NCBI RefSeq assembly: GCF_002802985.1
Contig: NZ_NVPT01000025.1
Coordinates: 1 to 38,936 of the forward strand
Length of the DNA stretch: 38,936 nucleotides
DNA from: Geodermatophilus chilensis
Lineage (GTDB): Bacteria > Actinomycetota > Actinomycetes > Mycobacteriales > Geodermatophilaceae
Reading direction: 5' to 3'
Shown one piece after another: positions 1 to 38,936 of this stretch. Below the pieces are notes generated by a model, which did not search any database, had not been told where the DNA came from, and saw only the letters and a program-made list of their open reading frames with translations. Made by a program: the position numbers and the translations under genes. Every line of letters starts with the position of its first letter. The first letter of the stretch is position 1.

Positions 1-56
1 GTCACTCCCGTCACCGCCGACGGGGACGCAGGCGGCGTGCCGACGACGGGAGTGAC
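1..56 (+). promoter_or_regulatory. Inverted repeat covering the gltB ribosome binding site
   Basis: Bases 1-12 (GTCACTCCCGTC) are the exact reverse complement of 45-56 (GACGGGAGTGAC), which end directly at the gltB ATG. The right arm contains the likely Shine-Dalgarno GGGAG (48-52). The 32-base loop has a further weak stem between about 14-18 and 31-35. In RNA this would hide the ribosome binding site. The structure is seen; a regulatory role is inferred. The window starts at the left arm, so the stem could be longer and the promoter is not visible. Confidence 0.5.
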
Positions 57-3000
57 ATGTCCGAGTCCACCGCCCCCGCCGCGCCCACCGCCTCCGGCGG
101 GACCGCCGTGCCGTTCTCCGCAGTCCCCGCGGCGAGCGGCCTGTACGACCCGGCCAACGACAAGGACGCCTGTGGTGTCGCCTTCGTCGCCGACGTGCAG
201 GGTCGCGCCACCCGGGAGATCGTGGCCGCCGGGCTCACCGCCCTGCACAACCTCGACCACCGCGGTGCGGCCGGCTCCGAGCCGAACTCCGGCGACGGTG
301 CGGGCATCCTCACGCAGGTCCCGGACGCGCTGCTGCGCGCCGAGGTCGACTTCGACCTGCCGCCGGTGGGCGAGTACGCCGTCGGCATCGCCTTCCTACC
401 CGTCGACGAGACCGAACGCGCCGCGCGCCTCGCGGACGTCGACCGGCTGGCCGCCGAGGAGGGCCTGACCGTCCTCGGGTGGCGCGAGCTGCCCGTCGAC
501 CCGGACGGCGCCGACGTCGGCCCGACCGCCCGCGCGGTGATGCCGCACTTCGCCCAGCTGTTCGTCGCCGAGACCATCGGCGCCCGCGCCGACGCCAGTG
601 CCTTCGGCGGCGGCGTGGCCGTCAACGGGGTGACCCGGCTGGAGCGGCGGTCCTTCGTGCTGCGCAAGCGGGCCGAGCGGACGGCCTCCGAGGCCGGCAG
701 CTCCCTCTACATCGCCTCGCTGTCCTCGCGCACCATCACCTACAAGGGCATGCTGACCACCGACCAGCTGCCCGCGTTCTTCCCGGACCTGCGCGACGAG
801 CGCTACGCGTCGGCGATCGCGCTGGTGCACAGCCGGTTCTCGACCAACACCTTCCCGAGCTGGCCGCTGGCCCACCCGTTCCGGCTGATCGCGCACAACG
901 GCGAGATCAACACCATCAAGGGCAACCGGAACCGGATGCGCGCCCGCGAGGCCAAGCTCGAGACCCAGCTGTTCGACGGCCCGGCCGGTCCCGCGTCCGA
1001 GCTCGGCCTGGAGCGGATCTTCCCGGTCACCGCCAGCGACTTCAGCGACTCGGCCACCTTCGACGAGGTGCTCGAGCTGCTGCACCTGTCCGGCCGCTCG
1101 CTGCCGCACGCGGTGCTCATGATGATCCCGGAGGCGTGGGAGAACCACGACGAGATGGACCCGGCCCGCCGGGCCTTCTACCGGTTCCACTCCTCGATCA
1201 TGGAGCCGTGGGACGGGCCGGCCGCGGTCGCGTTCACCGACGGCACGCTCATCGGCGCCGTCCTGGACCGCAACGGGCTGCGCCCCGGCCGCTGGTGGCA
1301 CACCAAGGACGACCTGGTCGTCCTCGCCAGCGAGGTCGGCGTCCTGGAGATCCCCGACGCCGACGTCGTCGCCAAGGGCCGGCTGCAGCCGGGCCGGATG
1401 TTCCTGGTCGACACCGCCGCCGGGAAGATCGTCTCCGACGAGGAGGTCAAGGGCGCGCTGGCCGGCGAACACCCCTACGAGGACTGGCTGCACGCCGGCC
1501 TGGTGCACCTGCCGCAGCTGCCCGAGCGCCGTCGCGCCCGGCCCAGCCACGAGTCCGTCGTCCGCCGGCAGCAGCTGTTCGGCTACACCGAGGAGGACCT
1601 GCGGGTCCTGCTCACCCCGATGGCGTCCTCGGGTGCCGAGCCGATCGGCTCGATGGGCACCGACACCCCGGTCGCCGCGCTGTCGGACCGCTCCCGGCTG
1701 CTCTACGACTACTTCGGTCAGCTGTTCGCCCAGGTGACCAACCCGCCGCTGGACGCCATCCGCGAGGAGCTGGTGACCAGCCTGGGCCGCACCTTCGGCC
1801 CCGAGCAGAACCTGCTGCGGGCCACCCCGGCGTCCTGCCGGCAGCTGTTCTTGCCCTACCCGGTCATCGACAACGACGAGCTGGCCAAGATCCTGCACAT
1901 CGACGACGACGGGGACCTGCCCGGCTACGCCGCCGTCCGGATCACCGGCCACTTCGACGTCAACGGCGGCGGGACGGCGCTGGCCCAGGCCGTCGAGCAG
2001 CTGCGCACCAAGGTCAGCAAGGCGATCGCCGCCGGCGCCCGGATCATCGTGCTCTCCGACCGTGACTGCGACGAGAAGCGCGCGCCCATCCCGTCGCTGC
2101 TGATGACCGCCGCCGTCCACCACCACCTCGTTCGGCAGAAGACCCGCATGGAGGTCGGGCTGGTCGTCGAGACCGGCGACTGCCGCGAGGTGCACCACGT
2201 CGCGCTGCTGCTCGGCTACGGCGCCGCCGCGGTCAACCCCTACCTGGCCTTCGAATCCATCGAGGACCTCATCCGCGACGGCGCCCTGACCGGCATCCAG
2301 CCGGCCCAGGCGGTCCGCAACACGGTGAAGGCGCTCGGCAAGGGCGTCCTGAAGGTCATGAGCAAGATGGGCATCAGCACCGTCGGCTCGTACACGATGG
2401 CGCAGATCTTCGAGGCGGTCGGCCTCTCCCAGGACCTCGTCGACGAGTACTTCACCGGCACGTCGGCACCGCTGGGCGGCGTCGGCATCGACGTCCTGGC
2501 CGAGGAGGTGGCCATGCGCCACCGCCGCGCGTACCCGGAGAACCCGACCGAGCGCGCGCACCGGCGGCTGGAGACCGGCGGCGAGTACCAGTGGCGCCGC
2601 GAGGGCGAGGTGCACCTGTTCAACCCCGAGACGGTGTTCCTGCTGCAGCACGCCACCCGCTCGCGGCAGTTCGAGGTCTTCGAGAGGTACACGACGACCG
2701 TCGACCAGCTGTCCGAGGAGGCCGCCACCCTGCGCGGCCTGTTCACGATCCGGACCGGCGTCCGCCCGCCCGTGCCGATCGACGAGGTCGAGCCGGCCAG
2801 CGAGATCGTCAAGCGCTTCCAGACCGGCGCGATGAGCTACGGCTCCATCTCGCAGGAGGCGCACGAGACCCTGGCGATCGCCATGAACCGGCTGGGCGGC
2901 AAGTCCAACACCGGCGAGGGCGGCGAGGACCCCGACCGGTTCCAGCCCGACCCCAACGGCGACCTGCGCCGCTCGGCGATCAAGCAGGTGGCCAGCGGCC

Positions 3001-4724
3001 GGTTCGGCGTCACCAGCGAGTACCTGGTCAACGCCGACGACATCCAGATCAAGATGGCGCAGGGCGCCAAGCCCGGCGAGGGCGGCCAGCTGCCCGGCGC
3101 CAAGGTCTACCCGTGGGTGGCCCGCACCCGGCACTCCACGCCGGGCGTCGGCCTGATCAGCCCGCCGCCGCACCACGACATCTACTCGATCGAGGACCTC
3201 AAGCAGCTGATCCACGACCTGAAGAACGCCAACAACGAGGCGCGGGTCCACGTCAAGCTGGTCAGCGAGGTCGGGGTCGGGACGGTCGCGGCCGGCGTCA
3301 GCAAGGCGCACGCCGACGTCGTCCTCATCTCCGGGCACGACGGCGGGACGGGCGCGGCACCGCTGACCTCGCTCAAGCACGCCGGGTCGCCGTGGGAGCT
3401 GGGCCTGGCCGAGACGCAGCAGACGCTGCTGGCCAACGGCCTGCGCGACCGCATCGTCGTCCAGGCCGACGGGCAGATGAAGACCGGCCGCGACGTGCTC
3501 ATCGCCGCGCTGCTCGGCGCCGAGGAGTACGGCTTCGCCACCGCTCCGCTGGTCGTCTCCGGCTGCATCATGATGCGGGTCTGCCACCTCGACACCTGCC
3601 CGGTCGGCGTCGCGACGCAGAACCCGGAGCTGCGCAAGCGGTTCACCGGGCGGCCGGAGTTCGTCGTCACGTTCTTCGAGTTCCTCGCCGAGCAGGTGCG
3701 CCAGTACCTCGCCGAGCTGGGCTTCCGCTCGCTGGGCGAGGCGATCGGCCACGCCGAGCTGCTCGACACCCGCAAGGCGGTCGACCACTGGAAGGCCGCC
3801 GGACTGGACCTGTCCCGCATGCTGGCCGTGCCGGCGCTGCCCGAGGGCGCCGCCCGGCACCGGGTGCGCGCGCAGGACCACGGCCTCGACGTCGCCCTGG
3901 ACCAGACGCTGATCCAGCTGTGTGAGGGCGCGCTGCTCGACGCGCGACCGGTGAGCCTCGAGCTGCCGGTGCGCAACGTCAACCGCACCGTCGGCACGAT
4001 GCTGGGCTCGATGGTCACCCGGCGCTTCGGCGGCGAGGGGCTGCCCGACGGCACGATCGACCTGACCTTCACCGGGTCGGCCGGCCAGTCCTTCGGTGCC
4101 TTCGTGCCGCGGGGCATCACCATGCGGCTGTTCGGCGACGCCAACGACTACGTCGGCAAGGGTCTGTCCGGCGGGCGGATCGTCGTCCGGCCGGCGCGCG
4201 AGGCCACCTTCGCCGCCGAGGACAACGTCATCGCCGGCAACGTCATCGGCTACGGCGCCACGGCGGGCGAGGTCTTCCTCCGTGGCCGGGTCGGCGAGCG
4301 GTTCTGCGTGCGCAACTCCGGCGCGCTGGCCGTCGTCGAGGGCGTGGGCGACCACGCGCTGGAGTACATGACCGGCGGCTCCGCGGTGATCCTCGGCCCG
4401 ACCGGCCGCAACATCGCGGCGGGCATGTCCGGCGGCATCGGCTACGTCCTCGACCTGGCCCGGCACCGGGTCAACACCGAGATGGTCGACGTCGAGCCGC
4501 TGGACGGGGAGTCCGCGCAGTGGCTGCGCGACGTGCTGGTGCGCTACGCCGCCGACACCGCGTCGCCGGTCGCCGCCGCGCTGCTGGCCGACTGGGGCCG
4601 CTGGTCCGAGCGGTTCAGTGTGATCATGCCGCGCGACTACCGGCGCGCGCTCGAGGCCCGGCGCGCCGCCGAGGCCGCTGGAACGGATGTCGACAGGGCT
4701 GTGATGGAGGCCGCACGTGGCTGA
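57..4724 (+). CDS. gltB: Glutamate synthase large (alpha) subunit
   Basis: This is the large subunit of NADPH-dependent GOGAT, which makes two glutamates from glutamine and 2-oxoglutarate. At 1555 aa it has the full family length. The N-terminal glutaminase domain has its nucleophile at Cys39 (DACGV), so about 38 residues would be removed as a propeptide. The central and FMN-binding synthase domains follow; the 3Fe-4S cysteines are visible in [17 protein letters not shown], around residue 1190. The C-terminal beta-helix with repeated GxxxG-type motifs ([11 protein letters not shown]) is present. The ATG at 57 is supported by GGGAG five bases upstream. The stop overlaps the gltD start by 8 bp, so the two subunits are probably translationally coupled. 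Confidence 0.97.
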
Positions 4725-6204
4725 CTCGACCGGATTCCTCAAGCACGAGCGGGCGCTGCCGCCGCGGCGTCCCGTCGACGTGCGGATCCTGGACTGGAAG
4801 GACGTCTACCTCTCCCGGCAGACCGGTGAGGACGCCGTCTTCCCGGTCGCCGCGGTGCGCCAGCAGGCCGCCCGGTGCATGGACTGCGGCATCCCGTTCT
4901 GCCACCACGGCTGCCCGCTGGGCAACCTGATCCCGGAGTGGAACGACCTCGCCCGCCGCGACGACTGGACCGAGGCGATCGAGCGGCTGCACGCGACCAA
5001 CAACTTCCCGGAGTTCACCGGGAAGCTGTGCCCGGCGCCGTGCGAGGGCTCCTGCGTGCTGAACCTGCAGGAGTCGCCGGTCACGATCAAGCAGATCGAG
5101 TGGGAGATCATCGACCAAGCGTTCCAGCGCGACCTGGTCAAGCCGGTCACCCCGCAGGAGCACACCGGCAAGAAGGTCGCCGTCATCGGCTCCGGGCCCG
5201 CCGGCCTGGCCGCCGCGCAGCAGCTCACCCGCGCCGGGCACGACGTCACCGTCTTCGAGCGGGCCGACCGGGTCGGCGGGCTGCTGCGCTACGGCATCCC
5301 CGAGTTCAAGATGGAGAAGGCCGTGCTCGACCGGCGGCTGGACCAGATGCGGGCCGAGGGCACCCGGTTCGTCACCGGGGTCGAGGTGGGCAGCGGCCGG
5401 GACGGCGACCTGACCGTCGAGCAGCTGCGCGCGGACTTCGACGCCGTCGTCCTGGCCGGTGGCGCGACCATGGGCCGCGACCTGCCCGCCCCGGGCCGGG
5501 AGCTCACGGGCATCCACCTGGCGATGGAGTACCTGCCCTTCGGCAACCGGCAGGCGCTCGGCGAGCTCGACGAGCCGCCGATCAACGCCCACGGCAAGCA
5601 CGTCGTGATCATCGGCGGCGGTGACACCGGCGCCGACTGCCTGGGCACCGCCCACCGGCAGGGCGCCCTCTCGGTCACCCAGCTGGAGATCATGCCGGCC
5701 CCGCCGGGCCGCCGGGCCGAGACCAACCCGTGGCCGACCTACCCGATGGTCATGCGCGTCTCCAGCGCGCACGAGGAGGGCGGCGAGCGGCTCTACAGCG
5801 TCAACACCGAGCGCTTCGTCGGTGACGACGAGGGCAACGTGCGCGCGCTGCTCATCCACGACGTGGAGCGGGTCGACGGCCGGTTCCAGAAGGTCGAGGG
5901 CAGCGAGCGCGAGCTGCCCGCCGACCTGGTGTTCCTCGCCATGGGCTTCACCGGCGCCCAGCGCGAGGGCCTGGTCGAGACCCTCGGCGTGGAGCTCGAC
6001 CAGCGCGGCAACATCGCCCGCGACGGCGAGTTCATGTCCACCGTCCCCGGCGTCTTCGTCGCCGGCGACATGGGTCGCGGCCAGTCGCTCATCGTCTGGG
6101 CGATCGCCGAGGGCCGGGCCGCCGCCGGCGCCGTCGACGCCTGGCTGACCGGCGCGACGATGCTGCCGCGCCCGGTGACGCCGACCGCGGTGGCGCTCCG
6201 CTGA
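4717..6204 (+). CDS. gltD: Glutamate synthase small (beta) subunit
   Basis: This 495-aa flavoprotein passes electrons from NADPH to the GltB subunit. The N-terminal cysteine-rich region for 4Fe-4S clusters is visible in [18 protein letters not shown] and [12 protein letters not shown] (about residues 51-115). A first Rossmann motif, [14 protein letters not shown] (about 153), binds FAD. A second, [13 protein letters not shown] (about 297), fits NADPH. The C-terminal [13 protein letters not shown] motif is typical of the family. The GTG start at 4717 lies inside the end of gltB and has GGAGG at 4706-4710. A perfect 17-bp hairpin ends the operon downstream. Confidence 0.97.
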
Positions 6205-6265
6205 AGGACCACCCTTCCCCCCACGCCTCGCAGGTTCGGCCTGGGGCCCTGAAGGGTGGCCGTCC
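6205..6265 (-). repeat. Structured intergenic repeat, copy A
   Basis: Read on the minus strand this 61-bp element matches the element at 18803-18865 almost base for base. It has an outer stem CCACCCTTC/GAAGGGTGG (6209-6217 with 6251-6259), an inner stem and an apical stretch GAACCTGCGA. It lies just after the gltD stop, so it could help end transcription. Related copies are at 19291-19353 and 31923-32056. Confidence 0.6.
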
Positions 6266-6280
6266 AGTTCGTCACCAGGC

Positions 6281-6318
6281 CGAGGGCCGGGCCCCGCACT
6301 CGCGGGGCCCGGCCCTCG
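6281..6318 (+). terminator. Terminator hairpin after gltBD
   Basis: A perfect 17-bp inverted repeat (6281-6297 with 6302-6318, loop ACTC) lies 77 bp after the gltD stop. There is no U-tract, as is common for actinobacterial terminators. Confidence 0.75.
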
Positions 6319-6374
6319 TCGGGTGTGGACGAGGATCACGGGGCACCCTCCCCGTGTCCGGGGAGCCGCGCCAC

Positions 6375-6380
6375 TAGCGT
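6375..6380 (+). promoter_or_regulatory. Leaderless-type -10 element for pyk
   Basis: TAGCGT fits the actinobacterial -10 consensus TAnnnT and ends 7 bases before the pyk ATG. No Shine-Dalgarno sequence precedes that ATG. Transcription would therefore begin at or next to the start codon. No convincing -35 is seen. Confidence 0.5.
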
Positions 6381-6387
6381 CTGACCC

Positions 6388-7803
6388 ATGTCCCGTCGCG
6401 CGAAGATCGTCTGCACGCTCGGTCCGGCCACCGGCACCCCCGAGCAGGTGACCGCCCTCGTCGAGTCGGGGATGGACGTCGCCCGGCTCAACTTCAGCCA
6501 CGGCGCACACGCCGACCACGAGCGGGCCTACCGCATGGTCCGCGAGGCCTCCGACCGCACCGGTCACGCCGTCGCCGTCCTCGCCGACCTGCAGGGCCCG
6601 AAGATCCGCCTCGGCACCTTCGCCGACGGCCCGGTCCGCTGGGAGACCGGCAGCCGGGTCTGCATCACCGTCGAGGACGTCGAGGGCACCGCCGCGCGGG
6701 TCTCCACCACCTACGAGGGCCTGGCCGCCGACGCCAAGGTCGGCGACCGGCTGCTCGTGGACGACGGCAAGCTGGCGCTCTCGGTCGTCGGGGTCGAGGG
6801 GCCGGACGTGCGGTGCCTGGTCGTCGAGGGCGGCGAGGTGTCGAACAACAAGGGCCTCTCCCTGCCCGGCGTCGCGGTCAGCGTGCCGGCGATGTCGGAC
6901 AAGGACGAGGAGGACCTCCGCTTCGCCCTGCACATGGGGGTCGACTTCGTCGCGCTGTCCTTCGTGCGCTCGCCGCGCGACGTCGAGCTGGTGCGCGACG
7001 TCATGCGCCAGGAGGACATCTCCGTCCCCGTGATCGCCAAGCTGGAGAAGCCCGAGGCGGTGGAGAACCTCGAGGCGATCGTCGAGGCGTTCGACGGGAT
7101 CATGGTCGCCCGCGGCGACCTGGGCGTGGAGCTGGCGCTGGAGCAGGTGCCGCTGGTACAGAAGCGGGCCATCCAGGCCGCGCGCGAGCGCAACAAGCCG
7201 GTCATCGTGGCCACGCAGATGCTCGAGTCCATGATCATCAACTCCCGGCCCACCCGCGCGGAGGCCTCCGACGTCGCCAACGCCGTCCTGGACGGCGCGG
7301 ACGCGGTCATGCTGTCGGGGGAGACCTCCGTGGGCGCGCACCCGATCGGCGCCGTGCGCACCATGGAGCGGATCATCGACGCCGTCGAGAGCGACACCGT
7401 GCGCGCGCCGGAGGTGGTCCGGAAGTCCCGGTCCCGGTCCGGCGCCATCGTCCGGGCCGCCCGCGACATCGCCGAGTCCCTCGACGTCAAGGCCCTGGCC
7501 ACCTTCACCCAGACCGGCGACAGCGCCCGTCGGCTCGCCGCCCTGCACCCCCGGATGCCGCTGCTGGCCTTCACCATCGACGGGCGGGTGCGCAGCCAGC
7601 TGGCGCTGTCGTGGGGCGTGGAGACCTTCCTGGTCCCCGAGGTCCAGCACACCGACGACATGGTCCGGCAGGTGGACTTCTCGCTGCTGTCCATCGGCCG
7701 GCTCAAAGAGGGTGACCGGGTCGTCGTCGTGGCCGGCAGCCCCCCGAACACCCCCGGCTCCACCAACCTGATCCGGGTCCACGAGGTGGGCACCGACTCG
7801 TGA
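6388..7803 (+). CDS. pyk: Pyruvate kinase
   Basis: It converts phosphoenolpyruvate and ADP to pyruvate and ATP in the last step of glycolysis. The 471 aa match the usual length of actinobacterial pyruvate kinase. The N-terminal KIVCTLGPA and ARLNFSHG motifs bind substrate. The family signature IAKLEKPEAVENL (about 216-228) includes the catalytic Lys and a metal-binding Glu. It is followed by MVARGDLGVE (239-248) and PVIVATQMLESM. The C-terminal allosteric domain is complete. The ATG at 6388 follows a leaderless-type -10. Its TGA overlaps the GTG of tesB (GTGA, 7800-7803), which implies coupled translation. Mycobacteria show the same pyk-tesB pairing. Confidence 0.97.
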   Translation: MSRRAKIVCTLGPATGTPEQVTALVESGMDVARLNFSHGAHADHERAYRMVREASDRTGHAVAVLADLQGPKIRLGTFADGPVRWETGSRVCITVEDVEGTAARVSTTYEGLAADAKVGDRLLVDDGKLALSVVGVEGPDVRCLVVEGGEVSNNKGLSLPGVAVSVPAMSDKDEEDLRFALHMGVDFVALSFVRSPRDVELVRDVMRQEDISVPVIAKLEKPEAVENLEAIVEAFDGIMVARGDLGVELALEQVPLVQKRAIQAARERNKPVIVATQMLESMIINSRPTRAEASDVANAVLDGADAVMLSGETSVGAHPIGAVRTMERIIDAVESDTVRAPEVVRKSRSRSGAIVRAARDIAESLDVKALATFTQTGDSARRLAALHPRMPLLAFTIDGRVRSQLALSWGVETFLVPEVQHTDDMVRQVDFSLLSIGRLKEGDRVVVVAGSPPNTPGSTNLIRVHEVGTDS

Positions 7804-8681
7804 CGCAGGTGGACGGCGGCAGCCAGGCCGCCTCGCTGATGGCCGTCCTCGACCTCGAGGAGCGCGACACCGACCTGTACGTCGGCCGGACGCCGCGAAC
7901 GCCGCTGCAGCGCATCTTCGGCGGGCAGGTGGCCGGGCAGGCCCTCATGGCCGCCGCACGGACGCTGCCGGGGGAGCGCGCCGTGCACTCGCTGCACTCG
8001 TACTTCCTGCGCCCCGGTGACCCGCACGAGGAGATCCGCTACGCGGTCGAGCGGATCCGGGACGGGCGCACGTTCAGCACCCGCCGGGTCATCGCCTGGC
8101 AGCGGCGCCGCGGCGAGGACGTCGCGATCTTCGCCCTGACCGCCGACGCCTCGGTGCCGGAGACCCCCGTCGTCGAGCACGCGCTGCCGATGCCCGACGT
8201 GCCGGCTCCGGAGAGCCTGCCGACCCTCACGGAGGTGGTCGCCCCCTACGGCGAGCGCGCCGCCGCGGCACTCGCCATCAGCCAGGCGGTGGAGCAGCGG
8301 CTGCTGGAGGACCCCTTCGACCGGACGCCGAAGTCGCCGCCGGACACCCGCACCTGCGTGTGGATGCGCGTGGCCGGCCGGCTGCCCGGGGACGGGAGCG
8401 TGCACCGCTCGGCCCTGACCTTCGTCAGCGACCTGACCCTGCTCTCGGCCGGGCTGGCCCGCACCGGCGGCGGCTGGGGCGGGGAGTACGTCGGCGCCAG
8501 CCTCGACCACGCAGTGTGGTTCCACGCGCCGGTGCGCGCCGACGAGTGGTTCCTCTACGAGACCGACAGCCCCGCGGCCTCGGGGGGCCGGGCGCTGTGC
8601 TTCGGCCAGATCTGGGCGGCCGACGGCACGCACGTGGCCACCGTCGCGCAGCAGGGCCTCATCCGGTCGCTGCGCGGCTGA
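7800..8681 (+). CDS. tesB: Acyl-CoA thioesterase II
   Basis: This double-hotdog enzyme hydrolyses acyl-CoA to a free fatty acid and CoA. It has 293 aa, the usual TesB length. The N-terminal half shows FGGQVAGQALMAA and HSYFLRPGD, both typical of the family. By comparison with E. coli TesB (Asp204, Thr228, Gln278), the catalytic residues are probably Asp211 (SDLTLL), Ser234 before DHAVWFH, and Gln285 (AQQGLIR). The GTG start at 7800 overlaps the pyk stop. The gene meets the decarboxylase gene tail to tail with one base between stop codons and no room for a separate terminator. Confidence 0.93.
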   Translation: MTQVDGGSQAASLMAVLDLEERDTDLYVGRTPRTPLQRIFGGQVAGQALMAAARTLPGERAVHSLHSYFLRPGDPHEEIRYAVERIRDGRTFSTRRVIAWQRRRGEDVAIFALTADASVPETPVVEHALPMPDVPAPESLPTLTEVVAPYGERAAAALAISQAVEQRLLEDPFDRTPKSPPDTRTCVWMRVAGRLPGDGSVHRSALTFVSDLTLLSAGLARTGGGWGGEYVGASLDHAVWFHAPVRADEWFLYETDSPAASGGRALCFGQIWAADGTHVATVAQQGLIRSLRG

Positions 8682-8682
8682 C

Positions 8683-10425
8683 TCAGGAGCCGGTGCCCCG
8701 GGCCCCGGCGTCGGCCTCCGCGTCGTCCGGGACCACGCCGTCGGCCTCCGGGCGGCCGGCGTCCCCCTCGGGGTCGGTGCCGTCCGGCGTGGCCTGTGGC
8801 GGCGCGAGGTCCTCCTGCGCCCGCGCCTGGGTGGCCGACTCGTCCTGGGCGGCCGGGGTCTCGACCGGCGCCGCCGGGGCCTCCTCCCGCGCGCGCTCAG
8901 CGGCGGCGCGGCGCTCGGCCTCCTCGCGGACCCGCTCCGCGGCGGACTCGGCGAAGTCGGCGGCCAGCCAGTCGTGGCCCTCGCGCAGCAGCGCCCAGGC
9001 TCGCTCGACGTGTGCCCGCGTCGTCGCCGGCGCGCCGATCGCCACCCGCAGCACCACCTGACCGCCGACGGTGGTGTGGGTCAGGAACGCCTCGCCGCCG
9101 TCGTTGAGCCGCTCGAGCAGCGTCATGGTGGCGACGTCGGCGTCCACCCCCTCGGCCCAGCGCGGGCGCAGGCACACCAGCGACAGCGGGTGCGGGGCGA
9201 CGACGTCGAAGCGGTCGTCGGCGTCGGCCCAGCCGGCCAGCTCCTGCGCCAGCGCGACGCCGGAGCGGATGTGCGCCCGCAGCCCCTCCGCGCCGTACCA
9301 GCGCAGCACGAACCACAGCTTGAGCGCGCGGAAGCGCCGGCCGAGCTCGATCTGCCAGTCGCGGTAGTCGACGACCGCGCCGGCGTCGGTGGCGGCGTTG
9401 CGCAGGTACTCCGGCAGGATCGCCAGCGCGCCGGTGAGCGCGGCCCGGTCGGCCACCCAGAACAGCGTCGCGTCGAAGCCGGTGAGCAGCCACTTGTGCG
9501 CGTCGGTGGTGTAGCTGTCGGCCCACTCGACGCCGGCCTGCAGCGCCCGCAGCTCCGGGACGACGGCGCTCACGCCCGCGTAGGCGGCGTCCACGTGCAG
9601 CCAGACGCCCGCGTCGCGGCAGATCGGGCCGAGCTCGGCGAGCGGGTCGACCGCCGTCGTCGACGTCGTCCCCACGGTGGCGCACACCAGCACCGGCCGA
9701 TAGCCCCGGGCGACGTCCCGCTCCAGGCGCGCCTTCAGCGACTGGGGACGCATCGCCAGGTCGCCGTCCACCTCGACGATGCGGACGGCGTCACTGCCGA
9801 GGCCCGCGATCCGCACGGCCTTCTCCATCGAGGAGTGCGTCTCCGCGGAGACGTAGACGGTGTACTCGTCGGGCCGGACGCCGGAGCGGACCGTGCCACC
9901 GCCGCTGGCCCGGTGCAGGGCCGCCAGCAGCGCGACGAGGTTGGCGCCGGAGCTGGAGTCCTGGACCACGCCGCCACCGGGCCCGGACGACAGGAAGGTC
10001 TCCGGCAGGCCGACCAGGCCGGCGAACCAGTCGAGGACGTGCTGCTCGAGCTCCGTGGCCGCCGGGCTGGTCACCCACGACATGCCCTGCACGCCCAGGC
10101 CCGCCGACACCAGGTCGCCGAGCACCGAAGGCCCGGACGTGTTGGCCGGGAAGTAGCCGAGGAAACCGGGGTGCTGCCAGTGGGTCAGCCCGGGGACGAC
10201 GATGCGGTCGAGGTCGGCCAGGACGGCGTCGAACGGCTCACCCTGCTCGGGCGGGGCGTCGGGCAGCGCGGCGCGCACGTCGCCCGGCGCGGCGGGGGAG
10301 CGGACGGGCAGCGAGCCGACCCGCGTCCAGTAGTCGGCGATCCAGTCGACGACCTCGTGGCCGTGCCGACGGAACTGCTCCGGGCTCATGTGCGGGGCGG
10401 ACGGCGTCGGCTCGGACTGGCTCAC
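8683..10425 (-). CDS. PLP-dependent amino-acid decarboxylase (group II) with acidic C-terminal tail
   Basis: It resembles aromatic-L-amino-acid/tyrosine-type decarboxylases, which release CO2 from an amino acid using pyridoxal phosphate. The cofactor lysine is in TTDAHKWLLTGFD and the ring-stacking/Asp region in HVDAAYAG. THWQHPGFLGYFP and SSGANLVALLAAL are also typical of the family. The core covers about 485 residues. The last 95 or so residues are rich in Glu, Ala and Pro, look disordered and are not part of the usual fold. I chose GTG 10425 (VSQSEPTPS...) because GGTGGG lies upstream; ATG 10389 is the alternative and has no ribosome binding site. The substrate cannot be told from sequence. 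Confidence 0.88.
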   Translation of the reverse strand: MSQSEPTPSAPHMSPEQFRRHGHEVVDWIADYWTRVGSLPVRSPAAPGDVRAALPDAPPEQGEPFDAVLADLDRIVVPGLTHWQHPGFLGYFPANTSGPSVLGDLVSAGLGVQGMSWVTSPAATELEQHVLDWFAGLVGLPETFLSSGPGGGVVQDSSSGANLVALLAALHRASGGGTVRSGVRPDEYTVYVSAETHSSMEKAVRIAGLGSDAVRIVEVDGDLAMRPQSLKARLERDVARGYRPVLVCATVGTTSTTAVDPLAELGPICRDAGVWLHVDAAYAGVSAVVPELRALQAGVEWADSYTTDAHKWLLTGFDATLFWVADRAALTGALAILPEYLRNAATDAGAVVDYRDWQIELGRRFRALKLWFVLRWYGAEGLRAHIRSGVALAQELAGWADADDRFDVVAPHPLSLVCLRPRWAEGVDADVATMTLLERLNDGGEAFLTHTTVGGQVVLRVAIGAPATTRAHVERAWALLREGHDWLAADFAESAAERVREEAERRAAAERAREEAPAAPVETPAAQDESATQARAQEDLAPPQATPDGTDPEGDAGRPEADGVVPDDAEADAGARGTGS

Positions 10426-10525
10426 GGCACCCACCGTAGGGCCGCCTCCCGGCCGGCCGCGGACAGCCCCGCGAGGAGGTCCCGCACGGGCGCGGCTCAC
10501 CGGCCGTCGGGGACGGCCATTGGCC

Positions 10526-10797
10526 GCGGTGTGGTTTCTGGGAGTGGGGGGCCGGAGGTTCCCCCCGAGCAGGGGCGGGTGTCTGGCGCTCAGCGGGAGC
10601 CGGGGACCGCACGTGGTGCGGTGTGGTTTCTGGGAGTGGGGGGCCGGAGGTTCCCCCCGAGCAGGCGGGTGTCTGGCGCTCAGCGGGAGCCGGGGACCGC
10701 ACGTGGTGCGGTGTGGTTTCTGGGAGTGGGGGGCCGGAGGTTCCCCCCGAGCAGGCGGGTGTCTGGCGCTCAGCGGGAGCCGGGGACCGCACGTGGT
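10526..10797. repeat. Three tandem copies of a 90-bp repeat
   Basis: Copies run 10526-10617 (92 bp), 10618-10707 (90 bp) and 10708-10797 (90 bp). The last two are identical; the first has two extra G. Each unit contains a GGGGGG...CCCCCC hairpin. The unit junctions form ACCGCAC-GTG-GTGCGGT, a perfect 7-bp stem. The repeats fill most of the 400-bp gap between the decarboxylase start and the tRNA. Open frames across them exist only because the repeat is GC-rich and 90 bp is divisible by three; I see no coding signal. The rest of the gap (10426-10525) holds no other recognised feature. Confidence 0.9.
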
Positions 10798-10802
10798 GCG
10801 GT

Positions 10803-10819
10803 GTCGTCCGGAGGACGAC
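10803..10819 (-). terminator. Hairpin after the CAA tRNA
   Basis: GTCGTCC-GGA-GGACGAC forms a perfect 7-bp stem starting 11 bases beyond the 3' end of the minus-strand tRNA. It is the likely terminator or processing site. Confidence 0.55.
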
Positions 10820-10829
10820 GATGACGGAG

Positions 10830-10903
10830 TGCCCCCGGTGCGACTCGAACGCACACTGCGCGGGTTTTGAATCCGCTCCCTCTGCCGATTGGGGTACGGG
10901 GGC
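10830..10903 (-). tRNA. tRNA with CAA anticodon, probably tRNA-Leu(CAA)
   Basis: On the minus strand the 7-bp acceptor stem GCCCCCG/CGGGGGC, the D-loop GG and a T-arm GTGCG-TTCGAGT-CGCAC are clear. The anticodon loop reads TTCAAAA, giving CAA and hence leucine. The molecule is 74 nt with only a 5-base variable loop, whereas classical tRNA-Leu has a long variable arm. There is also an A31-C39 mismatch at the top of the anticodon stem. The gene is convincing as a tRNA; the amino-acid identity is less certain because of the short variable region. It is divergent from the pdtaR-like gene. Confidence 0.82.
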
Positions 10904-10974
10904 GTGCCGGCCGGTCGAGCGGCCGGTGAGGCGCGGAACAGCCTAACTGGCCGTCGCGGACCGCCCGGCATCGC

Positions 10975-10980
10975 TAGGCT
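10975..10980 (+). promoter_or_regulatory. Leaderless-type -10 element for the pdtaR-like gene
   Basis: TAGGCT (TAnnnT) ends 7 bases before the GTG at 10988, with no Shine-Dalgarno sequence between. The spacing is the same as at pyk, which supports this GTG as the true start. Confidence 0.5.
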
Positions 10981-10987
10981 CCGGCGC

Positions 10988-11590
10988 GTGAGTAGCGAGT
11001 CGATCCGGGTCCTCATCGCCGAAGACGAGGCGCTCATCCGCCTCGACCTCAAGGAGATGCTCGAGGAGGAGGGGTACATCGTCGTCGCCGAGGTCGGCGA
11101 CGGACAGCAGGCCGTCGACCAGGCCGCGGAGCTGCGGCCGGACCTGGTCATCCTCGACATCCAGATGCCGGTGCTCGACGGGCTCTCCGCGGCCGAGCAG
11201 ATCGCCTCCGCGCGCATCGCCCCGGTCATCGTGCTCACCGCCTTCAGCCAGCGGGAGCTGGTCGAGCGGGCCCGCGACGCCGGTGCGATGGCCTACCTGG
11301 TCAAGCCGTTCTCCAAGAACGACCTGGTGCCGGCCATCGAGGTGGCCCGCGCCCGGTTCGCCGAGATGACCGCCCTGGACGGCGAGGTGCGCACGCTCGA
11401 GGAGCGCCTGGAGACCCGCAAGGTGGTCGAACAGGCCAAGGGCAAGCTGATGGCCGACCAGGGGCTCACCGAGGCCGAGGCGTTCCGGTGGATCCAGCGG
11501 ACGGCGATGAACGAGCGCACGTCGATGAAGGCGGTCGCCCAGCGCATCCTGCAGCCGCAGGCCGCCCCGGACCCGACGACGGGCAGCTGA
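10988..11590 (+). CDS. pdtaR: ANTAR-domain response regulator, PdtaR-like
   Basis: This is a two-component receiver fused to an ANTAR RNA-binding domain, 200 aa, like mycobacterial PdtaR (Rv1626). The receiver (about 5-125) has the acidic pocket E12/D13, phospho-acceptor Asp57 in ILDIQMP, Thr84 and Lys106 in VKPF. The C-terminal ANTAR region (about 137-192) contains KVVEQAKGKLMADQGLTEAEAF. ANTAR proteins bind paired hairpins in nascent RNA and stop termination. No sensor kinase is present in the window, so phosphorylation must come from elsewhere. GTG 10988 was chosen because the homology starts here and a -10 lies 7 bases upstream. Confidence 0.93.
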   Translation: MSSESIRVLIAEDEALIRLDLKEMLEEEGYIVVAEVGDGQQAVDQAAELRPDLVILDIQMPVLDGLSAAEQIASARIAPVIVLTAFSQRELVERARDAGAMAYLVKPFSKNDLVPAIEVARARFAEMTALDGEVRTLEERLETRKVVEQAKGKLMADQGLTEAEAFRWIQRTAMNERTSMKAVAQRILQPQAAPDPTTGS

Positions 11591-11642
11591 CCCCGGGAGG
11601 ACACGCCGCGCCCGACGCGCCGTGTGACGGACCGGGATCGGG

Positions 11643-11656
11643 CAGGTCACGACCTG
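11643..11656. promoter_or_regulatory. Palindrome upstream of the solute-binding protein gene
   Basis: CAGGTC-AC-GACCTG is a perfect 6-bp inverted repeat. It lies about 45 bp upstream of TACCTT (11701-11706), a possible -10 for the lipoprotein gene. It could be an operator. Nothing else supports this. Confidence 0.3.
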
Positions 11657-11774
11657 ATCACGGTCGGGGCGACCCCTGCTCCACCCCCGGATCTGGCAGC
11701 TACCTTCCCCCCACTGACCGGTCGCCCGCCTGGGCGGACGGCTGCACGACCGACACCACAGTGGGAGTTGTTTG

Positions 11775-13112
11775 ATGCGCACAGGCATCCTCGCGCGCAA
11801 CGCCGCCGTCGCGGCCGCGGCGCTCCTCGTCCTGACCGCGTGTGGCGGCGGGGGCGACGACAGTGGCGGTGACGACGCGGCCGGCGGAGGCGGCGGCGGC
11901 GAGCGTCAGGTCAACGTCTACGGCACCGATGGGAACATGGGCAACGCGCTGGGTGAGTCCTTCACCCAGCCCGGCGCGCTGGCCGGCATGTCGGGGACGA
12001 CGCCGCTCACCGAGCTGTCCTCGGACTTCCGCGAGCGGCTGGACGCCGCCTACCCGGGGCTGCAGGACTACAACTACGCCGGCGAGACCTACGACGCCGT
12101 CGTCATCACCGCGATCGCGGCGCAGCTGGCGGGCACCAACGACGCCAATGTCTTCAAGGAGTACGTCAACGGCGTCACCTTCGGCGGCGAGAAGTGCACC
12201 GACATCGCCAGCTGCCTCGAGATCGTCAACGCCGGTGGCAACCCCGACTACGACGGCATCTCCGGCCCGCTGGCCTTCACCGAGGCCGGTGAGCCCTCGG
12301 TCGCCAGCTTCGGCATCCTCACCTTCGGCGAGGACAACGCCCTCGACGAGTCGCTGACCGAGTTCGTGCTCGCCGGCGACGAGGCGAACGCCGCCAGCGA
12401 CGAGGGGCCGGCCCCGGCCGCGCCCGGGACGACCGGCGAGCAGCTGGTCATCGGGTCCCTGCTGCCGCTGACCGGCAACCTGGCCTTCCTCGGCCCGCCC
12501 GAGGTCGCCGGCGCCCGCCTGGCCATCCAGGAGCTCAACGCGGCCGGCGGTGTCCTCGGTCAGGAGGTCCGCCTGGTCGAGGGTGACTCCGGTGACGCGT
12601 CGACCGACACCGCCAGCCAGAGCGTCGACCGGCTGCTGCAGGAGGGCGTGAACGCCATCATCGGCGCGGCGTCCTCGGGCGTCAGCCTGACGGTCATCGA
12701 CCGGATCACCGGCGCCGGTGTCGTCCAGTTCTCGCCGGCGAACACGTCCGACCAGTTCACCGACTACAACGACAACGGGCTGTACTTCCGCAGCGCGCCC
12801 CCGGACACGCTGCAGGCCCGGGCGCTGTCGGACCTGATCATCAACGACGGCAACAACACCGTCGGGATCATGGCGCTCAACGACCCGTACGGCACCGGTC
12901 TGATGGACAACACCCGCGAGAACCTGATCGCGGCGGGCCTGGCCGAGGACAGCATCCAGACGCTGACCTACGACCCCCAGGCGGCGAACTACGACGCCGA
13001 GATCCAGCAGATGGTGGACTTCAACCCCGACGCGGTCGTCGTGATCGGCTTCGAGGAGTCCGCGCGCATCATCGAGGGTCTCAACTCGCAGGGCATCGGC
13101 CCGGCGCGTTGA
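11775..13112 (+). CDS. Branched-chain amino-acid-type solute-binding lipoprotein, circularly permuted
   Basis: This is a Peripla_BP_6/LivJ-type binding protein for an ABC importer, 445 aa. A lipoprotein signal ends at the lipobox LTAC (Cys23), followed by a Gly/Asp-rich linker. The order of the mature protein is unusual. Residues 45 to about 212 (VNVYGTDGNMGNALG ... SVASFGILTF) match the C-terminal part of LivJ-type proteins. After a Pro/Ala linker, residues 224-445 (LVIGSLLPLTGNLAFLG ... IIEGLNSQGIGPAR) match the N-terminal part. The protein ends exactly where the family normally continues into YGTDG. Both parts appear complete. ATG 11775 has GGGAG (11763-11767) upstream. A liv permease/ATPase operon converges on it from 17.9 kb and is the likely partner. 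Confidence 0.9.
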   Translation: MRTGILARNAAVAAAALLVLTACGGGGDDSGGDDAAGGGGGGERQVNVYGTDGNMGNALGESFTQPGALAGMSGTTPLTELSSDFRERLDAAYPGLQDYNYAGETYDAVVITAIAAQLAGTNDANVFKEYVNGVTFGGEKCTDIASCLEIVNAGGNPDYDGISGPLAFTEAGEPSVASFGILTFGEDNALDESLTEFVLAGDEANAASDEGPAPAAPGTTGEQLVIGSLLPLTGNLAFLGPPEVAGARLAIQELNAAGGVLGQEVRLVEGDSGDASTDTASQSVDRLLQEGVNAIIGAASSGVSLTVIDRITGAGVVQFSPANTSDQFTDYNDNGLYFRSAPPDTLQARALSDLIINDGNNTVGIMALNDPYGTGLMDNTRENLIAAGLAEDSIQTLTYDPQAANYDAEIQQMVDFNPDAVVVIGFEESARIIEGLNSQGIGPAR

Positions 13113-13154
13113 TCCCCGCAGGCGTCCACCGCGGCGCCTGACGGACCGGCCCGG

Positions 13155-13186
13155 CGGCCCGGTACCCCCTCGGGGGTGCCGGGCCG
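13155..13186 (+). terminator. Terminator after the solute-binding protein gene
   Basis: Arms 13155-13168 and 13173-13186 pair over 14 bp with one G-T pair and a 4-base loop. The hairpin starts 43 bp after the stop codon. Confidence 0.7.
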
Positions 13187-13303
13187 CTGTCGTGCCGGGT
13201 CAGCGCTGCACGTCCTGCCCGTCCGGCGCCCGGGCGGCCGGTGTGGTCGGCGGACGCCACCGACCAGCGCCACCAGGTGCGGTCGGGCGCGTGCTCCCAC
13301 GCG

Positions 13304-13628
13304 TCAGGACGCCGACCTCGCCGCCGGCAGCAGCACCGGCAGCCCGTACAGCTGCGGCCCGGGCCAGACCTCGGTGCGGGTTACCCGCCCGCCGTCGAGC
13401 TCGAGCAGGGTGACGGGGGAGTGGTCGCCGTCCCGTGGCACGTCGGCCCGCAGCACACCCTGTCGTCCGCCCGCACCTCCAGCTGCAGCGGGGCGGGTGC
13501 GGCGTGCACCAGCACGCGGAGAAGCCGCCCGCGGTCGTGCAGCGGGCGAGCTCCAGGCCGTTCATCCCGCCGTCGCGGGGCCGCAGCTCCCAGCTCCCAG
13601 GTCCCGTCCACGCCCGCCGGTCCACCCA
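13304..13628 (-). pseudogene. Decayed gene fragment, function not recognised
   Basis: No intact frame covers this stretch, but three frames read in turn give a protein-like string: VDGTWELRPRDGGMNGLELA, then RGRLLRVLVHAAPAPLQLE, then VLRADVPRDGDHSPVTLLEL and VTRTEVWPGPQLYGLPVLLP, ending at the TGA on 13304-13306. The frame changes sit at visible lesions. The first is a 7-bp tandem duplication (CAGCTCC twice, 13584-13597). The second is a one-base loss near 13541-13545. The third is a two-base slip near 13458-13462. The 5' end runs into the livF terminator, so the fragment is probably truncated. I cannot name the family. The rest of the gap (13187-13303) shows nothing firm. Confidence 0.5.
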
Positions 13629-13672
13629 GCACGACGGCGCCGGCCCCCGTCAGGGGACCGGCGCCGTCGTGC
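13629..13672 (-). terminator. Terminator of the liv operon
   Basis: A 20-bp inverted repeat (13629-13648 with 13653-13672, loop GTCA) with a single non-Watson-Crick pair lies 15 bases beyond the livF stop on the minus strand. Confidence 0.8.
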
Positions 13673-13687
13673 GGGCCAGGGGGCGGC

Positions 13688-14560
13688 CTAGTGCGCCTTG
13701 GCCAGCGTCCCCAGGTAGAGCTCGATGACCTTCGGGTCGTGCATCAGCGACTCACCGGTGTCGGTGTAGGCGTTGCGGCCCTGGTCGAGGACGTAGCCGC
13801 GGTCGCAGATCTGCAGGCACCGGCGGGCGTTCTGCTCGACCATGATGATCGAGACGCCGGTCGCGTTGATCCGCCGGCAACGGATGAAGACCTCGTCCTG
13901 GTAGGCGGGGGAGAGGCCGGCCGACGGCTCGTCGAGCAGCAGGACCGACGGCTCCATCATGAGCGCCCGGCCCATGGCCACCATCTGCCGCTCGCCGCCC
14001 GAGAGCGACCCCGCCTTGATCTTGCGGCGCTCCCCGAGCATCGGGAACAGGTCGGCCACGTAGTCGAAGCGCTCGCGGAAGACCTTGGGCCGCAGGTAGG
14101 CACCCATCTGCATGTTCTCCTCGATGGACAGCGAGGGGAACACGTTGTTGTTCTGCGGCACGTAGCCGACGCCGAGCGAGACCAGCCGGTGGGCCGGGGC
14201 GGAGGTGATGTCCTCCCCGCGCAGCGTCACCGTGCCCGAGCGCACCGGGATGAGCCCGAACAGGGTCTTCAGCAGCGTGGACTTGCCGGCGCCGTTCGGG
14301 CCGATGATGCCGACCAGCTCGCCGTCCTGCAGGTAGAAGTCGCAGCCGTTGAGGATGTTGACGCCGGGCACGTAGCCGGCCACCAGCTCGTCGGCCCGCA
14401 CCAGCGCGCCGCCGGCGAGCCGCACGTGCTCCTCGCGGGTCGCGGCCCGCTCGGCCCGCGACATCTCCCCGGCGATCGCCCGCTGGTCCGGGGTGCCGCC
14501 GTCGGAGTGCCCGACCTGGAACATCGGGTCCTCCATGGCCGGGTCGTCCATCGTGCTCAT
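13688..14560 (-). CDS. livF: Branched-chain amino-acid ABC transporter ATPase LivF
   Basis: This is one of two cytoplasmic ATPases that drive the importer. Walker A is GPNGAGKSTLLKTLFG (about 88), the signature SLSGGERQMVAMGRAL (about 189) and Walker B VLLLDEPSAGLSP. LSP after the Walker B region is usual for LivF. The protein has 290 aa and carries about 50 extra N-terminal residues (Met, Glu and Asp-rich) before the ABC fold begins at VRADELVAGY. Its ATG overlaps the livG stop by 4 bp. It is the last gene of the operon, followed by a strong hairpin. Confidence 0.93.
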   Translation of the reverse strand: MSTMDDPAMEDPMFQVGHSDGGTPDQRAIAGEMSRAERAATREEHVRLAGGALVRADELVAGYVPGVNILNGCDFYLQDGELVGIIGPNGAGKSTLLKTLFGLIPVRSGTVTLRGEDITSAPAHRLVSLGVGYVPQNNNVFPSLSIEENMQMGAYLRPKVFRERFDYVADLFPMLGERRKIKAGSLSGGERQMVAMGRALMMEPSVLLLDEPSAGLSPAYQDEVFIRCRRINATGVSIIMVEQNARRCLQICDRGYVLDQGRNAYTDTGESLMHDPKVIELYLGTLAKAH

Positions 14561-15585
14561 CGGTCCTCCTCGCGTCGGGTGTCGGAGCCGATGACGTCGC
14601 CCTCGGCGTTCTCCTCGCGGGCGATGGCCGCCTCGGCCTCGGCGAGGACGCGGTCCTCCTCCTCGACGGTGAGCGGGGCGTCGTGGTGCGCGCCGAGGTA
14701 GGCGTCGACCACCGCCTGGTTCTGGCTGATCGACTCCGGCGGGCCCTCGGCGATGACCTTGCCGGCGGCCATGACGACGACCCAGTCGCTGATGTCGCGG
14801 ACGACGTCCATGTCGTGCTCGACGAAGACGACCGTCATGCCCTGCTCGCGCAGGTCCTTGACGTGCCCTAGCAGGCTCTGGGTCAGGGCCGGGTTCACGC
14901 CGGCCATCGGCTCGTCGAGCATGACCACCTTCGGGTCGCTCATGAGCGCGCGGGCCATCTCCAGCAGCTTGCGCTGGCCACCGGAGAGCGTGCCGGCGAA
15001 GTCGTCCTTCTTCCGGTCCAGCTTGAACCGGGTGAGCAGGTCCATCGCCTTCTCGGTGTTGGCCCGCTCCTGCGCCCGCCAGGTACCGGGCACCAGGGCG
15101 CGCAGGAAGCTCTCACCCTTCTGCCCTTGGGCGCCGAGCAGCATGTTCTGCAGCACGGTGAGCCGGGACAGCGCCTTGGTCAGCTGGAAGGTGCGGATGA
15201 CGCCCAGCCGGGCCACCTGGTGCGGCGCCAGCTTGCCCAGCGGGCGGCCGTCGAAGGACCACGTGCCGGTGTTGGGCTGGTCGAAGCCGGTCAGCAGGTT
15301 GAACAGCGTGGTCTTGCCGGCGCCGTTGGGCCCGATCAGGCCGGTGATGCCGCCGCGCTGCACCTCCAGGTGGTCCACCGACACCGCGGTGAGGCCGCCG
15401 AACGTGCGGGTGACCCCGTCGACGACGATGGCCGGGTCGGGCTTGGCCACCCCGACCTCCCAGGGGACGTCGCGCAGCGCGGCCCGGGCGAGCAGGCGGG
15501 GTGCCGCGCCGGTCGCCGTCGCGTCCAGGGACGCGGCGTGCGCGCCGTGCGGCGCCGGCTGGCCGGGGGTCTGGTCAGCGGGCAT
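14557..15585 (-). CDS. livG: Branched-chain amino-acid ABC transporter ATPase LivG
   Basis: This is the second importer ATPase, 342 aa. Walker A is GPNGAGKTTLFNLLTGF, the signature TLSGGQRKLLEMARAL and Walker B KVVMLDEPMAGVNP; the AGVNP ending is typical of LivG. The first 50 or so residues (Ala/Pro-rich) precede the ABC domain, which starts near PAIVVDGVTRTFGG. The last 50 residues are acidic (VEEEDRVLAEAEAAIAREE) and go beyond the usual LivG end. It overlaps livM by 11 bp and livF by 4 bp, so the ATPases and permease are probably made in step. Confidence 0.93.
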   Translation of the reverse strand: MPADQTPGQPAPHGAHAASLDATATGAAPRLLARAALRDVPWEVGVAKPDPAIVVDGVTRTFGGLTAVSVDHLEVQRGGITGLIGPNGAGKTTLFNLLTGFDQPNTGTWSFDGRPLGKLAPHQVARLGVIRTFQLTKALSRLTVLQNMLLGAQGQKGESFLRALVPGTWRAQERANTEKAMDLLTRFKLDRKKDDFAGTLSGGQRKLLEMARALMSDPKVVMLDEPMAGVNPALTQSLLGHVKDLREQGMTVVFVEHDMDVVRDISDWVVVMAAGKVIAEGPPESISQNQAVVDAYLGAHHDAPLTVEEEDRVLAEAEAAIAREENAEGDVIGSDTRREEDR

Positions 15586-16573
15586 CGAGCATCACCTCTC
15601 GTCGGTCACCGAAGATGCCCTGTGGTCGGAAGACCAGCAGCAGCATGAGTCCGAGCCCGATCAGCACGAACCGGATCTGAGCCACGTCGGTCGCCGAGAG
15701 CAGGTCCTCGGGGATCACCCCGTTGCCGATCAGCGTACGCAGCCCGGTGTCGGCGAACTGGATGATGAAGAACATCAGCATCGCGCCGACGACGGGACCC
15801 AGGACTCGGGCCGCGCCGCCGAGGATGAGGGCGGCGTAGGCGAGGAACGTGTTGGCGTTCTGGTACTGGTCGGGGTTGGCCGACGCGGTGCCGAGCGCGT
15901 AGATCATGCCGCCGAGGGCGCCGAGCACACCGCCGAGGACGAGCGCCTGCATCTTGTAGACGTAGACGTTCTTGCCTAGCGAGCGCACGGCGTCCTCGTC
16001 CTCGCGGATGGACTTCACCACCCGGCCCCACGGGCTGCGCACCAGCAGCCAGATCAGCAGGCAGGACAGCGCCACGAGGACCCAGCCCACCGTGGTCACC
16101 CACAGCTCGGCGCCGCTCCACCGGGTACCGAGGATGGGGTACTGGCGGCTGGTGTCCCACGGGGCGAGCGCCACGAAGTCGGCGTTGAACCCCGAGAGGC
16201 CGCGGGTGCCGGCGGTCACCGGGGTGGCCGACACCGAGCGGAACAGCAGCCGCAGGCCCTCCGCCGCCGCGATGGTCGCGATGGCGAGGTAGTCCGCGCG
16301 CAGCCGCAGGGTCGGCAGACCCAGCAGCAGAGCCAGGACGACCGCGGCGAGCAGGCCGACGACCACGCCGACCCAGAACGGCAGGCCCCACTGGCTCACC
16401 GAGATGGCGATGCCGTAGCCGCCGAGCATCGCGAAGGCGATCTGCCCGAAGTTGAGCAGCCCGGTGTAGCCGAACTGCACGTTGATGCCGATGGCGAGCA
16501 GCGCGAGGAAGACGGCCTGGAAGCCCAGGCCGGCCTTCAGCGCGACGGCCAGGGCGTCGATCAGCTCACCCAT
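15575..16573 (-). CDS. livM: Branched-chain amino-acid ABC transporter permease LivM
   Basis: This is a membrane-spanning permease subunit of 332 aa with about eight to ten hydrophobic segments. GYTGLLNFGQIAFAMLGGYG near the N-terminus is the family hallmark. SPWGRVVKSIREDEDAVRSLG is the cytoplasmic coupling loop that contacts the ATPases. RPQGIFG near the end is also characteristic. It lies 3 bases after livH and overlaps livG. Confidence 0.93.
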   Translation of the reverse strand: MGELIDALAVALKAGLGFQAVFLALLAIGINVQFGYTGLLNFGQIAFAMLGGYGIAISVSQWGLPFWVGVVVGLLAAVVLALLLGLPTLRLRADYLAIATIAAAEGLRLLFRSVSATPVTAGTRGLSGFNADFVALAPWDTSRQYPILGTRWSGAELWVTTVGWVLVALSCLLIWLLVRSPWGRVVKSIREDEDAVRSLGKNVYVYKMQALVLGGVLGALGGMIYALGTASANPDQYQNANTFLAYAALILGGAARVLGPVVGAMLMFFIIQFADTGLRTLIGNGVIPEDLLSATDVAQIRFVLIGLGLMLLLVFRPQGIFGDRREVMLDAR

Positions 16574-16576
16574 CGT

Positions 16577-17950
16577 TCAGCCCACTCTCACCCGGCTGCC
16601 GAGGATGCCCTGCGGCCGCACGATCAGGATGACGATCAGCAGGAGCAGCCCGCCGACGTACTTGACGTCGTTCGGGATGACCAGCGTCGACATCTGCACG
16701 AAGACACCCACCACGACGCTGCCCACGAGGGCGCCGTAGGCGGTGCCGAGACCGCCGAGGGTGACCCCGGCGAACATGAGCAGCAGCAGCCGGAAGCCCA
16801 TGTCCCACTGCACCTCGTCGGAGAGGCCGAGCAGGACGCCGCCGAGGGCCGCGAGCGCGCCACCCATCATCCAGACGACCAGGATCACCCGGTTGACGTT
16901 GATGCCCGACGACGCCGCCAGGTCGCGGTTGTCGGCGACCGCGCGCATCGCCTTGCCGATCTTGGTGCGCTGCAGCATGACGGCCACCAGCAGCAGGACG
17001 ACCAGCGCGATGACGATCGACGCCAGGTCGGCGTTGGTCATCGTGAACGGGCCGTAGTCGACCGCCCGCTGGCCCCGGTAGTCGGCGTAGGCCTCGGAGC
17101 CGCCGCCGAAGATGATCTGGTACAGGTAGCGCAGCAGCAGCGACAGGCCGATCGAGATGACCAGCGCGGCGACCAGGCCGGTGCCGCGGCGGCGCAGCGG
17201 CCGCCAGATCGCCAGCTCGTTGAGCGCCCCGACCCCCGCGCCGATGACCATGGCGATCAGCGCGGCCGGGATCAGCGGCACGCCGCCCTGCACGTTGATG
17301 AACCACGCGGCGATCGCACCGATGGTCACCAGCTCGCCGTGCGCGAAGTTGGTCAGCCCGGTGGTGCCGAAGATCAGCGACAGGCCCACCGCCGCCATGG
17401 CGATGAGCAGGCCGAAGCGCAGGCCCTCGACGAGCAGCTGGATCCAGCGGACCGTGCCGCCACCGGCCTCCCGGCTGCCGTCGCTGAGCGCGATGATGAC
17501 GCCCTGGTTGCGGCCGGCGTCGACGGTGACCGTGCGGCTGTTCTCCCCGGTCAGCACCACGCCCTCGGGCAGGTCCTCGGCGTTGATCGTGACCGTGTAC
17601 TGACCCGGACCGGGCACCGGCACCGCCCACTGGCCGTTCTCGTCGGTCTCCACGGTGTCGACCTCGGTGCCGTCGGCGGTCGTGACGACCACCTCGACGC
17701 CCTCGACCGGCCCGCTGACGTTGGTCCGCAGCGTGCCCGACACCTGCTCGGTAGCCGTGGGCTCCTCGGTCTGCGCGGCCGCCGTACCGGGCGCCAGCGT
17801 CAGGGCGAGCCCGCCGAGGAGGGTCAGCAGGAGCAGACGGAGCAGCATCCGGCCACCGGGAGCCCCGGATCCCCGTGCGGACCGGCGCCGGGCAGGGGCG
17901 GTTCCCCTGGGTCCCCGGCGTCCCGGCACACGGCCTGGTGCGTGCGTCAC
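16577..17950 (-). CDS. livH: Branched-chain amino-acid ABC transporter permease LivH with N-terminal exported domain
   Basis: This is the second permease subunit, 457 aa, against about 290-310 for ordinary LivH. The LivH part begins near residue 165, with GLTNFAHGELVTIGAIAAWF, a coupling loop TKIGKAMRAVADNRDLAASSG and a final RPQGILG. In front of it is a basic leader, a signal-like hydrophobic segment (about 35-59, ending AAAQ) and an extracytoplasmic domain of about 100 aa. That domain has VEGVEVVVTTADGTEVDTVE and TDENGQWAVPVPGPGQYTV, which resembles a carboxypeptidase-regulatory-like beta-sandwich. GTG 17950 is preceded by AGGGAGG; ATG 17848 would keep the signal but lacks a good site. Confidence 0.88.
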   Translation of the reverse strand: MTHAPGRVPGRRGPRGTAPARRRSARGSGAPGGRMLLRLLLLTLLGGLALTLAPGTAAAQTEEPTATEQVSGTLRTNVSGPVEGVEVVVTTADGTEVDTVETDENGQWAVPVPGPGQYTVTINAEDLPEGVVLTGENSRTVTVDAGRNQGVIIALSDGSREAGGGTVRWIQLLVEGLRFGLLIAMAAVGLSLIFGTTGLTNFAHGELVTIGAIAAWFINVQGGVPLIPAALIAMVIGAGVGALNELAIWRPLRRRGTGLVAALVISIGLSLLLRYLYQIIFGGGSEAYADYRGQRAVDYGPFTMTNADLASIVIALVVLLLVAVMLQRTKIGKAMRAVADNRDLAASSGINVNRVILVVWMMGGALAALGGVLLGLSDEVQWDMGFRLLLLMFAGVTLGGLGTAYGALVGSVVVGVFVQMSTLVIPNDVKYVGGLLLLIVILIVRPQGILGSRVRVG

Positions 17951-17981
17951 TCGACCTCCCTGGCTCTGTGCATGACGGGGG

Positions 17982-17987
17982 ACGGTA
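17982..17987 (-). promoter_or_regulatory. Possible -10 for the liv operon
   Basis: On the minus strand this reads TACCGT, about 31 bases before the livH GTG. It would give a leader of roughly 25 nt carrying the AGGGAGG ribosome binding site. No clear -35 is visible. Confidence 0.35.
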
Positions 17988-18139
17988 ACCCAGCGGTGTT
18001 GCGGTTCGACGTCCCCGCGGCCCAGCTGTTACACGTCCGCGACACGCCGCACCCGTCACGCCCGTCCCACGGGCGGCGTGCCGTCGTGATCACGGCGGTC
18101 GCCGGGTGCAGGCTCTGGCCACCGTCCAGGGAGGCCCCC

Positions 18140-18784
18140 GTGTCAGTTCCCGGTCCTCGGTCCCGCGTCACGACGCGCGTCGCGCGTCCCGCCGACCTGC
18201 CCGCCGTCCTCGCGCTGGTGCGCCAGCACCGCGCCGAGGCCCACGCCGAGGGGGTGCTGACCGGTCAGACCCCGGGGGCCGCGGCCACCACCGGCTTCCG
18301 CCGGCTGCTCGCCGACCCGGCGCACCGGGTCGTGCTGGCCGTGCTGCCCGGTCCGAACGCGCCGGACGGCGGTGGGGCCGGCGCCGAGCTCGCGGTGGGC
18401 CTGGCCGTCCTCGGCGTCGACCCGCTGTCGGTGGTGCTCGGCGTCCCGCAGGTGACCGTCGACAACCTCGTCGTCCACCGCGACCACCGCCGCTGCGGCG
18501 CGGGCGCGGCACTGCTCGCGGCCGCCGTCGCGTACGCGTCGCAGGTGGGCGCCGCGCACGTCGTCGGTGCCGTCGGCGGGCACGAGGCCGAGCGGCAGCG
18601 CTTCTTCGCGCGGATGGGCTTCGCGCCGCTGACCACCCGGCGGATCGTGCCGCGGGAGACCCTGGCGCGGACGCTGGCGGCCTGGCAGCGCGGCGGGGGC
18701 ACCGTCCCGGTCCCGCGCCGTCCCCTGGTGCGCCGTCGTCCGCCGGCCCGGCTGGTGCCGCTGCTCGACGCCGCGGAAGGCTGA
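18140..18784 (+). CDS. GNAT-family N-acetyltransferase
   Basis: This 214-aa protein looks like a GCN5-related acetyltransferase. VTVDNLVVHRDHRRCGAGAALLAAAV (about 104-129) is the acetyl-CoA binding motif, with RRCGAG as the R/Q-x-x-G-x-G/A loop. FFARMGFAPLTTRRI near 154-168 is the usual C-terminal strand-turn. The substrate is unknown. GTG 18140 was selected because AGGGAGG (18128-18134) lies 5 bases upstream. A Pro/Arg-rich tail follows the fold. It is divergent from livH and convergent with the next thioesterase. Confidence 0.82.
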   Translation: MSVPGPRSRVTTRVARPADLPAVLALVRQHRAEAHAEGVLTGQTPGAAATTGFRRLLADPAHRVVLAVLPGPNAPDGGGAGAELAVGLAVLGVDPLSVVLGVPQVTVDNLVVHRDHRRCGAGAALLAAAVAYASQVGAAHVVGAVGGHEAERQRFFARMGFAPLTTRRIVPRETLARTLAAWQRGGGTVPVPRRPLVRRRPPARLVPLLDAAEG

Positions 18785-18802
18785 GGCAGCCCCGTCCTGG
18801 GG

Positions 18803-18865
18803 GGACGACGGCCACCCCTCAGGGTCCCGCGCCGAGCGTGCGAGGCGTGGGGGAAGGGTGGTCCT
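18803..18865 (+). repeat. Structured intergenic repeat, copy B
   Basis: This copy fills the gap between two convergent genes. Outer arms are CCACCCCTC (18812-18820) and GAAGGGTGG (18853-18861), with one mismatch. The inner stem CGCGCC/GGCGTG carries the apical GAGCGTGCGA. It is closely similar to the minus-strand copy at 6205-6265. It could terminate transcription from both sides. Confidence 0.65.
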
Positions 18866-18868
18866 CTT

Positions 18869-19273
18869 TCAGGCGGCCAGCAGCATGCAGGTGAGCCGGG
18901 CGGTGGCGGTCACGCGACCCTGCTCGTCGGTGACCTCGATGGTGAAGGTGGTCAGGGTCCGGCCGCGGCGGACCGGTCTGGCGACGGCGGTGACGACGCC
19001 CGCGGTGGCCGCCCGCACGTAGCTGACGTTGAGCTCCGCCCCGACCGCCTGCCGGCCCGGGCCCGCACCCAGGGCCGCGGCCCAGGAGCCGACCGTCTCG
19101 ACCAGCGAGCAGGTGGCGCCGCCGTGCAGCAGGCCGAACGGCTGCTGATTGCCCTCGACCGGCATGGTCGCGACCACGTGGTCGCGGTCGAAGTCGGTGA
19201 TCCGGATGCCGAGCTTGTCGTCCAGCGGGCTCATCTGCCCGGCCTCGAGCCAGGCGGGACGGTCAGCGGTCAC
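18869..19273 (-). CDS. Hotdog-fold thioesterase (PaaI/MenI-like)
   Basis: At 134 aa this has the usual length of a single-hotdog PaaI-type thioesterase, which cleaves acyl- or aryl-CoA esters. The catalytic region FGLLHGGATCSLVETVGS (about 47-64) contains the HGG motif and the downstream acidic residue expected of the family. AELNVSYVRAATAG and VTATARLTCML follow as in PaaI. The start is GTG 19273 (VTADRPAWLE). The hotdog family is broad, so the exact acyl group is unknown. It is divergent from polA. Confidence 0.85.
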   Translation of the reverse strand: MTADRPAWLEAGQMSPLDDKLGIRITDFDRDHVVATMPVEGNQQPFGLLHGGATCSLVETVGSWAAALGAGPGRQAVGAELNVSYVRAATAGVVTAVARPVRRGRTLTTFTIEVTDEQGRVTATARLTCMLLAA

Positions 19274-19290
19274 CCCGGCACCGTAACGAG

Positions 19291-19353
19291 CGGCCCCGCT
19301 GCAGGGTCCCGACCCCCGAGCTTGCGAGGGGGTAGGGGGGGCAGCGGGGTCCT
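19291..19353 (+). repeat. Structured intergenic repeat, copy C
   Basis: The outer stem here is CCCCGCTGC (19294-19302) with GCAGCGGGG (19341-19349). It differs in sequence from copies A and B but pairs perfectly. The inner stem ACCCCC/GGGGGT holds GAGCTTGCGA, close to the GAGCGTGCGA of copy B. It lies between divergent genes, directly upstream of the polA -10, so it is not only a terminator. Confidence 0.6.
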
Positions 19354-19355
19354 TC

Positions 19356-19361
19356 TAGGAT
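19356..19361 (+). promoter_or_regulatory. Leaderless-type -10 element for polA
   Basis: TAGGAT matches TAnnnT and ends 8 bases before the polA ATG. There is no Shine-Dalgarno sequence upstream of that ATG. Confidence 0.5.
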
Positions 19362-19369
19362 CGGCGGCG

Positions 19370-22120
19370 ATGTCCGCTCCGGTTGCCACCCCCGCGCCCA
19401 CCGCCTCCACGGCGACGCCTCACCCGGCCGCCCAGCGCCCGCGGCTGCTGCTCCTCGACGGGCACTCCCTGGCCTACCGCGCCTTCTTCGCCCTGCCGGT
19501 CGAGAACTTCTCGACGACGACCGGGCAGCCGACCAACGCGGTGTACGGCTTCACCTCGATGCTGATCAACGTGCTGCGCGACGAGCAGCCGACGCACGTG
19601 GCGGTCGCCTTCGACGTGGGGCGCAAGACCTTCCGCAGCGAGATCTACGCCGAGTACAAGGCCAACCGCAGCGAGAGCCCGACCGACTTCCGCGGCCAGG
19701 TCAGCCTGATCCAGGAGGTGCTGGCCGCGCTGCACATCCCGGTCATCACCGCCGAGGGCTACGAGGCCGACGACGTCATCGCCACTCTCACCGTCGCGGC
19801 GGTGGAGGCGGGCATGGACGTGCTCATCTGCACCGGCGACCGCGATGCCCTGCAGCTGGTCAACGAGCACGTCACCGTGCTCTACCCGCGCAAGGGCGTC
19901 TCCGACCTCACCCGGTTCACCCCCGAGGAGGTCGAGGCCAAGTACGGGCTCTCGCCGGTCCAGTACCCCGACTTCGCGGCGCTGCGGGGCGACCCGAGCG
20001 ACAACCTGCCGAGCATCCCGAGCGTGGGGGAGAAGACGGCGGCCAAGTGGGTCCGCGAGTACGGCTCGCTCGACGCGCTGGTCGACCAGGTCGACACGGT
20101 GAAGGGCAAGGTCGGCGAGAAGCTGCGCGAGCACCTGTCCTCGGTGCTGCAGAACCGGCGGCTGACCGAGCTGGACCGCGCCGTCCCGCTGGAGTTGGGC
20201 CCGGCCGACCTGGCGGTACGGCCGTGGGACCGCAACGAGGTGCACACCCTCTTCGACAACCTGCAGTTCCGGGTGCTGCGCGACCGGCTGTTCGCCACGC
20301 TCACCAGCGCCGAGCCCGAGGCCGAGGGCGGCTTCGACGTCGCCGAGGACGAGGTGCCCGCCGGGGGCCTGGGCGGCTGGCTCGACGAGCACGCCCGCAC
20401 CGGCCGCACCGGGATCATCTTCCGCGGCACCTGGGGCCGGGGCACCGGCGAGCTCACCGGCCTGGCCCTGGCCGCCGCCGACGACCACGCCACCTTCGTC
20501 GACGTCGGCCCCGACCTGGACGCCGCGGACGAGCAGGCGCTGGCCGCCTGGCTGGCCGACCCCGACCGGCCGAAGGTCGTGCACGAGGTCAAGGGCCCGC
20601 TGCTCGCGGTGTGGGCGCGCGGCTGGGATCTGGCCGGCGTGGTCAGCGACACCGCGCTGGCCGCGTACCTGGCGCTGCCCGGGCAGCGGTCGTTCGACCT
20701 GGGCGACCTCGCCGTCCGCTACCTGCGCCGCGAGCTGAAGGACTCCGCGGCCGAGGAGGCCCAGCTGACCCTCGACGGGCTGGGGCCGTCGGAGGAGGAC
20801 CTCGCCCGCGAGGCCGCGCACGCCGACGTCCTCAAGGCCGTCGCCGTCAACGACCTCTCCGACGCGCTGGAGTCCGTGCTCGGGCAGCGCGGCGGCGACC
20901 ACCTGCTCGGCGCGATCGAGCTGCCGCTGACCTTCGTGCTGGCCCGCATGGAGCAGCGCGGCATCGCCGCGGACCTGGACTTCCTGCAGGAGCTGCAGCG
21001 GGAGTTCGCCGAGGGCGTCGCCGCCGCGGCCGCCGAGTGCTACGCGGTGATGGGCCGCGAGGTGAACCTCGGCTCGCCCAAGCAGCTGCAGGCGGTGCTC
21101 TTCGACGAGCTCGGGCTGCCCAAGACCAAGAAGATCAAGTCCGGCTACACGACGGACGCCGAGGCGCTGACCACCCTGCTCGCGCAGACGGGCCACCCGT
21201 TCCTCGAGCACCTGCTGCGGCACCGCGACGTGACCCGGCTGCGCACCGTGATCGACGGCCTCATCCCGATGGTCGACGACGCCGGGCGCATCCACACCAC
21301 GTTCCAGCAGACGATCGCGGCCACCGGCCGGCTGTCCTCGACCGACCCCAACCTGCAGAACATCCCGATCCGCACCGCCGAGGGCCGCCGGATCCGGCAG
21401 GCATTCGTGGTGGGGCAGGGCTACGAGTCGCTGATGACGGCGGACTACAGCCAGATCGAGATGCGGATCATGGCGCACCTCTCCGGCGACGAGGGGCTCA
21501 TCGAGGCGTTCACGTCGGGGGAGGACCTGCACTCCTTCGTCGCGTCGCGGGCGTTCAACATCCCGATCGAGGACGTCGACCCGGAGATGCGCCGCCGGAT
21601 CAAGGCGATGAGCTACGGCCTGGCCTACGGGCTGTCGGCGTACGGGCTGGCCTCCCAGCTGCGCATCTCCACCGAGGAGGCGCGCGAGCAGATGCACGCC
21701 TACTTCGAGCGCTTCGGCGGCATCCGCGAGTACCTCGACGGCGTCGTCGACGACGCCCGGCAGACCGGGTACACCGAGACGACGCTGGGCCGCCGCCGCT
21801 ACCTCCCCGACCTGACCAGCGACAACGGCCAGCGCCGGCAGATGGCCGAGCGGATGGCGCTCAACGCCCCGATCCAGGGCTCGGCGGCCGACGTCATCAA
21901 GGTGGCCATGCTGCGGGTGGAGCAGGCGATCACCGCCGAGGGGCTGCGCTCCCGGATGCTGCTGCAGGTGCACGACGAACTCGTGCTCGAGGTGGCGCCG
22001 GGGGAGCGCGAGGCGCTGGAGACGCTGGTCCGCCGCGAGATGGCCGGCGCCGCGCAGCTGTCGGTGCCGCTGGAGGTCTCGGTGGGCTTCGGCCGGACCT
22101 GGGACGAGGCCGCCCACTGA
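19370..22120 (+). CDS. polA: DNA polymerase I
   Basis: It fills gaps in repair and removes Okazaki primers. The 916 aa contain three domains. The 5' nuclease (about 25-320) has LLLDGHSLAYRAFF, GYEADDVIATL, CTGDRDALQLV and SVGEKTAAKW. A 3'-5' exonuclease-like domain (about 330-520) lacks the acidic residues: where proofreading enzymes have a DxE motif this one reads IIFRGTWGRG. The polymerase domain has motif A TADYSQIEMRI (about 690), the O-helix RRRIKAMSYGLAYG (about 741) and motif C VHDELVLEV (about 867). So it should have nuclease and polymerase activity without proofreading, as in mycobacteria. ATG 19370 is supported by the -10 element 8 bases upstream. Confidence 0.97.
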   Translation: MSAPVATPAPTASTATPHPAAQRPRLLLLDGHSLAYRAFFALPVENFSTTTGQPTNAVYGFTSMLINVLRDEQPTHVAVAFDVGRKTFRSEIYAEYKANRSESPTDFRGQVSLIQEVLAALHIPVITAEGYEADDVIATLTVAAVEAGMDVLICTGDRDALQLVNEHVTVLYPRKGVSDLTRFTPEEVEAKYGLSPVQYPDFAALRGDPSDNLPSIPSVGEKTAAKWVREYGSLDALVDQVDTVKGKVGEKLREHLSSVLQNRRLTELDRAVPLELGPADLAVRPWDRNEVHTLFDNLQFRVLRDRLFATLTSAEPEAEGGFDVAEDEVPAGGLGGWLDEHARTGRTGIIFRGTWGRGTGELTGLALAAADDHATFVDVGPDLDAADEQALAAWLADPDRPKVVHEVKGPLLAVWARGWDLAGVVSDTALAAYLALPGQRSFDLGDLAVRYLRRELKDSAAEEAQLTLDGLGPSEEDLAREAAHADVLKAVAVNDLSDALESVLGQRGGDHLLGAIELPLTFVLARMEQRGIAADLDFLQELQREFAEGVAAAAAECYAVMGREVNLGSPKQLQAVLFDELGLPKTKKIKSGYTTDAEALTTLLAQTGHPFLEHLLRHRDVTRLRTVIDGLIPMVDDAGRIHTTFQQTIAATGRLSSTDPNLQNIPIRTAEGRRIRQAFVVGQGYESLMTADYSQIEMRIMAHLSGDEGLIEAFTSGEDLHSFVASRAFNIPIEDVDPEMRRRIKAMSYGLAYGLSAYGLASQLRISTEEAREQMHAYFERFGGIREYLDGVVDDARQTGYTETTLGRRRYLPDLTSDNGQRRQMAERMALNAPIQGSAADVIKVAMLRVEQAITAEGLRSRMLLQVHDELVLEVAPGEREALETLVRREMAGAAQLSVPLEVSVGFGRTWDEAAH

Positions 22121-22148
22121 AGAAGGAACTCCGGTCGCCACGAGCGTC

Positions 22149-22195
22149 GTACCCGGGCAGCCCGGGGGCGGGCCCGTGCTGGGCCGCCCGGGTAC
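22149..22195 (+). terminator. Terminator after polA
   Basis: A 16-bp near-perfect inverted repeat (22149-22164 with 22180-22195) starts 29 bp after the polA stop. The loop is GC-rich. The remaining gap to 22323 shows nothing else. Confidence 0.65.
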
Positions 22196-22323
22196 AGCGG
22201 TGCGGCGAGGCAGGGCGGGCGGCGTTCCCGGCGCTGCTCATGGCGCAACGGTGGTCCCGGTGGCGGTACCGATCCCCCCTGCGGGCACCACTGTGACCCT
22301 CGGATGGAGGTCGAGGGTCGGCC

Positions 22324-23145
22324 TCAGGCCGTGGCGTCGGTGTGCCGGGGCACCTCGACGTGCGGTCGGGACTGCCACAGGGCCCACTCGGCGCTGATGT
22401 CGCCGGCCGTGCGCAGCAGCAGCGGCAGGTGCTCGCCGAGCAGCCGGTCGATCGAGGTCTCCGCCGCGTGCACCGTCACGTTCGCCGCCGCGCGCACCGC
22501 GCCCGCGGCGTCCCGGACCGGCACCGCCACGGATCGCACCCCGGGGGCCAGCTCCTCGTCGGCCAGCGCCCAGCCCCGGGCCCGCACCTCGGTCAGCTCG
22601 TCACGGAGCTGCTCGGCGGACCGGCCGATGTAGGCCGGCAGCCCGGCGCGACTGGGCAGCGCGAGGGTCGCCTCGAGCTCGGCGGGGGAGAGGGCCGCGA
22701 GCAGGACCTTGCCCTGGGAGGTCTGGACGGCGGGGAACCGCGTGCCGATCTCGACCCGCAGGGCGATGAGCTTGGGCACCGACACCCGGGCCACGTAGAC
22801 GATGTCCGAACCGTCCAGCTGGGCCATCGACGACGACTCGCCGGTGCGGGCGACCAACGCCTCGAGGTGCGGCCGGGCGATGTCCCACAGCCCGAGTGCG
22901 CTCACGTAGGCGACGCCGAGGGTCAGCACCTTCGGCGTCAGCTGGAACAGGCCCCCGGAGCTGCGGACGAAGCCGAGCTCCTCGAGGGTCAGCAGCAGCC
23001 GGCGAGCCGTCGGCCGGGCCAACCCGGCCGCGGCGGCCACGTCGCTGAGCGACATCGCCGGCCGGTCGGCGTTGAAGCAGGACAGGACGTCGAGGCCGCG
23101 TGCCAGCGCCTCCACGAACTCCGGTCCCGTGCCGCGTCCCGCCAC
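22324..23145 (-). CDS. IclR-family transcriptional regulator (PcaR/PobR-like)
   Basis: This 273-aa regulator has an N-terminal winged helix-turn-helix (about 8-70; SLSDVAAAAGLARPTARRLL is the recognition helix region) and a C-terminal effector domain (about 85-260). The effector domain shows IGTRFPAVQTSQGKVLLAAL and RGWALADEELAPGVRSVAVP, typical of the IclR fold. Members of this subgroup often control protocatechuate or 4-hydroxybenzoate catabolism. It sits beside an aromatic-type catabolic cluster, so it probably controls that cluster through the palindromes at 24780-24795 and 24932-24945. The start is GTG 23145 with GGGGAG just upstream. The inducer is unknown. Confidence 0.9.
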   Translation of the reverse strand: MAGRGTGPEFVEALARGLDVLSCFNADRPAMSLSDVAAAAGLARPTARRLLLTLEELGFVRSSGGLFQLTPKVLTLGVAYVSALGLWDIARPHLEALVARTGESSSMAQLDGSDIVYVARVSVPKLIALRVEIGTRFPAVQTSQGKVLLAALSPAELEATLALPSRAGLPAYIGRSAEQLRDELTEVRARGWALADEELAPGVRSVAVPVRDAAGAVRAAANVTVHAAETSIDRLLGEHLPLLLRTAGDISAEWALWQSRPHVEVPRHTDATA

Positions 23146-23220
23146 GCTCCCCCCTCCCTCTCGATCCGCCCGTGGTCCGCCGAGGATCCCACGGCGCGAC
23201 CCGGGTGCCGGGCCGCGCGG

Positions 23221-23254
23221 CCCGGCGTCCCACCCCGTACGGCGGGACGCCGGG
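23221..23254 (-). terminator. Terminator after the amidohydrolase
   Basis: CCCGGCGTCCC (23221-23231) pairs exactly with GGGACGCCGGG (23244-23254). It lies 7 bases beyond the amidohydrolase stop on the minus strand and separates it from the IclR gene. Confidence 0.7.
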
Positions 23255-23260
23255 CGGTCC

Positions 23261-24751
23261 TCAGCCGGTCACCGCGTCATCGCCGAAGACGCTGCCACGG
23301 GCGCCGTGCGTGCTCGCCGACTTGTAGTCGGTGTAGGTGTACGGGTTGTCCAGCAGCTCGTCGTCCGGGGAGTCGGGGTTCATCCCCGCCGCCCAGGTCT
23401 CCTCGCCGAGGGTGGCGCGCAGGTGCTCCACGGTGGCGTCCACCGTGCGCCGCACGGCCGCCAGGTCGACCCCGACCAGCCGGTGCTCGGACTTCACGAC
23501 CCGGCCGTCGACGAGCACGGTGTGCACGTCCCCGCGCTGGGCCTGGAAGGCGACGTGGCCGTACGGGTTCAGCAGCGGGAAGGAGACCGGCGAGCGGTCG
23601 TTCTTGATCAGCACCACGTCGGCCTTCTTGCCGGGCTCGAGGCTGCCCAGGTCCTCCCGGCCGAGCGCCCGGGCGCCACCCCGGGTCGCCCAGTCGACGA
23701 CCTGCTCGGCGCGCAGGTGCACGTGGGTGACGGTGTCGCCCTTGGCGTGCGCCTCCAGGTGCTCGCGCGACCGGTCGGCGCCGAGCGTGGTGCGCATGGC
23801 GGAGAACAGGTCGCTGCTCCACCAGACACTGGTGTCCATCGACAGGGAGACCGGGATGTCGTGCCGGCGCACCTGCCAGGTGGGCGGGTAGCCCTGCCCG
23901 GCGCTCTGCTCGGACTCGGTGGAGACCGAGATCGACCCGCCGGTGGCGGCGATCCGGTGGTAGGAGTCGGTGGAGAGCGTGGCGGCGTGCACGTACACCG
24001 TGTCCGGCGTCATGAAGCCGTGCTCGTGCATCAGCCGCAGGCCGTCGTCGTTGGTGGCGCCCCAGACGCCGGCGTGCGTGGTGACCGGCAAACCGAGTTC
24101 CCGGGCCGCCTCGAAGGCCGCCTTCTCGGGGAAGGCCGGGTCGCCGGTGACGTCGAAGGCCAGCTGCAGCCCCAGCCGGCCCTCGTCGCGCCGGCGCTGC
24201 AGGAAGGCCCGGACGGCGGGGTCGGTGGCCCACTCCCACGGCCCGGCCTGGATGTTGCCGTAGGCCAGGACGAACCGGCCGGGCACGGCCAGCAGCGCGT
24301 CCGCCGCCGCCTCGGCGTGGTCGACGGTCTGCAGCCCGTGCGACCAGTCGACGGTGGTGGTGACCCCGGCCTCGAGGGCGTCCCAGGCCGACAGCAGGTT
24401 GCCGGCGTGCACGTCCTCCGGGCGGAAGACCCGCCCGTGCTCGAGGTAGTACCAGACGAAGTACTGGGTGAGCGTCCAGTCGGCGCCGTACCCGCGCATC
24501 GCGGTCTGCCACATGTGCCGGTGGGTGTCGATCATCCCGGGCATCACGATGCCGCCGCGTGCGTCGACCTCGACGGTGCCCGGCGGGACCTCCAGCGACG
24601 GGCCCACGGCGGCGATCCGGTCGCCCACCACCAGGACGTCGGCGTCGGTGAGGACGGTGTGCGCGTCGTCCATGGTCAGCACCGTGCCGCCGCGCAGGAC
24701 GACCGGCCGGTCGTCGGACGGCACCACGACCTCGCTGTCGGGGTGGGTCAC
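23261..24751 (-). CDS. Amidohydrolase of the ATZ/TRZ family
   Basis: This is a cytoplasmic metal-dependent hydrolase of 496 aa, related to chlorohydrolases, 8-oxoguanine deaminase and guanine deaminase. The metal site is visible as DTHRHMW (His77/His79), VTTHAGVWG (about residue 255), HAATLS (about 285) and SMDTSVWW (Asp at about 337). The C-terminal LEPGKKADVVLI and HTVLVDGRVV motifs are typical of the family. It probably removes an amino or similar group from a ring. GTG 24751 was chosen because GGAGG lies 7 bases upstream. It is transcribed away from the CoA-transferase/dioxygenase operon across a shared operator region. Confidence 0.9.
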   Translation of the reverse strand: MTHPDSEVVVPSDDRPVVLRGGTVLTMDDAHTVLTDADVLVVGDRIAAVGPSLEVPPGTVEVDARGGIVMPGMIDTHRHMWQTAMRGYGADWTLTQYFVWYYLEHGRVFRPEDVHAGNLLSAWDALEAGVTTTVDWSHGLQTVDHAEAAADALLAVPGRFVLAYGNIQAGPWEWATDPAVRAFLQRRRDEGRLGLQLAFDVTGDPAFPEKAAFEAARELGLPVTTHAGVWGATNDDGLRLMHEHGFMTPDTVYVHAATLSTDSYHRIAATGGSISVSTESEQSAGQGYPPTWQVRRHDIPVSLSMDTSVWWSSDLFSAMRTTLGADRSREHLEAHAKGDTVTHVHLRAEQVVDWATRGGARALGREDLGSLEPGKKADVVLIKNDRSPVSFPLLNPYGHVAFQAQRGDVHTVLVDGRVVKSEHRLVGVDLAAVRRTVDATVEHLRATLGEETWAAGMNPDSPDDELLDNPYTYTDYKSASTHGARGSVFGDDAVTG

Positions 24752-24779
24752 AGTTCGCCTCCAGAAATCGCCGGGCTGA

Positions 24780-24795
24780 GCGGACAAGTGTCCGC
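24780..24795. promoter_or_regulatory. Operator candidate 1 in the divergent promoter region
   Basis: GCGGACA-AG-TGTCCGC is a perfect palindrome 28 bp upstream of the amidohydrolase start. Its core CGGAC-N4-GTCCG recurs at 24932-24945. The IclR regulator encoded nearby is the obvious candidate to bind it. That link is inference. Confidence 0.55.
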
Positions 24796-24931
24796 ACTAC
24801 GGTCGTCCGCGGCGCCGTGGACACCCTGGAGTGATCTCGGCCGCACTGTCAAGGCGGCCCTCTCGGCGCAGCACTCGACGGAAGCGCGCTTGACAGGGAC
24901 GGACGCGGCTGCCGAGACTCCTCACACCGCG

Positions 24932-24945
24932 CGGACGACTGTCCG
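24932..24945. promoter_or_regulatory. Operator candidate 2 in the divergent promoter region
   Basis: CGGAC-GACT-GTCCG repeats the arms and spacing of the site at 24780-24795. It lies 29 bp upstream of the CoA-transferase ATG. The two centres are about 151 bp apart, so each side of the divergent region has one site close to its start codon. Confidence 0.5.
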
Positions 24946-24974
24946 TTCTCGACCTTGAGGAGTGCCGGGACCCC

Positions 24975-26168
24975 ATGAGCGACCCCCGACAGGTTCCGGG
25001 AGCCGGCCGGGGCGGCGGCCCGCTGGCCGGTCTGCTCGTCGCCGACTTCTCCCGCGTCCTCGCCGGCCCGTACGCGACCATGCTGCTGGCCGACCTGGGC
25101 GCCGAGGTGGTCAAGGTGGAGAGCCCGGCAGGGGACGACACCCGGTCGTGGCAGCCCCCGGTGCGCGACGGCGTGGCCACGTACTACCTCGGCGTCAACC
25201 GCAACAAGCGGTCGGTCGCGCTCGACCTCAAGGACCCCGACGACCTGGCGGCCGCCCGCGAGCTGGCCCGTCGCGCCGACGTGCTCGTCGAGAACTTCAA
25301 GCCCGGCGGCCTGGCCCGCTTCGGCCTCGACCACGCCACGGTCTCGACGACGAACCCGGGCGTCGTCTACGCCTCCATCAGCGGCTTCGGCAGCCAGCCG
25401 GGCGGCGCGTCCCTGCCCGGCTACGACCTCATCGTGCAGGCGATCTCGGGCCTGATGAGCCTGACCGGCGACCCCGACGGCGAGCCGTTCCGCGCCGGCA
25501 TCTCGGTGTTCGACGTGATGGCGGGGCTGCACGCGACCATCGGCGTCCTCTCCGCCCTGAACCGCCGGCACGAGACCGGTCGCGGTCAGCACGTCGAGGT
25601 CAACCTGCTGGCCTCGGCGCTGTCCGGGATGGTCAACCACTCGAGCGCCTGGGTGGCCGGCGGCGTCGTCCCCTTCCGGATGGGCAACAGCCACCCGAGC
25701 CTGTTCCCCTACGAGCCGCTGCCCTGCGCCGACGGGGACCTGATCGTCACCGCGGGCAACAACGGGCAGTTCCGCAAGCTCGTCGAGGTGCTCGGGGCGC
25801 CGGAGCTGGCCGAGGACCCCCGCTTCGCGCGCAACGAGGACCGGACGGCGAACCGCGACCAGCTGCGGCCGCTGCTGGTCGAGCGGCTGCGCACCCGCAC
25901 CAAGATCGAGTGGTTCCGGGACATCATCGCCGCCGGCGTGCCGTGCGGACCGATCAACACCGTCGACCAGGGGGTCGCCTTCGCCGAGGAGGTGGGCCTG
26001 GACCCGGTGGTCACGGTGGGGGACGGCGCCGCCGCCGTCCCGTCGGTGCGCAACCCGATCCGGTTCTCCGAGACCCCGCCCGACTACCGCCTGCCCCCGC
26101 CCGGCCTCGACGAGCACGGTGCGGAGATCCGCCGCTGGCTGACGACACCGGAGAAGGGCCGGCGATGA
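24975..26168 (+). CDS. CaiB/BaiF-type (class III) CoA transferase
   Basis: It would transfer CoA from a donor thioester to a carboxylic acid. The 397-aa length and VADFSRVLAGPYATMLLADLG, GAEVVKVESP and LVENFKPGGLARFGLD near the N-terminus are hallmarks of the family. The probable catalytic Asp is Asp151 in PGYDLIVQAISGLMS. A GGGxGxP-type loop is not obvious. It is the first gene of a five-gene operon and its TGA overlaps the next ATG (ATGA, 26165-26168). GAGGAG (24957-24962) is 12 bases before ATG 24975. The neighbours suggest that it activates an acid derived from ring cleavage. Confidence 0.92.
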   Translation: MSDPRQVPGAGRGGGPLAGLLVADFSRVLAGPYATMLLADLGAEVVKVESPAGDDTRSWQPPVRDGVATYYLGVNRNKRSVALDLKDPDDLAAARELARRADVLVENFKPGGLARFGLDHATVSTTNPGVVYASISGFGSQPGGASLPGYDLIVQAISGLMSLTGDPDGEPFRAGISVFDVMAGLHATIGVLSALNRRHETGRGQHVEVNLLASALSGMVNHSSAWVAGGVVPFRMGNSHPSLFPYEPLPCADGDLIVTAGNNGQFRKLVEVLGAPELAEDPRFARNEDRTANRDQLRPLLVERLRTRTKIEWFRDIIAAGVPCGPINTVDQGVAFAEEVGLDPVVTVGDGAAAVPSVRNPIRFSETPPDYRLPPPGLDEHGAEIRRWLTTPEKGRR

Positions 26169-27022
26169 GCGACGCACGCCCCGAGTACCCGACGGCGCTG
26201 GGCGCCTCCAGCCGGGACGGCATCACTCTGCTGGGCACCGACCTCGCCCGCGACGTGATGGGCGAGGTGGGCTTCGGGGAGCTCGCCTTCTGGCTGGCCA
26301 CCCAGCGGCGCCCCACGCTCGGGGAGACCCGGGTGTTCGAGGCGGTGCTGGCGGCGCTGGCCGACCACGGCTTCACCCCGACCGCGATCGTCACCCGGCT
26401 GACCTACCTGTCCGCGCCGGACTCCGTCCAGGGCGCGCTCGCCGCCGGTCTGCTCGGCGGCGGCTCCCGGTTCCTGGGGGTCACCGAGGACTGCGGCCGC
26501 TTCCTGCACGACGTCCTCACCGGGGTGGACGGCGAGCTGCCCGCCGACGACACCGGCTGGGACGCCCTGGCGCTGGAGACGGTCACCGCGCAGCGCGCGG
26601 CGCGGCGCTTCGTCCCGGGCCTCGGGCACCACGTGCACAAGGACGGCGATCCGCGGACCCCCCGGCTGTTCCAGATCGCCGCCGAGGAGGGGCTGCTCGG
26701 CCCGCACCTGTCGCTGTTCGCCGCGATCGGCCGGGTGCACCCGCAGGTGCTGGGCAGGACCCTGCCGCTCAACGGCGCCGGGGTCTGCGGTGCCGCCCTG
26801 GCCGACCTGGGGCTGCCGATGGAGCTGCTGCGCGGGTTCGCCCTGCTCGCCAGGACGGCCGGGCTGATCGGCCAGCTCGCCGAGGAGCTGCGGCACCCGG
26901 TCGCGAACGAGGTATTCCTCTCCGTCGACCTCAACAACCGGTCCGTCGCCCCGGACCCGTACGTCCCCGAGCCCCTGCCCGCCCACGAGTCGTCCGACGC
27001 CGACGGAGGTCGTCATGGCTGA
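26165..27022 (+). CDS. Citrate-synthase-superfamily protein, citryl-CoA lyase-like
   Basis: This 285-aa protein resembles the short citryl-CoA lyase and the C-terminal lyase domain of ATP-citrate lyase. ADHGFTPTAIVTRLTYLSAP (about 66-85) holds a first active-site His. PGLGHHVHKDGDPR (151-164) corresponds to the GFGHRVYKNxDPR-like motif of citrate synthases. Where citrate synthase or ACL carries a catalytic Asp (NVDG in ACL), this protein reads LNGAGVCGAA (202-211), so that Asp seems to be replaced; my alignment by eye is tentative. The gene overlaps the CoA transferase by 4 bp and the dioxygenase by 8 bp. It may cleave a CoA thioester by retro-Claisen chemistry. The substrate is unknown. Confidence 0.8.
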   Translation: MSDARPEYPTALGASSRDGITLLGTDLARDVMGEVGFGELAFWLATQRRPTLGETRVFEAVLAALADHGFTPTAIVTRLTYLSAPDSVQGALAAGLLGGGSRFLGVTEDCGRFLHDVLTGVDGELPADDTGWDALALETVTAQRAARRFVPGLGHHVHKDGDPRTPRLFQIAAEEGLLGPHLSLFAAIGRVHPQVLGRTLPLNGAGVCGAALADLGLPMELLRGFALLARTAGLIGQLAEELRHPVANEVFLSVDLNNRSVAPDPYVPEPLPAHESSDADGGRHG

Positions 27023-27917
27023 ACTGGCCGCGGTCATCGCGTCCACCCACCACCCGTTCTACTACCGGGCCAGCACGTCGACCGGTGCCGACCGGCCGCC
27101 GTTCGCCGACGAGTGGGTGGCCAAGATCGAGCGGTTCCGGGAGACCCTGACCCGGGCCGAGCCGGACGTCCTGGTGATGGTCGGCAGCGACCACTTCCAC
27201 CAGCTGTGGCTGGACAACATGCCGCAGTTCCTGGTGGGCAAGGCGCCGTTCTTCGACGCGAACTTCTACAACGAGGAACGCGAGTTCGGGCTGCCGCGGA
27301 TGCTGCTGCGGGGCGAGGAGGAGCTCGCCGCCCACCTGCTGCGCGACGGCCTCGACCGCGGGTTCGACCTGGCCTTCAGCAACGAGCTGCGGATCGACCA
27401 CAGCATCACGTGCCCGATCATCACGCTGCGCCCGCAGGCCAACCTGCCGATCGTGCCGGTCTACACCAACATCTTCGCCCCGCCGCTGCCGCAGCCGAAG
27501 CGCTTCGTCCAGCTCGGTCGGGCGATCCGGGAGATGGTCGAGTCCTGGGACAGCGACAGGCGCGTCGCGGTGATCGGCACCGGCCACCTGTCGCTGGAGC
27601 TGGGTGGGCCGCGCCAGTTCGGCGAGCACGGCCCGGACCCGGAGTTCGACCGCAAGGCCGTGGAGTGGATCGCCAGCGGCGACATCGAGGGCTGCCTGGC
27701 GGAGGTCAGCCTGGACAGCCTGCACGCGCCGGGGAACGCCACCCACGGCTTCATGGACTTCATGCTGATGATGGGGGTCGCCGGCGAGGGGCAGCAGGCC
27801 GACCACGTCGACACCCTCGACCTGTTCCACACCATGGAGGCCTACTTCACCTGGTACCCGAACGGCCTCCCGCAGCCGCGAGAGGCCGCGGTCGCCCCGG
27901 CGGCGGTGACCCGGTGA
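27015..27917 (+). CDS. Extradiol ring-cleavage dioxygenase, large (catalytic) subunit, LigB-like
   Basis: This is a class III (LigB-superfamily) Fe(II) dioxygenase that opens catechol-type rings. In the 300 aa I see STHHPFYY (His12/His13) and VMVGSDHFHQLW (His60/His62), which supply the metal-binding histidines, and IGTGHLSLELGG (His191), matching the catalytic His of protocatechuate 4,5-dioxygenase. I could not place the third, glutamate, ligand with certainty. It is followed at a 4-bp overlap by a LigA-like small subunit, as in protocatechuate/gallate-type enzymes. ATG 27015 lies inside the end of the lyase gene and is preceded by GGAGG. The ring substrate is not known. Confidence 0.88.
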   Translation: MAELAAVIASTHHPFYYRASTSTGADRPPFADEWVAKIERFRETLTRAEPDVLVMVGSDHFHQLWLDNMPQFLVGKAPFFDANFYNEEREFGLPRMLLRGEEELAAHLLRDGLDRGFDLAFSNELRIDHSITCPIITLRPQANLPIVPVYTNIFAPPLPQPKRFVQLGRAIREMVESWDSDRRVAVIGTGHLSLELGGPRQFGEHGPDPEFDRKAVEWIASGDIEGCLAEVSLDSLHAPGNATHGFMDFMLMMGVAGEGQQADHVDTLDLFHTMEAYFTWYPNGLPQPREAAVAPAAVTR

Positions 27918-28273
27918 GCAGGTACCTCCTGGACAAGTTCCTGTACACCGTCGACCGCGACCCCGAGCTGGTCGAGCGCTACCGCAAGGACCCGGCGGGC
28001 ACGGTGGCGTGGTGGGAGGCCGAGATGGCCGGCACCCTGCTCAACTGCATCCCCGCCGAGCGGACCACCTGGCTGTCGTTCACCGAGGACGAGCGCCGCG
28101 CCCTGCGCGAGCACGACCACGTGGCGCTGTTCGAGATGGGCGCGCACCCGTTCCTGACGCTGACGCTCTTCATCGCGATGTTCGAGCGCGACCACGGCCC
28201 GCTGGAGTATCAGAAGGCCTACGGCAGGGCGATGCAGCACATCTCCCTGCCCTATCCGGACATCGCGACCTGA
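27914..28273 (+). CDS. Extradiol dioxygenase small subunit, LigA-like
   Basis: This 119-aa all-helical protein matches the alpha subunit of protocatechuate 4,5-dioxygenase. It caps the active site of the catalytic subunit and has no catalytic residues of its own. YLLDKFLYTVDRDPELVERY at the start and LTEDE-like FTEDERRALREHDHVAL in the middle are family features. GAHPFLTLTLFIAMF forms a hydrophobic helix. GTG 27914 overlaps the large-subunit TGA (GTGA), so the pair is translationally coupled. Confidence 0.85.
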   Translation: MSRYLLDKFLYTVDRDPELVERYRKDPAGTVAWWEAEMAGTLLNCIPAERTTWLSFTEDERRALREHDHVALFEMGAHPFLTLTLFIAMFERDHGPLEYQKAYGRAMQHISLPYPDIAT

Positions 28274-28277
28274 GCCC

Positions 28278-29249
28278 GTGCACGCCGCCGTCCTGCACAC
28301 CCCGGGGGAGCCCCCGGCGTACCGCCGCCACCCCGATCCCGTCGCCGACACCGGACGGACGCTGGTGCGGGTGACCGCCGCGCCGGTGGTCCCGCTGGAC
28401 CTGTTGTGCGCCTCGGGGACGTCGTACTTCGGCCGCCCGGCCGTGCCCTACGTCCCCGGGGTGCAGGGCGTCGGCGTGGTGGAGGCCTCCGCCGTCCACC
28501 CGCCCGGTGCCCGCGTCTGGTTCGCCACCTCCGCCGGCATGGCGCCCGGCGACGGCAGCCAGGCCGGGCGCTGCGCCGTGTCCGACGACGACGTCGTCCC
28601 GCTCGACGCCGACCTCCCCGACCCGGCGGTCGCCGCGATCGGCCTGTCGGGTGTGGCCGCGTGGATGGCGCTGACCTGGCGGGGGCAGCTGCGGTCGGGG
28701 GAGCGGGTCGTGGTGCTCGGCGCCGGGGGAGCCGTCGGGCAGGCCGCCGTCGGGGCGGCCCGGGCGCTCGGCGCGGCACGGGTCGTCGCCGTGTGCCGGC
28801 CGGGACCGTCCGCCGAGCGGGCCGCGCGAGCCGGCGCCGACGAGGTCGTCCGCCTCACCGGCGACGTCGACGAGCTGGCGGCGCGGCTGGCGGAGGCCAC
28901 CGGCGGCAGTGCCGACGTCGTGGTCGACCCCGTGTTCGGCGCCGCGGCCACGGCCGCGTCCCGGGTGCTCGCGCCGGGCGGCCGGCTGGTCAACCTCGGC
29001 GGGGCGTCGGGGGACACGGCGGAGTTCTCCTCGGCCACCCTGCGCAGCCGCAGCGCCTCGGTTCTCGGCTACACCAACAACGCGCTCACCCGGGAGCAGC
29101 GCGCCACCGCGCTCGCCGCCGTGCTGGCCTGCGCCGCCGCCGGGCAGCTGGCGGTCGACCACGAGGTGCTCCCGCTGTCCCGGGCGGCGGAGGGGTGGGA
29201 CCGCACCGCCACCGGTGGACGACGCGTGGTGCTGCTCCCGGGCGGCTGA
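28278..29249 (+). CDS. Medium-chain dehydrogenase/quinone-oxidoreductase-like protein
   Basis: This is a 323-aa NAD(P)H-dependent oxidoreductase of the MDR superfamily, quinone-reductase type without an evident structural zinc site. The substrate-binding GroES-like domain comes first (PYVPGVQGVGVV), then a Rossmann fold with VVVLGAGGAVGQAAVGAARALGA (about 150-172). GGRLVNLGGASG follows. It starts at GTG 28278, 4 bases after the small dioxygenase subunit, so it is probably the last gene of the operon. It might reduce an unsaturated or carbonyl product of ring fission. It meets the methyltransferase gene tail to tail with no gap. Confidence 0.85.
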   Translation: MHAAVLHTPGEPPAYRRHPDPVADTGRTLVRVTAAPVVPLDLLCASGTSYFGRPAVPYVPGVQGVGVVEASAVHPPGARVWFATSAGMAPGDGSQAGRCAVSDDDVVPLDADLPDPAVAAIGLSGVAAWMALTWRGQLRSGERVVVLGAGGAVGQAAVGAARALGAARVVAVCRPGPSAERAARAGADEVVRLTGDVDELAARLAEATGGSADVVVDPVFGAAATAASRVLAPGGRLVNLGGASGDTAEFSSATLRSRSASVLGYTNNALTREQRATALAAVLACAAAGQLAVDHEVLPLSRAAEGWDRTATGGRRVVLLPGG

Positions 29250-30092
29250 TCAGCCGGGCGCGCGGCAGACCAGCACGAGGGTGCCGGGCACCAGCGCCCC
29301 GCGGGCCGGCGACCACTGGCCCCACTCCTGCGTGCGGCCCGGCGGCCACTCCGGCTCGACGAGGTCCTCGAGCACCAGACCCGCGCCCACGACCGCGCGC
29401 ACCCAGTCCCCGACCGTGCGGTGGTGCTCGACGTAGACGGCGTGGCCGTCCTCGTCGGTCTCCACGTACGGCGTCCGGTCGAAGTAGGAGGAGACGACCC
29501 GCAGGTCCTCGGGGTCGGGGGAGTCCGGCAGCGGCCAGCGGAACGGGTGGTTCACCGAGGCGACGAACCGCCCGCCGGGCCGCAGCACCCGGGCCACCTC
29601 GGCCAGCGCGCCCTCCACGTCGGCGACGAACGGCAGCCCGCCGAACGCCGAGCAGGCCAGGTCCACGCTGGCCGTCGCCAACGGCAGCGCCCCGACGTCG
29701 GCCTGCAGCAGCGGGACGTCGATGCCGGTGGCCCGGTTGAGCTCGGCGGCGCGGGCCAGCATCCCGCCGGAGAGGTCGAGCGCGACGACGTCGGCGCCCT
29801 CCTGCCGCAGCCAGCGCGCGCACGGCGCGGACCCGCAGCCGATCTCGACCACCCGGCGTCCGGCGACGTCCCCGAGCAGGTGCGCCGCGGACTCGCGCAG
29901 CCCCTCGGGACACCACAGGAAGTCGACGTCACCGAGGTCCCCGCCGTGCTCGGCGAGGTAGGCCGGCGCCGCGGCGTCCCACCAGCGGCGGTTGGCCCGG
30001 ACCGACTCCGCCGTCCCCGCCGGCCGGCGGGCCACACCGCTCGGCGCGGGGTAGCCGTCGTCGGCGAGGGGGAGGTCGTCCGGGCTGTCCAT
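29250..30092 (-). CDS. Class I SAM-dependent methyltransferase
   Basis: This 280-aa protein has the methyltransferase fold. Motif I is [15 protein letters not shown] (about 85-99), followed by [16 protein letters not shown] for the adenosyl-binding acidic residue and [20 protein letters not shown] for motif [26 protein letters not shown] is the post-motif strand. The N-terminal [17 protein letters not shown] is common to actinobacterial members that act on small molecules. The substrate is unknown. The start is ATG 30092. It is divergent from rpsA. Confidence 0.85.
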
Positions 30093-30165
30093 GACACGCC
30101 GATCGTGACACGCCGGGGCGTCCGGAGGCGCCGCACCCAGGTGGACCGGGTGGTCCCGGGCTCCG

Positions 30166-30171
30166 TACCAT
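30166..30171 (+). promoter_or_regulatory. Possible -10 for rpsA
   Basis: TACCAT matches TAnnnT, with TGGACC about 18 bases upstream as a weak -35. Transcription would begin near 30178 and give a leader of about 128 nt before the rpsA ATG. The leader contains no repeat or riboswitch that I recognise. Confidence 0.4.
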
Positions 30172-30305
30172 GGGAGTGCGCCAGAGGTCTGTCAGTGCTG
30201 AACCCGCCAGGGGATCGGCGCGCGCCGGCTCTCCCCGCTCCCCGCGGTCACCCGGCCGCGGGTCGTCCTGTCCCTACGCATCCCCCGTCCGGAGCACTCG
30301 ACCAC

Positions 30306-31766
30306 ATGACCTCCACCCAGGTCCGTCCTAACAGCACCCCCCAGGTCGCCGTCAACGACATCGGCACCGCCGAGGACTTCCTCGCGGCCATCGACCAGAC
30401 GATCAAGTACTTCAACGACGGCGACATCGTCGAAGGCGTCATCGTCAAGGTCGACCGGGACGAGGTGCTGCTGGACATCGGCTACAAGACCGAGGGCGTC
30501 ATCCCCTCGCGCGAACTCTCCATCAAGCACGACGTCGACCCCAACGAGGTCGTCAAGGTCGGCGACGAGGTGGAAGCCCTCGTCCTCCAGAAGGAGGACA
30601 AGGAAGGCCGCCTGATCCTCTCCAAGAAGCGCGCCCAGTACGAGCGCGCCTGGGGCACGATCGAGGCCAAGAAGGAAGCCGACGAGGTCGTCACCGGCAC
30701 CGTCATCGAGGTCGTCAAGGGCGGTCTCATCCTCGACATCGGCCTGCGCGGGTTCCTCCCCGCCTCGCTGGTCGAGATGCGCCGCGTCCGCGACCTGCAG
30801 CCCTACGTGGGCCGCGAGCTCGAGGCCAAGATCATCGAGCTCGACAAGAACCGCAACAACGTCGTCCTCTCCCGCCGGCAGTGGCTGGAGCAGACCCAGT
30901 CCGAGGTCCGCAGCGAGTTCCTCAACAAGCTCGCCAAGGGCCAGGTCCGCACCGGCGTCGTCTCCTCGATCGTCAACTTCGGCGCGTTCGTGGACCTGGG
31001 TGGCGTCGACGGTCTGGTGCACGTCTCCGAGCTGTCCTGGAAGCACATCGACCACCCGTCCGAGGTCGTCGAGGTCGGCCAGGAGGTCACCGTCGAGGTC
31101 CTCGACGTCGACCTGGACCGTGAGCGGGTCTCGCTGTCGCTGAAGGCGACGCAGGAGGACCCGTGGCGTCAGTTCGCCCGGACCCACCAGATCGGCCAGG
31201 TCGTGCCCGGCAAGGTCACCAAGCTGGTGCCCTTCGGTGCGTTCGTCCGCGTCGACGAGGGCATCGAGGGTCTGGTGCACATCTCCGAGCTGGCCGAGCG
31301 GCACGTGGAGATCCCCGAGCAGGTCGTGCAGGTCGGCGACGAGATCCTGGTCAAGGTCATCGACATCGACCTCGACCGGCGCCGCATCTCGCTGTCGCTC
31401 AAGCAGGCCAACGAGGGCGTCATCGGCGACGAGGAGCAGTTCGACCCCGCCGCCTACGGCATGGCCGCGTCCTACGACGAGCAGGGCAACTACATCTACC
31501 CCGAGGGCTTCGACCCGGAGACCGGCGAGTGGCTCGAGGGCTACGACGAGGCCCGCGAGACGTGGGAGCGGCAGTACGCCGAGGCCCAGGCCCGCTTCGA
31601 GGCGCACCGCAAGCAGATCGCCGCGGCCCGCGAGGCCGACGCCGAGGCTGCGGCCGGTGGCAACTACTCCAGCGGCGAGGCCGAGGTCGGCGACACCTCC
31701 GGCGGCACCCTCGCCAGCGACGAGGCGCTCGCGGCGCTGCGGGCCAAGCTCGCCGGCGGCGAGTGA
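30306..31766 (+). CDS. rpsA: 30S ribosomal protein S1
   Basis: It binds mRNA at the ribosome and helps start translation. The 486 aa carry four S1 RNA-binding domains, at about 38-108, 125-192, 210-280 and 295-365. The third and fourth are canonical ([51 protein letters not shown], in part). This is the short four-domain actinobacterial form rather than the six-domain E. coli form. The acidic, Ala/Glu-rich tail (about 365-486) is poorly structured, as in other actinobacteria. ATG 30306 is preceded by GGAG 11 bases upstream, a rather long spacing. A 17-bp hairpin follows the stop. Confidence 0.97.
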
Positions 31767-31802
31767 CCCCCGCTCAGCGCGGCTGAGCAGCACCACCTGA
31801 GG

Positions 31803-31838
31803 CCGAGGCCCGGGACCCCGCGGGGTCCCGGGCCTCGG
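31803..31838 (+). terminator. Terminator after rpsA
   Basis: CCGAGGCCCGGGACCCC (31803-31819) pairs perfectly with 31822-31838. It is 36 bp after the rpsA stop. Two further hairpins follow at 31841-31865 (GTCCCTCC/GGAGGGAC) and 31871-31899 (GAGGCCCC/GGGGCCTC). Confidence 0.8.
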
Positions 31839-31922
31839 TCGTCCCTCCCATCCCCGTGGAGGGACGAAGAGAGGCCCCTGGACGCGTCCGCGGGGCCTCC
31901 CGGTCCAGGCGGTCTTCCTACA

Positions 31923-32056
31923 CGGTCCCGCCGCCAGCGTGCGAGTGCTGGGTGGTAGAGGCGGCCACCCTAGAGGGGCCCGCGCCGAGCTCGCGAGAGA
32001 AAGGACCCGCTCCTCGCCGACCCTCGCACGCTCGGGCCGGGTCCCGGGAGCGGGCC
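31923..32056. repeat. Cluster of degenerate structured intergenic repeats (copies D and relatives)
   Basis: This block contains the repeat core three times. The first is plus-strand GGTCCCGCCGCCAGCGTGCGAG, from 31924, shortened relative to copy B. The second is a plus-strand half copy with GGCCACCCTAGAGG and CGCGCCGAGCTCGCGAG (31961-31997). The third, on the minus strand, has outer arms CCCGCTCC (32006-32013) and GGAGCGGG (32047-32054) around GAGCGTGCGAG. The minus-strand copy lies 3 bases from the stop of the 90-aa gene and may serve as its terminator. The block explains most of the gap between rpsA and that gene. Confidence 0.5.
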
Positions 32057-32057
32057 T

Positions 32058-32330
32058 TCAGAGGCTGAGGATGATCGCGAAGGCGGTGCGCGGGCGGCCG
32101 CCGGAGTTCGCGAGGAACTGCCACGTGTGCCGGCCCGCCGGAGCCGTCGCCGACAGCCACCGCAGGAAGGCGTTGCGCGGGCGGACGGCGCCGGTGCGCT
32201 CGAGCCGCTCGCGGACCATGGGGAGGTCCGTGCACCGCACGCCCGTGGGGCGGTCGAGCCGGTGCCGACCCGGGCCGCGCCGGACGGCGGCGGGGGTCGA
32301 CGAGGGGGCGGCGTGCGCGGGACGGGACAT
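32058..32330 (-). CDS. Small hypothetical protein (90 aa)
   Basis: I do not recognise this family. The N-terminal half is Arg/Pro/Ala-rich. The C-terminal half (RLERTGAVRPRNAFLRWLSA, then HTWQFLANSG and RTAFAIILSL) looks like folded protein with a hydrophobic end. ATG 32330 is preceded by GAGAGG about 12 bases upstream. It is divergent from coaE, with about 146 bp between starts. A structured repeat sits directly after its stop. Coding potential is supported by a plausible start site and protein-like composition, not by homology. Confidence 0.5.
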   Translation of the reverse strand: MSRPAHAAPSSTPAAVRRGPGRHRLDRPTGVRCTDLPMVRERLERTGAVRPRNAFLRWLSATAPAGRHTWQFLANSGGRPRTAFAIILSL

Positions 32331-32464
32331 GGTGGATTCTACCTCTCTGGGGCGTGGGGAGATCGCCGAGCAGAGAGTTGCTGATGGGGCGCGTGTGACT
32401 GGAGCGACGCGCCGGGCAGGACGGACGGGTGTTACCCGTCCGTGATCGTCCCGCGCCCGCTGGC

Positions 32465-32470
32465 TACTGT
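32465..32470 (+). promoter_or_regulatory. Leaderless-type -10 element for coaE
   Basis: TACTGT (TAnnnT) ends 6 bases before the coaE GTG. This decides the start: upstream in-frame start codons would lie before the promoter. Confidence 0.5.
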
Positions 32471-32476
32471 CCGTGC

Positions 32477-33073
32477 GTGCTGCGCATCGGGCTGACCGGC
32501 GGGATCGGATCGGGCAAGAGCACCGTGGCCGGCCTGCTGGCCGCACGCGAGGCGCGCATCGTGGACGCCGACCGCATCGCCCGCGAGGTCGTCGAGCCGG
32601 GCACACCGGGGCTCCAGGCCGTCGTCACGGCGTTCGGGGACGGCGTGCTGACCCCCGAGGGCACCCTCGACCGCCCGGCGCTCGCCGCGATCGTGTTCGC
32701 CGACCCCGGTGCCCGCCGCCGGCTCGACGGCATCGTGCACCCGCTGGTGCGGGCCCGCGCCGCCGAGCTGGTCGCCGCGGCCCCCCCGGACGCCGTGGTG
32801 GTGCAGGACGTGCCGCTGCTGGTGGAGACCGGCCAGGCCGGCTCGTACGACCTGGTGCTCGTCGTCGAGGCGGACCTGGACACCCGCGTGCGGCGGCTGG
32901 TCGGCCGGGGACTGTCCGAGGACGACGCCCGCGCCCGGATCGCGGCCCAGGCCACCGACGAGCAGCGCCGCGCGGTGGCCGACGTCGTGCTGGACAACAG
33001 CGGCACCGTCGAGGAGCTGGAGGCGCAGGTGGAGCGCTTCTGGACCGAGCGCGTGGCACCCGCCCTCGGCTGA
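32477..33073 (+). CDS. coaE: Dephospho-CoA kinase
   Basis: It phosphorylates dephospho-CoA in the last step of CoA synthesis. The 198 aa start with the P-loop [18 protein letters not shown] (residues 5-22). [18 protein letters not shown], then [20 protein letters not shown] and [13 protein letters not shown] are all conserved CoaE motifs. [20 protein letters not shown] closes the lid region. GTG 32477 fits both the P-loop position and the -10 six bases upstream. Some mycobacterial CoaE proteins carry an extra C-terminal domain; it is absent here. Its place near rpsA matches mycobacterial order. Confidence 0.95.
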
Positions 33074-33088
33074 CGGCACACTCGCCGC

Positions 33089-33343
33089 GTGCCCGCCGAC
33101 CGCCCTGTCCCGAGGAACCGGGACGCCGAGCGCGCACGCAACACCGCCCGCATCCGGGTCGGGCTGGCCGTGCTGTTCGCCGTCCTGGCAGTCCTGCAGT
33201 GGATGTCGAACGACGACCCGTGGGTCCCGCTCGGCTACACCGTCGCGGCCCTGGCGTGTGCGAGCACCGCCTGGGGCGCCCGGCGACGGGCGCGGGAGGC
33301 GGCTCTGCGGGCGGGGGCCGGAGCTGCCGAGACCTCACCATGA
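33089..33343 (+). CDS. Small membrane protein (84 aa)
   Basis: This 84-aa protein has two hydrophobic segments, IRVGLAVLFAVLAVLQWM (about 22-39) and LGYTVAALACASTAWGA (about 49-65). They are separated by a short charged turn (SNDDPWVP) and flanked by Arg-rich ends. It looks like a two-pass inner-membrane protein. The start is GTG 33089, 15 bases after coaE. The function is unknown. Confidence 0.65.
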   Translation: MPADRPVPRNRDAERARNTARIRVGLAVLFAVLAVLQWMSNDDPWVPLGYTVAALACASTAWGARRRAREAALRAGAGAAETSP

Positions 33344-33459
33344 GGCGCCGACCACGGTGACGTCATCGGTCGGGCGCAGCCTGCCGGCCTGACCGAACCC
33401 GGAGCAGGCGGGGCGCAGATCGCAGCCGGCCGGGGCCGACGCCGGTGCCCTGGGACGGC

Positions 33460-33492
33460 GAGAGGCCCGGGTCCCATGGACCCGGGCCTCTC
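33460..33492 (-). terminator. Terminator of the Gly-Cys-Val tRNA operon
   Basis: GAGAGGCCCGGGTCC-CAT-GGACCCGGGCCTCTC is a perfect 15-bp stem, 7 bases beyond the tRNA-Val end. The same stem, apart from its loop, follows tRNA-Val(CAC) at 36583-36615. Confidence 0.85.
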
Positions 33493-33498
33493 CTGCTG

Positions 33499-33570
33499 TG
33501 GGCGATACTGGGTTCGAACCAGTGACCTCTACCGTGTCAAGGTAGCGCTCTACCACTGAGCCAATCGCCC
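33499..33570 (-). tRNA. tRNA-Val (GAC)
   Basis: This is a 72-nt cloverleaf on the minus strand. The acceptor stem is GGGCGAT/ATCGCCC with discriminator A, and the anticodon arm CTACC-TTGACAC-GGTAG gives GAC. The T-arm has the loop TTCGAAC. Apart from the anticodon arm and one base it is identical to the tRNA at 36504-36575. Confidence 0.96.
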
Positions 33571-33616
33571 GATCCGGCCGGCGGCCGGTCCGCTCCACCG
33601 ATCTCGGCGGAGGCCG

Positions 33617-33687
33617 AGGTGGAGACGGGATTTGAACCCGTGTAGACGGCTTTGCAGGCCGTTGCCTCGCCTCTCGGCCACTCCACC
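33617..33687 (-). tRNA. tRNA-Cys (GCA)
   Basis: This is a 71-nt cloverleaf on the minus strand. The acceptor stem is GGTGGAG/CTCCACC with the U73 discriminator expected for cysteine. The anticodon loop CTGCAAA reads GCA. It lies between tRNA-Gly and tRNA-Val in one transcript. Confidence 0.96.
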
Positions 33688-33728
33688 GCACGCGGGCGCC
33701 GAGCTGACGGCCAGCGCCCGAGGTTCCG

Positions 33729-33801
33729 AGCGGACGACGGGATTCGAACCCGCGACCCTCACCTTGGCAAGGTGATGCTCTACCAACTGAGCCACGTCCG
33801 C
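33729..33801 (-). tRNA. tRNA-Gly (GCC)
   Basis: This is a 73-nt cloverleaf on the minus strand. The acceptor stem is GCGGACG/CGTCCGC with discriminator U. The anticodon arm TCACC-TTGCCAA-GGTGA gives GCC. It is the first gene of the Gly-Cys-Val operon. Confidence 0.96.
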
Positions 33802-33837
33802 GTTGCTGTCCTGCTGTGTCGCTGTCTTGCAGGGAGA

Positions 33838-33843
33838 ACCATA
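33838..33843 (-). promoter_or_regulatory. Probable -10 for the tRNA operon
   Basis: Read on the minus strand this is TATGGT, with GTGAAC about 17 bases upstream as a possible -35. Transcription would start about 30 bases before tRNA-Gly. Confidence 0.45.
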
Positions 33844-33882
33844 CCCGACCCTCGGAGGGGGTTCACGGGGGGTCCCCCTGGG

Positions 33883-34326
33883 TCACCGACCCGTCGGGTC
33901 GGCCCCGCCGTTGGACAGCAGGGCGGCCAGTTCGCCGTCCACCTCGAGCACCGAGGACTCCTCGCCGAAGGGGACGACGCTCGCGGTCAGCTGCAGGAAG
34001 CCGGCGACCGTGCCGCGGGACACCTCGAACAGCGCCTCGCCCGAGGGGGCGCGCAGGTGCAGGAACAGGACGTCGCCCGACGTCCGGGACGGCCACAGCC
34101 GCACGTCGCCCTCGCCCGCCGGCCGGTCGAGCCCGGCCTGCAGCAGGTCGCGGCCCACGAGCCAGGAGATGCCGTCCTCCTCGGCCCCGTCGCCGAAGGT
34201 GATCCGCACGGCGAACGGGTCACTGATCTCGTAGCTGAGCAGCGCGGGGACCTCGGTCCAGGACTGCGGACCGACCAGGTGCAGCGTCGTGGGGCACGTG
34301 TACCCAGGCGTGGCGCGGTTGATCAT
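33883..34326 (-). CDS. SsgA/SsgB-like sporulation and cell-division regulator
   Basis: SALP proteins such as SsgB in Streptomyces position FtsZ at sporulation septa. This 147-aa protein has the conserved core SYEISDPFAVRITF, then WLVGRDLLQAGLDRPAGEGD, VRLWPSR and SPSGEALFEV-like APSGEALFEVSR. These line up well with SsgB. ATG 34326 (MINRATPGYTC) was chosen as the first Met before the conserved part. The family is restricted to morphologically complex actinobacteria, so it points to an organism with a developmental cycle. It is divergent from an ECF sigma factor gene. Confidence 0.85.
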   Translation of the reverse strand: MINRATPGYTCPTTLHLVGPQSWTEVPALLSYEISDPFAVRITFGDGAEEDGISWLVGRDLLQAGLDRPAGEGDVRLWPSRTSGDVLFLHLRAPSGEALFEVSRGTVAGFLQLTASVVPFGEESSVLEVDGELAALLSNGGADPTGR

Positions 34327-34455
34327 GACTCGAACAACGACCTTCCGTGACCGAGGTGACGCCCGGATGACCACCGGGCGTGTCGACCTCCTGATTGCCC
34401 CTTCCGGGCAGAGCTGAACCGCGCCGCCTGCCTGTTGCGAAGACCGCGTGTGACG

Positions 34456-35103
34456 ATGGGGCTCGTGAGCAGTCCGGCACGGCGCGTCGGGGACGGCCCC
34501 GCGGGCGCCGACCTCCTCCTGCGCATGCGCGCGGGCGACCGGAGCGCCGTGGACGAGCTCTATGACAGGTACAGCCGTCCGGCCTTCGCGCTGGCCCGGC
34601 GGATCCTCACCGACGACGTCCTGGCCGAGGACGTGTTGCAGGACGTGTTCCTCACCGTCTGGCGCGACCCCGGGGCCTTCGACGCCGCGCGGGGCTCCTT
34701 CTCCTCCTGGCTGATGGCGATGGTCCACCACAAGGCCGTCGACGCCGTCCGCCGGGAGGAGTCGCACCGCCGCCGGCAGACCCGGGCCGCGGACGACCTC
34801 GCCCTCACCACCCCGACGTCGTCCCGCGACGTCGAGGACGAGGCGTGGAGCCGGGTGGTGTCCGAGCAGGTGCGCGGCGCGCTGAGCGCCCTGCCGGCTC
34901 CGCAGCGGGAGGCGCTGACCCTGGCCTACTACGGCGGCTACACACAGCGGGAGGTCGCGGCGTTGACCAGCACGCCGCTGGGCACGGTGAAGACCCGCAT
35001 GCTCGCGGGGATGCGCCGGCTCCGCGAGGAGCTCGGGAGTGCGGGCGTCGGCCCGGGTGGCGCGCTCAGCGAGTCCGCGCCGGCCGACGGGACGAGCCGG
35101 TGA
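34456..35103 (+). CDS. ECF RNA polymerase sigma factor (SigK/SigL-like)
   Basis: This is a 215-aa extracytoplasmic-function sigma factor. Region 2 runs from about 20 to 90 and includes DELYDRYSRPAFALARRI and AEDVLQDVFLTVWRDP. Region 4 (about 140-195) has LPAPQREALTLAYYGGYTQ and LGTVKTRMLAGMRRLREEL, a typical helix-turn-helix for the -35. GTG 34450, ATG 34456 and GTG 34465 are all possible starts; none has a strong ribosome binding site. The stop overlaps the anti-sigma gene by 4 bp, so the two are made together. Target promoters are unknown. Confidence 0.9.
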   Translation: MGLVSSPARRVGDGPAGADLLLRMRAGDRSAVDELYDRYSRPAFALARRILTDDVLAEDVLQDVFLTVWRDPGAFDAARGSFSSWLMAMVHHKAVDAVRREESHRRRQTRAADDLALTTPTSSRDVEDEAWSRVVSEQVRGALSALPAPQREALTLAYYGGYTQREVAALTSTPLGTVKTRMLAGMRRLREELGSAGVGPGGALSESAPADGTSR

Positions 35104-35990
35104 CCGCGCCGCGGGACCCCCGGCGCGGGGAGCACGAGACCTTCGACGAGCTCGCCGTCGGCTGGGCGCTGCACGCCCTCGAGCCGGAGGACGAGGAGCT
35201 CTTCGCCGCCCACCTGCCGACCTGCCCCCGGTGCCGGCGGACGGTGAGCGAGACCACCGACGTCATGGGCGCCCTGGCCGGCGACCTGGCACCGGTCGAC
35301 CCCCCGGAGCGGCTGCGGGACCGGCTGCGCGCCGCGGTGGAGGAGACCGAGCAGCTGCCGCACCCGGCCCGCGAGGACGAGCGGACGACGCCGCCGCCGG
35401 TGCCGCCCACCGCCGTCGACCCCCAGGCGCCCGTGCGCCGGTTCGAGGCCCCGGCGGGAGGCGCGCACCGGGCGCCCCTGCCGGTCGGCGCGGTCGACCC
35501 GCGGTCCAGCTGGCGCCGGGTGCTGCCCAACGCCCTCGTGGCGGCCGCGGTCGCGGCGATCCTCGCCCTGGGCACCTGGAACGTGGTGCTCAACTCGGCC
35601 CGGGAGGAGGCGCAGGCGACCGCCGCCGAGCAGGCCGAGCTGGTCGAGGCGCTGCTGACCCCCGGCCAGGCGACGATCGCGCCGCTGACGGACGACGGCA
35701 CCCCGGTCGCGACCGTCGTCGCCCGCGACGACCAGGTGCAGGTGGTCACCCAGGGCCTGGCACCCAACGACGTCCAGGAGCAGACGTACGTGGTGTGGGG
35801 GACCGGTGCCGGTGCTCCCGCGCCGCTGGGCACCTTCGACGTGACGTCCCCGCAGCCGACCCTGCGGACCGTAGGCTCGGGCGCGTCCGGGCTGGACGCC
35901 TACACCGGCTTCGCGGTGAGCCTCGAGCCCGGCCGCTCGGCTCCGCCGGAGCCCAGCGACATCGTGGCGTCGGGGGAGGTGCCCAGCTGA
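35100..35990 (+). CDS. Zinc-binding anti-sigma factor (RskA-like)
   Basis: This is a 296-aa membrane-anchored partner of the preceding ECF sigma factor. The N-terminal zinc anti-sigma domain has HLPTCPRC (His-x3-Cys-x2-Cys, about residues 38-45). A Pro-rich linker leads to one transmembrane segment, VLPNALVAAAVAAILALGTW (about 141-160). The extracytoplasmic part (about 165-296) resembles the RskA C-terminal domain. TYVVWGTGAGAPAPLGTF is a conserved part of it. GTG 35100 overlaps the sigma-factor TGA. Signal-dependent proteolysis of such proteins usually frees the sigma factor; the signal here is unknown. Confidence 0.88.
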   Translation: MTAPRDPRRGEHETFDELAVGWALHALEPEDEELFAAHLPTCPRCRRTVSETTDVMGALAGDLAPVDPPERLRDRLRAAVEETEQLPHPAREDERTTPPPVPPTAVDPQAPVRRFEAPAGGAHRAPLPVGAVDPRSSWRRVLPNALVAAAVAAILALGTWNVVLNSAREEAQATAAEQAELVEALLTPGQATIAPLTDDGTPVATVVARDDQVQVVTQGLAPNDVQEQTYVVWGTGAGAPAPLGTFDVTSPQPTLRTVGSGASGLDAYTGFAVSLEPGRSAPPEPSDIVASGEVPS

Positions 35991-36004
35991 GCGGTCCGGA
36001 GACG

Positions 36005-36478
36005 GTGGCCCCCTCCGGCACCGGGCAGCCGGCGGCCGCGGCGTCCGGTGCGCGGCGGGCCTCCGCGGCCCACGACGCGCACCGCAGCCTGCGGGAGCGC
36101 GTCGTGGCGACGCACTGGCGGCAGCGCCTGGCCGCCCGCCGTCCGCTCGACCACGCCTACCGCCTGGTCGTGGGCGCGGTCGGCGGTGTCGTCGTGGCCT
36201 TCGGCCTGGTCACCATCCCGTTGCCCGGGCCGGGCTGGCTGACCGTCATCGCCGGGCTCTTCCTGCTGGCCACCGAGTTCACGTGGGCCGAGCGGCTGCT
36301 GGACTTCACCCGCCGGCACGTGCGGGCCTGGACCGAGTGGCTGGGTCGGCAGCGGGCATGGGTACGGGTCGCCGTCGCGCTGGCCAGCGCGGCCTTCGTC
36401 TACGGCGTCCTGGTCGTCGTGCTCCACGTCATGGGCGTTCCGGACTGGGTGCCGGGGTGGGTGCCACTCTGGCGCTGA
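36005..36478 (+). CDS. TIGR02611-like membrane protein with PGPGW motif
   Basis: This 157-aa protein has three hydrophobic segments. LDHAYRLVVGAVGGVVVAFG and LPGPGWLTVIAGLFLLATEF carry the P-G-P-G-W motif of this actinobacterial family. WAERLLDFTRRHVRAW follows, then a last membrane helix (VAVALASAAFVYGVLVVVL). The function is unknown. GTG 36005 is a guess that keeps the RSLRERVVATHW region. GTG 36104, with GGGAG 6 bases upstream, would give a 124-aa protein and may be the true start. It follows the anti-sigma gene by 14 bp. Confidence 0.75.
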   Translation: MAPSGTGQPAAAASGARRASAAHDAHRSLRERVVATHWRQRLAARRPLDHAYRLVVGAVGGVVVAFGLVTIPLPGPGWLTVIAGLFLLATEFTWAERLLDFTRRHVRAWTEWLGRQRAWVRVAVALASAAFVYGVLVVVLHVMGVPDWVPGWVPLWR

Positions 36479-36503
36479 GCGTCTGGCAGAATGTCTGCCG
36501 CAG

Positions 36504-36575
36504 GGGCGATTGGCTCAGTGGTAGAGCGCTTCGTTCACACCGAAGAGGTCACTGGTTCGAACCCAGTATCGCCCA
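36504..36575 (+). tRNA. tRNA-Val (CAC)
   Basis: This is a 72-nt cloverleaf on the plus strand with acceptor GGGCGAT/ATCGCCC. The anticodon arm CTTCG-TTCACAC-CGAAG gives CAC. The body is otherwise almost identical to tRNA-Val(GAC) at 33499-33570. A possible -10 CAGAAT is at 36487-36492. Confidence 0.96.
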
Positions 36576-36582
36576 CCGGCAC

Positions 36583-36615
36583 GAGAGGCCCGGGTCCGTC
36601 GGACCCGGGCCTCTC
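36583..36615 (+). terminator. Terminator after tRNA-Val (CAC)
   Basis: GAGAGGCCCGGGTCC-GTC-GGACCCGGGCCTCTC is a perfect 15-bp stem, 7 bases after the tRNA. It duplicates the stem at 33460-33492. Confidence 0.85.
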
Positions 36616-36627
36616 GCCGTCCCCGGG

Positions 36628-37179
36628 TCAGGCGGCGGCCGGGCCGTAGGTCAGGTGGACAACGCCGTTGCTCAGGCTGTCGGCCCCGAGCAGGGACAGC
36701 GGCGTCCGCGGCCCGCCCTCGGGGAACAGCCGGATGCCGGAGCCGACGGCGACCGGGTAGACGTACAGGTGCAGCTCGTCGACCAGGCCGTCGGCGACCA
36801 GGGCCCGCACCAGGGTGGCGCTGCCGCTGACGTAGAGGTCGCCCTGCTCCTTGAGCTCGCGGACGCGGCCGGCGTCGTAGCCGCCGACCGCGGTGGAGTT
36901 CCGCCACACCGACTCGGCGTCGGTCAGCGTCGAGGACACGACGTACTTGGTCGTGTCGTTGAAGAAGGGCGCGCCGGGGTCGTCCTCGACCGTCCGGGTC
37001 GACCAGGCGGGTGCGAACATCTCGAAGGTGGTGCGGCCCAGCAGGATGCCCTGCGCCAGGGCCGTCTGCGCCCCGATGGACGCGGCCAGGTCGTCGGGGA
37101 ACCCGTAGTCCATCGTCCACATCGGGGCGTCGACGACCCCGTCGACGGTGGTGAACTCGTGCACTCTGATCGCGCCCAT
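36628..37179 (-). CDS. RibD C-terminal/dihydrofolate-reductase-like protein
   Basis: This 183-aa protein belongs to the RibD_C/DHFR-like family (YyaP type), which binds NADPH. VHEFTTVDGVVDAPMWTM is the N-terminal strand. QGILLGRTTFEMFAPAW is the characteristic GRxTFE motif. DLYVSGSATLVRALVADGLV contains the GS-type cofactor loop. VDELHLYVYPVAVGSGIRLF is also typical. The start is ATG 37179. The physiological substrate is unknown; real dihydrofolate reductase activity is unlikely to be its role. Confidence 0.88.
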   Translation of the reverse strand: MGAIRVHEFTTVDGVVDAPMWTMDYGFPDDLAASIGAQTALAQGILLGRTTFEMFAPAWSTRTVEDDPGAPFFNDTTKYVVSSTLTDAESVWRNSTAVGGYDAGRVRELKEQGDLYVSGSATLVRALVADGLVDELHLYVYPVAVGSGIRLFPEGGPRTPLSLLGADSLSNGVVHLTYGPAAA

Positions 37180-37323
37180 GTCTGCTCCTGCCTGTGTGCT
37201 GCGGCCCGGCTGCGGCGGTCGCCGCGGGGGCCGCGGGGGCCGGCGGTCGGTGTCGTTGGGGGAGACCCTGGCCGATCGGGTTTCTCATCGGTGCGCAGCG
37301 CGCCGCCCTGGCACGATGCGGCG

Positions 37324-37797
37324 GTGTCCGACGACGAGCCCCTCCCCGGCGGCCCGGTCCCGGTCTGGCCGGGGCCGGACCTGTACACGCTGCGTGCCCT
37401 GGTGGAGCTGGACCTGGCGCTGGACACCGAGGTCCCCGTCGACGCGGCGTGGACCGTGGTCACCGACGTCGCCGACCGGGCCTTCGGCCGCGGGTGGCAG
37501 CGCTGGTACGGCGAGGCCCTGACCGCGGAGGGTGCCGGCGACGACCTCGGGCGGCTGCTGGCGCAGGACGATCTCGCGGAGCGGGTCCTCGGCCGGCTGC
37601 ACGACCGCATGCGCGAGGACGACGAGGCCCCGGACCCCCCGTGCGACGAGGGGTACGGCTGGTACGCGTACCCGCCGGGGACCAGCCCGGGACGCGAGGC
37701 GTTCCGGCGGTCGGTGCGGCGCCGGCGGGCGACCGCCCGGGCGGCCCTGCTGTCGCCCCGGAGGCGGCGGGTGGCCGGGCGGCGCTCGCGGGACTGA
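37324..37797 (+). CDS. Hypothetical protein (157 aa)
   Basis: I do not recognise this protein. It is acidic in the first two thirds (DLYTLRALVELDLALDTEVP, then WTVVTDVADRAFGRGWQRWY) and ends in a very Arg-rich tail. RMREDDEAPDPPCDEGYGWY lies before the tail. No signal peptide or membrane segment is visible. GTG 37324 was chosen since the preceding CACGAT (37312-37317) could be a leaderless-type -10 six bases upstream, although it deviates from TAnnnT. It is divergent from the RibD_C gene. Confidence 0.65.
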   Translation: MSDDEPLPGGPVPVWPGPDLYTLRALVELDLALDTEVPVDAAWTVVTDVADRAFGRGWQRWYGEALTAEGAGDDLGRLLAQDDLAERVLGRLHDRMREDDEAPDPPCDEGYGWYAYPPGTSPGREAFRRSVRRRRATARAALLSPRRRRVAGRRSRD

Positions 37798-37840
37798 CGA
37801 CGTCGGGCACGTGGGCGCGCCGAGGGGGACCATCGGTGCG

Positions 37841-38287
37841 GTGTCGCGCCGCAGGCCCCCCGCCCCGCCCGCACCGGTCCGGCCGCGCCGGCCGGGGCGC
37901 GCCGAGCGGCTGACCGAGGTCCTGGAGCGGGACGGCGACACCTGCATCTGGTGCGGCCGGGTCCTCGGCGGCCTGGTCCCGCCGACCACCGAGCACGTCG
38001 TCCCCCGGCTCAAGGGCGGTCCGTCGTGGCTGGCCAACGAGGTGGCGGCCTGCCGACGCTGCAACGCCGAGCGCGGCCACCGGGCGCCGGTGGACTGGCT
38101 GGAGGAGTGCGAGCGGCGCGGCTGGCGGCCCGACGCCGACCGGCTGGCCCGGGCGCTGGACGCGCTGCAGGCGGCCATCGACCGCGAGGGCGGTCAGCGC
38201 CGGGCGCGGCCCTACCTCGACGCGCAGCGGCGCCGACTGCGCCGTCGGCCGCCCCCCTCGGGCGAGGGACGTACGGTCGCCTCGTGA
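37841..38287 (+). CDS. HNH endonuclease-family protein
   Basis: This 148-aa protein has an HNH nuclease core. DTCIWCGRVL supplies the first CxxC and PTTEHVVPRLKGGPSWLANE the E-H and N of the HNH motif. ACRRCNAERGHR is the second CxxC with its following Asn. The N-terminus is Pro/Arg-rich and the C-terminus basic. Cellular roles of such short stand-alone HNH proteins vary and cannot be told here. The start is GTG 37841; an in-frame GTG at 37811 is an alternative. The TGA overlaps the MOSC gene by 4 bp. Confidence 0.85.
   Translation: MSRRRPPAPPAPVRPRRPGRAERLTEVLERDGDTCIWCGRVLGGLVPPTTEHVVPRLKGGPSWLANEVAACRRCNAERGHRAPVDWLEECERRGWRPDADRLARALDALQAAIDREGGQRRARPYLDAQRRRLRRRPPPSGEGRTVAS
38272..38277 (+). 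promoter_or_regulatory. Leaderless-type -10 element for the MOSC gene
   Basis: TACGGT (TAnnnT) ends 6 bases before GTG 38284, although the gene also overlaps the HNH gene. It could add a promoter inside the operon. Confidence 0.35.
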
Positions 38288-38838
38288 CTGGTGCGGGCAG
38301 CGTCGTGCAGGTGAGCGTCTACCCGGTGAAGAGCCTCGGCGGGCGGACCGTGCGGGAGGCGGAGGTGGGTCCGGCGGGCCTGGTCGGCGACCGCGCGTGG
38401 ACCGTCGTCGACGCCACGACGGGGGAGCGGGTCACGGTCAAGAGCACCCCGGAGATGGCCGGGGTCGTCGCCACGGGGGACGACGAGGCCGACACGGTCA
38501 CGCTGACCGGGGTGCTCGGCCGGCCGGTGCGCCTGCAGCGGTCCGGGCAGCCGCAGGTGGACGCCGCCGCGGTGCACCTGGTCAGCCGCGGCGCGATCGC
38601 ACGGGCCGACGCCGGCGACGTCCCCGAGGGCTGCTCGGCCGACGACCCCCGTGCCAACCTCCTGGTCGACCTGCCCGAGGGCGAGGACGAGCGCTCGTGG
38701 GTCGGGCGCACGGTGCGCATCGGCGAGGTCGAGGTCGCCGTCACCCGCACCCCCAAGCACTGCCTGGGCGTCTACGCCGAGGTCCGGCGGCCGGGGACGG
38801 TGCACGTCGGCGACCGCGTCGAGGTGCTGCCCGGCTGA
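38284..38838 (+). CDS. MOSC-domain protein
   Basis: This 184-aa protein has a short MOSC N-terminal beta-barrel part (VSVYPVKSLGGRTVREAEVG, GLVGDRAWTVVDATTG) followed by a compact MOSC domain (RANLLVDL, WVGRTVRIGEVEVAVTRT, HCLGVYAEV). MOSC proteins move sulfur to, or reduce substrates with, molybdenum cofactor. Cys in PKHCLGVYAE may be the conserved functional cysteine. It is shorter than the usual 250-290 aa of two-domain members. The start is GTG 38284, overlapping the HNH stop (GTGA). Confidence 0.85.
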   Translation: MTGAGSVVQVSVYPVKSLGGRTVREAEVGPAGLVGDRAWTVVDATTGERVTVKSTPEMAGVVATGDDEADTVTLTGVLGRPVRLQRSGQPQVDAAAVHLVSRGAIARADAGDVPEGCSADDPRANLLVDLPEGEDERSWVGRTVRIGEVEVAVTRTPKHCLGVYAEVRRPGTVHVGDRVEVLPG

Positions 38839-38857
38839 CAACGTGTTGAGAAAGGGC

Positions 38858-38936
38858 TCAGGAAGCTCGTGCTGGCTGCCAGGGACGGCGGCCGGGAGCC
38901 GGTGCGAGTCGGCGGGCCATCAGCCCGATCATGGCC
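38858..38936 (-). CDS. Possible C-terminal end of a minus-strand gene (partial)
   Basis: The minus strand is open from the window edge to TGA at 38858-38860 and ends with AMIGLMARRLAPAPGRRPWQ plus PARAS. Seventy-nine bases are too few to identify a family. The orientation would be convergent with the MOSC gene, with 19 bases between stops. Confidence 0.3.
   Translation of the reverse strand, partial: AMIGLMARRLAPAPGRRPWQPARAS

Follow-up and report, generated by a model that had tools for sequence, protein, structure and literature searches.

The question raised by this locus is whether a LivJ-type binding protein of a soil actinobacterium can carry the two parts of its domain in exchanged order and still work. 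The gene lies in the stretch of 38,936 nucleotides from Geodermatophilus chilensis that was analysed here (the window). We think it encodes a permuted LivJ-type lipoprotein which is predicted to keep its fold and likely feeds a LivHMFG transporter, a gene that replaced the canonical one in the ancestor of its family, with at least two further permutations elsewhere in the phylum. We would put the probability of this reading at about 0.93. The parts of the gene are as follows, the open reading frame and lipobox being just as the original prediction had them.

11763..11767, + strand: GGGAG, read in the sequence as a likely ribosome-binding site, 7 nt ahead of the ATG
11775..13112, + strand: livJ-type open reading frame of 445 amino acids, ATG at 11775 and stop codon at 13110-13112
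11775..11843, + strand: signal peptide with lipobox LTAC (residues 20-23) in the translation; cysteine 23 is encoded at 11841-11843
11844..11906, + strand: Gly/Asp-rich tether, residues 24-44 (pLDDT below 50 across residues 1-41)
11907..12371, + strand: segment equivalent to the C-terminal part of a canonical binding domain, here first, residues 45-199, from sequence matches
12372..12443, + strand: new connector leading from the former C-terminus to the former N-terminus, residues 200-223 (block pLDDT 92-93 at 201-220)
12444..13109, + strand: segment equivalent to the N-terminal part of a canonical binding domain, here last, residues 224-445, from profile and structure-chain matches
13110..13112, + strand: stop codon, in the sequence right at the permutation breakpoint (GIGPAR-stop)

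LTAC fits the lipobox pattern. The signal peptide and stop codon appear to have been retained and no segment lost, in agreement with the original prediction.

The order of the parts was assessed with profiles and with chains of known structure. The window protein exceeds the Pfam gathering cut-off for Peripla_BP_6 (PF13458; 124.2 bits against 31.7), and the match aligns residues 225-442 with profile positions 3-216 out of 343. Restoring the canonical order extends this match to positions 4-313 and raises the score from 124.2 to 139.1 bits, and coverage of the ANF_receptor profile grows from 6-193 to 6-348 of 353. Similarly, residues 225-442 match PDB chains near their start (4gnr 8-221, 3ipc 4-176, 4n0q 11-207), and the canonical-order version yields a single long match to 4gnr (13-301) and to 3ipc (5-297); its matches to 4n0q, ending at 214, and to 1usg, ending at 232, are still partial. 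The other three Peripla_BP_6 proteins of the same genome are canonical, covering profile positions 2-339, 1-339 and 1-319 of 343, against 3-217 for the permuted protein in this comparison. Since the profile matches are continuous only in canonical order, and since the three other members in the genome have that order, the natural explanation is a circular permutation. In 23 canonical loci from relatives, moreover, the two parts join exactly at the window breakpoint, with anything from a 3-base overlap to a 15-base gap between them. The canonical N-to-C order of the whole PF13458 domain is not found in the window protein; the exchange of parts originally predicted is real, and the protein is, as far as its sequence tells, a permuted relative of LivJ-type proteins and not an ordinary member.

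A misassembly, or a collapsed tandem duplication, could in principle produce the same picture, a danger to which the original prediction had already pointed. The window genome is a draft of 374 contigs, and the tether is GC-rich and of low complexity. Against this, independent assemblies agree on the order. Among 94 confirmed relatives, 80 loci were kept for comparison: the C part precedes the N part in 56 (L001-L056), the two matches being 30-57 bases apart, and the order is canonical in 23 (L058-L080); the remaining locus, L057, is related with a different order. The 56 come from Geodermatophilus, Blastococcus, Modestobacter, Klenkia and Geodermatophilaceae, L054 being from an actinomycete and encoding a protein identical to that of G161 (f13). 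Both parts of the window protein share 47-64% identity with canonical relatives. In a search of the family, some match was obtained in 105 of 112 genomes; it was nearly full-length and collinear in 92, which represent all 12 genus codes and include 12 single-contig genomes, and partial in 3. The chance that an artefact explains the order is negligible, and the permutation event is old.

The neighbourhood tells where the permuted gene sits. A response regulator is encoded upstream in all 56 permuted loci and in 17 of the 23 canonical ones, and downstream, 53 of the 56 and 22 of the 23, respectively, have livF running convergently on the opposite strand. With these shared neighbours, the permuted gene occupies the place of the canonical livJ of Mycolicibacterium, Pseudonocardia and Hoyosella. 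In the window the neighbours are:

10994..11590, + strand: response-regulator gene, the upstream synteny marker, conserved in relatives (receiver-domain matches below cut-offs; start position tentative)
13145..13198, no strand: stable hairpin, lacking a T run, in the interval where livJ and livF converge (folding z-score -3.54 for 13128-13200)
13688..14560, - strand: livF-like ATPase gene (best NCBIfam model LivF, below cut-off)
14557..15585, - strand: livG-like ATPase gene (best NCBIfam model LivG, below cut-off)
15575..16573, - strand: livM-like permease gene (best NCBIfam model LivM, below cut-off)
16577..17950, - strand: livH-like permease gene (two UrtB models of NCBIfam lead and LivH is third, all below cut-off)

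The response-regulator gene may correspond to pdtaR. LivJ-type membership goes with a lipoprotein signal and adjoining livHMGF-like genes, and the window locus has both. The hairpin at 13145-13198 is perhaps a bidirectional terminator. Just upstream of the response-regulator gene, at 10526-10804, lies a tandem repeat with a 90-bp unit, 3.1 copies and 98% matches.

A true rearrangement could also have left a gene that is dead or decaying, and the original prediction had allowed for both a working protein and one on its way to loss. In favour of decay, 17 of the 112 family genomes show no permuted gene, 10 of them having weak matches only and 7 none, some of these being incomplete drafts; the gene thus seems dispensable. 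Nevertheless, each of the 56 loci encodes both parts, swapped, within a single open frame, and dN/dS is below 1 for both parts in all six comparisons made. For the whole protein the NG86 values are 0.144 against L003, 0.194 against L001 and 0.31 against L002, with 0.43 for the C part in the last case; more distant members give 0.314 (L004), 0.471 (L012) and 0.513 (L018), and up to 0.68 for the C part, values at which the method is less dependable owing to divergence and codon bias. The window gene is under purifying selection.

The predicted structure points the same way. AlphaFold2, given 53 permuted sequences, returned a model of the whole window protein with a mean pLDDT of 88.5 and a pTM of 0.85, the connector being among its confident regions. 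Foldseek aligned this model with LivJ-type structures over only some 222 columns, about half, with a best target TM-score of 0.56, an outcome to be expected when an aligner follows chain order. The whole two-lobed fold is therefore predicted to be kept on the basis of pLDDT and pTM rather than of a superposition. Positions invariant among the 53 permuted sequences come from both parts (Y49, G50, D52, S301, S320, N323, T324, Y372 and F426), and, by comparison with known LivJ structures, they would line the cleft. In the model the cut falls between the helix at 429-438 and the strand at 47-50, a point which the LivJ topology would presumably place in the second lobe. Decay is thus highly improbable: of the two possibilities originally entertained, a working protein is probably the right one and impending loss finds no support, given the open frames and the purifying selection.

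The genome of the window holds one permuted copy, its sole other match being weak (37% over 102 residues). Two permuted copies occur in four g8 genomes and in G034 and G068; the second copies are those of G078 (L183, 6813-8063), G075, G082, G083, G034 and G068. Where two copies are found at different places, the permuted gene itself has apparently been duplicated or transferred. In three g9 genomes (L174, L175 and L176, from G088, G085 and G104) the permuted gene is accompanied by a canonical but distant livJ paralogue that has livHMGF genes beside it.

Taken together, these features suggest how the permuted protein would work. It would be exported, lipidated at cysteine 23 and held by the flexible tether. 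The chain would then begin in the middle of the second lobe, with the strand VNVYGTDG, continue to the old C-terminus, cross to the old N-terminus through an ordered connector of about 25 residues, and end just past the helix which, in canonical relatives, leads into the strand that here comes first. The ligand, most likely an amino acid, would be caught in the cleft between the lobes and handed to the LivH/LivM-LivF/LivG transporter encoded convergently downstream. The LivJ topology and the order of elements in the model imply that the permutation would put the anchor and both termini in the second lobe and would add a fourth interlobe crossing.

Permuted proteins are also found outside the family, and with more than one breakpoint: we call type A those cut as in the window protein and type B those cut about 20 residues away. 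In a search of 397 genomes of the same taxonomic order, 67 of the 78 f16 genomes among the matches listed have a nearly full-length, collinear match at 43-50% identity. This second family, f16, shares the window breakpoint, and the nine f16 sequences compared all end two residues past the N segment, like the window protein. A fragment at a contig start in G134 (f11), which ends GIGPKR-stop and adjoins livF, also fits the type A breakpoint. Around four f16 permuted copies with long flanks (L171, L172, L173 and L185), liv genes are absent over about 7 kb, so that partnership with livFGMH is not general; canonical copies in two f16 genomes do adjoin livFGMH. These four permuted copies may serve another transporter or role. 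The neighbours of three of them differ among themselves.

Among 247 genomes of the class that includes L057 (Acidimicrobiales), at least 8 carry type B. Such a protein begins at about LEGMKGTTPL and finishes at about VYGTDGNMGNALGENFDAGK, some 20 residues beyond the type A cut. A search of 396 genomes across the phylum added two f30 genomes with nearly the same cut as the Acidimicrobiia type B, the two cuts lying within about three residues of each other. The type B structure model, built from 9 sequences, has a pLDDT of 82.4 and a pTM of 0.81. Connectors measure 24-31 residues in the 81 permuted proteins in which they were measured, lengths that would fit a geometric need. A GDE-like motif in the connector is present in 55 of 63 type A proteins, 7 of 9 from f16 and 0 of 9 of type B; it was defined post hoc from the same sequences, and the type B figure is a better control than the 0 of 86 in canonical proteins, which is uninformative since those chains end within 0-8 residues there. 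Two side cases deserve mention. L135/L179 (G674), of type B, has diverged strongly (39% identity, long branch), and its 16-kb stretch is free of liv genes; L057/L086 is a type B gene with an internal frameshift in a metagenome assembly, possibly a sequencing error.

The number of origins was addressed with trees built on the two segments placed in canonical order. L057/L086, with their frameshift, were excluded from all trees, and L112 was dropped as too short. The quick tree, of 121 chosen rows, implies two changes of order for type B and one for each remaining group. The careful tree retains 77 rows, the 44 dropped including the long-branch type B L135, and recovers type A without f16 (97/93), f16 (100/100) and the Acidimicrobiia type B (100/98) as clades. 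The f30 type B pair falls outside that last clade and groups with canonical L126 (100/93). AU tests reject a single clade of all permuted proteins (p 0.0001, 109 log units), of all type B (p 0.001, 70 log units) and of type A, f16 and Acidimicrobiia together (p 0.0097, 25 log units), and do not reject type A with f16 (p 0.407). The groups were set by part order, but their unions were picked after viewing the trees, making these p values optimistic. Whether type A and f16 share an origin is answered differently by two observations: the GDE-like motif common to both argues for it, and the N-part tree argues against it, since there type A needs two changes and f16 falls outside a set of 29 rows, 14 of them type A and 15 of them canonical (support 95). 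The p value of 0.0097 and the differing breakpoints suggest separate origins for type A and the Acidimicrobiia type B. Overall, the comparisons point to at least three changes of order, perhaps four, which makes permutation a repeated event in this protein family.

It could be argued that permutation happened once, long ago, and that transfer or gene conversion has since put canonical copies back in some lineages. The main hint in this direction is that the cuts of the two type B lineages differ by only about three residues, and the locus is syntenic across many lineages, which would ease replacement. Against this, the type A and type B cuts lie some 20 residues apart, the trees of the N and C parts, each taken alone, both put the f30 pair nearest the same canonical protein, L126, and the two strongest AU rejections (p 0.001 and 0.0001) stand against it. 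We regard one permutation as distinctly improbable and prefer at least three events. The canonical gene would then have been replaced by a permuted one in the ancestor of the window's family, and perhaps also in that of f16, with comparable permutations arising at least twice more in the phylum. A broader proposal, to which we incline somewhat, is that the LivJ family is a recurrent permutation system, with at least three lasting events in one phylum, all with the cut inside a single short segment of the second lobe, bridged by connectors of 24-31 residues. Clustered cuts and near-equal connectors would then point to some gain, in structure or in membrane tethering, from having the lipid anchor on the second lobe instead of the first.

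As to the route, tandem duplication followed by trimming of the outer halves, as originally suggested, competes with fission into two half genes that were re-fused in the other order. Tandem or partly duplicated copies are absent from the 190 livJ loci inspected, whose flanks are mostly 1.5-4 kb, and this favours fission; double matches to the C part occur only in L057/L086, a single gene split by its frameshift. Both routes have been described for other proteins (PMC3320104), where saposin/swaposin and DNA methyltransferases exemplify permutation by duplication and intermediates are documented for the methyltransferases. The LivJ-type proteins may share that route of origin; such intermediates were not found in the 190 loci. 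Against fission, no split half genes were met in the same loci, in an inspection not aimed at them. Furthermore, most type B connectors end in GDG or SDG before the first strand, like the canonical N-terminal linker, as expected if a second copy followed in frame. On balance fission seems unlikely, and duplication with trimming may have been the route. GCGT, noticed originally at both DNA junctions and suggested as a microhomology, was rejected as a relic of the event: of 57 family sequences, the window's alone has it at both.

Canonical LivJ/HAAT proteins (PF13458; 4gnr, 3ipc, 4n0q) share with the window protein their sequence family, lipoprotein export and livFGMH locus; the window protein differs in its swapped parts, its extra ordered connector and, probably, its second-lobe anchor. 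In Treponema pallidum, TpMglB-2 (Tp0684) has been described as a natural circular permutant; this type I lipoprotein binds sugars and has a fourth interlobe crossing, and the class Type Ic / Cluster Bc was proposed for it (PMC4990184). There, the first three N-lobe strands have moved to the C-terminus, leaving the C lobe as it was, and identity to E. coli MglB is 13% over the moved part; the same topology is reported in other treponemes and many Gram-positive species (PMC4990184). The window protein resembles this class in being a circularly permuted type I protein, by sequence in its order and by prediction in its fold. In contrast to a class whose N lobe is cut and whose C-lobe strand order is intact, it appears to be cut in the other lobe. 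TpMglB-2 belongs to a sugar-binding subfamily, whereas the window protein is LivJ-type and both its parts retain clear identity to canonical relatives, in the range given above. Among the titles and abstract starts listed by our literature search, which lay outside most subscription papers and bioRxiv, TpMglB-2 was the one natural permuted binding protein, and no permuted LivJ-type protein appeared. The kind of change is thus known through TpMglB-2, and its recurrence would be the novel part.

Natural permutants that occupy the locus of their unpermuted relatives, show clear identity to them and recur in separate lineages amount to a ready-made evolutionary experiment. They invite the questions of what makes one particular site tolerant of a cut and of whether such proteins arise by duplication, and they allow possible effects of anchor relocation on tethering, affinity and transporter docking to be asked about. 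They also carry a warning for annotation, since the Pfam model detects one half of the window protein only. Permuted binding proteins have been built in laboratories as sensors; beside these, evolution supplies breakpoints that have lasted, and the family offers a natural series for how evolution re-routes a protein chain while keeping its shape.
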